DNA of 64,000 bases from Halapricum desulfuricans (GTDB lineage: Archaea > Halobacteriota > Halobacteria > Halobacteriales > Haloarculaceae). Where the stretch lies: positions 1,101,030 to 1,165,029 of the forward strand of contig NZ_CP064788.1 of assembly GCF_017094525.1 (NCBI RefSeq), given 5' to 3'. The notes under the pieces are model-generated. The model saw only the letters and a program-made list of their open reading frames with translations. It searched no databases and had not been told where the DNA came from. A program made the position numbers and the translations under genes. Shown here piece by piece: positions 1 to 64,000 of the stretch; position 1 is the stretch's first letter; each line of letters starts with the position of its first letter.

Positions 1-861
1 ATCGAGGCGCGGCCGCTCGAAGTCATCAGTCGACAGCGTTGAGTCCAGCCCGACGCTCAGAACATGTTCGGTCTCAGTGGTGACGGGATCTTTCGAGACG
101 CCGGCAGCGTACCGGGGCGCGAACAGCGCGTCCGTCTCGGCGCGGCGGCCGCCCGTCTCGAAATAGTAGTCGTAGAACAATCCCTCCGTGCTGATCGCCC
201 CGGGCTGGGGCGTGTACCCTTGCTCGATGTTCTCCCGAAAGTTCGTCGCGTCTTTCCCGCCGCCAGTCGCCAGTCCTATCGTGTCTGACGACGATGCCAT
301 CATCGAGTGTTCCATACTCTCGATGCTAGGCTCGCGCTCCCCGTCGGCCGGGAGATGCAGGTCGCGGTCGTCGAAGACCTCCCCACAGTTGTCACAGACG
401 TAGTCCGGCGCCGTATGTCGCGTTCGGTCGTCCCGATCCATCGGCTGCCAGTCGTCAACTGTCTCGCGGTCAGCGCGAACGAGCCGCGTCTGCTCTGTCG
501 CGATGAAAAACGGGTCGTCGATCCCCAACTCCGCAACAGCCTGTCGAAGTGATGCCGGTGCGGCGTCGATCGCGACGGCGTGGCGCAGTTGTGCGTCGCA
601 GTTCGGGCAGCGTTCGTCGCTCGGGTCCGCGGCGGCTGTCGGCACGCAGTACCGCACCTCGGTGACCTCGTAACGGCGTCCGGTCTGGAGGCCGTGGACG
701 TCGCAGTCGGCAGCGGCTGGAACCAGCAGCGTCTGCGTCGTTTCGTCGCCATCGAACGACAGTCGATGGACGCTGGTTCCATCGATGTTGATCGTGCGGC
801 GCGTGATGAAAGCACCCGTGAAGTCGGTCCGCTCGCCGTCGGCGGTATGTGTTGCTGACAT
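1..861 (-). CDS. VWA-associated zinc-ribbon protein, N-terminal part (runs off left edge)
   Basis: 287 codons are in the window and the gene continues past base 1. The ATG at 861 is the only start giving the full open frame. Two CxxC pairs (CPNC near residues 85-88 and CDNC near 156-159) look like zinc ribbons. At about residues 197-237 come the motifs GGGKDATNFRENIEQG and TEGLFYDYYFETG. From memory of the family, these precede the von Willebrand factor A domain in haloarchaeal VWA proteins, so the VWA domain itself should lie outside the window. The role is unknown; such proteins bind metal and partner proteins. It is divergent from the ATPase gene at 1125. Confidence 0.7.
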   Translation of the reverse strand, partial: MSATHTADGERTDFTGAFITRRTINIDGTSVHRLSFDGDETTQTLLVPAAADCDVHGLQTGRRYEVTEVRYCVPTAAADPSDERCPNCDAQLRHAVAIDAAPASLRQAVAELGIDDPFFIATEQTRLVRADRETVDDWQPMDRDDRTRHTAPDYVCDNCGEVFDDRDLHLPADGEREPSIESMEHSMMASSSDTIGLATGGGKDATNFRENIEQGYTPQPGAISTEGLFYDYYFETGGRRAETDALFAPRYAAGVSKDPVTTETEHVLSVGLDSTLSTDDFERPRLD

Positions 862-1124
862 AGGTTCCTCCCCTTTGAGTCGTACCGGCCGCACTGTCTC
901 CGGAACAGTTGGATGACGCTCCCATCCTGAACAAAGACATCCTATTGTGCCTTTTCTGGCCGGGACACCCAACAATATGTTCTTTAGTGGCATAAATCCT
1001 TCGACAAGGGGAACACTATTGTGGGTAGCGCTCTGATAACGGACAATACGATGTCGATAATCCGGCGGACGGATCAACGCGACGACCACCCAGCAATCCA
1101 CAGCTACGGCTGCGTCACATAGCC
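862..1124. promoter_or_regulatory. Divergent intergenic region with AT-rich promoter stretch
   Basis: This 263-bp gap separates two outward-reading genes and is clearly AT-richer than its flanks, especially about 940-1060. A 23-codon ATG-to-TAG reading frame at 1051-1122 ends just before the ATPase start; it has no recognisable content and I do not call it a gene. Promoters for both neighbours must lie here, but no single box is unambiguous. Confidence 0.4.
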
Positions 1125-2696
1125 ATGTCTGCCGACATTCAGGACGCGCTGGTCCGGGCGCTCGCCGACCACAACCCGTGGTGGCAAGCTGGCGCCGCAG
1201 CACTTCAGGGAGAGCTGCCCGACCGGCAGAAAAGCGACTTCTACCACCTCGTACGGCCCGACGAAGCGTCGACGCAGTTCGAGGACGCGACGGTGTTCGG
1301 GCTCGTCGGTCGCCACGGCGTCGGCAAGACCACGCTCCTCAAGCAATTCATCCACCTCCAACTGCAGCAGGGTGTCGAGCCGGAGCGATTCCTCTACGTC
1401 CCCTTCGACGCAAACGCGCTCTATCAGCTCCACTCGGCCGACCAGCTCCAGCAGGTCTTCCGGTATTACGAAAGCCGTGTCCTCGGCCGGCTCGACGACC
1501 CGGCTCCACACTTCGTGATCCTCGACGATGTCCACCGGGTCGCCCACAGCGATAAACGGAGTGTCGATGGCTGGGGCACCGTCGTCCGCGACGCCCTCGC
1601 TGACGAACAAGGTCGAAACGTCGTCGTCGCGGCCGGCGCGACCGAGCAGGTCAACGGTGAACTCGACCGCGTCGGCTTCGACTCTGACGCGTACCACACG
1701 CAGCCGATCCTCCCCGAGAAATTCCGTGATTACATCTTCACCCGCTATCCCGATCTCGAAGACGGGGACACGCGTGTCAGTCCGACCCCGCTGCGCGCCG
1801 GCGACGGCAGCCTGCCGCACGCGCTCGAAACCGGCGAGACAGAGGCACTCGTGGAGACGCTCCGCGACCAGCACCAACGTGTCGCAGACGTGTCTCGCCG
1901 CCTCCAGTCCCAGGTCGCTCACTATCTGACGCTGGGCGGCGTCCTCAGCTACGTTGCGGACGGTTCTGCCGTCGATGCCTCCGACATCGGGGCCGACGCC
2001 TACCAGTTACTCTACCGGAACCTGACGGCGACGCTCTATCAGGACGCACCGAGCCTGGACTCGATGCGGACGATCGCGGATCTCGAACGGCTGTGTGCGC
2101 TCGCCGCGCGCAACCGTGGTCGCGAACCGATCCGGTTCCAGCGTCTCGTGGACCTGTTTGATGTCGATCGCCGCACGATCCGCGACAGTTACCTGTCTGT
2201 CCTCGAAAAACTGTTCGTCCTGACCGCGGTCACCGAGTACGACAACCAGCGCCCGCGATCGACGCGGCTGTATCTCCGTGATACGGGGCTGGTCTCGGCA
2301 CTGGAAAACAAGACCCCCCGTGCAGCACTGGACGATCTGGATTACGAAGCCGATCTCGCCCGGATCGCGGCGTTTGACCACACGATGCGGCTTTCCTACG
2401 GGGTGAACGCCGCGCAAGGGAATCCGGAACCACCGTCAGTGCAATATTGGCGGGGCCGGAACGGCGAAGTCGATTATGTCTTCGAAGTCGGTAGTACACC
2501 AGTTCCAGTCGCCCTTGCCTACCGATCCAGCGCTCGTGAGAACAAGTATGAAGCACTGGCAGAATTCAGAGATCACTATCAGGCACCAATCGGCTTGCTC
2601 GTCACTGGAGAGACGAGTGGCCGCATTGAGCCCGTGATGCAGCGGGATTCAAGCGTGATCGAACTGCCGTACTGGCTGTATCTCCTGCTATGCTGA
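1125..2696 (+). CDS. AAA ATPase with DUF4143-like C-terminal domain
   Basis: A 523-residue protein. Walker A (GRHGVGKTT) is at about residues 62-70 and Walker B (FVILDDVHR) at about 130-138. The C-terminal third carries a helix-turn-helix-like stretch (VDRRTIRDSYLSVLEKL) and then a restriction-nuclease-like segment (YWRGRNGEVDYVFEV) typical of DUF4143. Proteins of this build are common in archaea as stand-alone ATPases of unknown role and often sit in variable regions, which fits the broken genes downstream. It has no operon partner. The predicted domain order is normal and the frame is intact. Confidence 0.8.
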   Translation: MSADIQDALVRALADHNPWWQAGAAALQGELPDRQKSDFYHLVRPDEASTQFEDATVFGLVGRHGVGKTTLLKQFIHLQLQQGVEPERFLYVPFDANALYQLHSADQLQQVFRYYESRVLGRLDDPAPHFVILDDVHRVAHSDKRSVDGWGTVVRDALADEQGRNVVVAAGATEQVNGELDRVGFDSDAYHTQPILPEKFRDYIFTRYPDLEDGDTRVSPTPLRAGDGSLPHALETGETEALVETLRDQHQRVADVSRRLQSQVAHYLTLGGVLSYVADGSAVDASDIGADAYQLLYRNLTATLYQDAPSLDSMRTIADLERLCALAARNRGREPIRFQRLVDLFDVDRRTIRDSYLSVLEKLFVLTAVTEYDNQRPRSTRLYLRDTGLVSALENKTPRAALDDLDYEADLARIAAFDHTMRLSYGVNAAQGNPEPPSVQYWRGRNGEVDYVFEVGSTPVPVALAYRSSARENKYEALAEFRDHYQAPIGLLVTGETSGRIEPVMQRDSSVIELPYWLYLLLC

Positions 2697-2783
2697 CGAC
2701 GGCCCAGAGTGAAGCTTCAACTCCCGACGTGTGAGTTCCACACCAGGTTCTTGCGGGGAAGAACGCACTTTGACAAAAATGAT

Positions 2784-3141
2784 GTGCAAGATGTAGAGCA
2801 TATCTGCAGCACTGAATGACAACTCGCCCCAATCGAGACGCTTGCTATCCAGTCTGCCACCCGATGAACCTCTCAAACCCAAGAGTAAAGCCGAGAAAGG
2901 CGACAGCGAACACGAACCAACGGAACACATCGAAGGTGCCAGTGAACGCAAGCACGTTGAAAATGTACGACAACGATGCACCAACGAATGCAGCGACGTA
3001 GAGGTTCCGTCGGATGTCCATGCAGGTACTTCTAACGACAGTGTGTTAATTCTTCCCCAGTGTCATACGAATGCGTACTTTGATTGTCGAGTACATCTCA
3101 CGAATTCCTTCGGTGCTGTACACGCGCCCTACATCTTGCAC
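2784..3141. mobile_element. 358-bp unit bounded by imperfect inverted repeats (MITE-like)
   Basis: The left end (2784-2819, starting GTGCAAGATGTAG) and the reverse complement of the right end (3106-3141) match at 28 of 36 positions without gaps, with the outer 13 bases identical. The repeat stops sharply at the outer edges, as terminal inverted repeats do. The interior carries one small membrane-protein frame on the minus strand. No target-site duplication is evident. It could be a small mobile cassette or two facing regulatory sites. Confidence 0.5.
2845..3021 (-). CDS. Small two-helix membrane protein (58 aa)
   Basis: ATG at 3021 and TAG at 2845 give 58 residues starting MDIRRNLYVAAFVGASLSYI. 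Two hydrophobic segments (about residues 8-27 and 32-49) are joined by a short polar turn, and the C-terminus is RFIGWQTG. The hydrophobic pattern fits only this frame, which is shorter than a usual ORF cut-off. It lies wholly inside the inverted-repeat unit 2784-3141. I do not recognise a named family. Function unknown; probably a membrane-embedded accessory protein. Confidence 0.55.
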   Translation of the reverse strand: MDIRRNLYVAAFVGASLSYIFNVLAFTGTFDVFRWFVFAVAFLGFTLGFERFIGWQTG

Positions 3142-3264
3142 GCCTCACAGGGTGCAGCTTCTATTTGGCAGGCAAGAAGTCGGATCAAGCTCACAACCCA
3201 CAATGAAGTACCACTGAACTAGGTGTCGGAACAGTTTCCTCGGTCCTCTACGGAGTACGAATCG

Positions 3265-3663
3265 ATGAAGACGGCGCTCGTGACCGGCGCTGGCTCAGGA
3301 ATCGGACGCGCCACCGCTGAAAAGTTAGCCAGTAATGGATGGCGGGTCTATGCTACCGATATTGACGCCGACGGCCTCGAAACCGTCGAAGGCTGTGTCA
3401 CGGAGACAGTGGACGTCACCGACACAGCCGACATCGAGCGGCTCCGTGCACAGATCGCCGACGACGTTGGTGGGTTGGACTGTGTGGTCGCAAACGCAGG
3501 GCTTGCCCAACTCGGCCCTGTCGCCGATCTGCCGAACGAACACCTCGAAGCCCAGTTCGACGTCAACGTCCACGGCGTCCACCGGACCGTGCAGTCACTC
3601 GGACACCGAACAGCCATCAAAGCGTTTGCCGCGTTGCACCGCGTCCGAACCTACGTCCAATGA
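3265..3663 (+). pseudogene. Short-chain dehydrogenase, truncated after the Rossmann half
   Basis: Starting at ATG 3265 (MKTALVTGAGSGIGRA), the frame has the SDR glycine-rich TGxxxGIG motif, DVTD, and the NAG motif (VVANAGLA) up to about residue 105. The catalytic Ser and Tyr-x-x-x-Lys region that should follow is absent. Homology stops after VHRTVQS and a 20-residue tail ends the frame at 132 aa, against about 250 normally. A GTG at 3223 gives a longer but unlikely start. The stop overlaps the next gene's ATG by four bases. The simplest reading is an internal deletion that removed the active-site half but kept the coupled junction. A working enzyme is very unlikely. Confidence 0.7.
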
Positions 3664-4379
3664 CGTCACAAGCGACCATTTCGACCGGACACACGTTTCA
3701 GCTGCCGGCACAGCTATCGGCATCGATCGTCGGCGCTGTCTTCCCCGCAGATCGTGGTGCTGTCGCGACGCTGCTGCCCGCAGGACTCGAACCGATTCGA
3801 GCGACACGGACACGGGCGGCACTGACAGTGCTGGCCGTCACGTACGACCGCGTCGGCGAGGACACGATCGATCCATACGACGAGGTCGGTGTGCTCATTC
3901 CAGCGGTCGAGACCGGCACACGGACGTGGCCGTATCTGTCCGGACTTCGCCGCGGCGTCAGTGGGTACGTCTACACGCTCCCGGTCTCGACCGAACCAGC
4001 CCGAGCATTCGGCGTGGATATCTGGGGGTATCCGAAACTCGTCGCCGAGATCGACCTGCGAGACACGGGCCGCATACGGCACGCGACTGTCATCGCCGAC
4101 GGGCAACAGATCATCTCTTTCGAGGGGTGGCGACCACCGACGATACCAGCACGGCTGTCCGGCTACAACTACACCGTCAAAGACGAGCAACTACTCCGAG
4201 AGAAGACGCGACTCTCCGGCAGCGTCGGGATGTGGCCCCGAGGTCACGCTGAGCTTGCGTTCGGCAAACACCCGATCGGACAGCGACTCGCCAACGTCGC
4301 AGTCGATGAACGGCCGCTGTACACCGTTGCCGCCGACTGTGATTTCGAGATTGAAGCTGGTTCTGCAATCCAGTCGTAG
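3660..4379 (+). CDS. Acetoacetate decarboxylase family protein
   Basis: 239 residues matching the acetoacetate decarboxylase (ADC) fold family: FPADRGAVATLLPAGLEPI near the N-terminus, GVDIWGYPKLVAEIDL in the middle and a WPRGHAELAFGKHPIGQRL segment late. The family includes true decarboxylases (Schiff-base lysine) and relatives with other aldol or lyase reactions. The lysine in the GYPK motif is present, but substrate cannot be told from sequence. The start overlaps the stop of the truncated SDR (ATGA), suggesting an original two-gene operon for a ketone or polyketide-like substrate. Confidence 0.75.
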   Translation: MTSQATISTGHTFQLPAQLSASIVGAVFPADRGAVATLLPAGLEPIRATRTRAALTVLAVTYDRVGEDTIDPYDEVGVLIPAVETGTRTWPYLSGLRRGVSGYVYTLPVSTEPARAFGVDIWGYPKLVAEIDLRDTGRIRHATVIADGQQIISFEGWRPPTIPARLSGYNYTVKDEQLLREKTRLSGSVGMWPRGHAELAFGKHPIGQRLANVAVDERPLYTVAADCDFEIEAGSAIQS

Positions 4380-4384
4380 CACAA

Positions 4385-4475
4385 ACGCAGGCATTGACTT
4401 CCTCCACACGGCTGAACGGGTGGATTTTCGCCTTGCTACCGCTGTAAGGCTGCTGACCACAGATGCGTGAGGGGA
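4385..4475 (-). mobile_element. Remnant of an IS200/IS605 (TnpB-type) element right end
   Basis: On the minus strand the stretch reads GGTAGCAAGG, then a short imperfect hairpin (CCACCCG..TTCAG..CGTGTGG), then GGAGGAAGTCAA. This order, with a GTAGCAAGG-type lead, hairpin and GGAAGTCAA end, is what I recall at the 3' ends of many haloarchaeal tnpB elements, where the guide-like reRNA also ends. No tnpB coding sequence remains. It starts a few bases after the stop of the ADC-like gene. Identification is by motif recall only. Confidence 0.4.
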
Positions 4476-4533
4476 CGACGTCCACCGAGAGCAATCCGCT
4501 GGCAAGAGCGCCCCCAGCATAGAGTACGGTCCT

Positions 4534-5199
4534 TCAGAGTCGGCGTCGGATTTCGTCGATGACGACCGGGGGCAAATCAAGTGTCGCCAGCAGTTCACGG
4601 CGTTGGTCGGCACTGCCGTACCCGGCAACGAACCCGTTGAGGCGCGCAGCGACCGTCGACGCAGTGAACGCGTCACCGTACAGCGCTTCGAGTTCATCGG
4701 CAACGACTGGGACAGTCCGGAGTTCGTATTTCTGATGGTAGTCTTCGGCTTCGTAGAACTGGTCGAGTATCTCCACAGCGGTGGCGACTGATTGGCCGGT
4801 CCGGTCAGCCAGCGCTGCCCGCGATCGTTCTGCGATTGCCCGCTTTGTGTCGTCGTGAGCGAGGATGACACTACGGTACTGGCGTTTTTGCTCGGTTGCC
4901 CAGTTATGATTCGCCCAGACGACCTCCAGCAGTTCGTCGTAGGTCCACTGATCGGGATCGTACTCGATCTGGACGACTTCAGTGTGATCGTCCAATGCGT
5001 GGTACGTGGGGTTACGTGACGTTCCGCCGGCGTAGCCGACTCGCGTCCGAACGACCCCCTCCCGAGCACCGAACAGCGCGTCCGGTCCCCAGAAACACCC
5101 CATTCCAAATGTGGCCATCTCAGTCTCTGCTGGCAACAACGCGTCAGCGTCTCGCGCCAGCGGCGACGACTGGTCCGTCGGTAACGCAGTGGAAGGCAT
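4534..5199 (-). CDS. msrA: Peptide-methionine (S)-S-oxide reductase MsrA
   Basis: Reduces methionine-S-sulfoxide in proteins. The catalytic motif GCFWG occurs in ATFGMGCFWGPDALF at about residues 29-43 and is followed by the usual RVGYAGG and PTYHAL segments; the EDYHQKYE region closes the MsrA domain. From the ATG at 5199 the protein has 221 residues. An in-frame start at 5241 would add 14 residues but is less likely. The roughly 40 C-terminal residues (RLNGFVAGYGSADQ onward) extend past the core domain. It is monocistronic and convergent with the IS-like remnant. Confidence 0.9.
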   Translation of the reverse strand: MPSTALPTDQSSPLARDADALLPAETEMATFGMGCFWGPDALFGAREGVVRTRVGYAGGTSRNPTYHALDDHTEVVQIEYDPDQWTYDELLEVVWANHNWATEQKRQYRSVILAHDDTKRAIAERSRAALADRTGQSVATAVEILDQFYEAEDYHQKYELRTVPVVADELEALYGDAFTASTVAARLNGFVAGYGSADQRRELLATLDLPPVVIDEIRRRL

Positions 5200-5589
5200 A
5201 CACAGTATGGGGTACAGCGCAATATGTGTGTATCGCCACACTCAGATCCTCCAGCCCCACCGCAGCCGGGTTCTATTTTCTGGCTCAGCTGAAACACTCA
5301 ACTGATGGTGTTTTTCAGCCGTCGTGCTGCATACAACGCGCGTACCGTCCACTATATACTCAATCGGAGAATCGCGTTCGGACGTGCTGAATCGGCCAAC
5401 AAACCCATCGCGGCTACGAAGGCATTTGAACTCCGCGTCTAATGCCGCCTCCCGGATTGTGAACCACGCCGAGACGTTCCTGCTCGCTCCGCTGCGCGGG
5501 CTGCGACTCGTCTGGTTCAAATCCGTTCGGGAGCATTTTCACGGCTCACCGGCTCGGTCGCGTCGCTCTCTCGCTGGTTCGCAGTAAAA
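5200..5589. other. Non-coding 390-bp gap beside tRNA-Phe
   Basis: No credible coding frame. It contains an AT-rich stretch (TATATACTC near 5351) that could be a promoter for msrA transcription. It also holds an 18-bp copy of the tRNA-Phe 3' end at 5441-5458 and a T-arm-like GGTTCAAATCC near 5515. The composition and tRNA fragments look like the scar of one or more past integrations. Confidence 0.5.
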
Positions 5590-5605
5590 TGCCGCCTCCC
5601 GGATT
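5441..5605. repeat. Direct repeat of the tRNA-Phe 3' end (att-like)
   Basis: The 18 bases AATGCCGCCTCCCGGATT occur at 5441-5458 and again at 5588-5605, where they form the 3' end of tRNA-Phe plus two bases. The second copy continues as the true T-arm; the first diverges after 18 bases. This is the usual footprint of tyrosine-recombinase integration at a tRNA gene. No integrase gene is in the window. Confidence 0.6.
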
Positions 5606-5663
5606 TGAACCGGGGACAGCTCGATCTTCAGTCGAGTGCTCTCCCAGTCTGAGCTAAGGCGGC
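5590..5663 (-). tRNA. tRNA-Phe (GAA)
   Basis: Read on the minus strand from 5663, the acceptor GCCGCCT pairs with AGGCGGC at 5597-5591, with discriminator A at 5590. The D-arm is TAGCTCAGACTGGGAGAGC. The anticodon stem CTCGA/TCGAG encloses CT-GAA-GA, giving anticodon GAA. The T-arm is CCCCGGTTCAAATCCGGG. It is 74 nt long with no intron, and CCA is not encoded. The 3' end is duplicated at 5441-5458. Confidence 0.95.
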
Positions 5664-5822
5664 GCGCATTCCTACGTGCGTGGGACCAAGGAAAAAGGAT
5701 TTCGAATCGATCCCGCTGCCGTCAGGGATGCTTCCGAAAGTGGAAACTGTCGCGACGACTGTGAACGCGCACGTTCGGCCGGGATCGACTTGATTCGTCA
5801 CCGCGAAACTGCCCGCAATCGG

Positions 5823-6641
5823 TCATGGACTCGACGAACCGCTGTCGCCCCGGTTGGGACTCTCCTCCGCCCCCGAGGAATCACTACCGTTCTGTCCGGA
5901 ATTAGTGGGCGGCCCCGAGCGATTGCTGTCGTTCTGTCGGGGGTTGGTGGGTAAATCTGGAGTATTACCGTCGTCCTGTCCGGGACTGTCTTCGGGCGGG
6001 CCCGAGCGATTACTGTCGTTCCGCTCGGATGGGTCTGCAGGGCCTGTGTTCGGTCCCGGTCTGTCTTCAGGCGGGCCACGGTTCGCGGGTGGCCCCACCG
6101 TCGTGAGGTTCCGGGCCATCCTGGCGACTTCGTGTCCGCGGAGTTGCGAGGCGTTCTCCCGGAGTCGGTGGAGTCGCGTCGTGTTCACGCCCGCCTCTCC
6201 GGCGGCCGTCCTGGTCCGCTCAATCGTCGAGTTGAGCGCATCGATCCGTGCCTTCAGCGAGGCGACCTCCCTCGCTTCGGACGGATCACTGAGAGTCGCG
6301 TTCCCGGACGCGTTGTCGAGTTGCGCTTCGAGCGCGTGGAGTCGATCCCGGAGTGCGTTCGCCCGTCGCTCGACCATTTCGGTCCTGTTCGCGTCGCTGT
6401 CGTTGAACTGGGCGAGCCACATGCCTGTCTCGACGCTGCTATCGACGGCCGTCGAGGTAGACGCCATGAACGCGCTGATCTGACTGCCCGTCGTCGCGTT
6501 CGTCTCCTCGGACGGCAGCGGCTCGAACGGGCTCGCTTCCCGGTCGGCGTGTTCGTTGACAGTCGACGCCGCGAGCACTGGCGTCCCTACTCCCACAACC
6601 GCCAGCACGACGACGATTACAACCGTCCAGCGAGGGGCCAT
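5823..6641 (-). CDS. Secreted, Sec-signal protein with coiled coil and Asn/Gly/Pro-rich tail
   Basis: Start is the ATG at 6641; a GTG lies one codon upstream. Residues 5-25 form a signal peptide (WTVVIVVVLAVVGVGTPVLA) with an ALA-like cleavage site. Residues about 40-180 are helical and heptad-rich (RANALRDRLHALEAQLD, ASLKARIDALNSTIERT) with many NxS/T sequons. The last 85 or so residues are low complexity, with a repeated NDSNRSGPP unit. The layout resembles haloarchaeal exported proteins of the DUF7096 type. Function unknown; probably a cell-surface protein that could be N-glycosylated. Confidence 0.75.
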   Translation of the reverse strand: MAPRWTVVIVVVLAVVGVGTPVLAASTVNEHADREASPFEPLPSEETNATTGSQISAFMASTSTAVDSSVETGMWLAQFNDSDANRTEMVERRANALRDRLHALEAQLDNASGNATLSDPSEAREVASLKARIDALNSTIERTRTAAGEAGVNTTRLHRLRENASQLRGHEVARMARNLTTVGPPANRGPPEDRPGPNTGPADPSERNDSNRSGPPEDSPGQDDGNTPDLPTNPRQNDSNRSGPPTNSGQNGSDSSGAEESPNRGDSGSSSP

Positions 6642-6817
6642 CACGACGTGTATTGATCCGGATCACGTAAAAACCCGGACTTTCGTTCGGACTGTTCAGA
6701 TCTCCCATCTTGGCCCTTGAATGGGGCGGAGAGCGTTTATAAATCCATCTAAGTCGATATCGCGACCAGAACAGAGACGGGCAGAACGATGTATTGACGG
6801 TGTCGGGGTGAGACTTT

Positions 6818-7435
6818 TCAAAAGAACTGGAACAGATCGTCCCGGCCGGCCTCGTGGAGGTGGTGTCGGACGGCCGCCTCGAGCGCGCCGAGGTTACCGC
6901 GCTTGGCGCTGATCGGTGCAATCGTCTCCTGCCACTGTTTCCAGGGGGGATACAGCCCCAGTCGGTCACAGAGATCGTTCAGCCGCTGGTCGCGGTCGTC
7001 GACCTTGTCCATCTTGTTGACAGCGACAACTGGGGGGACACCCACATCCCGCAGGAAGTGAAACATCTCGACGTCGTGTGGAATCTCGTCTTCGCCGGAG
7101 TGGCGGTCGATGATGTCGATCACGCTCTTGCCGTCGACGACGAGGATTCCGACGAGGATCTTCTCGGCGTTGTCCTCGACGTATCGAACCACGTCGGTCT
7201 TGATCTGCTCGCGGACGTCCTCGGGGACGCCTTTCATGAAGCCGAAGCCGGGCAGGTCGCTGATCACGAAGTCCTCGCTGGCCCAGTCGTAGTGGTTGGG
7301 TTCGCGCGTGACACCCGGCCGCTGACCCGTATCGAAGGTGTGGCCGGTCAACTCGCGCATCAGCGTGGACTTGCCGACGTTGGATCGCCCGACGAGGACG
7401 ACCTCCGCGTCACGGTCCGGCCGCGTCTCAAACAT
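6818..7435 (-). CDS. engB: GTP-binding protein EngB
   Basis: A 205-residue TRAFAC GTPase implicated in ribosome assembly. G1 is GRSNVGKS (residues 16-23), G3 is DLPGFG and G4 is NKMD; the RPGVTR switch-I threonine is present. Length and motif spacing match archaeal EngB. It is monocistronic, followed downstream by the secreted protein gene on the same strand with a gap of more than 170 bp. Confidence 0.92.
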
Positions 7436-7519
7436 ACCGGGAGATAGCGCTCCGGTGCCGAAAAACCTGTCTGGTTCGTCGCGACGGGCGGAAACCGTGT
7501 ATTCCTACGCTCCTCGCCA

Positions 7520-7939
7520 TCAGTACTCCGGACGCTGACCGCGAATGATATCCCCGAGGTGTTGCTGTTCGTCGGCGAGCAATTCAGTGATGTCGTCGGC
7601 GGTGATGATCCCGACGAGAGTGCCGTCCTCACTGATGGGGAGCCGTCGGATCCCGTGGTCAGCCATGAGAGTGGCTGCCTCGTAGAAGCCAGCGTCGGGC
7701 TCGGCCGTGTAGAGGTCGTCGGTCATCACGTCTTCGGCAGTCATTCCGGTCGGGTCGTCCGCTTCCCCGAGGACGCGAACAGCCAGATCCCGGTCCGTGA
7801 CGATGCCGACTGGCGTCTCGTCGTTCGTGATCACGATACTTCCCACGTGTTCCTCGCCCATGGTCGCTGCGAGATCGGTCACAGGCGTTTCGGGTCCGGC
7901 TGTGACGACGTCGCTCCGAGCGAGGTCTTCGATTGGCAT
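7520..7939 (-). CDS. Two-CBS-domain protein
   Basis: 139 residues made almost entirely of a tandem CBS pair: residues 8-60 (ETPVTDLAATMGEEHVGSIV, GIVTDRDL) and 68-125 (DVMTDDLYTAEPDAGFYEAA, GIITADDI). CBS pairs bind adenosyl ligands and usually regulate a partner protein; no partner domain is fused here. A start codon at 7939 follows directly after an AT-rich segment (ATAATAGATAGTGATGATTATT, split around 7978-7998) that likely holds the promoter. Confidence 0.88.
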   Translation of the reverse strand: MPIEDLARSDVVTAGPETPVTDLAATMGEEHVGSIVITNDETPVGIVTDRDLAVRVLGEADDPTGMTAEDVMTDDLYTAEPDAGFYEAATLMADHGIRRLPISEDGTLVGIITADDITELLADEQQHLGDIIRGQRPEY

Positions 7940-8048
7940 GTGAACTCACCCCGTATGAATATCGGGCAGGACAAACATAATAGATAGTGATGATTATTGC
8001 TGTGCGGGAGCTCGGGACGATATCGGTGTGCGGGATTGCCGTCTCCGA

Positions 8049-9083
8049 TCACTCCATCGCCTCTGTGAGCACCCGGACCTGCTGATCGTCGAACGCGGTG
8101 TAGTAGAGTCGGATCTCGTAAATTTCACCGTCGAGATAGTCGTCGTTGCTTGGCTCGATGTCTTTCCCGATATTCAGATCACCCATACTGATGTCACCCT
8201 CGTACTCGCCACTGCTCGCCTGCTCGCCGTCGACGTAGAGGGTGTGGCCGCTGCCGTTGAACGTACCGACGAGCGTCTGACGAGTGTTAGCCTGCTCGCC
8301 ATCGCCGAAAATCTGTTCGTCCTGGGTGCCACCGGCTTGATCGACGCTGAAGACGGGGACGTACTGATCGTCACCATCACACAGATCGCTGTCTGCGCTC
8401 TCGACTTCGTCGTTGTCACACGGTTTCAGTTCCAAAAGCCAGTTGTCGTCGTCGCTCTTGTGTTCGACGAGTTCCTGCTTCTCGCTCTCGTCGTCCGTTC
8501 GGTAGGTGACTGCGATGGTGAACTCCGAGACGGTTTCGACTGGCGTGTTGAACTGATCGACCTCGATGTAGTCGCCATCTCCGTCGAACGCGAGTGAACT
8601 CTCCTGCCAGTCGAGGTCCCCACTGAGATTGCCGTCGTTGTCGTTGTTCGAGCGATCGAGCAGTGTGTCGCCGCTCCCGGCCTCAAAGGTGTAGTAGGCG
8701 ATGAAGTCACCGACCTCGTCACGATCCTCGATCTCCCTGGCGACGAGCACCGACTTTTCGCGGTCCTGAGACACGACCGTGATTCGATCGCCGGGTGCCG
8801 TCGGGACGAGCACCGACTCGCCAGCGTCGCCCGCCTCGATAGTCGTGACGGGCCGACCGTTCAACTGGACGGTGACGTCGGTTCCGATCGCTGTCGCTGT
8901 CATCTCCAGTCCGACCGGCGTCTGTTCGTATTCGAAGGAAGCCTCAGCGCTGGGCGCGCCGGTCCCCTCGAGAAACGAAAACGACAGTGTCACGAGAACG
9001 ATCCCGATTACGATCACGACGGCGACCAGCAGGACGTTGCCGACGACCGGTGTGGCCCCCCGATCAGTACTGTCAGTCCCCAT
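8049..9083 (-). CDS. Type IV pilin-like N-terminus fused to a LamG/concanavalin-like domain
   Basis: 344 residues. The first 40 match archaeal pilin-type (class III) signal peptides: a short polar stretch ending RGATPVVGN, then a hydrophobic helix LLVAVVIVIGIVLVTL, as processed by PibD and used for assembly or anchoring. Residues 40-115 form a small beta domain. From about residue 125 (YYTFEAGSGDTLLDRSNND) to the end is a LamG_3-like fold with GDYIEV, FTIAVTYRTDD, LVGTFNGSGHTLYVDGE and LDGEIYEIRLY motifs. It is probably displayed at the surface and binds glycans or other polymers. Confidence 0.82.
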   Translation of the reverse strand: MGTDSTDRGATPVVGNVLLVAVVIVIGIVLVTLSFSFLEGTGAPSAEASFEYEQTPVGLEMTATAIGTDVTVQLNGRPVTTIEAGDAGESVLVPTAPGDRITVVSQDREKSVLVAREIEDRDEVGDFIAYYTFEAGSGDTLLDRSNNDNDGNLSGDLDWQESSLAFDGDGDYIEVDQFNTPVETVSEFTIAVTYRTDDESEKQELVEHKSDDDNWLLELKPCDNDEVESADSDLCDGDDQYVPVFSVDQAGGTQDEQIFGDGEQANTRQTLVGTFNGSGHTLYVDGEQASSGEYEGDISMGDLNIGKDIEPSNDDYLDGEIYEIRLYYTAFDDQQVRVLTEAME

Positions 9084-9211
9084 TGCTTGTCAGGTTCGTC
9101 CGGTAACATCATAAAGACCAGCGTCGCGGGCATCAGTCGCCTGCCGGGCACTCGGCCGCTGGAAAGCGATCGACCACCGGTTATTTGCCCGTCCGAGTAG
9201 ATACGACAGGC

Positions 9212-10498
9212 GTGCGACTCCTGCAGGTGACCATCCCCACTGGGAAACGCCAGGCCATCGAGCGGGCGCTGGAAGACGAGGGCGTCGACTACGTGCTGAC
9301 CGACGAGGCGAGCCACCGGGAATACACCGCCGTCGCATACGTCCCGCTCCCGACGAACGCCGTCGAGCCCGTTCTGCAGCGACTCCGGGACGCTGGACTC
9401 GACGATCAGGCCTACACGGTAATCGTCGAGGCCAACACGGTCATTTCGCGTCGGTTCGAGGCGCTGCAAGAGGAGTACGCCGAAGAGGTAGACGAGGAGC
9501 GGATCGCCCGCGAGGAACTCACCTCCAAGGCCGAAGGGCTCGCACCGAGCATGAACAACTACGTTGTCCTCACGGTCGTCAGCGCGGTCATCGCCACCGC
9601 CGGGCTCCTGCTGGATTCGCCGGCCGTCATCGTCGGCTCGATGGTGATCGCGCCGCTGATCGGCCCCGCAATGGCCGCCAGCGTCGGGACAGTCGTCGAC
9701 GACGACGAGCTCTTCCGGCGAGGCGTTCTCCTGCAGTTCGTCGGACTCGGCCTCGCGGTAGCGAGCGCCGCTGTCTTTGCCTGGGTCGCCCGGACGGCGA
9801 ATCTGGTTCCGCCGGGACTGGCCATCGCTGACGTGCCGGCGATCCGCGAGCGACTGTTGCCGGACTTCCTGTCGCTCGCGGTCGCGATCGGCGCGGGGAT
9901 CGCTGGCGTTATCAGCCTCTCGGCGGGCGTCTCGACCGCGCTGGTCGGCGTGATGATCGCCGTCGCGCTCATTCCACCGGCGGCGACGGTCGGCATCGGG
10001 ATCGCCTGGGGCGACCCGTGGATCAGCCTGCCCGCCGCCGTGTTGACGCTTGTGAACGTCCTCTCGATCAACTTCGTCGCGCTGGCGGTGCTGTGGTATC
10101 GCGGCTACCGGCCCAGCGAGTGGCTGTATCAGGTGGACGCCCGGCGGACGACGATCCGCCGCGTCGCGGTGCTGGTCGCCGGAATCGCCGTCCTCTCGGT
10201 GTTCCTGGGCGGGATTACCTACGACTCCTACCAGCGCTCGACGACCGAGAATGCGATCCGGGCCGACGTCGATGACGTCCTCGACGAACGCCCGACTGCG
10301 ACGCTACTCGACGTCGATATCGAACGGTCCGAGGACACGATCTTCCGTGACACCGAACGGGTCGTCGTCACGGTCGGCTTGCCACCGGGCGAGAGCGAAC
10401 CAAGCCTCGCAACGACGATCGACGACCGTCTCGACCGGACCGTCGGCCGCGACATCGAGACGGAAGTCAGGTACGTGGGCGTCGAGATCGCCCAGTAG
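9212..10498 (+). CDS. DUF389 / TIGR00341 family membrane protein
   Basis: GTG at 9212 gives VRLLQVTIPTGKRQAI, the family's usual N-terminus; an in-frame TTG at 9185 would add nine residues. An N-terminal ACT-like cytosolic region (about 100 residues) precedes the DUF389 membrane core with five or six helices (MNNYVVLTVVSAVIATAGLL, GSMVIAPLIGPAMAAS, GVISLSAGVSTALVGVMIAV), and then a C-terminal cytosolic domain. Family role unknown. The stop is followed 12 bp later by a palindromic repeat element (10510-10592). Confidence 0.85.
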   Translation: MRLLQVTIPTGKRQAIERALEDEGVDYVLTDEASHREYTAVAYVPLPTNAVEPVLQRLRDAGLDDQAYTVIVEANTVISRRFEALQEEYAEEVDEERIAREELTSKAEGLAPSMNNYVVLTVVSAVIATAGLLLDSPAVIVGSMVIAPLIGPAMAASVGTVVDDDELFRRGVLLQFVGLGLAVASAAVFAWVARTANLVPPGLAIADVPAIRERLLPDFLSLAVAIGAGIAGVISLSAGVSTALVGVMIAVALIPPAATVGIGIAWGDPWISLPAAVLTLVNVLSINFVALAVLWYRGYRPSEWLYQVDARRTTIRRVAVLVAGIAVLSVFLGGITYDSYQRSTTENAIRADVDDVLDERPTATLLDVDIERSEDTIFRDTERVVVTVGLPPGESEPSLATTIDDRLDRTVGRDIETEVRYVGVEIAQ

Positions 10499-10509
10499 TG
10501 ATCCACCTG

Positions 10510-10592
10510 GTAGGAATCATTGTAACGGTTCACCGCTCCGACCGCCCTACGTCGGGCGGTCAATGCGGAACAGACGTACAAAAGTCCGTGTG
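10510..10592 (+). repeat. Palindromic intergenic element, family A
   Basis: Contains TTGTAACGGTTCACCG, then a perfect 8-bp stem GACCGCCC/GGGCGGTC (10540-10561, 6-nt loop), then GCGGAACAGACGTACAA. These blocks occur in the same order in the copies at 28049 and 35762. It lies 12 bp after the stop of the DUF389 gene. The outer arms pair only partly in this copy. Confidence 0.6.
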
Positions 10593-10822
10593 AAGCCGGC
10601 CAACCATGGACACTCCTGCGAGGCCACCCGCTCCTGCCGTTGTCAGTCCGGCCGTCCCCATCCGAAGAGCTGCTCGCCGCGATATCCCGGTACGTCCCAT
10701 GATGTGTTCGGGCTTTCAAGACCGGGTATGTCATAGTTACTGGACGTGATACGCACAGGAACTGTCCCGATTCGGCGAGCGAAGCCCGGGTGGACGCTAT
10801 CCGGGCGTGACGCCCGCGACGA
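10593..10822. other. Non-coding gap with GC hairpin after ftsY
   Basis: No gene that I can support. A 47-codon frame from ATG 10606 has no recognisable content. At 10802-10816 the hairpin CGGGCG-TGA-CGCCCG lies just downstream of the ftsY stop on the minus strand. It could mark a 3' mRNA end, although archaeal termination mainly depends on U-tracts, which are absent here. Confidence 0.4.
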
Positions 10823-12118
10823 TCACTCGTCGAGGAGCCGATCGACGATCGTCTCGGGATTGAACCGCTCGAGATCGTCGTAGTCCTGGCCGGTCCCCAG
10901 AAAGAGGATCGGCTTGCCGGTCACGTGAGCGATCGATATCGCCGCACCGCCCTGCGGATCGGCGTCGGCTTTCGTCAGGATCGTCCCGTCGATCTCGGCG
11001 GCGGCGTCGAACTCCCTGGCCCGGTTGACGGCGTCCTGTCCGGCGACGGCCTCGTCGACGAACAGCGTCATGTCGGGCTCGATCACGCGGTCGATCTTCT
11101 CCAGCTGGGCCATCAGGTCGTCGCTGGTGTGAAGCCGACCGGCCGTATCGCCGAGCACGACATCCACGTCGTTGGCTTCGGCGTACTCAACGGCGTCGTA
11201 GATGACCGCGGTCGGGTCCGAGCCTTGCTCGTGGGAGATGAACGTCCGATCCAGGTTCTCGGCGTGCTCGCGCAGTTGTTCGTTCGCGCCGGCGCGGTAG
11301 GTGTCGCCGTTCGCCAGCACCGACGAATACTCCTCTTGTTCGAGATAGTGGCTGAGCTTGGCGATCGAGGTCGTCTTCCCGACGCCGTTGACGCCGGTGA
11401 AGACGATCACGATCGGCTTCTCGGCCTCGGCGATCCGCCGTTCGAAGTCGAACTGGCCGACGCTGATCACGTCGTACAGCGCTTCGCGCAGCGCGTCCCG
11501 GACGATGTTCCCGGTCGATTCGAGCCGTCTGCGGGTCTCGCCCGTGAGGTTGGCCTTCACGCCCTCGAGGATCTCCTGGGCGACGTCCATCTCGACGTCA
11601 CTCTGGAGCAATGCGATCTCCAGATCGTCGAGGTGGCCCTCCAGGTCGTCCTCGTCGATGACCGTCTTGCCGGTCGCGAACAGCTTCGCCTTCTCGGCCA
11701 GGCCACGGTCCACATCCTCGCTCGTGTCGTCCGCATCCTCGCCCGATTGCGACGCTGGCGCGCCATCGTCGTCTTCATCCGCCTGTGCGGGCGTCTCCTC
11801 GTCGCCCGTCGTTTCGGACTTGGTGTCCGCTGTCGGCTCGCGGTCGGGTTCCGACGGGCGATCCACGCGCTCGCTGTCGGCTGACCCGTCGCCGGCCGCG
11901 TCCTCGCGGGTAGGCTCTCTCTCGGCGGTTTCGGCATCCGCGGCTTGCTCGACAGTCCCCGAAGCCGGACTCCCGTCGCGGTCTTCCTCGACGCCCCCCG
12001 GATTCTCGCCCGCCGCTTGCTCGGTTGCTTCGGCGTCTTCCTCGACCGCGTCCTCATCGACGTCTTCTTCGACGTCACTGCTGAAACGCCCGAGTTTCTC
12101 CTTCAGTCCGTCGAACAT
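10823..12118 (-). CDS. ftsY: Signal recognition particle receptor FtsY
   Basis: 431 residues. The first 130 or so are highly acidic, low-complexity sequence (Glu/Asp/Ala-rich) as in other haloarchaeal FtsY, followed by the N domain and the SRP-type GTPase domain: G1 GVNGVGKTTSIAKL, DTYRAGANEQLREH, G3 DTAGRLHT, G4 TKAD, and the closing GTGQDYDDLERF motif. It docks SRP-ribosome complexes at the membrane. It lies three bases after pfdA on the same strand, in the conserved L18Ae-prefoldin-FtsY operon. Confidence 0.95.
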   Translation of the reverse strand: MFDGLKEKLGRFSSDVEEDVDEDAVEEDAEATEQAAGENPGGVEEDRDGSPASGTVEQAADAETAEREPTREDAAGDGSADSERVDRPSEPDREPTADTKSETTGDEETPAQADEDDDGAPASQSGEDADDTSEDVDRGLAEKAKLFATGKTVIDEDDLEGHLDDLEIALLQSDVEMDVAQEILEGVKANLTGETRRRLESTGNIVRDALREALYDVISVGQFDFERRIAEAEKPIVIVFTGVNGVGKTTSIAKLSHYLEQEEYSSVLANGDTYRAGANEQLREHAENLDRTFISHEQGSDPTAVIYDAVEYAEANDVDVVLGDTAGRLHTSDDLMAQLEKIDRVIEPDMTLFVDEAVAGQDAVNRAREFDAAAEIDGTILTKADADPQGGAAISIAHVTGKPILFLGTGQDYDDLERFNPETIVDRLLDE

Positions 12119-12121
12119 CGC

Positions 12122-12574
12122 CTACTCGTCTTGCTGTTGCTGCATCTGCTGCATCTGCTGCATCTGCTGTTGCTGGAGTTGCTGGGCGCGCTGTTCGAGC
12201 TGTTCGCTCTCGGATTCGACCTCCGAGATCTCCTCGCGCACGTCTTCGATCCGGTCGTCGATGGCGTCCTTTTTCGTCTCCAGGGTGTCGATGGCGTCGT
12301 CCTGCTCCTGCTCGGCGGCGTAGTCCGCGCCGAGCCCGACGATGACCTCGTCGATGTCCTGAATCTCCGCGCGGACGTACGCGCCGCCGCCGAGCGGGAC
12401 CTGCACCGTCGAGCCGGTCTCGAGGGTCTCGATCGCCTCGATCGCCTCGTCGGTCTCGGCCTTTTCGGTCTGGAGGTCCTCGATGTCGCCTTCCAGTTCC
12501 TCCTTTTCTTCTTCGAGCGCTTCGATCGCCTGGGTGATCTCCTGCATCTGGCCGCCGCCACCACCGAGGCTCAT
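12122..12574 (-). CDS. pfdA: Prefoldin alpha subunit
   Basis: 150 residues with two long coiled-coil arms (residues 8-48 and 92-140) around a central beta hairpin region (GSTVQVPLGGGAYVRAEI). This is the archaeal prefoldin alpha architecture, which forms a hexameric holdase with the beta subunit. The C-terminal tail is Gln/Met-rich and encoded by a short tandem repeat. It starts four bases inside the L18Ae gene. Confidence 0.93.
   Translation of the reverse strand: MSLGGGGGQMQEITQAIEALEEEKEELEGDIEDLQTEKAETDEAIEAIETLETGSTVQVPLGGGAYVRAEIQDIDEVIVGLGADYAAEQEQDDAIDTLETKKDAIDDRIEDVREEISEVESESEQLEQRAQQLQQQQMQQMQQMQQQQDE
12141..12167. repeat. Short tandem repeat (9 bp x 3) in pfdA tail
   Basis: TGCATCTGC is repeated three times in a row, encoding the QQM repeats at the prefoldin alpha C-terminus. 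As unit length is a multiple of three, slippage would change tail length without shifting frame. Confidence 0.8.
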
Positions 12575-12744
12575 GCCTGCACCTCCGAGATATCGATCTG
12601 GGTGCGTTTCAGCGCGTGCTTGGACCCGAACTCGGCGTAGGTTCGCTCGACTGCGACGTCCTCGTTCGGTGCCTCGATCTCCGTCTCGAAGTTCTGCTGA
12701 CCGTCCCGCGCCTGGAACGATCCCTGAACAGTGAACGTGCTCAT
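12571..12744 (-). CDS. rpl18a: Large ribosomal subunit protein L18Ae (LX)
   Basis: 57 residues from ATG 12744 (MSTFTVQGSFQARDGQQNF). The size, the EIEAPNEDVAVERTYAEFGS middle and the KRTQIDISEV end match archaeal L18Ae/LX. A longer frame from 12783 is only an upstream extension. The stop overlaps the pfdA start by four bases, indicating translational coupling. Confidence 0.92.
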   Translation of the reverse strand: MSTFTVQGSFQARDGQQNFETEIEAPNEDVAVERTYAEFGSKHALKRTQIDISEVQA

Positions 12745-12796
12745 GCTCGGGTGGTGGAGAGTCAGCGGGAAGAATCTTCCCATCCGTGTCGTGGGA

Positions 12797-13240
12797 CTAC
12801 GCCGAACCGCGGTTGATCACCGCCGGGTCGACCCAGATGAGAAATCCGTCGTCGCGGTTGACCAACCCCCGGACGGTCCGGGAGTCGTCCTGCTGTTCGA
12901 CGTCGGATCGACGAAACGTGCTGACGCGGTGGACGGTATCGACGAGCCAGCCGAACTGCTCGTCGGTCCCGTCGTCGAAGATGACGATCCGGCGCTCGTT
13001 GTCGTCCCGCTCAAGGTCGAAAACGATTTTCGGGTCGACGATCGTCGTCGTCTCGTCACGGAGGTTCATCACACCGACGACGTGGGGATCGCTGTCCGGC
13101 ACCGCCGTCAGTGGCTCCTCGTCGACGATCTCGGCGATCGTCTCGATCTCGACACAGTAGCGCTGGCCGTTCAGTCCGAACTCCAGCACCTGCAGTTCTT
13201 CGACCGTCGGGTCGTCCGACTCACGTGCTTGCAGCGACAC
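12797..13240 (-). CDS. cheW: Chemotaxis coupling protein CheW
   Basis: 147 residues starting with GTG at 13240, two bases after the transducer stop. CheW motifs: LEFGLNGQRYCVEIETIAEI, VVGVMNLRDETTTIVDP, and the VRGLVNRDDGFLIWVDP end. CheW couples receptors to the CheA kinase. Pairing with the upstream transducer suggests that the two are used together; the rest of the che/archaellum genes are not in this window. Confidence 0.93.
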   Translation of the reverse strand: MSLQARESDDPTVEELQVLEFGLNGQRYCVEIETIAEIVDEEPLTAVPDSDPHVVGVMNLRDETTTIVDPKIVFDLERDDNERRIVIFDDGTDEQFGWLVDTVHRVSTFRRSDVEQQDDSRTVRGLVNRDDGFLIWVDPAVINRGSA

Positions 13241-13242
13241 GC

Positions 13243-14805
13243 TCAGTCACCCTGTTCGAGTCGATCGACCGCTGACTCGAGGCTCTGTACCATCTGTGCC
13301 TGTTCTTCGTTCGCGGCGTAGATGTTCTCGATTTCGTCGGACACTTCCCTGGCTTGTTCGGCCACCTGATCGACCAATGAGGCGACTTCCTCGGCGCTTG
13401 CGGCCTGGTCGTCGGTCGCTTCGGCGACTTCGCCGATCCCGCGGGACGCCTCCTGGGTGGCGTCGAGGATCTCATCAAGCGCCTCCATCGTCGCCTGTAC
13501 CTGCTCGATCCCGGATTCAACCTGTCGGTTGGCCTGTGTCAGACTCTCGGCAGTCTCGTCGGTGTCTTCCTTGATTCCCGCGATCATCGACTCGATCTTC
13601 TCGGCGTTCGACTGGGCGTCCTCGGCGAGGCTCTTGACCTCGTTGGCAACGACGGCGAAGCCCTCGCCCTCCTCGCCGGCGCGAGCCGCCTCGATGTTGG
13701 CGTTCAGCGCCAGCAGGTTCGTCTGGTCGGCGATGTCGTTGATCACCTCGACGATTTCGTCGATTTCGTCGACCCGCTGCTGGAGGTCGTCCAAGTCTTC
13801 GGTCACCTCTCTGGTCGCCGTGTCGATACCTTCCATCTCCTCGATCGCCCCCTCGGCACGCTCGTAGCCGTCTTCGGCACGTGTTTCGGCCTGCTCGCTG
13901 GTCGCCGCGACTTCCTCGGCGCTTGAGGCGACCTCCTCGACGGAGGCGCTGACGTTGCCGACTTCGCCGGTGACCTCGTCCATCGACTCGGCCATCCGCT
14001 CGGCTGTCGAACTGATCTCGTCGGAACTCTGGGCGACGTCGTCGGCGTTCCGGCGCAACTCCTGCATCGAGTCTGCGACTTCTTCGGCCGCGGCCTTGAC
14101 GTTCGAGATGTCCTTGAAGCTCTCGGTGATCCCGACGACTTCGCCCCGCTCGTTGGTGATTTGTTCGGAGACCAGCAGCGTCTGTTTCGTCTCGCCGTTG
14201 GGCAGTTCCTTCTCAATCTCCACCTCGACGCGCTGTTTGCCCTGGTCCATCAATTGCCGGAGCGTGCAGTCTTTGGTCCCGCAGAATCTCCCCGACATCT
14301 GGTTCATGCACTTGAGCTCGTCGTGCTGCTGGTCGGCGTCGACGCCGGTCCATTCGGTCATCACGCGGTTCTGCTTGACGACGTTCAGGTTCTCGTCGAT
14401 GACGCGCTGTGCCGACCCCGAGGTGTCGTACAACTGGTCGGGGTCGTCCTCCAGCACGATCTCGATCTCCGGGCGGTCCGGTTCGGCCGGTCGCTCGGGC
14501 TCGTCTGTGTAGGCCAGTTGCTCGTCGTTGCTGACTGTCCCCCCGTCGGATTCGACGGGACGCGTGTCGGATTCAGTCGGCGTCCCGACTGTCAGTTCCG
14601 GCTCCGCCGTCGGTTCGGCAGACGTACCGGAATCCCCGTCCGACGCTTCGGCGTCGAGCGAGTCGGTCTCGTCGATCGAGTCCCCGTCAGTCGTCCGATT
14701 CGGGCCCGCCGACGTCTCGCTATCCGTCTCAGGCCGTTCTGATTGGTCGTCTCCGTCACGTTGCTTCGCACCGAGCCACGCAGAGAGTCGGTCTGTGAGC
14801 GTCAT
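13243..14805 (-). CDS. Soluble methyl-accepting chemotaxis transducer with Cys-rich PAS domain
   Basis: 520 residues without any transmembrane segment, so a cytoplasmic Htr. Residues 1-110 are acidic low-complexity linker. Residues about 130-235 form a PAS domain (RVIDENLNVVKQNRVMTEWT, LLVSEQITNERGEVVGITES) containing three cysteines, KCMNQM then FCGTKDC. The rest is a coiled-coil signalling domain with the MCP hairpin tip (DQTNLLALNANIEAARAGE). Cysteines spaced C-x7-C-x4-C suggest redox or metal sensing; this is inferred. Co-transcribed with cheW. Confidence 0.9.
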   Translation of the reverse strand: MTLTDRLSAWLGAKQRDGDDQSERPETDSETSAGPNRTTDGDSIDETDSLDAEASDGDSGTSAEPTAEPELTVGTPTESDTRPVESDGGTVSNDEQLAYTDEPERPAEPDRPEIEIVLEDDPDQLYDTSGSAQRVIDENLNVVKQNRVMTEWTGVDADQQHDELKCMNQMSGRFCGTKDCTLRQLMDQGKQRVEVEIEKELPNGETKQTLLVSEQITNERGEVVGITESFKDISNVKAAAEEVADSMQELRRNADDVAQSSDEISSTAERMAESMDEVTGEVGNVSASVEEVASSAEEVAATSEQAETRAEDGYERAEGAIEEMEGIDTATREVTEDLDDLQQRVDEIDEIVEVINDIADQTNLLALNANIEAARAGEEGEGFAVVANEVKSLAEDAQSNAEKIESMIAGIKEDTDETAESLTQANRQVESGIEQVQATMEALDEILDATQEASRGIGEVAEATDDQAASAEEVASLVDQVAEQAREVSDEIENIYAANEEQAQMVQSLESAVDRLEQGD

Positions 14806-14903
14806 CGCTGTCTCCGGTTAGTTCTTCGATATCCGGCAAGGTGTAGCCATGTCCTCCAGTCATTGGCCGGCGCCGACACTGCAGCCTATTTCTTTAGGCG
14901 CAG

Positions 14904-17900
14904 TCACTCTCGCGGCCCGAACAGCGCCTCGAAGACGCGCTGTTCGACGGCGCGGACGTGCTCGTGAAACGTCGCGGGGGCGATCCCGAGCGCCTCCGCG
15001 ACGGCCTCGCCGCTGCTCTCGCGCGGCCACGCGAAGAACCCGCGCTGGTGAGCGACAGAGACGACCTCGCGCTGGCGATCGGTCAGGCTCTCGAAGACGC
15101 CGGGGAGCGACGACACGACCGGTTCTTCGACCGCGCGCTGTGCCCGGACCGTCGATTCGGGGTAGTGTTGCCGGAGGTGCTCGACGAACGCACGGACCTG
15201 ATCCGGGCGGGGCAACCGGACGCGAAGGGCGTTCGCCTGCCCGTCGACGACGAACTGGTCCAGCCGCGCGTCGTAGGTCGCCAGCACGTCAAGCAACTGG
15301 CTGGACCGGAAGCCGAACTCGACGCGCTCCGCGGTGTTCGCCCCGAACTCGTTTGCCCGGTCAACAACGGGGAGCGTCCCGAGCACCGTCGCCACCCGGT
15401 CCGGTTCGTCCGTTCTCGCGTACGCGAGATAGCCTCCGTCGGTTCGGGGGACGACGTGGGTGACGCAGAGGTCGGTTTCCAGCGTCGCGGCGAGTTCGAG
15501 GAGCCACTCGCCATCGGTCGGCATCGAGCACTCGAGTACGACGTGGCTGTCTGCACGCAGGGCCTGTCGCTGTTCGACGGCGGCGATCGCGTACGCGATC
15601 GTCGTCCCGAGCTCGGCGAGCACGCTCCGCTCGCTGTCGGAGAACGCCCCTGGCCTGTCGGCGTAGATCTCGAGGACGCCGTACGCTCTCGACTCGTAGC
15701 TGATGGGGATGCTGATCGCCGACTGATGGCCCTGTTCGATGGCAGTGCGACGCCAGGGTTCCGGTCCATCGGCGGCGAGCAGCCGCGATCGCTCGACGAT
15801 CCGCTGCTGGTCGAACGCCGCGTGCGCGATCGAGCCCTGTCCGTCGAAGTCGCTGGCCGCGGCGAGCGACTTCGCCTCCGGCCCGGAGCTGGCTCGGACG
15901 GTGAACGAGCGTCCGGGGTGGTCCGGCGCGCCGATCCAGGCCAGCTCCCAGTGTTCGATCGCCGTGAGGTTCTCACAGACGGCCGTCTCGATCGCTGACC
16001 GCGAGTCGGCCTCGACGAGCGTCCGCTGGGTGTCGCGCACGATCGCGTTGATCCGCCTGAGCCGTTCGAGCTGGTCGTTGCGTCGCTCCAGACGCTCGGT
16101 GTAGGACTGCAGTTGCTCGTTCTGTCGAACCGTCTCGAGGGCGGCGGCGACGCTCCGGGCCAGCGTCTGGAGAAACGCGTGTCCGAACACTGTTTCGGGC
16201 GACTCGGCGGCCTGATCCGCGACGAGGACGCCGAAGTCCTGAATCGGAACGACGAACCCACTGTCTGCCGTTTCGCGCTCGATCTGAAGCGGTTCGAGTG
16301 TCGGATCGTTGCGGACGAAGGTCGTCCAGACCGGATCGTCACCGGGCTGGATCTGTTCCGGTCGCTGGGCTCCCGCCGTAGAGGGCGCAGTGTCGTCGGC
16401 CAGCACGAGCGTCCCGCTGTCTTCGTCCCAGCGATAGAACGCCACGGGGAACGAATCGGCGACGGCCTCGACCGATTGGATCGTCAGCGACGGGATCTCG
16501 TCGGTCGTCTCGGCCGCAAACAGTGACTGGGTAGCCTTGTGGAGCGCCTGCAACTGCTCGCGTCGACGACGGCGCTCGAACAGCGCGGCGACCTGCTGGA
16601 CGAGCAGTCGGATGAATGTCCGCTGGATCTCGGGGAACGGCCGATCGCGCGGCTCGGGATCGACGAAACACAGCGTCCCGCGGAGTTCGTCGCCGAGGAA
16701 AAACGGCGCTCCGACGTACGAATCGAGTTCGAACCGACGGTACGCCGGATCCTCGGCGAACCCCTGGGCCGGCGCGTCGTAGATGCTGATGACCGCTTCG
16801 CGATCGGTGACCTTCCGGCAGAAGGTCTCCGCCAGCGGGAGGCACGCTCCCTCGTGAAGTCCCGGCGCGTCGCCGACGAGATGCGAGATCTCGACCGTCT
16901 CGTCGTCGACCGACGTGAGATAGCCCGCGGCGAGCCCCGCACGTTCGACGCCGACCTCGAGCATCGCCTCGATCCGCTCGTCGAACGAGAGGCGCGTATC
17001 CGCGACCAGTTCGTGCAACCGACGCAGCGCGCGTTCGTTACGTTCCAGTTGCCGGCGCTGGCGGTACGCGGAGGTGACATCGAGCAGTGCGCCACGTACG
17101 GTATCGACAGTCCCACTCTCGAAGACGGGTTCGCCGACCACCCGTACCCGTCGCACGCCGTCGTCTCTGACGATCCGCACCCGATAGTCGAAGCCGATCC
17201 CGAACTCCAGGGCCCGATCGACTGCAGTCTCGATCCTGTCGCGGTCCTCGGGGTGATACACGGCCAGCCCGTCGTCGAACGAGACAGGTCCCTCCAGGGG
17301 GAGATCACTGAGCCGTCGCGTCTGGGCCGTGAGATGGATCGTCCCGGAGCCGTCGTACTCCCACGCGCCGACGTCCGCGAGGCGCTGGGCGCGTTCGAGC
17401 AGGTCGCGGTTCTGCGTGAGCTCGCGTTTCCGGTCGAGTCGGTCGAGAGCGGCCCGGGCGCTCCGGGCGAGGATGCGCGCGAGATCGCGTTCCGCGTCCC
17501 CGAACGCGTGGTCGTCGCGCCTCGCGATCGAGACGATCCCGTGTGAGCCGAGCGCCGCGACCAGTGCCGTCTGAACCGGGACGGCGGCGGCGAGGTCCTC
17601 GGGTTCGAGGTTCGCGAGCACGTGCGGCCCGGCGTCTTCGAACGCCTCCCAGACGCGGTCGCCGCGCTCGTGGACGAACGGCGGCTCGCCGGCAGTCGAA
17701 AGCAGGTCCCGCAGCGGCCGGGTCGCCGTCTCCAGTCGGAGCGCGTCGCGGTCGTCGGTCACGTACCAGATCGACACCAGATCCGTCTCGAAGGCGTCGC
17801 GGGCCGCCTCGACGGCGATCGTCGCGATCTCTCCCGCCGTCGCGGCGCCGAGAAACTGCCGTGTTGCCTCGTTCACCCGTTCGAGCGCCTGCCAGCGCGT

Positions 17901-18263
17901 CGCGGACTGTGCCGACCGGGTAGCGGTCACGCCCCGCGGCTGACACACCTGCTGGACGGCTTCGACGGCGTCGACGCCGTCGGCTCCAAGTATCGTCGTC
18001 GACTCGTCTTCGGCCAGTACTGTCCGGACATGGGCTTCACGGTCGCCGGCGCGGACGACGAACGAGAGCGTCGGATCCCGCTGCCGTGCGGCTGCGAGCA
18101 ACTCGATTCCGCTTGCCCCTTCCAGATCGTAGTCACAGACCACACAGTCGAATCCCCCGCCGTCGAGTCGGTTGAGCGCGGCCGTCGCGTCCGTCTCGAC
18201 GACCGCCGTCGCGTCGAGCGCCGTCCGAAGCTGTGTCGCTGTCGTCCGTTCGGTGACCAGCAA
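14904..18263 (-). CDS. Receiver-GAF-PAS-GAF multidomain regulator with HTH-10 (bacterio-opsin activator type)
   Basis: About 1120 residues. An N-terminal receiver-like domain (phosphoacceptor Asp in CVVCDYDLEG) is followed by several GAF domains (about 140-290, 420-570, 580-720, 740-890) around a PAS (about 300-400). A bat-type GAF follows, and the C-terminal HTH-10 starts SLTDRQREVVSVAHQRGFF. It likely integrates small-molecule, light or redox signals into transcription. The start is uncertain: only a TTG (18263) is available and it falls inside the first beta strand; the frame stays open upstream to 18326 but has no ATG or GTG. A non-standard start or a sequence error is possible. Confidence 0.85.
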   Translation of the reverse strand: MLVTERTTATQLRTALDATAVVETDATAALNRLDGGGFDCVVCDYDLEGASGIELLAAARQRDPTLSFVVRAGDREAHVRTVLAEDESTTILGADGVDAVEAVQQVCQPRGVTATRSAQSATRWQALERVNEATRQFLGAATAGEIATIAVEAARDAFETDLVSIWYVTDDRDALRLETATRPLRDLLSTAGEPPFVHERGDRVWEAFEDAGPHVLANLEPEDLAAAVPVQTALVAALGSHGIVSIARRDDHAFGDAERDLARILARSARAALDRLDRKRELTQNRDLLERAQRLADVGAWEYDGSGTIHLTAQTRRLSDLPLEGPVSFDDGLAVYHPEDRDRIETAVDRALEFGIGFDYRVRIVRDDGVRRVRVVGEPVFESGTVDTVRGALLDVTSAYRQRRQLERNERALRRLHELVADTRLSFDERIEAMLEVGVERAGLAAGYLTSVDDETVEISHLVGDAPGLHEGACLPLAETFCRKVTDREAVISIYDAPAQGFAEDPAYRRFELDSYVGAPFFLGDELRGTLCFVDPEPRDRPFPEIQRTFIRLLVQQVAALFERRRRREQLQALHKATQSLFAAETTDEIPSLTIQSVEAVADSFPVAFYRWDEDSGTLVLADDTAPSTAGAQRPEQIQPGDDPVWTTFVRNDPTLEPLQIERETADSGFVVPIQDFGVLVADQAAESPETVFGHAFLQTLARSVAAALETVRQNEQLQSYTERLERRNDQLERLRRINAIVRDTQRTLVEADSRSAIETAVCENLTAIEHWELAWIGAPDHPGRSFTVRASSGPEAKSLAAASDFDGQGSIAHAAFDQQRIVERSRLLAADGPEPWRRTAIEQGHQSAISIPISYESRAYGVLEIYADRPGAFSDSERSVLAELGTTIAYAIAAVEQRQALRADSHVVLECSMPTDGEWLLELAATLETDLCVTHVVPRTDGGYLAYARTDEPDRVATVLGTLPVVDRANEFGANTAERVEFGFRSSQLLDVLATYDARLDQFVVDGQANALRVRLPRPDQVRAFVEHLRQHYPESTVRAQRAVEEPVVSSLPGVFESLTDRQREVVSVAHQRGFFAWPRESSGEAVAEALGIAPATFHEHVRAVEQRVFEALFGPRE

Positions 18264-18454
18264 AACCGTATGCTCGTCCCCTGAAGTGTTGGGATTCTGG
18301 ATAACCGGACAACGACGTCGGCCCGTCTAAACGTGTCGGTCGTTCTCGACTCGACAGAATCCCGATCGGCCACGATCACCAGATACTTGACTGGTGACCG
18401 ACAGCACCCTGACAAATAAATTCAGTTGAACTGACGATTCGCCTGATCGCAGGT

Positions 18455-19507
18455 GTGTTCTTGATCCTGACGAACGGGTTTTTCGTCGCGATCGAGTTCG
18501 CGCTCACTCGGGCGCGCCAGTTCGACAAGTCGGAGTTTATCGGCGACGGCCATCCCGGGCTGGAACGGGCGTGGGAGATGACACAGGACCTCGAACTGTA
18601 TCTCACGACCTGCCAGGTCGGGATCACCGCTTCGAGCATCGCGGTCGGGATCGTCGCCGAGCCCGCACTGGCTGCCATCTTCGAGCCGCTGTTCGAGAAC
18701 ACGGTGCTGGCGTCGGTCGGCTCGGGCGCGATCATCGCGTTCCTGATCATCAATCTCGTCCATCTGACTCACGGCGAACAGACGCCAACGTACCTCGGTG
18801 TCGAACGGTCCCGGTTCGTCTCCCGGTACGGCGCGCGACCGCTGTACTGGTTCCACTTCGCGATCTCGCCGATCATCACGTTCGGCGACTGGATCGCGAA
18901 GGGGACGCTCAAGCTGTTCGGCATCGAGATGACAGGCGCGTGGCTCGAGACTGAACAGGACGTCATCGAGTCCCGTGCGGACCTTCGGAACGAACTCGGT
19001 TCCGTACTCGACGAGGGCGACCTCTCCGAGGAGCGGCGCGAAGAGGTGATGAACGCCCTCCAGATCGGCGAACAGCCTGTCAGAGAGGTGATGGTCCCGG
19101 CCGAGGACATCGTCGCACTCTCGACGGACGTCGAGACGGAGGAGAACTTCCGGCGCATGGAGGAACGACCGCACACGCGCTATCCGCTGATCGGCGACGG
19201 CCTGACCGACTTCCGGGGCATCGTCTACTCGCCGATCCTCTCGCGACACCGCGAGGAACTCACCGGCGGCGAGCTCGATTTCACCGACGTCGCCGCGCCG
19301 ACGATGACGCTCTCGCCGGACACCGACGTCAGCGACGCGATCGACCAGTTCCAGGCCGAAAACCAGGAACTCGCGCTGGTCATCGAGGACGGTAACGTGG
19401 TAGGGATGGTGACCGTGACCGACCTGCTCGAGGCGATCATGGGCGACATCGACGATCCGATCGACGTGACACACCCCGATGACCGGACCTCGGCGCGCTC
19501 GCCGTGA
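18455..19507 (+). CDS. CNNM-domain (DUF21) / CBS membrane protein
   Basis: An N-terminal CNNM (DUF21) membrane domain opens with FLILTNGFFVAIEFALTRAR and has three to four helices. A CBS pair follows (VREVMVPAEDIVALSTDV; GNVVGMVTVTDLLEAIMG). The family is linked to divalent cation (Mg or Co) transport. The GTG at 18455 gives 350 residues. The same frame is open upstream as ELTIRLIAG, which resembles the family's usual first helix, but no ATG, GTG or TTG is found there, so the true start may be non-standard. The C-terminal CorC_HlyC domain is missing. Confidence 0.85.
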   Translation: MFLILTNGFFVAIEFALTRARQFDKSEFIGDGHPGLERAWEMTQDLELYLTTCQVGITASSIAVGIVAEPALAAIFEPLFENTVLASVGSGAIIAFLIINLVHLTHGEQTPTYLGVERSRFVSRYGARPLYWFHFAISPIITFGDWIAKGTLKLFGIEMTGAWLETEQDVIESRADLRNELGSVLDEGDLSEERREEVMNALQIGEQPVREVMVPAEDIVALSTDVETEENFRRMEERPHTRYPLIGDGLTDFRGIVYSPILSRHREELTGGELDFTDVAAPTMTLSPDTDVSDAIDQFQAENQELALVIEDGNVVGMVTVTDLLEAIMGDIDDPIDVTHPDDRTSARSP

Positions 19508-19544
19508 CGTAGCCCTTAACCCTGCGGATCGCCAACCTCGGCGT

Positions 19545-20276
19545 ATGACTGACGACGACCGCCGCGATCACGACTTCTCGGAGGGGCAGGGGTTCGACGA
19601 CCCCTACGAAGGGTTCGACCTCGATCCCCCCGAACTCGACGTCGATCCCGACCGGATCGATCCCGTCGACAGCCGGGCCCTCGCGGACATGCTCGACGAG
19701 CGCAACGTCGGCCCCGAGCAGGTCGACTCCGAGCAACTGCTTGACGTCGGGATGAGTTACATGGGCATCAACCGCCACGAACAGGCGGTCGACACCTTCG
19801 AACGAGCCGCCCGCTTCACTGACGACGACGGCCTCAAACAGGAGGCGTGGGTGAACAAGGGCGTCGCACACGCCCAGCTCGAGGAGTACGACGAGGCGAT
19901 CGGTGCCTACAGGGAGGCGTTGCGGATCGACGACGAGTCCGAACACGCCGCCGCCGCGGAGACGAACCTGGCATACGCGCTCTGGGAGGCCGGGCGGAGC
20001 GAGCAGGCGCTCGAACACGCCGAACGCGCCGTCGAACTCGACGAGCGCTCCGGTCAGGCGTGGTACAACCGCGGGTTCTTCCTGCTGGAGCGGGGCCTCG
20101 TCGAGGAGGCGCTGACCGCCTTCGACAACGCCACTCGCCTCGGGTTCAGGAACGCGGAGGTCCTCGAAGAGAAGGCCCGAGCGCTCGAGGAGGCCGGCGA
20201 GCACGACCGCGCCGAGGAAGTCGCCGAGGAGGCCGAACAGTTGCGCGCCAAAGAGCAAGAGAAACTCATGGAGTGA
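19545..20276 (+). CDS. Tetratricopeptide repeat protein
   Basis: 243 residues from ATG 19545. An acidic N-terminal 65 residues is followed by four TPR units between about 70 and 215 (DVGMSYMGINRHEQAVDTFE, NKGVAHAQLEEYDEAIGAYR, NLAYALWEAGRSEQALEHAE, NRGFFLLERGLVEEALTAFD) and a charged helix. TPRs mediate protein contacts; no enzymatic domain. The stop is separated by three bases from the DUF424 gene, so the two are probably co-transcribed. Confidence 0.88.
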   Translation: MTDDDRRDHDFSEGQGFDDPYEGFDLDPPELDVDPDRIDPVDSRALADMLDERNVGPEQVDSEQLLDVGMSYMGINRHEQAVDTFERAARFTDDDGLKQEAWVNKGVAHAQLEEYDEAIGAYREALRIDDESEHAAAAETNLAYALWEAGRSEQALEHAERAVELDERSGQAWYNRGFFLLERGLVEEALTAFDNATRLGFRNAEVLEEKARALEEAGEHDRAEEVAEEAEQLRAKEQEKLME

Positions 20277-20279
20277 GCG

Positions 20280-20588
20280 ATGGCGGCCGAATCCAGTCTG
20301 CTGTTGTCCGAGCGTGACACACAGGAGGGGCTGCTCGTGGCCGTCTGTGACGCCGACGTCCTCGGAGAGACCTTCGAGAACGGCGACGTCTCGCTGACCG
20401 TCTCCGAGGAGTTCTACGACGGCGAGCCGGCCGACCCCGACACGGTCGCGTCGAGTCTCGCACGCTGTTCGACCGCGAACCTCGTCGGCGAGACTGCCGT
20501 CGAACTGGCCATCGAGGAGGGATTCGTCGACGAGAACCACGTCATGGATCTGGACGGGACCCGCCACGCACAACTCCTGTGGCTGTAG
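20280..20588 (+). CDS. DUF424 protein
   Basis: 102 residues. The family pattern is visible: LLLSERDTQEGLLVAVCDADVLG, then GETFENGDVSLTVSEEFYDG, then STANLVGETAVELAIEEGFV. DUF424 is archaea-specific and of unknown function. It follows the TPR gene by three bases. Confidence 0.85.
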   Translation: MAAESSLLLSERDTQEGLLVAVCDADVLGETFENGDVSLTVSEEFYDGEPADPDTVASSLARCSTANLVGETAVELAIEEGFVDENHVMDLDGTRHAQLLWL

Positions 20589-20641
20589 CCGGCGGGGAGC
20601 TCGCATCGCCGCTATTGCTCGTGTTGTAGTGTACCACACCT

Positions 20642-20679
20642 GACCTCGTGTGGGCGAGTACCATCCCGACCTCGTGTGG
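20642..20679. repeat. 12-bp direct repeat upstream of serS
   Basis: GACCTCGTGTGG occurs at 20642-20653 and 20668-20679, 26 bp apart centre to centre, between 66 and 103 bp before the serS ATG. The spacing puts both copies near the same face of the helix (2.5 turns), so this could be an operator for serS. No binding factor can be named. Confidence 0.4.
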
Positions 20680-20744
20680 CTGCCATGCAACTCCCGACCA
20701 CGGTATCGCTACGATTTTCACCCGTCGTCCAGAACCCACGGGTA

Positions 20745-22127
20745 ATGATTCCACGACAGTACCTCCGGGAGCAGCCCGAACGGATCCGCGACGCCATCGA
20801 GAAGAAGGGCGTCGAGGGGGTCGATCTGGATCGCGTTCTCGATATCGACGAGCAGTGGCGCGATCTGAAGGCCAGAGGCGACGAACTACGCCACGAGCGC
20901 AACGAGATATCCAGTCGGATCGGCGAGCTGAAACAGGACGGAAAAGAGGCGCAAGCGCAGGAAGCCATCGAGCGCTCCCAGCAGCTCAAAGACGAGCTAC
21001 AGGAGGTCGAAGAGCGTGCCGACGAACTGGGGGCGAAACTCGAGGACGCGCTGCTTGAGATCCCCCAGATCCCGCACGAGGACGTCCCCGTCGGCGACGA
21101 CGAGAGCGACAACGTCGAGCGCTACCGGCGCGGCTTCGACGACCTCCGGGAGTTGCCCGGTGAGGTCGTTCCTCACTACGATCTCGGCGAGGAACTTGAC
21201 GTCCTGGATTTCGATCGCGGGGCGAAAGTCTCCGGCGGTGGCTTCTACTTCCTGAAAGGCGAGGCCGCTCGGCTGGAGCACGCGCTCATCGGGTTCATGC
21301 GCGACGTCCACCGCGAGCAGGGCTACCGGGAGGTCTTCCCGCCGATCCCCGTCCGCTCGAAGTCCATGGAGGGGACGGGCCAGTTCCCCAAGTTCGTCGA
21401 CGACGCCTACCGCCTCGGCGGGGGCAACGACGAACCCTACGACGACGACGACCTGTGGCTCTGTCCCACCGCCGAAGTCCCCGTCACGAACATGCACCGC
21501 GACGAGATCCTGCTGGACGACGACCTCCCGCTGAAATATCAGGCCTACACGCCCAACTTCCGTCGCGAGGCCGGCGAACACGGCACCGAGACCCGTGGAA
21601 TGGTTCGCGTCCACCAGTTCAACAAGGTCGAGATGGTCAACTTCGTCCGCCCGGAGGACAGCTACGACCGCCTGGAGGGGCTGCTCGAAGAGGCCGAAGC
21701 GGTCCTCGACCGGCTCGATCTGCCCTATCGCGTGCTGGAGATGTGCACCGGCGACATGGGGTTCACCCAGGCCAAGAAGTACGACATCGAGGTGTGGGCA
21801 CCCGGGGACGACATGGACGACGGCCCGGAAGAAGGCGGCCGGTGGCTGGAGGTCTCCTCGGTGTCGAACTTCGAGGACTTCCAGGCCCGACGGGCCGGGA
21901 TCCGGTATCGGCCCGAGCGCCACGAGTCCGCCGAGTACGTCCACACGCTCAACGGCTCCGGGCTCGCGCTCCCGCGCGTGATGGTCGCGATCCTCGAATA
22001 CTACCAGAACGACGACGGCACCGTCACGATCCCCGAGCCGCTGCGGCCGTACATGGGCGGCACCGAGTTGATCGAGGGTCAGACGCCCGTCGGCGAGAGT
22101 GCCGTCGGGGCGGGCGAACGGGAGTAG
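20745..22127 (+). CDS. serS: Seryl-tRNA synthetase
   Basis: 460 residues from ATG 20745 (MIPRQYLREQPERIRDA). The N-terminal antiparallel coiled-coil arm that binds the tRNA-Ser variable arm spans residues 25-105. The class II core has TAEVPVTN, motif 2 (NFRREAGEHGTETRGMVRVH) and motif 3 (NGSGLALPRVMVAILEYYQ). It is a bacterial-type SerRS, as in all haloarchaea. An upstream frame to 20676 is not needed. Confidence 0.96.
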   Translation: MIPRQYLREQPERIRDAIEKKGVEGVDLDRVLDIDEQWRDLKARGDELRHERNEISSRIGELKQDGKEAQAQEAIERSQQLKDELQEVEERADELGAKLEDALLEIPQIPHEDVPVGDDESDNVERYRRGFDDLRELPGEVVPHYDLGEELDVLDFDRGAKVSGGGFYFLKGEAARLEHALIGFMRDVHREQGYREVFPPIPVRSKSMEGTGQFPKFVDDAYRLGGGNDEPYDDDDLWLCPTAEVPVTNMHRDEILLDDDLPLKYQAYTPNFRREAGEHGTETRGMVRVHQFNKVEMVNFVRPEDSYDRLEGLLEEAEAVLDRLDLPYRVLEMCTGDMGFTQAKKYDIEVWAPGDDMDDGPEEGGRWLEVSSVSNFEDFQARRAGIRYRPERHESAEYVHTLNGSGLALPRVMVAILEYYQNDDGTVTIPEPLRPYMGGTELIEGQTPVGESAVGAGERE

Positions 22128-22157
22128 CGCAGCGATCAGCCGCCGGCGCGAATCCCC

Positions 22158-22865
22158 TCAGATCGCCCGGCTGTCGTCGATCGTCACGGTACGGTTGCTG
22201 ATGTCCAGCGATAGATCCTCGGTGATGATCGTCCCGCCCCGGTTTTTCGGGACGCGAAGCTGATACTCGATGTCGTCTTTCGAGATCGAGACGACGTCGA
22301 CCTCCCAGACGATGTCCGCGGCGATCAGCGTCAGATCGCGAAACGGAGGCTGGGATTCGCTCGTGTGACAGAGGAGTATTCCCAGACTGTCTGTCTCCGC
22401 CAGTTTCGCGCCCAGAAACGAGAGCGTCTCGTTGTACGCGTCTCGCGAGTCACCGCGCTCGAGCGGGTTCGCCGGATCGACGATCAGGTTGATCGATCTC
22501 TCGATGGACTCGACGAAATCGTACAGGTCGTCGAGCGGGTCGTCTTTGACGGCCGAGTTGCCAGTATACGTCCGGCTGCCGGTCAGTTCGTGGATCAACT
22601 CGCCTTCCATCGTGAGGTTGTTCCCGGTCGTCTCGATTCGATAGGAGACATCGATCCCGCCGTGCTTGTCGAAGTCGCGCTGGACGGATTCCTCCGGTCG
22701 CAACGTCGAGACGTACAGCGTCGGCCGTTCGTTCATGACCTGATAGAGCAGCGCCTGGCTCTGTGTTGCTGGCGGCGCGACGAGCGCGAGGATGTCCCCC
22801 GGATAGAGCCCACCGTCGAGACGGCGATCCAGCGCCGGAATCCCCGTCGAAAGTTCCCCGACCAT
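22158..22865 (-). CDS. RAD55/KaiC-like RecA-fold protein with degenerate P-loop
   Basis: 235 residues. The N-terminus ELSTGIPALDRRLDGGLYPGDILALVAP is the KaiC/RAD55 opening. The Walker A position reads APPATQSQALLYQ and lacks the GxxGxGKT residues, so ATP binding by the classic loop is doubtful. The Walker B region has INLIVDPANPL. The protein ends with the beta-rich GGTIITEDLSLDISNRTVTI. It is likely a regulatory member rather than an ATPase. An AT-rich promoter (TTATACGTTTCCG near 22895) lies about 30 bp upstream of the ATG. Confidence 0.75.
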   Translation of the reverse strand: MVGELSTGIPALDRRLDGGLYPGDILALVAPPATQSQALLYQVMNERPTLYVSTLRPEESVQRDFDKHGGIDVSYRIETTGNNLTMEGELIHELTGSRTYTGNSAVKDDPLDDLYDFVESIERSINLIVDPANPLERGDSRDAYNETLSFLGAKLAETDSLGILLCHTSESQPPFRDLTLIAADIVWEVDVVSISKDDIEYQLRVPKNRGGTIITEDLSLDISNRTVTIDDSRAI

Positions 22866-22973
22866 CCCTTGGTATGTTAACTACCCTCGTGGACTTATAC
22901 GTTTCCGAAAAATACAGATCAGATGATATGAATTTCAGCGGTTCGAGCGTAGATACCAGCCCGTTCAGCCGTC

Positions 22974-23486
22974 TCACAGCTCCTTTCGCGTCGTCGGGTC
23001 GTCCAGTTCCCACAGCACTTCGGGCAGGAACGCTTCCAGGTTGTCGATCACGCGTCGGTCGCTGACGTGCAACCCCTCGCAGTGTTCCCGGGCCTTGTCC
23101 CTGACGGAGACGTGGATGTCACCGTCCTCGACGGAGACCTCCAGCGGGAACGTCGAACACCGGGCGGGCTTCCAGTCGTGTTCGGCGTGGAGTTCACAGA
23201 GGCCGTCCTCGCGCAGGAAGTAACAGGCCTGTCCGTCGACGTCGACGTGCTCCTCGCGGTCTTTCGGCTCGCGCTTGACGAAGTCTCGTCCCTTGCGCTG
23301 GACGGTCGCGTCGCTGAGACTGGCGTGGTTGGCCAGTTCGAAGAAGTCCTGCTCGTACAGCAACACCCCGTGGTGACAGCACCAGGTACACTCATCGACG
23401 CACTCAAAGGTGAGTTCGGGGTCGAACTCCACGACGACCTCCCTGTCACCGTGGACGGTCACGCGCCGCTGTTGCTCGCCGCTCAC
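22974..23486 (-). CDS. YkgJ-family cysteine-cluster protein
   Basis: A Zn/Fe-binding CxxCC-type protein: FECVDECTWCCHHGVLLYEQ, then CYFLREDGLCELH, then KPARCSTFPLEV and a late HCEGL, giving the eight-cysteine pattern of the YkgJ family. Length is 170 residues from the GTG at 23486. Other in-frame starts (GTG 23462, TTG 23513) are possible. Function unknown. It does not overlap its neighbours. Confidence 0.82.
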   Translation of the reverse strand: MSGEQQRRVTVHGDREVVVEFDPELTFECVDECTWCCHHGVLLYEQDFFELANHASLSDATVQRKGRDFVKREPKDREEHVDVDGQACYFLREDGLCELHAEHDWKPARCSTFPLEVSVEDGDIHVSVRDKAREHCEGLHVSDRRVIDNLEAFLPEVLWELDDPTTRKEL

Positions 23487-23615
23487 GTGTCGGTGGTGGT
23501 GAGTCACGAGCAAAGTCCTTCCGGAAGGGGCAGTCGATCAAGCAACCAGCCGCGACAACACCGGGCGTGGGACAAAACATGTCTTTTTTGTCGTGTCCGC
23601 TCGCGGTCGTTACCG

Positions 23616-24050
23616 ATGGACGAGACCGCCTTCCGCACGCGCCTGCCGGACCGCGAGCAGGTTCGCCGTCGGCTCGTCGGTGCGGGACTCGTCGGCGTGA
23701 TATTTTACGTGCCCGATCAGTCACTCGGGTCGGCCGCCGTCATCGCCGCGATGGTCTTCGTATTGTTGCTGGCGATCGACACCGCCGAGACGGCGATCGG
23801 AGACTACGCCGGCAACGTCGCCGTGGGCGGCCTCCTGATCGTCTTCGCTGGAACAGTGATGTGGCCGTGGCTGCCGGGACTTCTCGCGGGTACGGCCGCC
23901 GGCGGGTGGCTCGTCTTCGACGGGATCCAGCACCTGCGACACGGCGAATCCAGAGCCGAGTACGCGCACCTGCAAGCGCACGACGGCGGCGCGCTCTCGG
24001 GCGTCTTGCGCGCGCTCGTCCGACGGCTGCTGGAGCCGTTCCGGCTGTGA
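23616..24050 (+). CDS. Four-helix membrane protein, unknown function
   Basis: 144 residues from ATG 23616. Hydrophobic segments: residues about 20-35 (LVGAGLVGVIFYV), 40-55 (AAVIAAMVFVLLLAI), 70-85 (VGGLLIVFAGTVMW) and 87-103 (LPGLLAGTAAGGWLVF), followed by a basic amphipathic tail (GVLRALVRRLLEPFRL). I recognise no named family. A divergent partner (YkgJ) lies 130 bp upstream, and the amylase gene follows 84 bp downstream. Confidence 0.65.
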   Translation: MDETAFRTRLPDREQVRRRLVGAGLVGVIFYVPDQSLGSAAVIAAMVFVLLLAIDTAETAIGDYAGNVAVGGLLIVFAGTVMWPWLPGLLAGTAAGGWLVFDGIQHLRHGESRAEYAHLQAHDGGALSGVLRALVRRLLEPFRL

Positions 24051-24097
24051 TACCGTTTCTGCACGATCGTTTCATCCCGCATTGTACACATCACAAA

Positions 24098-24106
24098 GGT
24101 TATACC
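24098..24106 (+). promoter_or_regulatory. TATA-like box upstream of the GH13 gene
   Basis: GGTTATACC sits about 30 bp before the ATG at 24135 in an AT-rich stretch that contrasts with the GC-rich surroundings. The distance fits a leaderless transcript starting at or near the ATG. Confidence 0.5.
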
Positions 24107-24134
24107 CGGAGATAGTCGAGTGTCCGGACGAACG

Positions 24135-26378
24135 ATGTCTTCGCCAGAGCCCTCGCGGGGTCACCGTCCCGGGCCGCCCCGGTTTATCCACGCCGACGAG
24201 CTGATCGTCGACCCGATCTTCGTCGACAGTCAGCACGGTCTCGACCGGGACAACCTCGCGCCGTCGATCGACGGACCGCCCGAGCGCGATCCCGACCCGT
24301 ACGACCCGGAGGCGTTCTCGTGGTCGCTGATCGAGCGGCCGGACGACAGCGACGCGATCGTGGAGTTCGCGCCCAGTCCCTACGACGACGTCGAGCAGTA
24401 CGATCACGGCGACCACCACACCGCCGAGTTCCGGCCGGACGTGCCGGGCACGTACGTCTTCGAACTCGACGCCCCGGACGGCACGCACCGTCAGACCGTC
24501 CGCGTCTTTCCGGCCGCACCGGACGACACCGGCGGGCCCCCGCGGCTCGAACTCGACGGCCGCTACGAGGCCGAGACCGACGAGTTCGTCCTCGTCGCAG
24601 ACGCCGAACTCTCCCCGACAAGCAACGCCTTTCGTGACGGTCTCACCGTCGAGTGGCTCCCCGAAGACGGGACGGAACTCTCGCTTTCGGACGTGACGAT
24701 CGAGTCGCCGATCACCGAGTCGACGACACCGCCCTCAGAGGACGACGAGGTCGTCGGCCAGCAGGTCCGGATCCCTGCAGACGCGCTGGACGGGTCGACA
24801 CGGCTGTTCGCCGCACCCTACGACGGGCACGTCGTGGGCAACGTCGACGAGATCGTGCTCGACCCCGACGCCGGGACCGTCGAGTTGCCCAACCGCCCGC
24901 CCGAGTGGCTCGATGACGCCGTCGTCTACGAGATCTTCACGCGCTCGTTCGCGGGCGAACCCGGCGAGACCGATTTCGAGTTCCTCGCCGAGCAGGTATC
25001 GTATCTCGACGAACTGGGGATCGACATGGTCTGGCTGACGCCGATCGTCCCCGCGTGGTCCGCGCAGGTCGACCGCGCGCCGGGCGGCCCACACGCCTAC
25101 TCGACGGAAGATTACTTCGACACCGCCGACGACCTCGGAACGATCGAGGAGTACGAGCGGTTCGTCGAGACCTGCCACGACCACGATATCAGAGTGTGTT
25201 TCGACCTGGTGATCAACCACGCGGGCTGGACGAACCCCCGGTTTCAGGACACGATCGCCGAGCTGGGCGAGGACATCGGCGACGAGTACGTCCTGCCGCA
25301 CGTCGAGGCGTGGGACAGCGACTCGCCGTACTTCGACTGGTTCGACCGGCGGGCCGACGGCACCGACACCGACGCCCCGCCCGCGGCGATGTACTTCTTC
25401 GGGACGCGCCTGCAGCCGAACCTCAACTACGGCAACGTGGCGCTGCGCGAGCACATCATGGCCGCCGCGGAGTTCTGGGCCCCGAAAGTCGACGCCTTCC
25501 GGTGTGACATCGCCTGGGGCGTTCCCCACTCCTTCTGGAAGGAGCTGCGTCGTCGCGTCAGATCGATGGACAGCGAGTTCATGCTGCTCGACGAGACGAT
25601 CCCGCGGATGCCGTCCTTCACCGAATCCGAGTTCGACGCCCACTTCGACACGACGGGGTTCATGGACGCCGCCCACGCCGTCGCGCGAGGCGACCGCCCG
25701 GCAGCAGACATCGTCAGAGCGATCGAGAAGCGGTTCATCGACGGCTTCCCGACGTTCACGCGGCTCCTCAACACGACCGAGAACCACGACGAACGACGCC
25801 TCTACTACGAGGCGAAGACCGAGGGGCGACGCGAGAATGTCCCGAAGGCCCAGCGGGCGGCGATGGCCGCTGCCGTGACGCTTCCGGGTATCCCGTTCGT
25901 CCTCTACGGCCAGGAGCGACTCATCGGCGAGTACGGCACGCCGCGGGAGAGCGCCTTCGACGAGGAGGACGACCGGTCGGACGACGATATCAGGAACGAC
26001 CCCTACAAGCGGGCGTTCATGAACTGGGACGAGTATCCCGACGAGCATTTCCGGTTCTATCGGGACCTATTTGATATCTATCACGAACTGGATGTCCTCG
26101 GGCCGGGCGCCGACCTCGCGCAGGCACCCCACAGCAACGTCGACCCCGACGACGTGCTGGTGTTCGGCCGTGAGACCGACGAGCAGTCGGTCGTCGTCGT
26201 GATCAACTTCGGCGACGGACCGGCGACGGTCGATCTGCGCAACGCCGTCGACCCCTGTAACCTCTTCACCGGCGAGAACTGCGAGACCGGTAGCCCGGAC
26301 CACGCGACCCGCGTCGAAGTCGAGACGCTCGGTGTCTTCGAGACACCCAGTGTCCTCGGACCGAGCCATCGGCCATAG
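24135..26378 (+). CDS. Glycoside hydrolase family 13 (alpha-amylase / neopullulanase-like)
   Basis: 747 residues. An N-terminal beta-sandwich region (residues 1-250) is followed by a GH13 barrel: VVYEIFTRSFAG, GIDMVWLTPIVPA, DLVINHAG. The nucleophile region is DAFRCDIAWG (Asp about 457), the acid/base LLDETIP (Glu about 486) and the stabiliser TENHDE (Asp about 551). A C-terminal beta domain closes it. No signal peptide is seen, so it probably acts in the cytoplasm on maltodextrins or branched glucans. The start is ATG 24135 rather than GTG 24120. Confidence 0.88.
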   Translation: MSSPEPSRGHRPGPPRFIHADELIVDPIFVDSQHGLDRDNLAPSIDGPPERDPDPYDPEAFSWSLIERPDDSDAIVEFAPSPYDDVEQYDHGDHHTAEFRPDVPGTYVFELDAPDGTHRQTVRVFPAAPDDTGGPPRLELDGRYEAETDEFVLVADAELSPTSNAFRDGLTVEWLPEDGTELSLSDVTIESPITESTTPPSEDDEVVGQQVRIPADALDGSTRLFAAPYDGHVVGNVDEIVLDPDAGTVELPNRPPEWLDDAVVYEIFTRSFAGEPGETDFEFLAEQVSYLDELGIDMVWLTPIVPAWSAQVDRAPGGPHAYSTEDYFDTADDLGTIEEYERFVETCHDHDIRVCFDLVINHAGWTNPRFQDTIAELGEDIGDEYVLPHVEAWDSDSPYFDWFDRRADGTDTDAPPAAMYFFGTRLQPNLNYGNVALREHIMAAAEFWAPKVDAFRCDIAWGVPHSFWKELRRRVRSMDSEFMLLDETIPRMPSFTESEFDAHFDTTGFMDAAHAVARGDRPAADIVRAIEKRFIDGFPTFTRLLNTTENHDERRLYYEAKTEGRRENVPKAQRAAMAAAVTLPGIPFVLYGQERLIGEYGTPRESAFDEEDDRSDDDIRNDPYKRAFMNWDEYPDEHFRFYRDLFDIYHELDVLGPGADLAQAPHSNVDPDDVLVFGRETDEQSVVVVINFGDGPATVDLRNAVDPCNLFTGENCETGSPDHATRVEVETLGVFETPSVLGPSHRP

Positions 26379-26406
26379 GCCGAGCTACTGGAGCGCGGAC
26401 CGACTG

Positions 26407-26748
26407 TCACCGCTTTTCGATCACGCTCGCACACCGCAGACAGAGGACCGCGTCGGCGACGTAGTTGACGTCACTCGCCCCGCAGTCGGGGCACTGGAAG
26501 TCGGCGTCGTATTCCGTCGAGCCGCGCGGCGGGTGGAGCCGACCCGCCCCGAGTCGGCCATCGAGCAATTCAGGTAGCCGGTTTCGACGGAACCGGAGGC
26601 GGCGGGCCAGCGCTTCGCGGTAGTGGTTCTCCAGCCCGGCGAGTTCGCCGTAGGCCGCGTGCGTGTAGGCGTCGCCGGCCGCCCGGTAGTCGGCTGCTGC
26701 GAGCGCGAGAATCGCCTCGTCGCGGTGGTCGCGTTCGGACGTCGACAT
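26407..26748 (-). CDS. Small protein with TPR-like N-terminus and C-terminal zinc ribbon
   Basis: 113 residues. The first 35 resemble one TPR helix pair (LALAAADYRAAGDAYTHAAY). The C-terminus has CPDCGASDVNYVADAVLCLRC, split here as CPDC..CLRC, a four-cysteine zinc ribbon. My recollection is that haloarchaeal relatives with the same two ends are considerably longer, so this copy may have lost a middle segment. Function unknown. Confidence 0.6.
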   Translation of the reverse strand: MSTSERDHRDEAILALAAADYRAAGDAYTHAAYGELAGLENHYREALARRLRFRRNRLPELLDGRLGAGRLHPPRGSTEYDADFQCPDCGASDVNYVADAVLCLRCASVIEKR

Positions 26749-26805
26749 GGGCCGACTGTGGACTGGAGCGGAAAATACACCACGGTCGCGAGCGGTCGAT
26801 CCCCG

Positions 26806-27243
26806 TCACCCGTCGTCCTGGAGGTCGTGATAGTTCGCGAGCAGTTCGTCGACGTCGACACCCGAAAACGATTCGGTGATCAGCCCGAGCAGGACGGTCA
26901 GGCCGAGCAGTTGCCGTGTCGGCCGGTCGGCGTCGATCGGATCGGCCGGCGGCTCGACCCGAGTCGATCGGTCGACCGCGAGCAGATCGTGCAGGTCGGC
27001 ACCGGCGTCAAGCAGGTGCGCGAAGTCACCGATCGCCGCGGCCACGTCCCGTTCGAACTGCTCGTGATACGGCGAGTCCGGATCGAACGTGCGCGCGCCG
27101 TTGCGCACGCCGTCGAGGTACTGGACGACGACCGGGTCGAGAAACCCCTCGCGATCGCCGCGGTCGGTCTGGCGCTCGCCACACCGCGGGCAGTACCGGT
27201 CGGACTCGGCGATCGGTCCGCCACAGTAGGGACACTCGGACAT
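26806..27243 (-). CDS. Zinc-ribbon protein, unknown function
   Basis: 145 residues beginning MSECPYCGGPIAESDRYCPR, a CPYC..CPRC zinc-ribbon. A helical region (VVVQYLDGVRNGARTF, ERDVAAAIGDFAHLLD) and a final helix containing LLGLTVLLGLITESFSG follow. Similar haloarchaeal proteins are uncharacterised. The same strand carries the 26407 gene 57 bp downstream, so the two may be co-transcribed. Confidence 0.7.
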   Translation of the reverse strand: MSECPYCGGPIAESDRYCPRCGERQTDRGDREGFLDPVVVQYLDGVRNGARTFDPDSPYHEQFERDVAAAIGDFAHLLDAGADLHDLLAVDRSTRVEPPADPIDADRPTRQLLGLTVLLGLITESFSGVDVDELLANYHDLQDDG

Positions 27244-27386
27244 ACTGGGTCATCCACGCCGGTCGGGCAAGAGGATTGTGCCAGCGACGCTGCGCCCGCA
27301 ACCGGTCTGCGGATCGTTCGACCGGGCGTGCGGTCGAGCGCGTCCATCCACCAAAGGTTTAGGCCGGGATGACCGAACAGTGAGAC

Positions 27387-28049
27387 ATGGATAGCTGGGA
27401 CGACGCCGACGAGCAGGAACTCCCCGGCGCGCTCGTGACCGAGTACCTCGAACGCGAGTCCGGGACGCGAGCGTTGCTGGACGATCTCGAGCGCCTCGTC
27501 CTCGAAGGCGAACACGAGCGTGCCCGCGAGCGGACCCGGGCGTTCGCCGAGAACAGCCCGGGCGTGTTCTTCGCCGTGGCGCTGAGCCTCACCGGCTCAA
27601 AGCAGTTCTTCGGCGACGTGGAAGCCCAGCTGGACGTGAGCGCTGCCGACGAACTCCGCGATCTCGCGGAGACGTATCCCGCGCTACAGGAGCCGTTCAA
27701 CGTCGTCCGCACCGAGCAGTCTCACGACCGGTACAACCCCGTGACCGGGCTCTCGACGACGACGACCTACCACGGCGAGGAGGAGGTGCCGCTGATCCGG
27801 TATGCGATGCAGTCCGGCGACCTGTCGCTACTCGAGGCGACCGAGTCGCCACAGGAAGTCCTGCAGGTCGCGATCTACCTCGTGCAGGCGACCAACGACG
27901 CGCTCGGAGCGTCGCTGGAACAGGACCACTCGGTCAACACGCAGGAACTGAGCGGGTTGATCGACCGCCGGGAGGAACTGGAGTCGGAACTCGACCAGCT
28001 TCGCGCCCAGATCGACGAGCTCCGCCGCCGTCCCGTCGGCGACGAGTGA
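27387..28049 (+). CDS. Uncharacterised haloarchaeal protein with C-terminal coiled coil
   Basis: 220 residues, no transmembrane segment. It is helical throughout, with a central [20 protein letters not shown] segment and a C-terminal coiled coil ([20 protein letters not shown]). I do not recognise a family. The TGA stop (28047-28049) shares its last base with the palindromic repeat that follows. Confidence 0.65.
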
Positions 28050-28130
28050 TCGTGACCGTTGTACCGATGTACCGGTGCGACCGCACGACTGCGTGCGGAC
28101 GATCCGGAAGGGACGTACAACGGTCACTAT
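28049..28130 (+). repeat. Palindromic intergenic element, family A (best copy)
   Basis: The outer arms ATCGTGACCGTTGTAC (28049-28064) and GTACAACGGTCACTAT (28115-28130) are complementary at 15 of 16 positions. Between them lie CGATGTACCGGTGCGA, a perfect 7-bp hairpin CCGCACG/CGTGCGG (28081-28098) and GATCCGGAAGGGACG. It starts in the stop codon of the gene at 27387 and ends 100 bp before sdhC, so it could affect either transcript. Confidence 0.75.
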
Positions 28131-28198
28131 GAGACCGAGACGGATCGGTAGCACTGGCCACGACGCGTTTGCGTGTCTGACCGCCCGGACCACCGCAG

Positions 28199-28207
28199 AA
28201 GATAAAC
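28199..28207 (+). promoter_or_regulatory. TATA-like box for the sdh genes
   Basis: AAGATAAAC is centred about 28 bp before the sdhC ATG (28231), the usual archaeal box A distance for a leaderless or short-leader transcript. Confidence 0.4.
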
Positions 28208-28230
28208 CGGAGCCACTCCTGGGGCAGTGT

Positions 28231-28623
28231 ATGAGTGAGACATACAACCGCGGGAGGGTCGAGGACGTCGGCCGCTGGCGGGAGTTCTCGGCCGGGATGT
28301 GGGCCTGGATCTTCCACAAGTTCACCGGCTGGGTGCTCGTGGGTTACCTGTTCACCCACATCGCCGTGTTGAGCACAGCGACCTCCGGGGCGACGGTCTA
28401 CAACGAGACGCTCGTCGGACTCGAGAGCCTGCTGGTCGTCCGGATCCTGGAAGTCGGACTGCTCGCAGTCGCGGTCTTTCACATCCTCAACGGGATCCGG
28501 CTGCTGTTGGTCGACCTCGGGATCGGGCTCGAAGCACAGGACAAGAGCTTCTACGTCTCGCTGATCCTGACCGGAGCGATCGCGGTCGCAAGCGTGCCGA
28601 CGTTCCTCGCGGGGGCGTTCTGA
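28231..28623 (+). CDS. sdhC: Succinate dehydrogenase cytochrome b subunit
   Basis: 130 residues from ATG 28231. Three transmembrane helices and a heme-ligand His in [33 protein letters not shown] is the second conserved His-containing motif of the SdhC family. The frame upstream of this ATG overlaps the repeat element and is not coding. The stop is followed one base later by sdhD. Confidence 0.9.
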
Positions 28624-28624
28624 G

Positions 28625-28990
28625 ATGGCCGAACACTACAGCTCCTTCGACCGGAGCGGTCGACGCTGGCTGCTGCAGCGGCTGACGGCCGTCTTCCTGA
28701 TCGGGACGCTCGCGTTTCACTTCTTCCTGCTGCATTTCGTCAACCACGCCTCCGAGATCCGGTTCGCCGGCACGCAGGCCCGGATGGACGAGGTGGGATA
28801 TTTCTCGATGATGGTGCTGTTTCTGGTCGCGGCGACGTTCCACGGCGTCAACGGGGTCTACAACGCCCTCGTGAACATGGGACTGGACGGAACGCAAAAG
28901 CGCGTCGTCGGGGGCGTACTGGCGCTGTCGGGCGTCCTGCTGATCGGACAGGGGATTCGCGTCGCCCTCGCGATGGCGGGAGTGATCTAA
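28625..28990 (+). CDS. sdhD: Succinate dehydrogenase membrane anchor
   Basis: 121 residues with three helices (AVFLIGTLAFHFFLLHFVNH, MMVLFLVAATFHGVNGVYN, VVGGVLALSGVLLIGQGIRV). The conserved His residues in FHFFLLHFVNH and FHGVNG fit the SdhD-type anchor of haloarchaea. Starts one base after sdhC and stops one base before sdhB, so the three are one transcript. Confidence 0.9.
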   Translation: MAEHYSSFDRSGRRWLLQRLTAVFLIGTLAFHFFLLHFVNHASEIRFAGTQARMDEVGYFSMMVLFLVAATFHGVNGVYNALVNMGLDGTQKRVVGGVLALSGVLLIGQGIRVALAMAGVI

Positions 28991-28991
28991 C

Positions 28992-29930
28992 ATGAGCACG
29001 GACACAGACGCCGAAACAGAGACTGATGTCGAAGCAGACGCGGAAACGGACGTCGACGCGAGCACGGACGCCGAGGCGACGGATATCGATGCTCCCGAGC
29101 CGGACGTGAGCGTCCACCGGACGCGACGTCTCGAGGAGAAGGAGAAGCGACGGGAAGACCGCGCGGCCGACGAACGGGCCGCCGCCGAGTCACTGGCCGG
29201 ACAAGAGACGGTCGAGCTGAAGGTCTTCAGGTACGACCCGGAGGTCGAGGGGAAGGAAGAACCGCGGTTCGACACGTTCAAAGTGCCGTTCCACACGGGG
29301 ATGACGGTCCTGGACGCGCTCATCTACGCACGCGATCACTACGATTCCTCGCTGACGTTCCGACACTCCTGCCAGCAGGCGATCTGTGGCTCGGACGCGC
29401 TGTTCATCAACGGCTCCCAGCGGCTGGGCTGCAAGACCCAGCTCGCGGACCTGGACGAGCCGATCCGGGTCGAGCCGCTCCCCCATCAGGAGGTCGTCAA
29501 GGACCTGGTCGTCGACATGGAGCACTTCTACGACCAGATGGAGGCGGTCGAGCCGTACTTCGATCCCGACGACCTGCCCGAGGGCGAACTCGAAGAGCAG
29601 CGCCAGAGCCGCGACAACCGCGAGAAGATCAAGATGTCCACGCGTTGCATCTGGTGTGGCGCGTGTATGTCCTCGTGTAACATCGCCGCGGGGGACAACC
29701 AGTACCTCGGGCCGGCGGCGATCAACAAGGCCTATCGCTTCGCGATGGACGAACGCGAGGGCGACGACCGCAAGCAAGAGCGCATGGAGATCATCGAACA
29801 GGAGCACGGCGTCTGGCGGTGTCAGACCCAGTTCTCCTGTACGGAGGTCTGTCCGAAGGACATCCCGCTGACAGAGCACATTCAGGAACTCAAGCGCGAA
29901 GCCGTCAAGAGCAACCTCAAATTCTGGTGA
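28992..29930 (+). CDS. sdhB: Succinate dehydrogenase iron-sulfur subunit
   Basis: 312 residues. The first 75 are acidic and repetitive, longer than in bacterial SdhB. The [2Fe-2S] motif HSCQQAICGSDALFINGSQR, the [4Fe-4S] motif CIWCGACMSSC and the [3Fe-4S] motif CTEVCPKDIP are all present. Electrons pass from SdhA through these centres to the quinone site. The usual partner sdhA is not next door: two unrelated genes intervene. Confidence 0.95.
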   Translation: MSTDTDAETETDVEADAETDVDASTDAEATDIDAPEPDVSVHRTRRLEEKEKRREDRAADERAAAESLAGQETVELKVFRYDPEVEGKEEPRFDTFKVPFHTGMTVLDALIYARDHYDSSLTFRHSCQQAICGSDALFINGSQRLGCKTQLADLDEPIRVEPLPHQEVVKDLVVDMEHFYDQMEAVEPYFDPDDLPEGELEEQRQSRDNREKIKMSTRCIWCGACMSSCNIAAGDNQYLGPAAINKAYRFAMDEREGDDRKQERMEIIEQEHGVWRCQTQFSCTEVCPKDIPLTEHIQELKREAVKSNLKFW

Positions 29931-30019
29931 ATCCCCGCGGCTGCAGCGGTGAGTGCCGGTCTGCGCGTTTGCATATACAGACAGGACGATTCATCACACT
30001 GGGACTCGTACTTCTAGGT

Positions 30020-30307
30020 ATGCTTCGAAAGGCTCGCAGGGCCGGCTACGGGTTGCTCGCACTCAGTGGCGTCCTGCATGCGCTCGCACCGCGATTGTCG
30101 CTCAGGCTCGCGGCCCGAACGTGGCTGACGGGCTTTGAGAACACCGAAGACGTCGAGCCCAAAGACTGGTTCGCGACTGCGATGCGCGCCGCCGGTGTCG
30201 GGATGGCAGCGGCCGGCCTCGCCGGGTTCCGGCTCGAGAGACCATCGACGGAGGGACGTACGGATGACGAGCAACCGGCCGAGGTCGGCCACGAGTCACC
30301 CGAGTAG
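30020..30307 (+). CDS. Small membrane-associated protein, unknown function
   Basis: 95 residues from ATG 30020: MLRKARRAGYGLLALSGVLH, with hydrophobic segments at about 9-22 and 56-72 (RAAGVGMAAAGLAGFRL) and an acidic tail. The family is not recognised. It lies between sdhB and the radical SAM gene on the same strand. Confidence 0.6.
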   Translation: MLRKARRAGYGLLALSGVLHALAPRLSLRLAARTWLTGFENTEDVEPKDWFATAMRAAGVGMAAAGLAGFRLERPSTEGRTDDEQPAEVGHESPE

Positions 30308-30431
30308 CCGGCGGACAAACCCGGCGGATCTGCAGGTGCGGGGCTGAGAATGCTGCCACATCTGGCCCGAGACCTGAACATGCCAGCGGCGAATCCGTGT
30401 CTTCTTGGTATTTCGGCAGTTACGTGAGGGC

Positions 30432-32231
30432 ATGAGGTTCTTCAGGTCAGGTCACGATCGGGGATCGTGTGAGTCCGGTCTGACCCGCCGTCTCCTGTTT
30501 TCCGAGCCCGACGTCACGTTCTTCCATCCGCCGAGCATCTTCGACTTCCGGGAGCGGCCGGAGGTGCTCGGTCCGATCAGCGACGTCATTCCGTCTTCAC
30601 CGGTTTTCGAGATGTATCCGATCGGGCTGACGAGTCTGGCCGACCGTCTCGAAGGCGCGGGATACAACGCCCGGATCATCAACCTCGCACGCGAGATGCT
30701 GACCGATCCGGAGTACGATCCGGAAACGGATATCGCCGCCTGCACGGCGAACGTCTACGCCATCGACCTGCACTGGCTTCCCCACGCACACGGAGCGATC
30801 GAAGTCGCCCGACTCGTCAAGAAACACCACCCTGACGCGCCCGTCATCTTCGGTGGCCTGAGTTCGACGTATTACCACGAGGAACTGATCGAGTACCCAT
30901 CGGTCGATTACGTCCTCCGGGGGGATTCGACGGAAGAACCGATGGAGCAGCTCGTCGACGCGCTGACGGGAGACGGGGACGTCTCGGACGTGCCGAATTT
31001 GACCTATCGAGACGGCGGCGAGACGACGGTGAACCCGCTGACCTACCAGCCGGACGACCTCGACGACATCTCGGTGCCGTCGTACACCTACGCTATCAGA
31101 TCCGTACTCAAGTACGGCAGTCTGCGGAAGGTGCTTCCGCACAAGGGCTGGCTCGACAAGCCGATCACCATGCTGTTGACCTCGCGGGGCTGTCGCCACG
31201 CGTGTTCGTTCTGTGGCGGGGCCGACTCCTACGCGGACGTCCACGACCGGCCGAAACCCGCGTTCCGGTCCCCGGAGCGTCTCATCGAGGACGTCCGGAC
31301 GATCACCGCGTTCTCGGAGGGACCGATCTTTATCGTGCACGACCTCCGACAGGGCGGCTGGGACTACGCCACGGAGTTCTTCGAGCTGCTGGCCGAGGAG
31401 GACATCGAGAACGAGTTCGTCTTCGAGCTGTTCGGCCCGGCACCAGCCGAGTACTTCGAGCTGATCGACGACGCCGTCGAACGGTATAGCCTCGAACTCA
31501 GTCCCGAGTCACACAAACCGGAGATCCGCGAGAAGATGGGCAAGTTCGCCGTCTCGAACGAGGCTATCGAGGACACGCTCCGGGCGGCGCTGGACAACGG
31601 CTGTCGGAACATCGACGTGTTCTTCATGATCGGGCTTCCCGAGCAGAGCTACGAGGACGCCGTCGGTGCGGTCGAGTACGCCGAACACCTCCTGACGGAT
31701 ATCGACGACGATCGCGTCGTCCCCTTCATCGCGCCGCTGGCGCCGTTTCTCGATCCGGGCAGTCCGGCTTTCGAGAATCCCGAGGCGTACGGATACGAGC
31801 CGCTCGCGGAGACGCTCGAAGAGCACAGACAGCTACTGCTCGAGCCGAGCTGGAAGCGAATGTTGGGTTACGAGACGACCGAGTTATCGCGTGACGATAT
31901 CGTCGACGCGACCTACGAGGCGGCGGAACGGATGAACCGGCTGAAGTACGAACACGGACAGCTCGACGAGGAGACGTTACAGACGATCCTTGACCGTCTC
32001 GAGACCTCCCGGTGGGTCGTCGACCGCGTCGACGAGATTTACGAGTCGATACCGGACGGACGGCGTGAAGCCGAGTTGCAGGCAATCGCCGAGGAAGTGC
32101 CTGACTTCGGTGAGTACAGCATCGCCGGAGAGGACGAACTCTGGTGGAAAAACGACGGTCTCAGGGGCATGCCGAGGCTTGCGGGCGTAGCCGGGAAACT
32201 CCTCGTGGGCGAACTCAGGCAGCGGCTGTGA
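30432..32231 (+). CDS. B12-binding radical SAM protein (Ta0216/TIGR04190-like)
   Basis: 599 residues from ATG 30432. Residues 20-160 form a cobalamin-binding Rossmann domain (VTFFHPPSIFDFRE, ITACTANVYAIDLHW-like region, VIFGGLSSTYYHEEL). The radical SAM motif CRHACSFC (CxxxCxxC) lies at about 254-261. The ELSPESHK and IDVFFMIGLPEQSYEDA strands of the SAM barrel follow. The enzyme class performs methylations or ring rearrangements; substrate unknown. It sits inside the sdh cluster, unlike the contiguous sdhCDBA order known in other haloarchaea. Confidence 0.85.
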   Translation: MRFFRSGHDRGSCESGLTRRLLFSEPDVTFFHPPSIFDFRERPEVLGPISDVIPSSPVFEMYPIGLTSLADRLEGAGYNARIINLAREMLTDPEYDPETDIAACTANVYAIDLHWLPHAHGAIEVARLVKKHHPDAPVIFGGLSSTYYHEELIEYPSVDYVLRGDSTEEPMEQLVDALTGDGDVSDVPNLTYRDGGETTVNPLTYQPDDLDDISVPSYTYAIRSVLKYGSLRKVLPHKGWLDKPITMLLTSRGCRHACSFCGGADSYADVHDRPKPAFRSPERLIEDVRTITAFSEGPIFIVHDLRQGGWDYATEFFELLAEEDIENEFVFELFGPAPAEYFELIDDAVERYSLELSPESHKPEIREKMGKFAVSNEAIEDTLRAALDNGCRNIDVFFMIGLPEQSYEDAVGAVEYAEHLLTDIDDDRVVPFIAPLAPFLDPGSPAFENPEAYGYEPLAETLEEHRQLLLEPSWKRMLGYETTELSRDDIVDATYEAAERMNRLKYEHGQLDEETLQTILDRLETSRWVVDRVDEIYESIPDGRREAELQAIAEEVPDFGEYSIAGEDELWWKNDGLRGMPRLAGVAGKLLVGELRQRL

Positions 32232-32284
32232 CGCGTTCCCGGGGCAAAGCCTGAAGTTACGATGCGCCGTAGAGACGATAATCA

Positions 32285-34108
32285 ATGTACGAATACGACG
32301 TGATCGTGGTCGGTGCCGGCGGTGCCGGCCTCCGTGCGGCCATCGCCGCCCACGAGGAAGGCGCGGACGTCGCACTCGTCACGAAACTCCACCCCGTCCG
32401 CAGCCACACCGGCGCGGCGGAAGGCGGCATCAACGCCGCCCTGCGCGAGGGCGACGACTGGGAACTGCACGCCTACGACACGATGAAGGGGTCGGACTAT
32501 CTGGGTGACGCGCCGGCGATCGACACGTTCGCTCAGGACGCCCCCGACGAGGTGATCCAGCTCGAACACTGGGGGATGCCGTTCTCCCGGGAGGACGACG
32601 GCCGGGTCTCACAGCGACCGTTCGGCGGGCTGTCGTTCCCGCGGACGACCTACGCCGGCGCGGAGACCGGCCATCACCTGCTGCACACGATGTACGAACA
32701 GGCCGTCAAGCGCGGGATCGACGTCTACGACGAGTGGTACGTGATGAACCTCGCGGTGACCGACCACGACGACCCCGAAGACCGGGAGTGTCACGGCGTC
32801 GTCGCCTACGAGATCAAGTCGGGCGAGGTCGCCGGCTTCCGCGCACGGAACGGCGTCGTGTTGGCGACCGGCGGGCTGGGACAGGTGTTCGAGCACACGA
32901 CCAACGCCGTCGCGAACACGGGCGACGGCGCGGCGATGGCCTACCGTGCCGGCGTCCCGCTCGAGGACATGGAGATGATCCAGTTCCACCCGACGACGCT
33001 GCCCTCGACGGGCGTGCTCATCTCCGAGGGAGTCCGCGGCGAGGGCGGGATCCTCTATAACGACGACGGCGAGCGGTTCATGTTCGAGCGCGGGTACGCC
33101 AACAACGAGGGCGAACTCGCCTCCCGTGACGTGGTCTCGCGGGCTGAACTGACCGAGGTCCAGGAGGGGCGGGGCATCGAGGACGAGTACGTCCACCTCG
33201 ATATGCGCCACCTCGGTGAGGAGCGCATCGTCGATCGACTGGAGAACATCCTCCACCTGGCTGAGGACTTCGAGGGCGTGGACGGCCTCGAGGAGCCGAT
33301 GCCGGTCAAGCCCGGCCAGCACTACGCGATGGGCGGCATCGAGACCGACGAGAACGGCCAGACCTGCATCGACGGGCTGTACGCCGCCGGCGAGAACGCT
33401 TGCGTCTCCCTGCACGGTGCGAACCGGCTGGGCGGCAACGCCCTGCCGGAACTGCTCGTGTTCGGGGCTCGGGCCGGCAAACACGCCGCGGGCGGGGACA
33501 TGGCCGCGGCGCGGATCGAGACGGGGCCCTCCGCGAAAAGCGAGGACGCCGATGTCGAGGCCAGCGTCGACCTCGGAGCGGTGGACGCGAGCGGCGACGC
33601 GGCTGCCGACGGTGCGATGACCGCCCCCGAGGCGGTGCTCGAGTCAGCCGTCGAGCGCGAGCGCGAACGCGTCGAGTCGCTCATCGAGCGCGAGGGGACG
33701 AACCACGCCGAGGTCCGGGCCGACGTCCAGGAGACCATGACCGAATACGTCAACGTCTTCCGCGAGGAGGAGGGCCTGAAGCAGGCGCTCGAGGAACTGA
33801 AGCGAGCACGCGAGGCCTATCAGGACGTGGCCGTTGCCGACCCCTCCCGGACGTACAACACGGACCTGATCCATACGATCGAGACGCGCAATATCCTCGA
33901 TCTGGCCGAGGCGATCACCGTCGGCGCGCTCGCCCGCGAGGAGTTCCGCGGCGCACACTGGCGGAAAGCCCACCAGCAGCGCAAGGACGACGAGTGGATC
34001 AAACACACCATGCTCGCCTGGAACGAGGGTTCGCCGGAACTGTACTACAAGCCGGTCATCCTCGAGGGCGACGAGCAGACCTACGAACCCAAGGAGCGCT
34101 CGTATTGA
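32285..34108 (+). CDS. sdhA: Succinate dehydrogenase flavoprotein subunit
   Basis: 607 residues. FAD dinucleotide motif VVVGAGGAGLRAAIAAHEEG; the His that carries covalent FAD is in VRSHTGAAEGGINAAL. The active-site region HPTTLPSTGVLISEGVRGEGG is present, and HGANRLGGNALPE closes the FAD domain. The middle segment 415-455 (ASGDAAADGAM) is a low-complexity insert. Succinate is oxidised here and electrons pass to SdhB. Its own promoter may lie in 32232-32284. Confidence 0.95.
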   Translation: MYEYDVIVVGAGGAGLRAAIAAHEEGADVALVTKLHPVRSHTGAAEGGINAALREGDDWELHAYDTMKGSDYLGDAPAIDTFAQDAPDEVIQLEHWGMPFSREDDGRVSQRPFGGLSFPRTTYAGAETGHHLLHTMYEQAVKRGIDVYDEWYVMNLAVTDHDDPEDRECHGVVAYEIKSGEVAGFRARNGVVLATGGLGQVFEHTTNAVANTGDGAAMAYRAGVPLEDMEMIQFHPTTLPSTGVLISEGVRGEGGILYNDDGERFMFERGYANNEGELASRDVVSRAELTEVQEGRGIEDEYVHLDMRHLGEERIVDRLENILHLAEDFEGVDGLEEPMPVKPGQHYAMGGIETDENGQTCIDGLYAAGENACVSLHGANRLGGNALPELLVFGARAGKHAAGGDMAAARIETGPSAKSEDADVEASVDLGAVDASGDAAADGAMTAPEAVLESAVERERERVESLIEREGTNHAEVRADVQETMTEYVNVFREEEGLKQALEELKRAREAYQDVAVADPSRTYNTDLIHTIETRNILDLAEAITVGALAREEFRGAHWRKAHQQRKDDEWIKHTMLAWNEGSPELYYKPVILEGDEQTYEPKERSY

Positions 34109-34117
34109 ATCGACGAC

Positions 34118-34360
34118 CTAGCCGACCGGTCGATGGCTGCCGATCCAGCGGCTCGTCTCTCGCAAGAGGCCGACAGCGACGATAACCAGCGGAGCCGCCG
34201 CGACCGCGACGATCACGCTCGCGAGCGTCTCGAAGCCCAGCCGGAGCAACTGCAGCGCGACGAGGTTCGCCAGCACGAACCCGATGATCAGCAGCGACCG
34301 CGCCTCGTAGATCGCCTGGAGCCGCTCGTGTTCGAAGACGTCTCCCGGCGTCCCGTACAT
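34118..34360 (-). CDS. Small two-helix membrane protein
   Basis: 80 residues from ATG 34360 (MYGTPGDVFEHERLQAIYEA). Two hydrophobic helices (LIIGFVLANLVALQLLRLG and SVIVAVAAAPLVIVAVGLL) and a basic end. An alternative GTG at 34408 adds 16 residues. An AT-rich ACTTTTGATAG stretch about 25 bp upstream of the ATG would serve as the box for a leaderless transcript. Function unknown. Convergent with sdhA, 9 bp from its stop. Confidence 0.6.
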   Translation of the reverse strand: MYGTPGDVFEHERLQAIYEARSLLIIGFVLANLVALQLLRLGFETLASVIVAVAAAPLVIVAVGLLRETSRWIGSHRPVG

Positions 34361-34569
34361 ACCTGGGTGTTGGACACCATCGCTATCAAAAGTATCGGAA
34401 CTTGTCACTAACTACCGATCATCCGGAATCGACGGGGTCGTTCACGCAGCGACTCCCAGCATGGCGACGTCGTCTACGGATACTGTCGTCTCGCCGTCGG
34501 TCCGTTGTGCGACCGCCGAGCTCGCGGAACGGTACATCCCGTTCGACGACGACGCGCGATGCGGACATG

Positions 34570-35418
34570 TTACTCTCGCAGGCGCGCCAGTTCGTCGTCA
34601 CGCAACTCGATTTCGGTGGCGGCGACGTTCTCTTTCAGGTGCTCGACGCTCGAGGTACCGGGAATCGGGAGCGTGACCGGCGAGTGCTGGAGCAGCCACG
34701 CCAGCGCGACCTGATAGCGAGTGGCGCCGTGTGCCTCGGCGATCGCATCGAGGTCGGCCGCCTTCCCGTCGAGTTCGCCCGCCCCGAGCGGGAACCACGG
34801 GATGAACCCGACGTCGTACGATTCGCAGGCCTGCAGGACGGCCTCGTCCTCGCGGTCGGCGACGTTGTACTGGTTCTGGACGGTGGCGACGTCGACGATC
34901 TCGCGCGCCGTCTCGAGTTGCTCGACGGAGACGTTGCTCAGCCCGACGTGGCGGATCAGTCCCTCGTCTTTCATCTCCGCGAGCGCGTGCACCGAGTCCT
35001 CGAACGGCGTGTCGGGGTCCGGGCGGTGATACTGGTAGAGGTCGATCGTCTCGACGCCCAGCCGATCCCGGCTCGCGAGGACGGCGTTGCGCAGGTACTC
35101 GGGGTCGCCCTGCGGGAGCCAGTCGCCGTCGGTGTTTCGCAGGAGCCCGCCCTTGGTCGCGACGACGAGGTCGTCCGGATACGGTGCGAGCGCCTCGCGG
35201 ATGAGCCGCTCGCTGACGCCCGGGCCGTACGAGTCGGCCGTGTCGATGAAGTCGACGCCGAGCGCGAGCGCCTGATGGAGCACTCGCCGGGCCTCGTCTT
35301 CGTCCTCGGGACGGCCGATGATGTCTTCGCCGGTCAGTCGCATTGCGCCGTAGCCCAGTCGGTGGATCGTCGTCTCGCCGTCGAGATCGAACGTGTCACT
35401 TCGGTTTGTGGGTGCCAT
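34570..35418 (-). CDS. Aldo/keto reductase
   Basis: 282 residues from ATG 35418 (MAPTNRSDTFDLDGETTIHR). Catalytic tetrad regions are visible: FIDTADSYG (Asp, Tyr), VATKGG (Lys) and YQYHRPD (His). NAD(P)-binding end motif LPIPGTSSVEHLKENV. Reduces aldehydes or ketones; substrate unknown. A 36-codon plus-strand frame starting at 34461 points at the 3' end of this gene and may be a fragment of another gene. Confidence 0.9.
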   Translation of the reverse strand: MAPTNRSDTFDLDGETTIHRLGYGAMRLTGEDIIGRPEDEDEARRVLHQALALGVDFIDTADSYGPGVSERLIREALAPYPDDLVVATKGGLLRNTDGDWLPQGDPEYLRNAVLASRDRLGVETIDLYQYHRPDPDTPFEDSVHALAEMKDEGLIRHVGLSNVSVEQLETAREIVDVATVQNQYNVADREDEAVLQACESYDVGFIPWFPLGAGELDGKAADLDAIAEAHGATRYQVALAWLLQHSPVTLPIPGTSSVEHLKENVAATEIELRDDELARLRE

Positions 35419-35505
35419 ATCCCTCACTCGACCGCCGTAGTGATGTGGTTTTGGCTCAAGTGTGGGTGGTAACACTACCCACGATCGATGGCGGTGCGAG
35501 ATGGG

Positions 35506-35760
35506 TCACCGGGCGGCCGCTTCGATGCCGCCACAGCGTTCGGCGACGTCGACCAGCGACAGCCAGGTGTTGATCCCGGCACGTAGCGCGATCAGGTCTG
35601 CCGCTTCGACCGTGACGGTCAGTCGGTCGCCGTCGCGATCGACGGACGCGACTGTGCGGTCGCCTTCGATGTCGCCGGCTTCGGGTTCGACGCTGCGTTC
35701 GACGCGGCGTGCGTACTCGTTGGACTCGTAGACGGCAGTGAAAGCAGCTTCGTGGTCCAT
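35506..35760 (-). CDS. pcc1: KEOPS complex subunit Pcc1
   Basis: 84 residues from ATG 35760 (MDHEAAFTAVYESNEYARRV). The Pcc1 pattern is seen: acidic opening, VDRDGDRLTVTVEAADLIALRAGINTWL. Pcc1 is the dimerising subunit of KEOPS, which makes t6A37 in tRNA. In haloarchaea it normally follows rpl37ae and rpoP, as here. The gap to rpoP consists of a repeat element. Confidence 0.85.
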   Translation of the reverse strand: MDHEAAFTAVYESNEYARRVERSVEPEAGDIEGDRTVASVDRDGDRLTVTVEAADLIALRAGINTWLSLVDVAERCGGIEAAAR

Positions 35761-35761
35761 T

Positions 35762-35845
35762 ATCGTGATCGTCGTAACGGTTCGCCGTTGCGACCACGCG
35801 AGGCTGCGTGGTCGATCCGGGACAGATTGACGACGGTCGCAGTCA
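35762..35845 (+). repeat. Palindromic intergenic element, family A, filling the rpoP-pcc1 gap
   Basis: Blocks in the same order as the 28049 copy: ATCGTGATCGTCGTAACGG, CGCCGTTGCGACC, a perfect 9-bp hairpin CGACCACGC/GCGTGGTCG (35791-35814), GATCCGGGACAGA and GACGACGGTCGCAGTCA. On the transcribed (minus) strand it starts in the rpoP TGA (35843-35845) and ends just before the pcc1 ATG. It therefore makes up the whole intercistronic sequence. Confidence 0.7.
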
Positions 35846-35977
35846 CTTGACGTCGACTTCCTTGACGTCCGGAGAGCGCTCCTTGAGGAGCACCCGGTGT
35901 CCGCAGTAGGGACAGCGGACGCCGCCGTAGGAGTCCAGTTCGACGTCACGCTTGCAGCGAGAACACTTGTAGCTCAT
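35843..35977 (-). CDS. rpoP: DNA-directed RNA polymerase subunit P
   Basis: 44 residues from ATG 35977: [19 protein letters not shown], then [15 protein letters not shown]. The CxxC..CxxC zinc ribbon and size match archaeal RpoP (Rpb12 homologue), below a usual ORF length cut-off from this start. It lies 25 bp after rpl37ae in the conserved order. Confidence 0.93.
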
Positions 35978-36002
35978 ATGTGTATCCTGTGGCTGGAGCC
36001 AG

Positions 36003-36275
36003 TTAGTCTTCGTCCTCGGAGAGTGCCGCGCGGATCGAACGCCGGACGGTCTGGCCGGCGGGCGTCTCGGGCTGGTAGGCACCGCCGGTGAAGGCGTACC
36101 CGCAGGCCTGACACTCCCAGATGCCGGTCCCCTGGCGGTCGACGCGGTCCTCGCCGCAGCTGGGACAGGTGTGATCGTCGTTCATTTCCGCTTCGATCTC
36201 GGCGACGCGACGCCGGGCGACGCGCCCGTAGCGGGCACCGAACCGGCCCGCGCTCCCGGTGCGTTTCTCGGCCAT
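36003..36275 (-). CDS. rpl37ae: Large ribosomal subunit protein L37Ae
   Basis: 90 residues. Opens [20 protein letters not shown] (from residue 2), zinc-ribbon [24 protein letters not shown] with two CxxC pairs, split here by GTG/ATG frames only, and ends with the [12 protein letters not shown] segment. First gene of the L37Ae-RpoP-Pcc1 cluster. Confidence 0.95.
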
Positions 36276-36323
36276 AGTACCGTACTCTCGCGCCAGCGTA
36301 TTCTTAAGTCCTGCGAGTCGCGG

Positions 36324-37052
36324 TCAGGAGTCGTCACGCAGATCCGCCTCGGCCAGCGCCTCGTTGAGGTCGGCCCGGACGTGCTCGCCGAGCTGTCGAT
36401 CCCCGGCGGTCGTCACGACGCGGTTCTCCTGGACGCTGGAGCCGTCCCGGATGAGCAGCCGGACGTTGCCGTCCGTGCCGGCACGGGTCGCCTTCGCGCG
36501 GACGCCCGTCCGGGAGCCGCTGCCGCCGGCGTCGATCGGTCCGGGGATGACCTTCTTGACGTGGGGGTGGCCGGCCACCGTCCGGATCGCGCGCTGGCCG
36601 TCGCGGCCGCCGATCAGCGTCGAGTGACTGCCGCCGAGTTTCTCCGCGGGCGCGGCGTCGACGACGTCCAGCGCGGGTTCGCCACGGCGTTCGAGGACGT
36701 GCTCGATGGGATCGTCCGCTCGAACCCGATAGAAGGGGTAGTGCAACTGGCCGCGCAGGCGCTCGATCACGGTCCGGTCGCCGGTGACGTAGACCTCCTC
36801 GGGGCGCTTGCGCCGGACTTCGTCGGCCACGAGCCCGGCGAAGTTCCGGAGTTCGACCACCTCGGCCTCGCCGTCGTCTTCGGGCGTGGTGGTGATGGTG
36901 TGCTCGCCGACGACCGAGTCATCGAGCAGCGAGACGATCCGCGCCCGATCGCGGTCGAGATCGAGCACGACGGCGTCGGCGTTGTGCGTCCGGCAGACCA
37001 GACAGTAGTCCCCGGGACGCTCAAGCGGCGAGGCACACTGCCGACACTCCAT
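36324..37052 (-). CDS. DUF2103 predicted metal-binding protein
   Basis: 242 residues. N-terminal zinc pair CRQC..CLVC (residues 3-6 and 17-20), then an alpha/beta region (IVSLLDDSVVGEHTITTTPE) and a basic middle with STLIGGRDGQRAIRTVAGHP and VKKVIPGPIDAGGSGSRTGV, which match DUF2103. Function unknown; the basic RNA-binding-like surface and the ribosomal neighbourhood suggest a role in RNA metabolism, but this is inferred. Confidence 0.8.
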   Translation of the reverse strand: MECRQCASPLERPGDYCLVCRTHNADAVVLDLDRDRARIVSLLDDSVVGEHTITTTPEDDGEAEVVELRNFAGLVADEVRRKRPEEVYVTGDRTVIERLRGQLHYPFYRVRADDPIEHVLERRGEPALDVVDAAPAEKLGGSHSTLIGGRDGQRAIRTVAGHPHVKKVIPGPIDAGGSGSRTGVRAKATRAGTDGNVRLLIRDGSSVQENRVVTTAGDRQLGEHVRADLNEALAEADLRDDS

Positions 37053-37133
37053 ACACGAACAGTTCGCACTCGGCGCGAATAAGCCGGACGATTCGAATCG
37101 TCCGCCGTGAGAGACGGCATTTTCGGAGGCCGG

Positions 37134-38471
37134 TCACGCGAGGTCGTCGGGCGGGGCCTTCATGTACTCCCGAAGCAGGACGGTCGCGTAGGACCCTTTC
37201 GGGAGCGCGAAGGAGAACGTCGGCGGATCGCCCGACACCTCGAGATCAGTCCGCACCAGTATCGCCCGCCGGGTGCCCGACGATTCGAACTCGCCGGGCA
37301 GCTCGAAATCGGCCGGTTCGAGCTCGAGATCGTCGAGCACGTCACGGGCGATTTCGGCCGGCTCGCCCGCGCCGAACTCGGTGTCAGTTCCGACCAGCGG
37401 CGCGGTCACGAACGCCCGGCCGCGCTCGACGTGTCGGCGCGCCGTCTCGACGCGACGCTCGGTGACCGATTGTGTCCGACTCGTATCGGGCAACGCCGGA
37501 TCAGGTGGGGCGTCGCTGTCGGCGAAGCAGATCACGTCGCCCTCGATCGGTTCGTCGAACGGCAGTCCGCGGCGGAGTCGCTCCGAGCAGATCCGGTTGA
37601 ACGCGTACGACTGGGCGGCGTTGACCAGCAGGCGCTGGAGGTTGCTCGGCAGCGCGGTCAGCGCCGACCGGAAGTCGGCCGGCTCGTCGCCGTCGAGTTC
37701 GGCGAGTCGCTGCAACATCGCCCGCTCGTAGCCCAGGTACGCCGGCATCGCCTCGAGCGCCCGCTGCCACTCGCGACGCTCCCAGCTGTCTTCGACAGTC
37801 GCGCGTGCCGTCCGGGTTCGCTCGCGTTCGCGCTCGCTGGGATTTCCGACGTAGGTCCGGACGGCCTGCTCCCACTCGCGGCGGACGATCGCCAGTCCGA
37901 CCTCGTGGGTGATCGCGCGGCGACTGCCGAAGCGCTGCTGGCCGAAGACGTTGGGCACGCCCACCCGGTCGCCGCCGAACGATCGCAGGTCGTCGGTGAT
38001 CGACTCGATCGTATCAGTCCGGTTGGCCCCCGTGACCGTGATCTCGAAGCGGTTGCCCGCCAGATCGCCGAACTGCAGGCCGCGCCCGGTTCGGCCCAGT
38101 ATCTCGATATCCGTCTCCGGCAGGTCGACGGCCGCGAGCGCGTCCGGATCGCCCTTCCGGACGGTGAACAGCTGCGTCGTGACCGCGTACTTGTCCTTCG
38201 TGCCGGCCCAGTCGATCCGCTCGCGGCTGATCCCCAGTCGGTCCGACAGCGCGCCCGCGAAGTCGTTGGTATCCCACTCTCGCAGCGTAGCCCGCAAAAG
38301 CACGTGCGGGTACGCGCCGGGATCGGCCGACAGCGGCTCGGGATCGACGGTCTCGATCTCCTCGACCCGGAAGTGTTCGGGCGACTCGCGGAGTCGGCCG
38401 CCGATCCCCGCCGCGTCGCTGACGTAGTAGTCGATCCCGACGGCCGCCTCGAGTGGGTGTGCCTCGCGCAT
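37134..38471 (-). CDS. truD: tRNA pseudouridine(13) synthase TruD
   Basis: 445 residues. The catalytic Asp motif is in [17 protein letters not shown]; the family-specific [20 protein letters not shown] and the [14 protein letters not shown] end are present. The TRUD insertion domain lies between. Isomerises U13 in tRNA-Glu and other tRNAs. Monocistronic; the gene reads away from an SRPBCC gene. Confidence 0.93.
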
Positions 38472-38537
38472 CGCGTCGCCCGAACCCTGCAGCGGGAGGG
38501 GTAAAGCCCTGTCGTCACCGCCGCTAGCCCGATCGAT

Positions 38538-38565
38538 GCGGAACAGACGGGGAACGGTCGCGATA
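38538..38565 (+). repeat. Right-arm fragment of family A element
   Basis: GCGGAACAGACGG followed by GGAACGGTCGCGAT matches the right half of the 28049 and 10510 copies (CCGGAAGGGACG, then ACAACGGTCACTAT). No left arm or hairpin is present. It lies between divergent truD and the SRPBCC gene. Confidence 0.45.
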
Positions 38566-38609
38566 TGTTGGGTCCGTATCTTATGTCCCTACGGGTGAAA
38601 CGACGCGAT

Positions 38610-39047
38610 ATGGTCACGGTTAGCCGATCGATCCACATCGATGCCCCTGTCGAGGACGTGTTCGCGTACCTGGACGATCCCCGAAACCACGCGGAGGTGA
38701 CACCGAGTCTGGCGGAAGTCCGCAACGTCGAGGCGCTCGACAACGGCGGCAAACGCGTCGAACACACCTACAAGATGGCCGGCGTGGGACTCGACGGCGA
38801 ACTCGTCGAGCGGGTCCACGAGGAAAACGAGCGGATGGTCTTCGAGATGCGCGGGAGCCTCACGGGCGAGATCGAGATCGAGACCACGGCGGCCGACCGC
38901 GGGACGGAACTGCGGTACAGCGCCGAGTACGAACTTCCGGGAAAAGTTCTCGCAACAGTGGCCAAGCCGTTCGTCCGCTGGTACAACGAGCGAGAGCTGC
39001 AAACGACGCTGGAAAACACGAAGACGCGGCTCGAAGCCGGCAGTTGA
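38610..39047 (+). CDS. SRPBCC-fold (polyketide cyclase/START-like) protein
   Basis: 145 residues from ATG 38610 (MVTVSRSIHIDAPVEDVFAY). The START-like pattern of an N-terminal strand, DDPRNHAEVTPS, ELVERVHEENERMVFEMRG and a long C-terminal helix (PFVRWYNERELQTTLENTKT) is clear. It probably binds a hydrophobic ligand; no ligand can be named. TTATGTCC-type AT-rich sequence lies about 28 bp upstream. Confidence 0.85.
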   Translation: MVTVSRSIHIDAPVEDVFAYLDDPRNHAEVTPSLAEVRNVEALDNGGKRVEHTYKMAGVGLDGELVERVHEENERMVFEMRGSLTGEIEIETTAADRGTELRYSAEYELPGKVLATVAKPFVRWYNERELQTTLENTKTRLEAGS

Positions 39048-39079
39048 ACCTCTCCCGTCGCGAATCTCCGTTTCCTCGG

Positions 39080-39790
39080 CTACAGCTCGAAGGTCTCGTC
39101 GCCCTCGAGGACGTGCACGTCGGCGTTACTGCCGGTCGCTTTCACCTCGCGGACGAACTCGTCGGTGTCGATCTCGATGGGCGGGAACGAGTCGTAGTGC
39201 ATCGGGAAGGCGTGATCGACGTCCAGCCAGTCGACAGCGATGGCCGCCTGCATCGGCCCCATGGTGAAGTGGTCGCCGACCGGGACGGCGGCGGCGTCGG
39301 GTTCGAGATACGGTCCGATTACCTCGCGCATCTCGGTCATCAGGCTCGTATCGCCGGCGTGATAGAACGTCGTCGAGTCGGGATCGCTCCCCTGAGTGGG
39401 CTTGGTGTCCGAGACGATGAACCCGGCGGGCATCCCGCCGGTCGCCTCGTAGTCGGTGTCCATACCGTTGGTGTGATCGGCCCGGTGCATCGTCACGAAC
39501 GCACCGCCCAGTTCGATCGTGCCGCCGAGGTTAAACCCGATCGTCTCCTCGACGCCGTAGTTGTCCTCGACGTAGCCCGCGACCTCGGGCGTCGCCGCGA
39601 CCGGCGTCGACTGGAAGCGATCCACGTCGCCGATGTGGTCGGCGTGACCGTGCGTGAGCAGGACGTAGTCCGGATCGAGCGTCGCCGGATCGACCTCGGT
39701 TTTCGGATTCCCGAAGAAGGGGTCGATCAACAGGTCCGTCGATCCGACCGATACGTACCACGTCGAATGGCCGTGCCAGGTGAGTTCCAT
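39080..39790 (-). CDS. UPF0173 metallo-beta-lactamase-fold hydrolase
   Basis: 236 residues from ATG 39790 ([20 protein letters not shown]). Metal ligands [10 protein letters not shown], then [16 protein letters not shown] and PMHYDSFP in the family order. Two-zinc hydrolase of unknown substrate. Convergent with the SRPBCC gene. Confidence 0.9.
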
Positions 39791-39920
39791 AGTGCAATCC
39801 CACGTACACGACGGAAACACTTATATCCTGAAGTGATCCTGTCTCGCGGCCGGATCGACACGGACGCTGTCGCCGCATTTTCCTCCAAGAACTATACCGG
39901 AGGAACACGTAGTACAGACG

Positions 39921-42518
39921 ATGGCCACGCCACGGCGACCGGCCCAGAACATTTGTCGGACAGACGAGATTACCGTGCTGTACGTCGATGGCGATGCTGC
40001 AACCAGGCATTCACTGGCCGAGTCCGTCGAACGCGAGGACGAGCGGATTACCGTGTTGACCGCGACCGACGCTCGTGGAGCGCTCGACCAGTTCGTCGAC
40101 GGCGGGGCCGACTGTATCGTCTCGGACTACGAGATCCCAAAGCGAGACGGGATCGACCTGCTCAAATCCGTTCGCGAAGACGATCCCGACCTCCCGTTCA
40201 TTCTGTTCACTGATAGTGGTTCCGAGCGGGTCGCCAGCGAAGCGATCAGTGCCGGTGTCACGGACTATCTCCGGAAGGAGTCCAGTGGCGACCAGTACGC
40301 GCTGCTGGCAGACCGGATCGTCGACGCAGTCGACGAGTACCGCGCGGCCGGCACAGTCGAACGGCAGCGTGACGTCTGCAGAGCCGGCCAGGAGATTGCC
40401 GATATCGGGTTCTGGGAGTACGACGTCGAGGCTGAGACGGTCTACACCAGCGAAGGTCTGTTGGGGCTATGCGGTGTCGCCGCACAGCCTGACCTCCGGA
40501 AAGAGCAATTATTCGATTCTTATCATCCCGACGACCGCCCGGCAATCCGGGACGCGTTCGACCGGGCGGTCGAGGCGGGTGAGTCTTTCGACCTCGAACT
40601 GCGGCTAATCGATGACGACGGACACGAACGTTGGGTTCGCACTCAAGGAGAACCACGGATCAAAGACGGTGACACCGTTCGCGTCAGGGGGTCGGTCCAG
40701 GACGTCACCGAACACAAAGCGCAGAAGCGAGACCTCCGTGAAGACAGGGATCGATACCGGCACTTCGTCGAGCGCGCGACAGACGTCATCACCGTTGCAG
40801 ACACGGACGGCACAATCCGATACGAAAGTCCGGCAGTCGAACGGATCTTCGGCTACCCGCCCGAAGAGCGGGTCGGAGATCCGGTATTCGAGTACGTGCA
40901 TCCGGACGACCGCCAGCGTGTTCTCAGCCAGTTCAGGGAGCTCGTGGATAGAGAAGCGGACACGGCAGAGCGGATCGAATTCCGATACGAGGGGTCGGAC
41001 GGTTCGTATCGCTGGATCGAGTCGATCGGCACCGATCGCACCGAGACAGTCATCGACGGCGTCGTCGTCTATTCACGCGATATAACGGACCGGAAAGAAC
41101 GCGAACGGGAGATTCAACAACTTACCGAGCGTCTCAAACTCGCGGTGGACGGTGCCGGGTTAGGGATCTGGGACTGGGATATGACCACCGACGAGGTCGA
41201 GTTCAACGACCAGTGGGCCGAGATACTCGGGTATACGCCAGACGAGATCGAACCGCACCTGGACGCCTGGGAGAAACGTGTCCACCCCGAAGACGCCGAT
41301 CCGGTTCAGGCGGCACTCGAGGAACATATCCGGGACGGCACTGATTTCTACGAGACCGAACACCGAATGCGAACGGCCGACGGCGACTGGAAGTGGATCA
41401 GGGACATCGGACGAATCGTCGAGCGAGACGACGATGGGACCCCTCTCAGAGCGGTCGGCGTCCACCTCGACATCGACGAACGGAAAGCGCACGAACAGGA
41501 GCTGGAACGGGCCCGCAGGGAACTCCGCCAGATAATCGATCTCATCCCGGACCTCGTCTTCGCCAAAAACCGGGAGGGCGAGTATCTACTGGCCAACGAG
41601 GCGGCTGCCGAACTGTACGGGACGACACGCGAAAACATCGAAGGGCGAAAAGAACAGGACGTCATCCCGGATCCAGCAGACGCCGAGGAGTTCAGGCAAG
41701 ACGACCTCGAGGTGATCGAATCGGGCGAACCCAAATACATCCCAGAAGAGGAGATCACGACCGCCGACGGAGAGACACGCATCCTGCAGACACGCAAGAT
41801 TCCGTTTGAGGTTCCCGGACGTGACGAGGAGGCCGTGCTCGGGTACGCTCGTGATGTGACCGATCTCAAACAGCACGAGCGGGATCTCGAGCGACGGAAC
41901 CAGCAGCTCGACAAGTTCGCGAGGATCGTCTCTCACGACCTGCGAAACCCGCTCGAAGTCGCGTCCGGGCGGCTGGAGCTAGCCCGTCAGACGTGTGAGT
42001 CGCCACACCTGGACGATATCGAGACCGCACTGGACCGTATCGACACGATCATCGCTGACACGCTTGCGCTGGCTCGGCTCGGGCAGACGATCAACGAAAA
42101 GCAGGACATCAACCTCAGGGCCCGTGCCGAGGAGTGTTGGGACAGTGTCGAGACGGCGGGGGCGTCGTTCGACCCGCCGGAATCGGTGACGATACGGGCG
42201 GACCTGGATCGGCTCAAGCACGTCTGTGAGAACCTCTTCCGGAACGCGATCGAACACGGCGGCGAAGGCGTGACTGTGAGCGTCGACCGTCTCGAAGACG
42301 GGTTCGCGATCACCGACGACGGGTCCGGTCTCCCCGAGGACGTCGACATATTCGAGCCCGGGGCCACTACCAGTGCTGACGGCAACGGGTTCGGTCTCGC
42401 GATCGTCGAGGAGATCGTCACCGCACACGGATGGGATATCCACGCGACAGAGAGCGAAGACGGCGGTGCACGGTTCGAAATAACGGATGTGGACCTCCGC
42501 GAGACGGGCGAAAGATAA
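39921..42518 (+). CDS. Hybrid receiver / multi-PAS sensor histidine kinase
   Basis: 865 residues, no transmembrane segments. N-terminal receiver (Asp in DCIVSDYEIPKRDG; Lys in DYLRKESS) is followed by four PAS domains (about 150-260, 265-385, 395-515, 525-650), the HisKA H-box FARIVSHDLRNPLE and HATPase boxes (LFRNAIEHGG, ITDDGSGLP, NGFGLAIVEEIV). Cytoplasmic sensor; ligands unknown. Its ATG follows an AT-rich leader. No cognate output regulator is adjacent. Confidence 0.92.
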   Translation: MATPRRPAQNICRTDEITVLYVDGDAATRHSLAESVEREDERITVLTATDARGALDQFVDGGADCIVSDYEIPKRDGIDLLKSVREDDPDLPFILFTDSGSERVASEAISAGVTDYLRKESSGDQYALLADRIVDAVDEYRAAGTVERQRDVCRAGQEIADIGFWEYDVEAETVYTSEGLLGLCGVAAQPDLRKEQLFDSYHPDDRPAIRDAFDRAVEAGESFDLELRLIDDDGHERWVRTQGEPRIKDGDTVRVRGSVQDVTEHKAQKRDLREDRDRYRHFVERATDVITVADTDGTIRYESPAVERIFGYPPEERVGDPVFEYVHPDDRQRVLSQFRELVDREADTAERIEFRYEGSDGSYRWIESIGTDRTETVIDGVVVYSRDITDRKEREREIQQLTERLKLAVDGAGLGIWDWDMTTDEVEFNDQWAEILGYTPDEIEPHLDAWEKRVHPEDADPVQAALEEHIRDGTDFYETEHRMRTADGDWKWIRDIGRIVERDDDGTPLRAVGVHLDIDERKAHEQELERARRELRQIIDLIPDLVFAKNREGEYLLANEAAAELYGTTRENIEGRKEQDVIPDPADAEEFRQDDLEVIESGEPKYIPEEEITTADGETRILQTRKIPFEVPGRDEEAVLGYARDVTDLKQHERDLERRNQQLDKFARIVSHDLRNPLEVASGRLELARQTCESPHLDDIETALDRIDTIIADTLALARLGQTINEKQDINLRARAEECWDSVETAGASFDPPESVTIRADLDRLKHVCENLFRNAIEHGGEGVTVSVDRLEDGFAITDDGSGLPEDVDIFEPGATTSADGNGFGLAIVEEIVTAHGWDIHATESEDGGARFEITDVDLRETGER

Positions 42519-42541
42519 GTCGTTCCGGCATCACACTACTG

Positions 42542-43318
42542 ATGATGGATCCGTTCCCGACGTACGTCGATCTGGCCGAGAACCCGACGACCGGGCAGGG
42601 CCACCACTGGATGTTCGAATACGTCGAAGGGGTCCCGCTACGGTTCACCCTCCAGTCCGACGGTCGGCTCGCCTTCGCCGGGAAACAGCGCCGATACGAG
42701 GACAGTTCGGAACCGCCGAGCGTCGCCCCCGCGATCGAGACAGTCCGGTCGGGATTCCGACGGGACGCCTTCCGGGAGGCGGTCGCGGAGCCCGACTCGG
42801 TCACCTTCTACGGGATCGCCACCTGCCAGCACCGGATCGAGTACGACTGGGACGAACTGCCCGCGTTCCTGGGATACGACGTTCGCGTCCCCGGCCGTGG
42901 CGGGTTGCTCGCTCCGGAGCGGGCACACGCGAGTTTCGACCGGCTCGGGCTCGCTCCGGCACCGCCGGTCGACCGCGAGATCCGGGCCGACGCGATCGAT
43001 CCCGGCCGCGAGCAGCTCCCCGACAGCGACTGGGCCGACCGACCTGTCGCCGGACTGGTCTTCGCCGACAAGCACGGCTGGCGCGGCAAACTGCTCGATC
43101 CCGACCGACCGCCCGGGCCCGAGGCGTCGTTCGACTCGCCAGCATCCGCCGCCGAAGCCCTGCTCTCCGGCGACCTCCCGGCGTCCGGGAACGTCGAGGC
43201 GACGCTGCGACAACTGGCGCGCCGTTACCGGGCCACGCTGGCCGACGCTAACGTGGACCCCACGTCTTCCGCGTTTCGGAGCGCGGTCGCCGAACACCTG
43301 CAGCGACGCTCGAAGTGA
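42542..43318 (+). CDS. Uncharacterised protein resembling the RNA/DNA ligase nucleotidyltransferase fold
   Basis: 258 residues (ATG 42542 or 42545). The order of segments, MFEYVEGVPLRFTLQSDG, AEPDSVTFYGIATCQHRIEY, VPGRGGLLAPERAH and VAGLVFADKHGWRGKLLDP, resembles ligase motifs I, III, IV and V. The motif I lysine is absent (FEYVEG instead of EKxDG-like), so it would not form a covalent nucleotide adduct. Fold assignment is my inference. It may be an inactive or differently acting relative found in haloarchaea. Confidence 0.55.
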   Translation: MMDPFPTYVDLAENPTTGQGHHWMFEYVEGVPLRFTLQSDGRLAFAGKQRRYEDSSEPPSVAPAIETVRSGFRRDAFREAVAEPDSVTFYGIATCQHRIEYDWDELPAFLGYDVRVPGRGGLLAPERAHASFDRLGLAPAPPVDREIRADAIDPGREQLPDSDWADRPVAGLVFADKHGWRGKLLDPDRPPGPEASFDSPASAAEALLSGDLPASGNVEATLRQLARRYRATLADANVDPTSSAFRSAVAEHLQRRSK

Positions 43319-43342
43319 CTTATCAGCGAATACCTCGGATAA

Positions 43343-43384
43343 CTCGACGACAGACGCTCGGAGTGGCTCGACGACAGACGCTCG
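43343..43384. repeat. 18-bp direct repeat, 24-bp period
   Basis: CTCGACGACAGACGCTCG occurs at 43343-43360 and again at 43367-43384, separated by six bases. It lies between the stop at 43318 and the TATA-like box for the small gene at 43426. It could be a tandem duplication or a paired protein-binding site. Confidence 0.6.
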
Positions 43385-43425
43385 TCTGACGGGTATTTAG
43401 GGGATGTGCGTGAGACGTTCACGCA

Positions 43426-43593
43426 ATGGGACGTCTCGTCATCGACATGCCGACCGAACTCCGCGTTCGATCGGATCCGGCGGACAGCGAGCCCCAGCCG
43501 TGCACGGACAGCAACGTAGAGGGAGAGTCGCTCCCGCCGGACGTGCGGCGGTTCCTGTCGTGGTTCGCCTGCTGGTCGCCGATCAGTCGCTGA
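43426..43593 (+). CDS. Small protein (55 aa), unknown function
   Basis: ATG 43426 to TGA 43593: MGRLVIDMPTELRVRSDPAD, a polar middle with one Cys, and RRFLSWFACWSPISR at the end. Codon use is GC3-rich like real genes here. The box TATTTAG (43394-43400) is 26 bp upstream of the ATG, fitting a leaderless mRNA. The last 11 bp overlap the 3' end of the convergent actin-like gene. Family not recognised. Confidence 0.55.
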   Translation: MGRLVIDMPTELRVRSDPADSEPQPCTDSNVEGESLPPDVRRFLSWFACWSPISR

Positions 43594-44647
43594 GCCGGTC
43601 GGCGATCCGCTGGGCCCCGAGCGTCGCCGCGAGCGCGGGTTCGTCCGGTGCGACGGCCTCGATATCGCGGTTGAGTTCGTCGCTGGCTCGCTCGGCAAAT
43701 TCGTCGACGATGCCCGGGATACAGGCCATCCCGCCGGTGAGCACGACCGGCTTCTCGAGCGCGAGGTTGTACACCTTCATGTGTTCGTTGGCCAGTTCCG
43801 GCAGGAAGGTGTTGGCGAACTCGTCGACCACCTCGTCGACGTACTCGTCGACGGCGTCCATGACGCTTCGCTCGATCGTGAACTCGTGTGCGCCGCCGCC
43901 GGGCTGCTGGATGACGTCGGTAAAGGGCTCGTAGTCCTCGAAGTCCGCGTGTTCCTCCTTGTACTCGCGGGCGGTCTGAACGTCGATGTTGACTCGCCCC
44001 TGCGTCTCTTCTTCGACGTAATTTGCGATCACACGGTCGACCTCGTTGCCGGTGACTGCGCCCGTCGTGTACGGCGCGAGTTGCTCGCCGCGCCGATAGG
44101 CCGAGGCCTCCAGGTTCGTCGACCCCAGGTTGACCGCCAGCAGGATCTCGTTGATCGCCTCCAGATCCTCGCCGAAGGCCGGGATCGTCCCGCACAGCGA
44201 CTCGGGATAGCTCTCGACCAGTTCCGTCCCGATCGAGCTGTTCTCGATGACGGTTTCGAGGTTCTGCAGCCCCGCCTCGTTGTCGATCGTCGGGATGGCG
44301 TAGACGACGGTACTGTCCTCGGGGACGCCGTTCGCCTCGATGACCTCCTCGAAGAACGTGCTCGTCAGTTCCGCCCGGTCGTCGTCCTCCGGCAGCCCGG
44401 ACCTGAGCATGAACTCCACCCGGTCGGGGTACTCCCGAGCCGCTTCCTCGCCGTAGAGGACCTGCTCCTCGCCGGTGAGCGCATCCTCGTAGGTCGCCAT
44501 ACAGGTCAGTGTGTTCACGATCTCCAGATCGCCGTCCCCGTCGGGATAAGCGATCACGGTCCTGGTGCTACCGAGTTTCACTCCGACCGGAACGGGTCCG
44601 TCCGTCGAACTGTCGGCCGCGTCGTCAGTCTCGTCGTCCTCGCTCAT
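43583..44647 (-). CDS. Actin/Hsp70-superfamily ATPase, salactin-like
   Basis: 354 residues with the actin ATPase layout: phosphate-1 VGVKLGSTRTVIAY, phosphate-2 LLAVNLGSTNLEASAY and adenosine motif VVLTGGMACIPG. Salactin is the haloarchaeal actin homologue described in Halobacterium salinarum that forms dynamic filaments; the segments here suggest the same family, but this is from memory of the family only. Both phosphate loops lack the usual Asp (LGST in place of DxG), so nucleotide hydrolysis may differ. Acidic 20-residue leader. Confidence 0.7.
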   Translation of the reverse strand: MSEDDETDDAADSSTDGPVPVGVKLGSTRTVIAYPDGDGDLEIVNTLTCMATYEDALTGEEQVLYGEEAAREYPDRVEFMLRSGLPEDDDRAELTSTFFEEVIEANGVPEDSTVVYAIPTIDNEAGLQNLETVIENSSIGTELVESYPESLCGTIPAFGEDLEAINEILLAVNLGSTNLEASAYRRGEQLAPYTTGAVTGNEVDRVIANYVEEETQGRVNIDVQTAREYKEEHADFEDYEPFTDVIQQPGGGAHEFTIERSVMDAVDEYVDEVVDEFANTFLPELANEHMKVYNLALEKPVVLTGGMACIPGIVDEFAERASDELNRDIEAVAPDEPALAATLGAQRIADRLSD

Positions 44648-44803
44648 ACGCCTGCGTGATGGTCCCCCCGAAGTATATAACCGCCCGGAAAAGGTAGCGA
44701 ATTTTATTGTTGTACGGAGATACGATCGGGGGTTGCCCGGTCGACGCTCGTCCGCTCGGAGGCGTCGAGGCTCGCAAGACGGGAGTCGACGGCGGCGATC
44801 GCG

Positions 44804-46240
44804 CTACGGATCGGTCCGAGAGCCGCCGTCGTCGAGCGCCCGCCAAGAGAGGCGCGGCGACCGCGCGGCCGCGACCTGATCGATCCGGCTGGCGGTCGTC
44901 CGGTGCGGTGCCGACTCAAGCGCGTCCGCGTCGGCGTCGCCGGCGGCATCGAACGCGGCCACCAGCAGATCGAGCGTCTCCCTGGACTCGGCCTCGGTCG
45001 GTTCGACCATCAGTGCCTCCTCGACGAGTTCGGGCCACTTCGTCGTCGGCGGGTGCACGCCGTGATCGAGCATGTGCTTGGCCACGTCGGCTGCGTCCCG
45101 ATCGCCGGCGCTGGCGACGAACTCGTGGTGAAACGGGCCGTACGGCACCTCGAAGTCGATCCGCTCGGCCAGGTAGTTGGCGTTGAGGACGGCCTTCGCG
45201 CTCGCGTCGGCCAGCCCCTCGTCGCCGAGTCGCCGGATATACGCGTAGGCCTTCAGCAGGACGAGCCAGTTGCCCTCGAACCCGTGGACCTTCCCGATCG
45301 AGTGGGCGGGCTCGTAGCGCTCGTAGGTGCCTCCGTCAGTCTCGCGGACGTGGGGCGCGGGCAGGTACGGCGCGAGGTCCTCGCGTACGCCGACCGGCCC
45401 GGCACCCGGCCCGCCGCCGCCGTGAGGCGTCGCGAAGGTCTTGTGGACGTTGTAGTGCATCACGTCAAAGCCCATGTCGCCCGGCCGGGCCTGTCCGAGC
45501 AGGGCGTTGAGGTTCGCCCCGTCGTAGTAGACCAGCCCCCCCGCGTCGTGGACGACCTCGGTGACGGTCTCGATGTCGCGCTCGAACAGCCCCAGCGTGT
45601 TCGGGTTCGTCAGCATGAGCGCCGCGGTTTCCTCGCCGACCGCGGCCTCGAGCGCCTCGAGGTTCACCCGGCCGTCGTCGCCGCTGGGCAACTCGACGAC
45701 GTCGAACCCCGCCATCGCCGCACTGGCGAAGTTCGTCCCGTGTGCGCTGTCCGGAACCACGACCTCCGTCCGGTCCTCGCCCCGCTGTTCGTGGTATGCC
45801 CTGGTGATCAGCAACCCCGTGTACTCGCCAGCCGCGCCGGCCGGCGGCTGCAGCGTCACGGCGTCCATCCCGCCGATCCGGCCGAGCCACTCCTGTAGTG
45901 TCGCCATGACTTCGAGTGTCCCCTGGACGCTCTCGTCGGGCCGGTCCGGGTGGACGGCCGCGTTCTCGTCGCTCGCGACGCGTTCGAGCAGCGCCGGGTT
46001 GTACTTCATCGTGCAACTGCCCAGCGGAAACGGACCGCTGTCGACCCCGTAGGTCTCCTGTGAGAGGCGCGTGTAGTGGCGCGCCAGCTCCGGCTCGGCA
46101 GGGGCTGCCATCGTGAGTTCGTCACGGGTCAGCTCCTCGGGCAACGGCGCGTCGTCGATCTCGACCGTTTCGGAGCGCTTCTCGATCAACAGCGGCTCGT
46201 AGCGGTCCTCGTCGGCCCACCGCGCCTGATCGTAGCGCAT
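44804..46240 (-). CDS. gcvPB: Glycine dehydrogenase (decarboxylating) subunit 2 (P-protein beta)
   Basis: 478 residues. The PLP lysine is in VHKTFATPHGGGG; conserved SGPFPLGSCTMKYNP and PDSAHGTNFASA are present. Forms the P-protein with GcvPA, which decarboxylates glycine onto lipoyl-GcvH. Its ATG (46240) lies directly after the gcvPA stop, so the two are co-translated. The last 50 residues are an acidic extension. gcvH and gcvT are not adjacent. Confidence 0.95.
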   Translation of the reverse strand: MRYDQARWADEDRYEPLLIEKRSETVEIDDAPLPEELTRDELTMAAPAEPELARHYTRLSQETYGVDSGPFPLGSCTMKYNPALLERVASDENAAVHPDRPDESVQGTLEVMATLQEWLGRIGGMDAVTLQPPAGAAGEYTGLLITRAYHEQRGEDRTEVVVPDSAHGTNFASAAMAGFDVVELPSGDDGRVNLEALEAAVGEETAALMLTNPNTLGLFERDIETVTEVVHDAGGLVYYDGANLNALLGQARPGDMGFDVMHYNVHKTFATPHGGGGPGAGPVGVREDLAPYLPAPHVRETDGGTYERYEPAHSIGKVHGFEGNWLVLLKAYAYIRRLGDEGLADASAKAVLNANYLAERIDFEVPYGPFHHEFVASAGDRDAADVAKHMLDHGVHPPTTKWPELVEEALMVEPTEAESRETLDLLVAAFDAAGDADADALESAPHRTTASRIDQVAAARSPRLSWRALDDGGSRTDP

Positions 46241-47572
46241 TCAGGCCACCTCCGAGAGCGCGGCGACGAGGCCGTCCGTCGCGTGTTCGTTCGCGTCGGT
46301 CACGCACAGCTGGAGGCGGTGGTCGTCGACCGCGTGAACGGCGTAGCCCCGATCCAGCAACGCGTCGCGTATCTCCGGGGCGGGCCGATCCGTGGCGGCG
46401 AGAAACTCCCGGAAGTGGTGGCGGTCGTGAACCGGCGCGCGGACGCCGTCGATATCGTCGACTCGAGACGCGAGCGTCCGCGCGTCCCGGACGGCCCGCT
46501 CGGCCAGTTCGAGCAGGCCGTCCGGGCCGAGCCAGGCGAGGTGGATCGCCGTCCGCAGCGCGACCCACGCCTGATTGGTGCAGATGTTCGAGGTCGCCCG
46601 CTCGCGGCGGATGTGCTGTTCCCGGGTCTGCAGCGTCAGCGTGTAGGCCCGCCGCCCGCGCTCGTCTGTTCCAGCCCCGACCAGCCGTCCGGGGACCTGC
46701 CGGAGGAACTGCTCGCGCGTGACGAACAGGCCGTGTCCCATCCCGTGGGCGTGGCCGAGTCCGAGCGTCCCGGCATCGCCGACGACGACGTCCGCGCCGA
46801 CGCTCGCCGGCGTCTCCAGCAGCGACAGCGCGACCGGGTCGGTCCCGAGACAGAACAGCGCCTCGCTGTCCGCGGCGAGGTCGCCGACGGCCGACAGTCG
46901 CTCCTCGATCGTCCCGCGGACGGTCGGGTTCTCCGCGTAGACCATGAGCGTGTCCGAATCGACCATCGACGTCAGCGCGTCAAGATCGGCGTTGCCGTCG
47001 TCGGTCGGGTAGGACTCGACGGTGAGATCGGCCCCCTCCGCGTAGTTTTCGAGCACCGACCGTCGCCGGAGCGGGAGCAGTTCGGGAACGAGCACGCGCG
47101 AGCCGCTGGTCGATCGCACCCGGGCGGCGAGCGTCGCGGCCTCGCCGAGGGCGGTCGCGTGGTCGTACATCGAGGCGTTCGCGACCGGCAGGCCGGTCAG
47201 GTCGACGAGCATCGACTGGTACTCGAACAGCGCCTGCAGGAACCCCTGGGCGATCTCGGGCTGATACTGCGTGTAGGAGGTCAGAAACTCGGAGCGCGAG
47301 GACAGCCGATCGACCACCGCCGGGACGTGATGGACGTAATGGCCCCGGCCCAGAAACGAGGTCATGTCGTCGTTTTCCGCGAGCGTCCCCGCAATCTCCC
47401 GGGCCGTCCCCGCGTCGTCTCGCGCTTCGATCCCGAAGGCCCGATCGAACTGCACCGCCTCGGGGATGTCGAACAGTTCGTCCACGTCGTCGGCTCCGAC
47501 CGTCTCGAGCATCGCCCGCGTCTCCGCGTCCGTGTGAGGAGCGTACGGACTCCCCTCGCGCGTCCCGGTCAT
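46241..47572 (-). CDS. gcvPA: Glycine dehydrogenase (decarboxylating) subunit 1 (P-protein alpha)
   Basis: 443 residues from ATG 47572 ([20 protein letters not shown]). Shows the P-protein motifs [47 protein letters not shown] and the late [19 protein letters not shown]. First gene of the gcvPA-gcvPB pair. Divergent promoter region with the phosphatase gene. Confidence 0.95.
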
Positions 47573-47748
47573 GTAACGACCGAGCCTACCGGCCGGGCGC
47601 ATATATCGATTGCCGTCAGGCCCACGCGCTCTGTCGTCGACGGGTCGGCTCTGTGAACGGGCTCGCTGTTCGCGGCCCACAGCGAGATATATAGCAATAC
47701 GTAGCGATCATAGAAATCCTCGTATATGCCGAGAATAAAGGGGGGACG
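47573..47748. promoter_or_regulatory. Divergent promoter region gcvPA / arsC-like gene
   Basis: AT-rich segment 47680-47740 with GATATATAG at 47686-47694 and CGTATATGCC near 47721. The second lies about 25 bp before the ATG at 47749. The G-run GGGGGG just before that ATG could act as a weak ribosome-binding site. Boxes for gcvPA on the minus strand are less clear. Confidence 0.45.
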
Positions 47749-48189
47749 ATGACAGCAGATCCCGTTCGATTCGGATTCGTCTGTGTCCAGAATGCCGGCC
47801 GGAGTCAGATGGCGACGGCGTTCGCCGAGCGCGAGCGCGACCGGCGCGGGCTCGAGGACGAGGTCGAGATCCTCACTGGGGGCACCCGGCCCGCGGACCA
47901 CGTCCACGAGGAAGTCGTCGAGACCATGCGCGAGCTGGACATCGACATCTCGGATCGGACGCCGCGCGAGATCACACACGAGGAGACGGGGTCGTGTGAT
48001 TACGTCCTCACGATGGGCTGTTCGGCCGAGAACGTCTGCCCGGCAGTCTGGCACGGAGAGAGCCGCGACTGGGACCTCGAGGACCCGGACGGCAAGGACC
48101 CACAACGCGTCCGCGAGATCCGTGACGAGGTCCAGCGACGGGTCGAGTCGCTCTTTGACGACGTGTTCGAATCGGGCGAGCAGCAGTGA
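47749..48189 (+). CDS. Low-molecular-weight phosphatase / arsenate reductase family
   Basis: 146 residues. The CX5R P-loop is CVQNAGRS (residues 12-19), with TGGTRPADHV and the late DPDGKDPQRVREIRDEV, as in thioredoxin-coupled arsenate reductases (ArsC) and LMW-PTPs. The late Asp is in DPDGKDP. Downstream Cys residues (GSCDYVLTMGCSAENVCPAV) fit the ArsC redox pair. No other ars genes nearby. It converges with the vapC fragment. Confidence 0.85.
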   Translation: MTADPVRFGFVCVQNAGRSQMATAFAERERDRRGLEDEVEILTGGTRPADHVHEEVVETMRELDIDISDRTPREITHEETGSCDYVLTMGCSAENVCPAVWHGESRDWDLEDPDGKDPQRVREIRDEVQRRVESLFDDVFESGEQQ

Positions 48190-48204
48190 ACCGCCTCGGG
48201 GTCG

Positions 48205-48347
48205 TCACTCTCGCAGGTTCGTGACGGCCATGACGTCCTCGAGCGGGGCAGTCCGGAAATCGGAGTCCGCGACGACGAGTTCGTCGCCGGTCGAGCGGGC
48301 GGTCGCGGCGATGAGCATGTCCGTCGTCGAGAGATGCATTCCAGCAG
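48205..48347 (-). pseudogene. VapC-type PIN-domain toxin, C-terminal fragment
   Basis: The minus-strand frame ending at TGA 48205 reads LSTTDMLIAATARSTGDELV, then VADSDF and MAVTNL, the last third of a PIN ribonuclease with its late acidic residues. Homology begins only about 40 residues from the end, where the CRISPR-like repeat (48348-48377) starts. The N-terminal part, start codon and antitoxin are missing in the flank, so this is a relic. Confidence 0.7.
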
Positions 48348-48377
48348 GCTTCAACACTACGAGGGTCCGTCTGAAAC
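48348..48377 (-). CRISPR. Solitary CRISPR-type repeat, no array
   Basis: On the minus strand the 30 bases begin GTTTCAGACGGACCC and end GTGTTGAAGC. This is the length, start and end of haloarchaeal type I-B CRISPR repeats, which start GTTTCAGACG and end TTGAAGC. There is no second copy within 100 bp on either side and no cas gene in the window. The AGTG near the end departs from the usual GGGG, as in degenerate terminal repeats. It is probably a relic of a locus destroyed by transposition. Confidence 0.5.
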
Positions 48378-49031
48378 CCGGGAAATCCACACCACACACT
48401 GCTGAAGGCAGTGGTGCGGAACTGTTCTCATAGCGTGATGGTTGGGCTGGCAACATCGTTTCCTCTCTGGTGATTGGCAAGTGCAACGACCAATTGCGGG
48501 CAAAGGGCGATGAAGACGTGTGACTTGACGCGTGCTCGGCCTCGGACCCGCGGGGTCCCGAGGCCGAGATCCTTGCAGACGCCAATCGCTGTTTCAACCC
48601 GTGAACGTTCTGCATACGTTTCCTCAAGCTGGCGTTGCCAGAGACGAACGGTGTCGCTGTGCTCTTTGATTCGCTCTTCGACACGGTATTCTATGTCTGG
48701 AGGATCGTCCGTATTCCGTGGGTTGTACGGCGATATCGGCACGACTGACGCTCGAAGCTACACTGTCGCCAGACATTCTCGTTGTGGAGTTCCAGCGCCA
48801 TCGGACGGGGGCCATAGATGTCGCGGTAGAAGCAGTGAAGGACACCTTTCAGGAGTTCTGGAGGTTGGTGAACCCGTGTTCGCCCCCTTGGATCGGGGGC
48901 GAACACGGAATAATCAGTGAGGAACGACAAATCGAGGTGTTCGAACAGTGCCATCGTCTCTGTCTCCAATGCTTTGAAAACCTGTTCGACCGTATCGTTA
49001 CTCGGTAGGACGGACTTGCTGCTGGACACAT
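48378..49031 (-). mobile_element. Decayed IS4-type insertion sequence, internally deleted
   Basis: The element is bounded on one side by the CRISPR-type repeat. It contains both ends of a transposase gene with the middle missing, and an imperfect hairpin (CCGCACCACTGC..GCAGTG) after the transposase stop. The exact right end was not found. Terminal inverted repeats are not obvious, so the boundaries are approximate. Confidence 0.55.
48428..49029 (-). pseudogene. IS4-family transposase with internal out-of-frame deletion
   Basis: The N-terminal 95 residues (from GTG 49029; FEHLDLSFLTDYSVFAPDPR, PPELLKGVLHCFYRDIYG) end after VWRQCSFERQ. A different frame then continues as PYNPRNTDDPPDIEYRVEER to TGA 48428. 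The second part holds YAERSRVETAIGVCK, the Y-x2-R-x3-E-x6-K signature of IS4 transposases. The DDE aspartates that should lie between are gone, and the joint near 48744 shifts frame. It cannot make active transposase. Confidence 0.8.
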
Positions 49032-49286
49032 CAATTTCGTCCTACCACTCCCTTGTGAAGACTTCTGCACCAGCGCCCCCCGTTAGCGTGAATCTTGACG
49101 TACGCTCACTCAGAACGCCGGCTACCGCAGTGCTTCTGAGCCAGACGTAGTTGAACAGGAGTCCACAATGCCCTCTCCGTGCAGCGGTTTACCACTGTAT
49201 ATTACTGATAGTATTAAACTAGAACGAATGCATCGTCGGCCAGCCGTACGAAGAACTGGAGCGACATGGCCCGAGCGCCGGCACCG
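49032..49286. other. Non-coding gap between IS remnant and lipoprotein gene
   Basis: 255 bp without a supported gene. The stretch CTGTATATTACTGATAGTATTAAAC (49195-49219) is strongly AT-rich. Short frames here are broken by stops. It may contain the outer end of the IS and flanking non-coding sequence from the disrupted locus. Confidence 0.4.
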
Positions 49287-49805
49287 TCACCCGTCTTCCG
49301 GCGTGATCGTCGTCTCTTCGAGATCGGAGAACTCGTCGATGACCTCGACGAAGACACCGACGCTTCCGCTTTCGGTACCGAGTCCGACGATGACGTGCTG
49401 GTCTCCGGGTTCGGTCACGTCGACGCTTCGTTCGACAGTGACCGGAGCGTCGACGCCGGGGCCGCCGTCAATCGTCGTGGACACGGTGTACTGTCCGGCA
49501 TCCTCAAGAACGCCACCGTAGGTCGTCGCCGTGCCCTCGTCCTCGGTTTCTCCCTCCGGTGGAATATCGAACGTCGCATCAAGCGCGGTCGTCTCGTCCG
49601 GATCCGTGACGACGACCGACCCCGTGATCCGGTGTTCTGTCGTGTTGAACACGTTCACGTCCTCGAGGACGAGTCCACCGAAGAAATCGAGCATCTCCGA
49701 ACAGCCGGCCAGCACGGCCGTCGTCACGCTCGCACCGGCCGCCAGCACGCGCCGGCGGTCAAGCGCTCTGCCATCAATACCCTCAACGGCAGTCCATCGG
49801 TCCAT
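49287..49805 (-). CDS. Tat-exported lipoprotein, unknown function
   Basis: 172 residues. The signal region has DRRRVLAAGASVTTAVLAGC: twin-arginine residues, a hydrophobic core and a lipobox LAGC, as in haloarchaeal Tat lipoproteins. The mature part is a beta-sandwich-like, acidic domain (VNVFNTTEHRITGSVVVTDP, SVDVTEPGDQHVIVGLG). It is anchored on the outer face of the membrane. Family not named. Confidence 0.8.
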   Translation of the reverse strand: MDRWTAVEGIDGRALDRRRVLAAGASVTTAVLAGCSEMLDFFGGLVLEDVNVFNTTEHRITGSVVVTDPDETTALDATFDIPPEGETEDEGTATTYGGVLEDAGQYTVSTTIDGGPGVDAPVTVERSVDVTEPGDQHVIVGLGTESGSVGVFVEVIDEFSDLEETTITPEDG

Positions 49806-49947
49806 ATCGGACCCATGCAGCCCCGAGATATGAAACCGGATCGAGCGTTTCGCACCCGGAAACGTACCGCTGGCTCGCGAGCGCTCCGTACCCGGGGCTA
49901 CACCACCGGACAGCGACCGTTCCGTGACCGCCGTGCTATCGCCCGTG

Positions 49948-50115
49948 TCACTGCTCGTCGAGCGTCGTCCGCGCGACGACCCCCGACAAGTCGTCGACAG
50001 TGACGATGACGATCACTTCCCGGTCGTCCGACTCGACCATGACGTTGAGGCACCTGATCGAATCCGCCGGGCATATCGACGACTCGAAACCGGACGGACG
50101 GGCCCGGATCGTCAC
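49948..50115 (-). CDS. Possible small protein (55 aa) after dph2
   Basis: Frame ends at TGA 49948. It contains ARPSGFESSICPADSIRCLN and then VMVESDDREVIVIVTVDDLS, with protein-like composition and GC3 bias. A GTG at 50115 is the only start; the frame is open further upstream into the dph2 3' end as TISFVPERDE. It lies 52 bp after the dph2 stop on the same strand. Two Cys and alternating hydrophobics suggest a small beta domain. Not certain to be a gene. Confidence 0.4.
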   Translation of the reverse strand: MTIRARPSGFESSICPADSIRCLNVMVESDDREVIVIVTVDDLSGVVARTTLDEQ

Positions 50116-50167
50116 CTCGTCGCGCTCGGGGACGAACGATATCGTTCCGGGTGTATCGCCGGCGGTG

Positions 50168-51214
50168 TTACCAGGTGCCGTGGAACGTGTCGAACTCCAG
50201 GTCTTCGAGGGATTCCTCGCCGACTGCGATCCGGTACTCCTGGGGGGTGAGGATCGGCTGTTTGAACTGCGGGCCGTCGTCGGTCGTGATCCGCGGACAG
50301 GCCGTGTTAACGTAGGCGTCGAGCCCGAAGTTCGTCAGCCGGTCGGGCGTGACCTCGTCCATCGTGATCATGTAGGCGTCGTCGTTGTTCTCGACGATCT
50401 CCTGTGCCGTCTCCCAGCGGCCCTGCCCGATCTTCGTCGAGAAGATGACGCCCCACGTCTCGGCGTCCATCGCCTTGTGGACGGCGGCGTAACGCTGTTT
50501 CATGAACTTCTCGGAGTCGGCCAGATCGAGGACGTTGTTCACCGGGTCGGCGATGACGACCGTCTTCTCGGGGTGTTCCATCGCCAGTCCCAGCGGGTGG
50601 AACTTCCCGCCGCCGACATAGAGGATCTGGTCGGCGTCGACGTCCGCGCTAGCGTAGTTACAGCCCAGGACCTGCCCCTCGTGGGTCAGCCGCTCGTCGC
50701 CCCGGCGCGTGTGGACCGTGTACCCGCGGCCCTCGAGCCACTCGCGCATCTCGTCGAACTTGTTCATGTGCTGGGCGGTCGTCACGAGACCGACGTTCTC
50801 GTCTTCCTCGGGCGGATCGAGCTTCTCCTCGAAGGCCCGTTTCATGATGGGGAAGACGTCCACGTTCGAGAACAGCGGGACGTAGATGATCTTCTCGGAC
50901 TGTTTCATCGGGGAGTGACCGAAGTGGACGAACACGTCCGTCCGACGCATGAGGTCGGTGTCCAGATCACAGGCACCGTAGCAGTGTTCGCCCGACAGCA
51001 GCACGTTCACGTCGTCGGGCAGTTCCGACCGGAGGTCGTTGACGACGGCGGGACCGCGCCGTTTGAGCCCCTCGGGGAACTGCAACCCGACTGAGGTCGC
51101 GTCGCGCTCGTCGACTTCGGAGATAATCCGATCGAGTTCGTAGTCCCACTCGCGGTCGTGCTTGAGAGAGAGGCCGGTATTGCGGAGATCGCCCTCGGTC
51201 CGTTCTTGACTCAT
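50168..51214 (-). CDS. dph2: Diphthamide biosynthesis enzyme Dph2
   Basis: 348 residues. The three Cys that bind the radical [4Fe-4S] cluster are in GEHCYGACDL, LGCNYAS and NTACPRI. Transfers the 3-amino-3-carboxypropyl group of SAM to His of elongation factor 2. Monocistronic, read from ATG 51214; the upstream stretch to 51250 includes a TTAAGAGG box. Confidence 0.93.
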   Translation of the reverse strand: MSQERTEGDLRNTGLSLKHDREWDYELDRIISEVDERDATSVGLQFPEGLKRRGPAVVNDLRSELPDDVNVLLSGEHCYGACDLDTDLMRRTDVFVHFGHSPMKQSEKIIYVPLFSNVDVFPIMKRAFEEKLDPPEEDENVGLVTTAQHMNKFDEMREWLEGRGYTVHTRRGDERLTHEGQVLGCNYASADVDADQILYVGGGKFHPLGLAMEHPEKTVVIADPVNNVLDLADSEKFMKQRYAAVHKAMDAETWGVIFSTKIGQGRWETAQEIVENNDDAYMITMDEVTPDRLTNFGLDAYVNTACPRITTDDGPQFKQPILTPQEYRIAVGEESLEDLEFDTFHGTW

Positions 51215-51261
51215 TGAACCGTCTTAACCGTCGAGACTGTTTAAGAGGCGTGTTTCCGGAA

Positions 51262-52264
51262 GGCCAGTCGAGAGACGGAGTATCCTTTCGCGGGTCCCGA
51301 TCCGCTGGGGTTCGAGGCCGTCCCCGACGGCGCGGCCGACCCGCCCTCGTTCGATGGAGAGCAGGTCTACGAATCGGACGTCGCCCGGGGGATTATCGAC
51401 GTCCTCGACTGGCCGAGCGGGTGGACGACGCTCGTGTACGGCCGTTCGCAGGACGGCTTCGAGTCACCGAACTGAGGGAGCTCTCGCCGGACGGAGAGAT
51501 GGTCAGTTCCCGGACGCTGGACGCGGTCCCGTCGAACAGGGTCTGGCATCTGGAACAGCCCGGAGAGCGACTCGTCGTGGGCGGACAACGAGAGCAGGAC
51601 GACCGGGGAAGCGTCGTGGTTCCGTGGTGTCGACTCCGAGTTCGCGTTCGATGCCGACTGGCGGACCATCTACGCCGGTGTGACCGTCGAGGATACGGGG
51701 CCCGACACGCAATTCTGGTCGGTCACGACCACCCACGAAGGCGTGCTGGCAGGCGGATTGAACGCCGGAGACGTGTGGCTCGTCTCCTACGCCAACGGCG
51801 AGGAATCCTGGCGACGAACGATCACCCACGGCGAGGAGGCCTACATCGTCGAACACCTCGCTGCCGGGCAGACGGGAACGTACGCAGTAGCCCAGACGAA
51901 CCAGTTCGCGACGGGAAACAACCACCTGCTGTTACTCTCGCTCGGTGGAGAGGGATCCGTCGAATGGGCGCGCGTCTTCGATCCGAACTACGAGGAGTAC
52001 ACCGAGGGGCCGATGGAGCTGTACGGTCATGGGATCGTCGACGCCGGCGGACCGGTCCTCGTCGGCACCACCAGTGATCGGGTCTGGCTGGCCGCGACCG
52101 AGCCGGACGGAACGATGCGGTGGGCCGGCTATTACCCCGGTTCCCGGGAGTCTCGGACTGTCAGATCACTCGGAATCGAGGCGAGTGCAGAGCGACGCTC
52201 GCTGTACGGCAGCACCGGAACTCATCAGGAGGAGACACCCTGGCTCGCCTGGCTGGATCCGTGA
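51262..52264 (+). pseudogene. Beta-propeller-like gene, broken by frameshifts
   Basis: Three reading frames follow each other with related character: 51262-51475 (DVLDWPSGWTTLVYGRSQDG), about 51460-51615 (LSPDGEMVSSRTLDAVPSNR) and about 51610-52264 (DADWRTIYAGVTVEDTG, GDVWLVSYANGEESWRRTIT). They look like one WD/PQQ-type repeat protein of at least 330 residues. No start codon or signal peptide is clear at the 5' end. Two frameshifts (near 51460 and 51615) and a missing start make it non-functional, barring sequencing errors. Confidence 0.65.
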
Positions 52265-52297
52265 CGGCGTCGCAGCCAGCCCAAACCCACACGGCGA

Positions 52298-52447
52298 TCA
52301 GGACTCGACGTCGTCCCGAAGGTCCTCGACGTGCGTGCGGACGACTCTCAGTGTCGCGTCGGCGTCGGCGTATCCCTGGTCGTACTCCTCGAACGCGGCG
52401 TCGATGGCGTCCAGAAACTCCTCGACAGAGGTGTCTGTGTCGGTCAT
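52298..52447 (-). CDS. Small acidic protein (49 aa)
   Basis: From ATG 52447 (MTDTDTSVEEFLDAIDAAFE) to the stop at 52298: 49 residues, mostly helix and very acidic (EEYDQGYADADATLRVVRTH). Codon use matches neighbours. A longer frame from 52480 is not needed. The family is not recognised; similar short acidic proteins are common in haloarchaea. Confidence 0.55.
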   Translation of the reverse strand: MTDTDTSVEEFLDAIDAAFEEYDQGYADADATLRVVRTHVEDLRDDVES

Positions 52448-52577
52448 ACGCGGCTGTTCGGTCCGGTCGCTGTAAGTCAATTCCGGATTAACACCATTCG
52501 CAGACCGGATTCGGCCGGTTGCCGTCTCGATTCAGTCGATGACATCACGTCCTGTCGTCTCGAGCTAGCCGGCATCA

Positions 52578-52721
52578 TCACGGCATCGCCGTCTCGAACG
52601 CGTCGAGCGCGTCGTCACTGCCGGCGACCAGCAGTCTGTCGTCGGGGCCGACCTCGAAGTCGGGATCGAAGTCGTCAGGAGCCGCTCGCCCCACCTGACG
52701 CACGCGTACGGGACGCCCCTG
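52578..52721 (-). pseudogene. RCK_C (TrkA-C) domain fragment
   Basis: The last 45 residues of the frame, PDDFDPDFEVGPDDRLLVAG then SDDALDAF, match the end of an RCK_C ligand-binding domain of potassium transport regulators. The frame upstream is made of a palindromic repeat (52722-52784) and then non-homologous sequence, so the rest of the gene is missing. A relic. Confidence 0.55.
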
Positions 52722-52784
52722 ATAGTGGTTGCTGGACGTCTGTTCCGTGCGGTCACATCGGTAAATCGGTATAGCAACCACTAT
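52722..52784 (-). repeat. Palindromic element, family A, short form with compensated arms
   Basis: The outer arms ATAGTGGTTGCT and AGCAACCACTAT (52722-52733 and 52773-52784) are perfectly complementary over 12 bases. On the minus strand the interior reads ACCGATTTACCGATGTGACC, CGCAC and GGAACAGACGT, matching other copies but without their central hairpin. Compared with the 28049 copy the arms differ at the same positions on both sides, which keeps the pairing. It sits exactly where the RCK_C homology begins. Confidence 0.7.
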
Positions 52785-52855
52785 GGCCCGCCACACTCCG
52801 AGCGGTCGGTCAGTTTCATCCCGAAAGGGGATACCAGTGATGCCACGGAACAATA

Positions 52856-54184
52856 TCACTCCGGCTGACCGTCCGTTTCGAACCACGCCACGACCTGGTC
52901 CGCGATCGACTCCGAAAGGTCGGTCAGATAGACCGTCCCCCAGACCGTGACGACGAGCGCGCCGAGTGCGTTGAACAGCAGATCGCCCATCGTGTCGTCG
53001 ATCCCGTACTGGATGAGCACGGCCTGAACCCCCAGCGCGGCGGCGCTCTGATCGAGTGCGAACTCGAGAATCTCCCAGACGACGCCGGCGGCGAACACGA
53101 ACAACAGGATGAACGCGCCCATCAGCTTCGGGGGGACATAGACGCGCTCGACGTGGACGTGGATCGCCCGGAAGACGGCGTAGCCGCCGGCGGCGACGAC
53201 CGTCGCCGACAGCGCGTGTGTGAAACGGTCGAACAGCGGGATCTGAGAGTAGAGTCCGGTCGAGCCCAGCGCGTGCAGGGACACCGCGGCGGTGATCCAG
53301 AGGACCAGTCCGACGTCCATCGCGAGGTCGTATTCGCGGCGCAAAATTGCCGGGACAAACGTGATCGCGAGCATGACTGCCGCGTTGACGATCACTGCCA
53401 AATCGCGCGCGTACAGCCCTCCAAGCAGGATCACGACGAGCAGCACCTGCATCGCGCGGCTGGCCTGGCGCTGTCGACGCGGGCTGATCGAGAGCCGATC
53501 GCGCAACCGCCGCGACTCAGACGCGTTACGTGTGCCGGACGTGAGATCGTCTCCAGCCCTCGGATCACCTTCCGGTTCCGGCGGGACGTACGTTCGGTCG
53601 GACTGGTCGTCGTCCCGCGAGCGAACGAACAGGTCGAAGAGTACGCCAGCGCCGATCCCGGCACAGCCGGCGGCGACGAACTCCACCATTATGTCGGCGT
53701 TGATCGCGTCCTGGCTGCGCCCGTCGAGTACGAACGCCGTCTCGAAGAGCACGTCCGAGGTCCACTGGAGGACGTTCCAGACGCCGGCGACCGCGAGCGT
53801 CGTCAACACGACCAGCACGATCGCGAACGAGCGGTTCATCCGGACCGACGTGAACTGGTGCAGTTCGGTGATGACGAGCAGCGCGAGCGCAGCCACGGCC
53901 AGGTACGCCGGGATGTCCGTTCGGAAAGAGTGGCCCAGCAACGCCTGCCAGAGGATCGGCGCGAGCACGAGCGCGATCAGTTCCCAAGGCGGCATTGCCC
54001 GTCGCTCGCGGAAGACAATGGCTGGAATCAAAACTATCACCGCGACGACGAGCGCGATGAACGTCCAGTTGAACGCCCCGTCGAAAAGTGTCTCGACGAT
54101 CGTCAGCGCGAGCACGGCGACGGCGACCCAGCCGACGATCACGTCGCGTTCCCGGCTCGCGAGCAACGCGCTCAGCTGGTTCAT
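52856..54184 (-). CDS. Tandem DUF2238/YjdF-like membrane protein
   Basis: 442 residues from ATG 54184, with about ten hydrophobic segments. The C-terminal half has the YjdF pattern: FDRFTHALSATVVAAGGYAV, then VVWEILEFALDQSAAAL and DTMGDLLFNALGALV. The N-terminal half has a diverged copy (VWNVLQWTSDVLFETAFVLD, VEFVAAGCAGIGAGVLFDL). The halves are joined by a charged loop (about 210-265). Probably a tandem duplication. Function unknown. Confidence 0.72.
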   Translation of the reverse strand: MNQLSALLASRERDVIVGWVAVAVLALTIVETLFDGAFNWTFIALVVAVIVLIPAIVFRERRAMPPWELIALVLAPILWQALLGHSFRTDIPAYLAVAALALLVITELHQFTSVRMNRSFAIVLVVLTTLAVAGVWNVLQWTSDVLFETAFVLDGRSQDAINADIMVEFVAAGCAGIGAGVLFDLFVRSRDDDQSDRTYVPPEPEGDPRAGDDLTSGTRNASESRRLRDRLSISPRRQRQASRAMQVLLVVILLGGLYARDLAVIVNAAVMLAITFVPAILRREYDLAMDVGLVLWITAAVSLHALGSTGLYSQIPLFDRFTHALSATVVAAGGYAVFRAIHVHVERVYVPPKLMGAFILLFVFAAGVVWEILEFALDQSAAALGVQAVLIQYGIDDTMGDLLFNALGALVVTVWGTVYLTDLSESIADQVVAWFETDGQPE

Positions 54185-54263
54185 GTCTAGGTGTACTGGA
54201 CCAAAGGACAAGCGTCTTTATCTGGCCGGGAGGAGAACCCGCAACTGCACTGAACACCCACCT

Positions 54264-55466
54264 ATGACAGGACCACTTCGCGCGACTGCCGGCTGGCTGG
54301 CCCGCCGTTCGACGCTCCCGACGGCCGTGCGAGCCGTCTTCGGCTACTACGACCACACCGGGCGGTTCGACCTTGCGAGTCTACGGCTGAAATCGACCGT
54401 CGACGACCGGACCGAGGCGATGGTCGAGGACGTGTTCACGAGCGTCGAGTCGGCGCTCGCCAGGGAGTTCGGCGTCGAGTCGGTCAGCTTCGAGTACGAC
54501 ACCAAGTTGCTGTTGCCGGCCGAGTTGACGCTGGGGTATCTCTACCGGCGCGCACAGCGCCGCGCCGACGGCGTCGACCCGGTCGCCGAAAGCACGTGGG
54601 CCAGCCGCGTCGACGACGCGGTCGGGAGCGAGGCGTACCGCGCACCGACTGACCCGGCCGAGTGGGATACCGACCCCGACGACCCCCGGGAACTGGTCGA
54701 TCGAGCGGAGTATCTCACCCAGGTCGTGATCGGGGCGCTGCTCGACGGCGACATGCGCGACGCCGTCAACGACGCCGAATACGAGGACTTCGAGGTCTCG
54801 TTCGACGTCGACCGCGAGGAACGGGCGAGGGTCGCACGGGTCGCCCAGGAGACCCTGCAGGCCGATCTGGAACACCGTCTCGAAGCGCTCCCGGACGAAC
54901 TCACCGAGATCTACGAGTGGGCGGTCGACCTCTCGGAAGCACATCAGGACCGCGACCCGCATTTCCGTGACCTCTACGAGCGCGCCCGCGAGGGCGACGG
55001 CGACGCCCGCACGAGCATCGAGGCGGAGTACCGTGACGCGCCGTTCGACGCCGATACCGACGTGTTCACCGACGAGGAACGCGACCTGCCGTATCTCTGG
55101 ACGCAGTACGCCCGGGTCGGCGTGATCTACGACGCGATGATCGAGATGTACCGCGCCGCTGGGCTGCCGGTCGAGACGGCGTTCAAACGCTCGATCGTGC
55201 TGTCGATCGTCGCGGCCCAGATCTGGCTCGACGACGTCGACGACTACGGGGCCGACGTGGAAGACGGACAGCTCACGCCCGTCACCGCCGAGTATCTGCT
55301 GGCCGAGGGCGACCGCGAGGCGGCCCGCCGCGTTCGGGGCCTGACCGAACGGTATCTCGACCTCGCGCGAACCTACGCCGCCGAGACCGAGTCGCCGCTG
55401 ACTGGCATCGCGACCGAGTACATCTACCTGTCCGGCGACCCATACGTTCTTCCGGGAACGGACTAG
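54264..55466 (+). CDS. Uncharacterised protein (400 aa), acidic and mostly helical
   Basis: From ATG 54264. No transmembrane segment. Contains a tyrosine-rich segment (TELTLGYLYRRAQRRADGVD from AELTLGYLY) and a helical C-terminal part (YARVGVIYDAMIEMYRAAGL, VLSIVAAQIWLDDVDDYG). No named family is recognised; similar halobacterial proteins are hypothetical. Shares a promoter region with the divergent membrane protein gene (79 bp gap). Confidence 0.65.
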   Translation: MTGPLRATAGWLARRSTLPTAVRAVFGYYDHTGRFDLASLRLKSTVDDRTEAMVEDVFTSVESALAREFGVESVSFEYDTKLLLPAELTLGYLYRRAQRRADGVDPVAESTWASRVDDAVGSEAYRAPTDPAEWDTDPDDPRELVDRAEYLTQVVIGALLDGDMRDAVNDAEYEDFEVSFDVDREERARVARVAQETLQADLEHRLEALPDELTEIYEWAVDLSEAHQDRDPHFRDLYERAREGDGDARTSIEAEYRDAPFDADTDVFTDEERDLPYLWTQYARVGVIYDAMIEMYRAAGLPVETAFKRSIVLSIVAAQIWLDDVDDYGADVEDGQLTPVTAEYLLAEGDREAARRVRGLTERYLDLARTYAAETESPLTGIATEYIYLSGDPYVLPGTD

Positions 55467-55528
55467 CCCCCGAGCGGACGAAAGACATTCTACCAGGCTT
55501 TTATACTAACGCGCCCACGGAACGGGTA

Positions 55529-56803
55529 ATGACGGGGCTCGAAAACATCGCACGGGGCGTCGAGCGGTACTCGACGCTCGCACGGATCGCCGGTCGATCG
55601 CTGCTGGACGTGGACACGAACCCGGTTCCGAACTCGTGGACCCACATCACCAAGATCGATCCGGAAGACGAGAAGAAGGTACCGCTGTTGTTCCCGCTGT
55701 ATCTCCAGCACACGAGCGCGCTGGAGGTCGGCGGCTCGCGGGATGTGACCGGCCAGAACACCGAGGAGACGCTCGAACTCGTCGCCGACCGACCAGTGCC
55801 GGCCTTTCAGGAGCCGAGCGGTCCCAAACAGGTCACGACCGACACCCACTCGAAGGCGGAGTTTCTGGCCATCCCCGAAGTGCTCAACGGCGACGTCGAG
55901 GCGCTGATCGGCCAGTTGGGGTCAGGCGTCGAGTACATCGAGTCCGACCTCGCGCCGGAGATGATCGCCGAGAAGCTTCCCATCTCGCCCGGCGAGACCA
56001 TCGAGGATCGGCTCGCGGCGTTCGCGACGTCCTGGCTGCTCAAGGAGGCGGTCTTCGAGGCGTACATCATCATGAACCCGGACAGCGCGGCCGCCCGCGA
56101 GAGCAACGTCACTGAGGCCGACCTGCTTGATCCGCGGACGGCCAAACAGCGCGCGATGGCCGCCGAGCGCCACCTCGGGAGCGAACTCATCTATCTCGAG
56201 TACTCGGGAACGTTCGGCGGCGAGCAAGCCGAGGCGATCCTCGAAGCCGTCGACGATGGCCGCCGGTGGTCGCGGCTGTGGTACGGCGGCGGCCTCGACA
56301 GCCGCGAGAACGCGCGGACTGTCCTCGACGCCGGTGCGGACGCCGTCGTCGTCGGCAACGTCTTCCACGAGATCGCCGACGAGGAGGCCGACATCTGCGA
56401 GCGAGCCGTCGAGGAACTCGACGTCGACGCGACCCGCGAGGAGATTCTGGAGTGGCTCGAAGACGACGTCGACATTGCCGACAGCAGCGCGGCCAGCTAC
56501 CTCTCGACGATCGTCGACGTCCCTAACCCCGAGGGCCGCGCCCGGGAGTACCTCGTCACGACCGTCCGGACCTGGCTCGCGGTCCAGGACGTGGTCGCGG
56601 ACCTCGACGAGAAGGGCGTCGCCTCGATCCCGGAGATCCGAGAGCTGTTCCGCTCGACGGAGTTGCCCGGCCGGTCGGACGTGACGGCCGTGCTCGACGA
56701 GGAGTCGTTCCTGACGGACGTGCTCGTCGCGCTGGCCGCCCCGCGATACGGGCTTGAGGCCGACGGCCCGCCGGTCGAGCACCTGAGCCTCAAGATGGCG
56801 TGA
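55529..56803 (+). CDS. Geranylgeranylglyceryl phosphate synthase with C-terminal extension
   Basis: 424 residues. TIM-barrel GGGP/heptaprenylglyceryl phosphate synthase motifs: THITKIDPEDE, YIIMNPDSAAA, LEYSGTFGG, RLWYGGGLDSREN, and DAVVVGNVFHEIAD. Makes the first ether bond of archaeal lipids (sn-glycerol-1-phosphate plus GGPP). The region after about residue 300 (YLSTIVDVPNPEGRAREYLV, LSLKMA) is an extra 120-residue extension of unknown function, seen in haloarchaeal homologues. Confidence 0.88.
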   Translation: MTGLENIARGVERYSTLARIAGRSLLDVDTNPVPNSWTHITKIDPEDEKKVPLLFPLYLQHTSALEVGGSRDVTGQNTEETLELVADRPVPAFQEPSGPKQVTTDTHSKAEFLAIPEVLNGDVEALIGQLGSGVEYIESDLAPEMIAEKLPISPGETIEDRLAAFATSWLLKEAVFEAYIIMNPDSAAARESNVTEADLLDPRTAKQRAMAAERHLGSELIYLEYSGTFGGEQAEAILEAVDDGRRWSRLWYGGGLDSRENARTVLDAGADAVVVGNVFHEIADEEADICERAVEELDVDATREEILEWLEDDVDIADSSAASYLSTIVDVPNPEGRAREYLVTTVRTWLAVQDVVADLDEKGVASIPEIRELFRSTELPGRSDVTAVLDEESFLTDVLVALAAPRYGLEADGPPVEHLSLKMA

Positions 56804-56818
56804 CCGGGGTCGGACTAG

Positions 56819-57427
56819 TTACAGCGGGACGACGATCGCGCCCACCGTCTCCAGTTCCGAGCCGGCGATCCGGAGCATGGCGCTGGTGACGATCCCGAGC
56901 GCGAGGCTGACCGACCAGACCCCGACGGCGACGCGGCCGACGCGTGCGTGTGCGGTGTCCGCGAGTTCCGTCGGCGTGCGGGTTAGTCCCAGCAGGACGG
57001 CGTATATCACGAGCGGGACCGAAAGCGCCGAGCAGATCAGATGGACGGCGAGGATCAGCAGGTACGCCGTCCGGAACAGGCCGCTCGCCTGGATGTACAG
57101 CTCGCCGCCGCCGCCGACTTTCCAGAGGTACAGCACCAGAAACCCCAGCTCCAGGGCGACGGCCGTCACCATCGCGGCCCGGTGGCGCTCGATCCGGCGC
57201 TGGCGGATGTAGTAGACGCCCGCGAGCAGCGCGGTCAGGGTCGCGGCGTTGATCACCACGATGACGTTGCTGAGCAGTCGGACAGTCGGTTCGCCGATCG
57301 AGGGAAACAGCGGGACGAACCCCTCGAAGGCGTTCATGACGAGAGCGTAGCCGACCGCCGTGATCGCCGCGGCGACCCCGAGCGTGTGCGATCGGACTCT
57401 CCGGCGGAGCGCTGTCAGGACAGCCAT
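56819..57427 (-). CDS. DUF420 membrane protein
   Basis: 202 residues with six hydrophobic helices (AAAITAVGYALVMNAFEG, NVIVVINAATLTALLAGVYY, AMVTAVALELGFLVLYLW, AYLLILAVHLICSALSVPLV, VGVWSVSLALGIVTSAMLR). The DUF420 motif pair (HRAAM, HLICS, HARVGR) with histidines suggests heme or metal binding. Relatives accompany cytochrome oxidase assembly in bacteria; that role is inferred. Convergent with GGGP synthase, 15 bp from its stop. Confidence 0.8.
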   Translation of the reverse strand: MAVLTALRRRVRSHTLGVAAAITAVGYALVMNAFEGFVPLFPSIGEPTVRLLSNVIVVINAATLTALLAGVYYIRQRRIERHRAAMVTAVALELGFLVLYLWKVGGGGELYIQASGLFRTAYLLILAVHLICSALSVPLVIYAVLLGLTRTPTELADTAHARVGRVAVGVWSVSLALGIVTSAMLRIAGSELETVGAIVVPL

Positions 57428-57633
57428 TGGTCGGTGTCCGGGCCCCAGTGGCTTTTGCCTTGCGCGGCGCGGGTTGTCCGCTCCTTGTCACCGGAGGGGG
57501 AAATCCTGCCTAGAACTGACCGGCGGGACCACCTTCCACCCGACGGGTCCGTATTCTGTCTCGTCCGTTCGATAGCACGAGTGTTTCTGTCAAAGAGAGC
57601 AACGTTTTCAATCCGACCCCCGTCCGTTGTCGT

Positions 57634-58299
57634 ATGGCTAATCCGATCCCCGATAGCATCGAACAGTTCGCACGCGTCGTCGGCCCGGACGGCGACGAGG
57701 TACTCGCCGAGATGGACGCGTACGCCGACCGCGAGGGCTTTCCGACGGTCGGCCCCGCCGTCGGCGGGTGGCTCGAACTGCTCGCGCGCATGGTCGGGGC
57801 CGAACGGGTCTTCGAGTTCGGGTCGGGGTACGGCTACTCCGCCTACTGGTTCTGTCGGGCGCTTCCCGACGACGGCGAGATCGTCCTCACCGAGATCGAC
57901 GAGGACGAACTCGAACTGGCACGCGAGTACCTCGACCGCGGGGACTTCGGGGCGAGTGCGCACTTCGAGTTGGGCGATGCGATCGAAACGATCAACTCAT
58001 ACGACGGCCCCTTCGATGTGGTGTTGATCGACAACGAGAAACACCGATACAGAGAGGCCTTCGAAGCCGTCCGAGAGAGGGTCGCTCCCGGCGGGGTCGT
58101 CGTGGCGGACAACGCCGTCGCCGGGAGCACGATCGACCACGAGGATGTCCGACGACTGCTCGAGGGCGAGTCCATCAACGCGACCGGTCCGACCGAGGGA
58201 ATCGCCGACTACCTGTCGGCCGTCCGGGCAGATCCCGACTTCCAGACGACGCTGTTGCCCGTCGGTGAGGGCGTCGCAGTGAGCTACCGGACTGCCTGA
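57634..58299 (+). CDS. Class I SAM-dependent O-methyltransferase
   Basis: 221 residues. SAM motif I FEFGSGYGYSAYWFCRAL (residues about 54-70), acidic end of strand 2 TEIDEDE, FDVVLIDNEKHRY (metal-binding Asp) and VVVADNAVAG fit the COMT-like family (YrrM type). Substrate unknown. The stop TGA (58297-58299) shares its last base with a palindromic element. Confidence 0.85.
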   Translation: MANPIPDSIEQFARVVGPDGDEVLAEMDAYADREGFPTVGPAVGGWLELLARMVGAERVFEFGSGYGYSAYWFCRALPDDGEIVLTEIDEDELELAREYLDRGDFGASAHFELGDAIETINSYDGPFDVVLIDNEKHRYREAFEAVRERVAPGGVVVADNAVAGSTIDHEDVRRLLEGESINATGPTEGIADYLSAVRADPDFQTTLLPVGEGVAVSYRTA

Positions 58300-58378
58300 T
58301 ACTGCCGGCTGTAAGTTCGTAAAGATATTCGCCACCCCGGGGTGGCGAATTCCTTCAGTTTGTTACAGCCGACAGTAT
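58299..58378 (+). repeat. Palindromic intergenic element, family B
   Basis: Arms ATACTGCCGGCTGTAA (58299-58314) and TTACAGCCGACAGTAT (58363-58378) pair at 15 of 16 positions. The core contains a perfect 24-bp palindrome at 58327-58350, ATTCGCCACCCC with its reverse complement. It is 80 bp long and starts in the stop codon of the methyltransferase gene. The layout parallels family A (about 80 bp, 16-nt arms, central hairpin), although the sequence differs. Confidence 0.75.
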
Positions 58379-58384
58379 GAGTTT

Positions 58385-58442
58385 ACCCACGAGTGAACTC
58401 TGGGGTTCACACGGTCACAGACCGTGTAGCCCACGGTTGGGT
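58385..58442 (+). other. Potential multibranch structure of unknown nature
   Basis: Closing pair ACCCA (58385-58389)/TGGGT (58438-58442) encloses GTGAAC/GTTCAC (58393-58410) and ACACGGTC/GACCGTGT with a 3-nt loop (58409-58427). The two inner hairpins share two bases, so both cannot form fully. No gene is evident in 58379-58597; AAATATCGATGATTTAATTG, about 50 to 30 bp before the ATG at 58598, may hold the transporter promoter. This may be a structured RNA or the end of a mobile element. Confidence 0.35.
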
Positions 58443-58597
58443 GTTCCGAACTCACAGTGGAATGCTGACGACTGCCACAGCCACCCGCGAGCCACGGCCG
58501 TTTCGAACTGCCCCATTTATCGTTTGTTTAGGTTTCAGACAGCTTCCGGCAAATATCGATGATTTAATTGAGAGGCGTGGTCAAGCACGGCTGAAAC

Positions 58598-59959
58598 ATG
58601 AGTAATTCAAGCGCAGGACGCGAAACGTGGGCGACACGCATCGGATTCATCCTCGCGGCGGTCGGAAGCGCCGTGGGGCTCGGCAACATCTGGCGGTTTC
58701 CGTTCCAGGTCGGTCAGAATGGCGGTGCAGCGTTCGTCATCATGTATCTCGCGTTCGTCGTGCTCATCGGGTTCCCGGCGATGATGGTCGAGTTCGTCGT
58801 CGGGCGCAAGACGGGACTGAACGCCGTCGGTGGAATCCGGGAGTTCGCTGGCGGCCGGTGGAAATATCTCGGTGGACTGTTCGTGTTCATCGGGTTCGTG
58901 ATCCTCTCGTATTACAGCGTCGTCGGTGGCTGGGTCCTCCGGTACGTCCTCGGGAGCGCGACGGGCCGCTACATGGCACAGGGTCCGGGCGAATACTTCG
59001 GTCAGATCTCGGTCGGGATGGACGCGTTGCTGGCCCACGCGGTGTTCATGCTGCTCGTTATCGGCATCGTCGCGCTCGGCGTCAAGCGTGGGATCGAAAT
59101 CGCCGTGAAGATCATGGTCCCCGCGATCATCGCCATCTTCGCCGTCCTCGCGGTCTATGCGTTCACCCTTTCGGGAGCCGGCGAGGCCTACAGTTACTAT
59201 CTCTCTCCTGACCTGGGATACCTCCTCGACAACTGGCAGAGTATCGTCCCGGCCGCGGCCGGGCAGGGCTTCTTCACGCTCTCGCTCGGGATGGGCGTGA
59301 TGATCACCTACGCCTCGTATCTCTCCGAGGACGAGAACCTCGCGATCGACGGCGGGACAGTCGTCGTGTTCAATACTGGGATCTCGATTCTAACTGGACT
59401 GATCGTCTTCCCGATCCTCTTTACGGCCGGTGTCGATCCGGCGGCTCCTGGTCCAGGCGCGATCTTCGTGAGCGTCGCCGAGGCACTCGGTGACCTCCAG
59501 TTCGGCCGTCTCATTGGGGTCCTGTTTTTCACTACGGTTGCTATCGCTGCACTCTCCTCGGCGATCAGCCTGATTGAGGTCGTCGTCTCCTACGCGATCG
59601 ACGAGTTCGGGATCGCTCGTGAACGGGCGACGGTTTTCATCGGGACCGCGATCTTCCTCCTTGGCGCGCCCGTCACGATCGATATCGTCATGGTCGACCT
59701 GTACGATATCTTCGCCGCTCAGATCCTGCTGGTACTGGGTGGTATCCTGCTCGTTACCGCAGTCGCCTGGATCTATGCTGACAAGGCGATTGACGAACTC
59801 GGTAAAGGTGTCAAATCGTTCTCCGGCCTCGACAAAGTCTGGCTGTGGATCGTCCGGATCCCGGTCCTCGTCGTGCTGCTCGTCTCGTTGTACCTGGGCA
59901 TCGACGGCTTCATTGAGTTCTTACAGGGCGACTTCGCCGAGTTCCTGAACTCGCTGTAA
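58598..59959 (+). CDS. Sodium:neurotransmitter symporter (NSS) family transporter
   Basis: 453 residues, about 11 membrane helices. TM1 signature AVGSAVGLGNIWRFPFQVGQ and the TM6-TM8 region (FFTLSLGMGVMITYASYL, AIAALSSAISLIEVVVSYAI) carry the sodium and substrate sites of NSS. Likely imports amino acids with Na+. Substrate unknown. The downstream neighbour ilvD is not in an operon with it (184-bp gap). Confidence 0.92.
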   Translation: MSNSSAGRETWATRIGFILAAVGSAVGLGNIWRFPFQVGQNGGAAFVIMYLAFVVLIGFPAMMVEFVVGRKTGLNAVGGIREFAGGRWKYLGGLFVFIGFVILSYYSVVGGWVLRYVLGSATGRYMAQGPGEYFGQISVGMDALLAHAVFMLLVIGIVALGVKRGIEIAVKIMVPAIIAIFAVLAVYAFTLSGAGEAYSYYLSPDLGYLLDNWQSIVPAAAGQGFFTLSLGMGVMITYASYLSEDENLAIDGGTVVVFNTGISILTGLIVFPILFTAGVDPAAPGPGAIFVSVAEALGDLQFGRLIGVLFFTTVAIAALSSAISLIEVVVSYAIDEFGIARERATVFIGTAIFLLGAPVTIDIVMVDLYDIFAAQILLVLGGILLVTAVAWIYADKAIDELGKGVKSFSGLDKVWLWIVRIPVLVVLLVSLYLGIDGFIEFLQGDFAEFLNSL

Positions 59960-60143
59960 CGTCGTTTTCCCGTCTTTTTCGGTCCAGAAGCAGTCTGCAC
60001 CAGTGCGATCTGTGGAGCGCTCACGTCCCAACGGTCTGAAACGATCGGTGGGTAACGCGCACGGCCCGTCCGATCTGAAAAGGAGACGCCAACCGTAACC
60101 TACACCGTACCCGATCGATAACGGACACCAACAGCACACAGCA

Positions 60144-61901
60144 ATGTCGGACGACCACCTGACTTCGGAGAAAGACGCGTCCCTCCGGAGCGCGGAAGTG
60201 ACCGAAGGCGTCGACCGTGCGCCACACCGGTCGCTGTTTCGCGCCGCGGGGCTGAGCGACGAAGAGATCCACAACCCACACATCGGGATCGCCAACTCCT
60301 GGAACGAGATCGTGCCCGGCCACGTCCACCTCGACGAGTTGGCCGAGTACGTCAAGGAGGGCGTCCGCGAGGCCGGCGGGACGCCACTGGAGTTCAACAC
60401 GATCGCCGTCGATGACGGGATCGCGATGGGTCACGAGGGGATGCGGTCCTCGCTGCCCTCCAGAGAGGTGATCGCCGATTCCGTCGAGCTGATGGCCAAC
60501 GCCCACCAGTTCGACGGGATCGTCGCGCTCGCGTCCTGCGACAAGATCGTCCCCGGAATGCTGATGGCGATCGCCCGGCTGGACATCCCGGCGATCGTCG
60601 TCACCGGCGGCCACATGGAGGCCGGCGAGCACGACGGCGATCCCGTCGATCTGGTCGACGTCTTCGAGGGCGTCAGCCAGCACGCCGAGGGGGAGATGGA
60701 CGACGACGAGCTCTACCAGCTCGAGTGTACGGCCTGTCCCGGCGAGGGGTCCTGTGCGGGGATGTTCACCGCGAACACGATGGCCTGCGTCACGGAGACG
60801 CTCGGGCTGTCTTGGACCGAGTGCGCGACCTACGGGGCGACCGACGATCGAAAGCGCGACATCGCCTACGAGAGCGGCAAGCGGATCCTCGATCTCGTCG
60901 AGAGAGACGTCCGCCCCTCGGCGTTTCTCACGCGCGAGAGCTTCGAGAACGCCGTCACCGTCGATCTCGCGCTCGGCGGATCGACCAACACGATGCTCCA
61001 CCTGCCGGCGATCGCACAGGAGGCCGGACTTGACCTGACGCTGACCGACTTCGAGGAGATCGCCGAACGGACCCCCCATCTCGCGCATATGAGTCCTGCC
61101 GGTCCCTGGCGGATGGAGCACCTGCGCGACGACGGTGGCCTCCCCGCGCTGTACCACCGGATCGACGACCTGCTCCATCTCGACACGCCGACGGTCGACG
61201 GCCGGACGATCGGCGGTCGGATGGCCGATCGCCAGCCCGGCGGGCGAGTCATCCGCGACCGGGACGATCCCGTCCACGAGGAGGGAGGACTCGCAGTCCT
61301 CCGTGGGAACCTCGCACCGGAGGGATCGGTCGTCAAGGCCGGCGCGATGGAGCCCTCGATGCGCCAGTTCGAGGGCTCCGCCAGGGTCTACGAGTCCCAG
61401 CGCGCGATGCTCGACGCCTACGACGCGGGCGAGATCGAGCAGGGCGACGTGGTCGTGATCCGCTACGAGGGGCCGAAAGGCGGGCCGGGCATGCCCGAGA
61501 TGCTCGAGCCGACCTCGAAGATCAGCGGCTCGCCCGCGCTCTCGGGCGAGGTTGCCCTGCTGACTGACGGCCGCTTCTCCGGTGGCACCCGCGGCGCGGC
61601 GATCGGGCATATCAGTCCGGAGGCGGCCGCGGGCGGGCCGATCGCGCTGGTCGAGGACGGCGACACGATCCGGATCGACGTCGATGCGGGCGAGTTGACG
61701 CTCGACGTTTCCCCGGACGGACTACGGGCTCGCGCAGCCGACTGGGAGCCGCCGGCGATCGACGCGAATGGCGTCATCGAGCGGTTCGCCGCGCTTGCGA
61801 CCAGCGCCGCGACCGGCGGCGTCCTCGAAGCGCCGGAGCTGGCCGCCCCGGAGATTCGACTCGAGGAGTCGTCCAGTCGCACCGCGACAGGCGACGACTG
61901 A
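60144..61901 (+). CDS. ilvD: Dihydroxy-acid dehydratase
   Basis: 585 residues. Converts 2,3-dihydroxy-isovalerate to ketoisovalerate (and the isoleucine analogue). Fe-S ligand motifs are LASCDKIVPGMLMA and GSCAGMFTANTMAC. The catalytic Mg site has DDRKRD and GGSTNT, and the end has LLTDGRFSGGTRG and GHISPEAAAGGP. Monocistronic. A half repeat lies nine bp after its stop. Confidence 0.95.
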   Translation: MSDDHLTSEKDASLRSAEVTEGVDRAPHRSLFRAAGLSDEEIHNPHIGIANSWNEIVPGHVHLDELAEYVKEGVREAGGTPLEFNTIAVDDGIAMGHEGMRSSLPSREVIADSVELMANAHQFDGIVALASCDKIVPGMLMAIARLDIPAIVVTGGHMEAGEHDGDPVDLVDVFEGVSQHAEGEMDDDELYQLECTACPGEGSCAGMFTANTMACVTETLGLSWTECATYGATDDRKRDIAYESGKRILDLVERDVRPSAFLTRESFENAVTVDLALGGSTNTMLHLPAIAQEAGLDLTLTDFEEIAERTPHLAHMSPAGPWRMEHLRDDGGLPALYHRIDDLLHLDTPTVDGRTIGGRMADRQPGGRVIRDRDDPVHEEGGLAVLRGNLAPEGSVVKAGAMEPSMRQFEGSARVYESQRAMLDAYDAGEIEQGDVVVIRYEGPKGGPGMPEMLEPTSKISGSPALSGEVALLTDGRFSGGTRGAAIGHISPEAAAGGPIALVEDGDTIRIDVDAGELTLDVSPDGLRARAADWEPPAIDANGVIERFAALATSAATGGVLEAPELAAPEIRLEESSSRTATGDD

Positions 61902-61910
61902 GGCGGAATC

Positions 61911-61953
61911 GTACGTCTGTTCCGCAGCGATACCGCCCTGCGTGGGCAGCCGG
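61911..61953 (-). repeat. Half element related to family A
   Basis: On the minus strand: GCCCACGCAGGGCGGTATCG, then CTGCGGAACAGACGTACGA. This matches the hairpin plus right arm of the 10510 copy (CGGGCGGTCAATGCGGAACA, GACGTACAA) in the same order. It lies nine bp after the ilvD stop. No left arm. Confidence 0.45.
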
Positions 61954-61967
61954 AGCGGGAGGTCAGC

Positions 61968-62753
61968 TCAATCGTCGAACGAGATCCGCTTCACGCGCCC
62001 AGGGACAGAGCGGTACTCCCAGATGTGGCCGCCGTCGCGGGCGGGCTTGACGCGATCGACCTGTTCGAGCCCCTGCTTGACACACTCCCACCAGGCCGAT
62101 TCGGAGTCGTAGCCGGCGGGGAACTCTTCGTAGAGCGCGTCGACGAAGTCGCTTCGTTTGGCCGATTCGAGGTCGCGCAGCAGCGCGAGCGCGGCCCCGA
62201 CGGCTCGCCGTCGCCGCTCGATCAGTTCGTCGTCGTACCCGGGGACCTCGATCGCGTCGAGGTCGGCGATGTCCTCGCCGACGCGGCGGTCGTCGTCGAT
62301 CGCCGTCTGTGAACTGTAGTCGATGCCGGAGCCGACGCCGTCGCCGAGTCGCTCGCGGGTCTGTGCGACCGCCCGGCGCGCGATCTCGTTGAAACGGTTC
62401 GCCTCCACGCTCGAGAGTGCATCGGCGTTGTCGGCCACGGTGTCGTCCTCGACCCGGGCGACGTCCGGCGCGAGGTTCGTCCCCATGACCGTCGCGAGGT
62501 CGCCGGGATCGGGCGGGTCGGCCTCGACCTCGCGGTCGATCGGCGGCGTTTCGACGTTCTCGAGATCCATCTCCTCGGCCCGCTCGGCGTAGGTGGCCAG
62601 CAACGCGGCCCGCTCGTCGTCACCGTCGATCGCGAACCGGCGGCTGACGATCCACTCGAGGTACGCCTCTCGCGTTTCGAACCCGAGCAAGTCCGCCTCG
62701 ACGGCCAGCCCGCGAGCGGTCGCTTCCGACACGTCCAACTCGAACGTGGGCAT
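61968..62753 (-). CDS. Uncharacterised haloarchaeal protein, ribbon-helix-helix-like start
   Basis: 261 residues from ATG 62753 (MPTFELDVSEATARGLAVEA), which resembles a small ribbon-helix-helix opening. The middle is acidic (AIDDDRRVGEDIADLDAIEV) and the C-terminal region is a compact basic domain (LYEEFPAGYDSESAWWECVK, REWRSVPGR-like YRSVPGRVKRIS). A longer frame from 62978 is not supported. Function unknown. Confidence 0.65.
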   Translation of the reverse strand: MPTFELDVSEATARGLAVEADLLGFETREAYLEWIVSRRFAIDGDDERAALLATYAERAEEMDLENVETPPIDREVEADPPDPGDLATVMGTNLAPDVARVEDDTVADNADALSSVEANRFNEIARRAVAQTRERLGDGVGSGIDYSSQTAIDDDRRVGEDIADLDAIEVPGYDDELIERRRRAVGAALALLRDLESAKRSDFVDALYEEFPAGYDSESAWWECVKQGLEQVDRVKPARDGGHIWEYRSVPGRVKRISFDD

Positions 62754-62892
62754 TCGATATCCGATACAGGTCTGGCGGTGATAAAACCACTTCCTCCGCG
62801 CGACCGGTCTTACTCCCCGCCCTGCGTTTTCGAACTGATCAGCCGTCGCTGTGGCCGCAACTTCTTTCATCGCCTCCGACCCATCTACTGGT

Positions 62893-63066
62893 ATGGACGC
62901 AGACGACCTCCTGAAAATCGTCCTCGCGCTCGTCGTCGTATGGCTCCTCCTGGAAATCGTCGGCGAGTTCCTCAACATCCTCGCCTGGTTGCTCGGGCCG
63001 TTTCAGCCGCTGCTCGCCCTGGTGATCGTCGTGTTGATCGTCCTGTGGCTGCTCGATCGCCTGTAG
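62893..63066 (+). CDS. Small membrane protein (57 aa)
   Basis: From ATG 62893: MDADDLLKIVLALVVVWLLL, EIVGEFLNILAW, then VIVVLIVLWLLDRL. Two helices with a short loop; very hydrophobic. Common as short hypothetical proteins in haloarchaea. Divergent from the gene at 61968-62753. Confidence 0.7.
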   Translation: MDADDLLKIVLALVVVWLLLEIVGEFLNILAWLLGPFQPLLALVIVVLIVLWLLDRL

Positions 63067-63106
63067 GACCACGACGCTTATTCACGCCGGTCGCCAACTC
63101 GAACCC

Positions 63107-63607
63107 GTGTACAGTCTGAACGTCCCGCCGCCGTCGGCAGTGACGCGACTGGCAAGCGACCTCGCACGGGACGTACCGCGTGCGCGTGCCCGTCAGCGGG
63201 GCGAGCACACGCTGGTCTGCAAGCGACTCGGCGACGGCGACGGGGCTCGGCTGGCCGCGCGTGCCCGCGAAGCGCTCTCCGGTGTCGCGCCGTTCGAACT
63301 CCGGGTATCGGGAATCGATCTGTTCGAGACGCCGTCGTCCGGTCCCGGCCCCGTCATCTACCTCGACGTCGAGAGCCCGGGACTGCAGCGGCTCCACGAA
63401 CGACTCTGTGCGGCCTTCGATCCCGTCGCGGGGATCGAGGCCGACGGGTACACGCCACACGTGACGATCGCCCGCGGGGGTGAACTGACGAGCGCACGCC
63501 GGCTCGCACGCCGGGAGATCGACCCGATCCGGTGGACTGCCGATCGACTCTCAGTCTGGGACAGTCATCGGTCGGTGCCAGTCAGGGAGTTTTCGCTCCC
63601 GCTGTGA
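63107..63607 (+). CDS. 2'-5' RNA ligase / cyclic phosphodiesterase-like protein
   Basis: 166 residues, start GTG 63107. The 2H-phosphoesterase motifs: HTLVCKRL (residues 27-34) and HVTIARGGELT. Family members hydrolyse 2',3'-cyclic phosphates or join 2'-5' linkages. The first histidine motif is shorter than usual (HTLV). The stop TGA (63605-63607) shares its last base with a repeat. Confidence 0.8.
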   Translation: MYSLNVPPPSAVTRLASDLARDVPRARARQRGEHTLVCKRLGDGDGARLAARAREALSGVAPFELRVSGIDLFETPSSGPGPVIYLDVESPGLQRLHERLCAAFDPVAGIEADGYTPHVTIARGGELTSARRLARREIDPIRWTADRLSVWDSHRSVPVREFSLPL

Positions 63608-63645
63608 TAGTGACCGTTGTACCGATTTACCGGTACGATTTTCAA
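63607..63645 (+). repeat. Left half of a family A element
   Basis: ATAGTGACCGTTGTACCGAT followed by TTACCGGTACGA matches the left half of the 28049 copy (ATCGTGACCGTTGTACCGAT, GTACCGGTGCGA). It ends at the stop codon of the CBS gene, so the right half is missing. Again it begins in a TGA stop codon (63605-63607). Confidence 0.6.
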
Positions 63646-64000
63646 AGCCGGTCTCGCTCGGCCGACAACGACTCGTCGGTCGGTTCGGACGGGACGGGCC
63701 GGCGGCCGACGCTACCGCCTTCCTTGATGATGTTGAGGGCCGTCAGCAGGTCCGAACGGGTGAGCAACCCGACGAACTCCCCGTCGTCGTAGACGAGCAA
63801 CCGCCCGATGTTGTTTCGCTGGAGGCGCTCCATCGCCTCCATGGCGCTGGCGGTCGGCCCGATGGTCTCCAGATCGGTCGTCATGATCTCCTCAACGCGG
63901 TAGGCTTCGCGTTCGATATCCCGCACTGCGCGGGCGTCTTCGAGCGTGACCAGCCCGACGATCTCGTCGTTGTGTTCGACCGGATAGCCGGTGTGTCGCT
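63642..64000 (-). CDS. Site-2 protease-type or CBS protein, C-terminal part (runs off right edge)
   Basis: The frame reads on the minus strand from the right edge: RHTGYPVEHNDEIVGLVTLE, DARAVRDIEREAYRVEEIMT, then TIGPTASAMEAMERLQRNNI and GRLLVYDDGEFVGLLTRSDL. It ends in two CBS domains and a 25-residue acidic tail. The sequence RHTGYPV and LEDARAV resemble the CBS part of haloarchaeal M50 metalloproteases; the protease part would be outside the window. Confidence 0.65.
   Translation of the reverse strand, partial: RHTGYPVEHNDEIVGLVTLEDARAVRDIEREAYRVEEIMTTDLETIGPTASAMEAMERLQRNNIGRLLVYDDGEFVGLLTRSDLLTALNIIKEGGSVGRRPVPSEPTDESLSAERDRL

Follow-up and report, generated by a model that had tools for sequence, protein, structure and literature searches.

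A lone type I-B CRISPR repeat in Halapricum desulfuricans, very probably the remnant of a locus kept by a sister species

The genome of Halapricum desulfuricans carries a single type I-B CRISPR repeat of 30 nt, situated between a toxin gene fragment and a decayed insertion sequence (IS) in a 64,000-nucleotide stretch of its DNA (the window). This repeat is very probably a dead relic, namely one trailer-side repeat of an ancestral I-B locus that was lost by deletion at a chromosomal rearrangement. In a sister species of the same genus (G005), the same site is occupied by an array with I-B cas genes. These cas genes are absent from the H. desulfuricans genome, and the two flanks of the locus are now found far apart. 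Here, we describe the repeat and its surroundings, compare them with the locus of the sister species, and weigh other explanations for a repeat in this position.

The repeat and its immediate neighbours

The 30-mer (GTTTCAGACGGACCCTCGTAGTGTTGAAGC; Table 1) is a genuine CRISPR-class repeat and is truly alone. The Rfam family CRISPR-DR24 (RF01337) covers it over its full length (1–30 of 30) at 37.7 bits (gathering score, 35), with E = 6e-5 for the stretch searched, and none of 100 dinucleotide shuffles of the window gave a repeat match. Arrays of relatives in both the genus and the family contain repeats that are identical to it at 28 of 30 positions. The G005 array is one of these, differing by two substitutions (GTAGTG in the window for GTGGGG in G005); under a uniform-base model, a match with at most two mismatches to the G005 repeat would be expected by chance about 2e-8 times per genome. 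An identical 30-mer was not found in the genomes of other species. Across the 2.89-Mb single-contig genome, it is the single I-B-type repeat at up to three mismatches to the haloarchaeal pattern. There is no second repeat or mini-array near it, the next best 30-mer in the surrounding 1.3 kb having 14–15 mismatches.

On one side, the repeat follows the 3′ fragment of a vapC toxin gene within 15 bp. This fragment has 97% DNA identity to G005:C1:1595548-1595665 and is 5′-truncated in G005 too; at the 14-bp joint that separates it from the repeat, G005 carries approximately 370 bp. On the other side, 29 bp lead to an IS with an internal deletion of approximately 397 bp (junction near 48749/48750) and terminal inverted repeats GGC..TGGTGC. 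Copies of 1060–1068 bp in related genera define the ends of this element (GGCGGTGGTGCAGAAG...CTGCACCACCGCC), which rules out that the repeat is part of an IS end. One of these copies is flanked by a 9-bp duplication (TTAACAGCG); at the window IS, no target-site duplication is present. The 29-bp stretch may be the 3′ end of a spacer, the last one to survive. An exact scan of viral contigs for its source came back empty, and comparison with phages and plasmids gave chance-level matches only. Neither the 29-bp nor the 14-bp stretch matched a known spacer or trailer, and the exact joint could therefore not be reconstructed. No tRNA integration site was found in positions 44000–54000 of the window.

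Table 1. Features at and around the solitary repeat (positions in the window)
Feature	Position	Strand	Basis
Low-molecular-weight phosphatase/ArsC-like gene	47749..48189	+	LMWPc E = 1e-29; colinear with G005 at 95.5%
3′ fragment of vapC/PIN toxin gene	48205..48333	-	Pfam PIN E = 4e-4; common to G005
Deletion joint following the repeat, 14 bp (CTGCTGGAATGCAT)	48334..48347	-	blastn and sequence comparison with G005
Solitary type I-B CRISPR direct repeat (very probably a relic)	48348..48377	-	CRISPR-DR24 match, single copy, 28/30 to G005 array
29 bp between IS end and repeat	48378..48406	-	IS end known from copies in relatives
Decayed DDE (IS4-type) insertion sequence	48407..49077	-	DDE_Tnp_1 match; alignment with copies in relatives
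898-bp duplicate of G000:C1:938639-939536 (98%), lipoprotein-like ORF; part of the breakpoint scar	49225..50122	-	

The orthologous site in a sister species and the split flanks

The left flank of the window repeat, including the low-molecular-weight phosphatase/ArsC-like gene and the gcv genes, is colinear with G005 over 5.7 kb (L034 3690-9363) at 95.5% identity, up to the vapC fragment. Past this fragment, on the same strand, G005 has approximately 370 bp with one degenerate terminal repeat, followed by an I-B array in which 18 repeats (GTTTCAGACGGACCCTCGTGGGGTTGAAGC; one copy carries one change) are separated by spacers of 33–37 nt. Beyond the array lie a leader ending in GGCCATG and then cas1b, cas3, cas5b, cas7/csh2, cas8b and cas6, so that, read towards the array, cas6, cas8b, cas7, cas5, cas3 and cas1b are upstream of it. 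Relative to this array, the window repeat stands at the trailer side. Because the repeats of the G005 array are 28/30 identical to it and the array sits beside this vapC fragment, where the 5.7 kb of colinear DNA ends, we interpret the window repeat as its trailer-side remnant. The two loci are alike in site, strand, repeat class (CRISPR-DR24) and the vapC fragment at the trailer side; however, where G005 has 18 repeats, a leader and I-B cas genes, the window is left with a single repeat and lacks I-B cas genes. The arsC–vapC–CRISPR block occurs only in these two genomes; the colinearity of the other four species ends near the gcv gene end. G005 also encodes a second I-B-type system (cas1 and csh2; G005:C1:930000-947000, L136), whose array has more than 100 copies of another repeat (GTTCCAGACGAACCCTTGAGGGATTGAAGC).

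When the G005 I-B locus is compared with the H. desulfuricans genome, the matches listed consist of the 30-mer, the far flank, and short matches of one spacer to type I-D repeats; among them is no nucleotide trace of the I-B cas genes. The far flank, an alpha-amylase region (G005 1606.7 kb onward), is now at 1913863, which is 764 kb from the repeat and 1.4 kb past the end of the type I-D locus. The DNA past the window IS derives from two other places: it consists of the 898-bp duplicate and a DPH2-like block, whose counterpart in G005 is inverted and located at 2268 kb. The window joint is a scar of rearrangement and deletion. There, the duplicate separates the decayed IS from the DPH2-like gene, and at its source locus one of its ends falls on an indel with respect to G005.

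The common ancestor of this genome and G005 would thus have had a type I-B CRISPR–Cas locus at the vapC site, which the window lineage would have lost by deletion at a chromosomal rearrangement. An IS would then have landed beside the remnant of the locus, probably within a spacer, and decayed, with the 898-bp duplicate being added at the scar. One end of the old locus would have stayed beside vapC, and the other flank (alpha-amylase) would have come to border the type I-D locus. The order of deletion, IS insertion and duplication is the one we infer. Two points count against this reading: the stretches on either side of the repeat match no known spacer or trailer, and, though relics should drift, 28 of the 30 bases are retained, among them the last eight (GTTGAAGC). 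In I-B systems, these eight bases form the crRNA handle.

An earlier note on this DNA, made from its letters, had described a solitary repeat of haloarchaeal I-B type, and the full-length CRISPR-DR24 match and single genome copy bear this out. The two objections it had foreseen both fall away: both the genus and the family have arrays whose repeats agree with the 30-mer at 28 of 30 positions, and the repeat lies outside the IS ends as defined by other copies. It had also identified the neighbours correctly as the 3′ part of vapC (PIN match) and an internally deleted IS4-type element (DDE_Tnp_1 match, approximately 397 bp deleted), but the repeat does not lie precisely between them, as it is flush with neither (29 bp to the IS, about 14 bp to the vapC homology). 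It had proposed to look for the same vapC–repeat joint in other strains; in G005, this vapC fragment is accompanied by an identically oriented array. Its proposed history of an array or array end, broken by transposition and deletion, agrees with the 18-repeat array and I-B cas genes at that site.

The resident type I-D system, residual function and other explanations

The only CRISPR found in the genome besides the lone repeat is a type I-D system with a 37-nt repeat unrelated to the 30-mer. Its locus (G000:C1:1896588-1912418) contains a cas6-like gene, csc3, csc2, csc1, cas3′, cas4 and cas1d, and is apparently complete. The repeat, GTTTCAATCCCG(GTC/TCG)TGGGTTTTCTCCCTGCTGCGAC, occurs in 84 copies by pattern, distributed over two arrays that flank the cas genes and point towards each other. 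Two variants of the repeat (GGTC/GTCG core) occur, in blocks, within each array, and one spacer is common to both arrays (aaccgggcggccttcaatagcg...). The comparison with arrays of the same genome, recommended by the earlier note, thus leads to type I-D and a different repeat only.

Neither an I-B Cas7 (Csh2/Cas7b) nor a second cas1 was found in the genome, the single cas1 being that of type I-D. The hairpin of the 30-mer is disrupted, with the CRISPR-DR24 alignment flagging a broken pair, and its predicted fold is no better than that of shuffles (z = -0.42), a weak measure given that the G005 repeat itself reaches only -0.72. In local DNA, there is no TTC-flanked seed match for the sequence after the repeat. 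A functional I-B array would need two or more repeats enclosing a spacer, together with a leader and cas genes, and this set is not present; the locus instead combines an I-B-class repeat and an array at the orthologous site of a relative with the absence of cognate cas genes and of spacer–repeat units, as a relic would. The 30-mer is almost certainly non-working. A present-day role is unlikely because of the missing I-B Cas1 and Cas7, the broken hairpin, the absence of a near second repeat, and the unrelated 37-nt repeat of the resident system. The suggestion that it could still act as a Cas6 substrate or as a site of off-array acquisition is not supported: the hairpin is disrupted, and the genome has no I-B Cas7, no second cas1 and, as the only CRISPR system found, type I-D.

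The trailer-most (oldest) spacer of the G005 I-B array touches on the resident system as well. This 37-mer (AATCCCGATTTGGGTTTGCTCCCTGCTGCGACACGCA; G005:C1:1595999-1596035, L036 6000-6036, minus strand) matches the I-D repeat of the H. desulfuricans genome over its first 32 nt with three differences, the remaining 5 nt being extra. In the I-D repeat, the matched 32 nt are preceded by TTC, an I-B PAM used in haloarchaea (PMC8501985). The I-D repeat pattern is matched nowhere else in G005, and no exact copy of the spacer occurs in viral contigs. The spacer looks like an I-B spacer that was once taken from, or aimed at, a type I-D array. Conflict between CRISPR systems could then have driven the loss of I-B: I-D arrays would come under attack in a lineage that had both systems, and this genome would accordingly have kept I-D and lost I-B. 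We regard this as improbable. Two of the three differences lie in the seed, and the G005 spacer may therefore not act on the I-D arrays of this genome.

Alternatively, the 30-mer might serve regulation as an ectopic repeat of the CreA/CreR type, where a crRNA-like RNA guides Cascade to a promoter, here perhaps that of the neighbouring toxin gene. Degenerate ectopic repeats, one or two beside toxins, are known in haloarchaea (PMC9458426, PMC8501985), and the window repeat resembles them as a degenerate I-B-type repeat outside an array, with hairpin-breaking substitutions and an adjoining toxin gene fragment. Unlike CreTA elements, however, it has no link to a cas operon, no I-B Cascade (as the genome lacks I-B Cas7), and no second repeat nearby, the next best same-strand 30-mer having 15 mismatches. 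Nor does a TTC-flanked seed match in local DNA point to a pseudo-spacer or toxin promoter target; moreover, the toxin gene is a 5′-truncated fragment and an ordinary array occupies this spot in the sister species. On the features tested, we reject this explanation, which is largely refuted by the missing I-B effector and to which we give very little credence.

It is similarly hard to believe that the repeat was brought in with the IS or made by off-target spacer integration, instead of stemming from an array at this site. An IS is indeed close by and lacks a target-site duplication, but the vapC fragment of G005 adjoins an array of identical orientation, none of the IS copies examined in relatives has a repeat at its end, and a spacer integrated off target would be bordered by two repeats, where the window has one. 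Least probable is an RNA anti-CRISPR (Racr), in which a mobile element carries a lone repeat unit that imitates the repeat of its host and thereby inhibits CRISPR: such units do occur in prophages and viruses as single repeats without cas genes (PMC10651486), and a decayed mobile element lies 29 bp from the repeat, but the inspected surroundings contain no viral gene, the repeat is outside the IS ends, its subtype (I-B) differs from that of the resident system (I-D), neither the 30-mer nor the G005-type variant has an exact match in viral contigs, and an array occupies the site in the sister species. The flanks of the repeat are chromosomal genes common to sister genomes.

Lone repeats in the genus and CRISPR turnover

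Solitary relics after the loss of cas genes are already known in haloarchaea. In Haloquadratum walsbyi HBSQ001, the cas genes were lost and a residual CRISPR with a MITE in a spacer remained, and strain C23 keeps full systems (PMC3119063). There, a locus that one strain retains has been reduced by deletion to a remnant in the other, and a mobile element sits in one of the remnant's spacers, a pattern that the window probably shares. HBSQ001 differs in keeping the leader and five complete spacers and in having no cas genes at all, whereas H. desulfuricans keeps one trailer-side repeat at this site and has a type I-D system. By analogy, the event in the window would be of the same kind as the H. 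walsbyi loss, carried further.

Within the genus, two further genomes (G002 and G004) carry, at a position common to both, a lone I-B repeat followed by a 34-nt spacer and then by a second repeat that is truncated (L035 7812-8969; L132 6964-8046), and neither has a match to cas1 or I-B Cas7. The lone repeat is located just upstream of, and divergent from, a two-gene toxin–antitoxin-like operon encoding a 119-aa VapB/RHH-like protein (weak Pfam matches, in G004 only) and a 181-aa PIN-like protein (no Pfam match). The spacers of these elements have no TTC seed match to local DNA, and the element could be either a relic or a former CreA-like element. In this genus, single repeats seem to be what the loss of cas genes usually leaves behind.

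For H. desulfuricans, the very probable relic allows the loss of a CRISPR–Cas locus to be placed on the chromosome. The repeat would mark the former end of an I-B locus that is still present in the sister species, and the other flank of the breakpoint now borders the type I-D locus. It represents no new system, but a clean, small example of CRISPR turnover.
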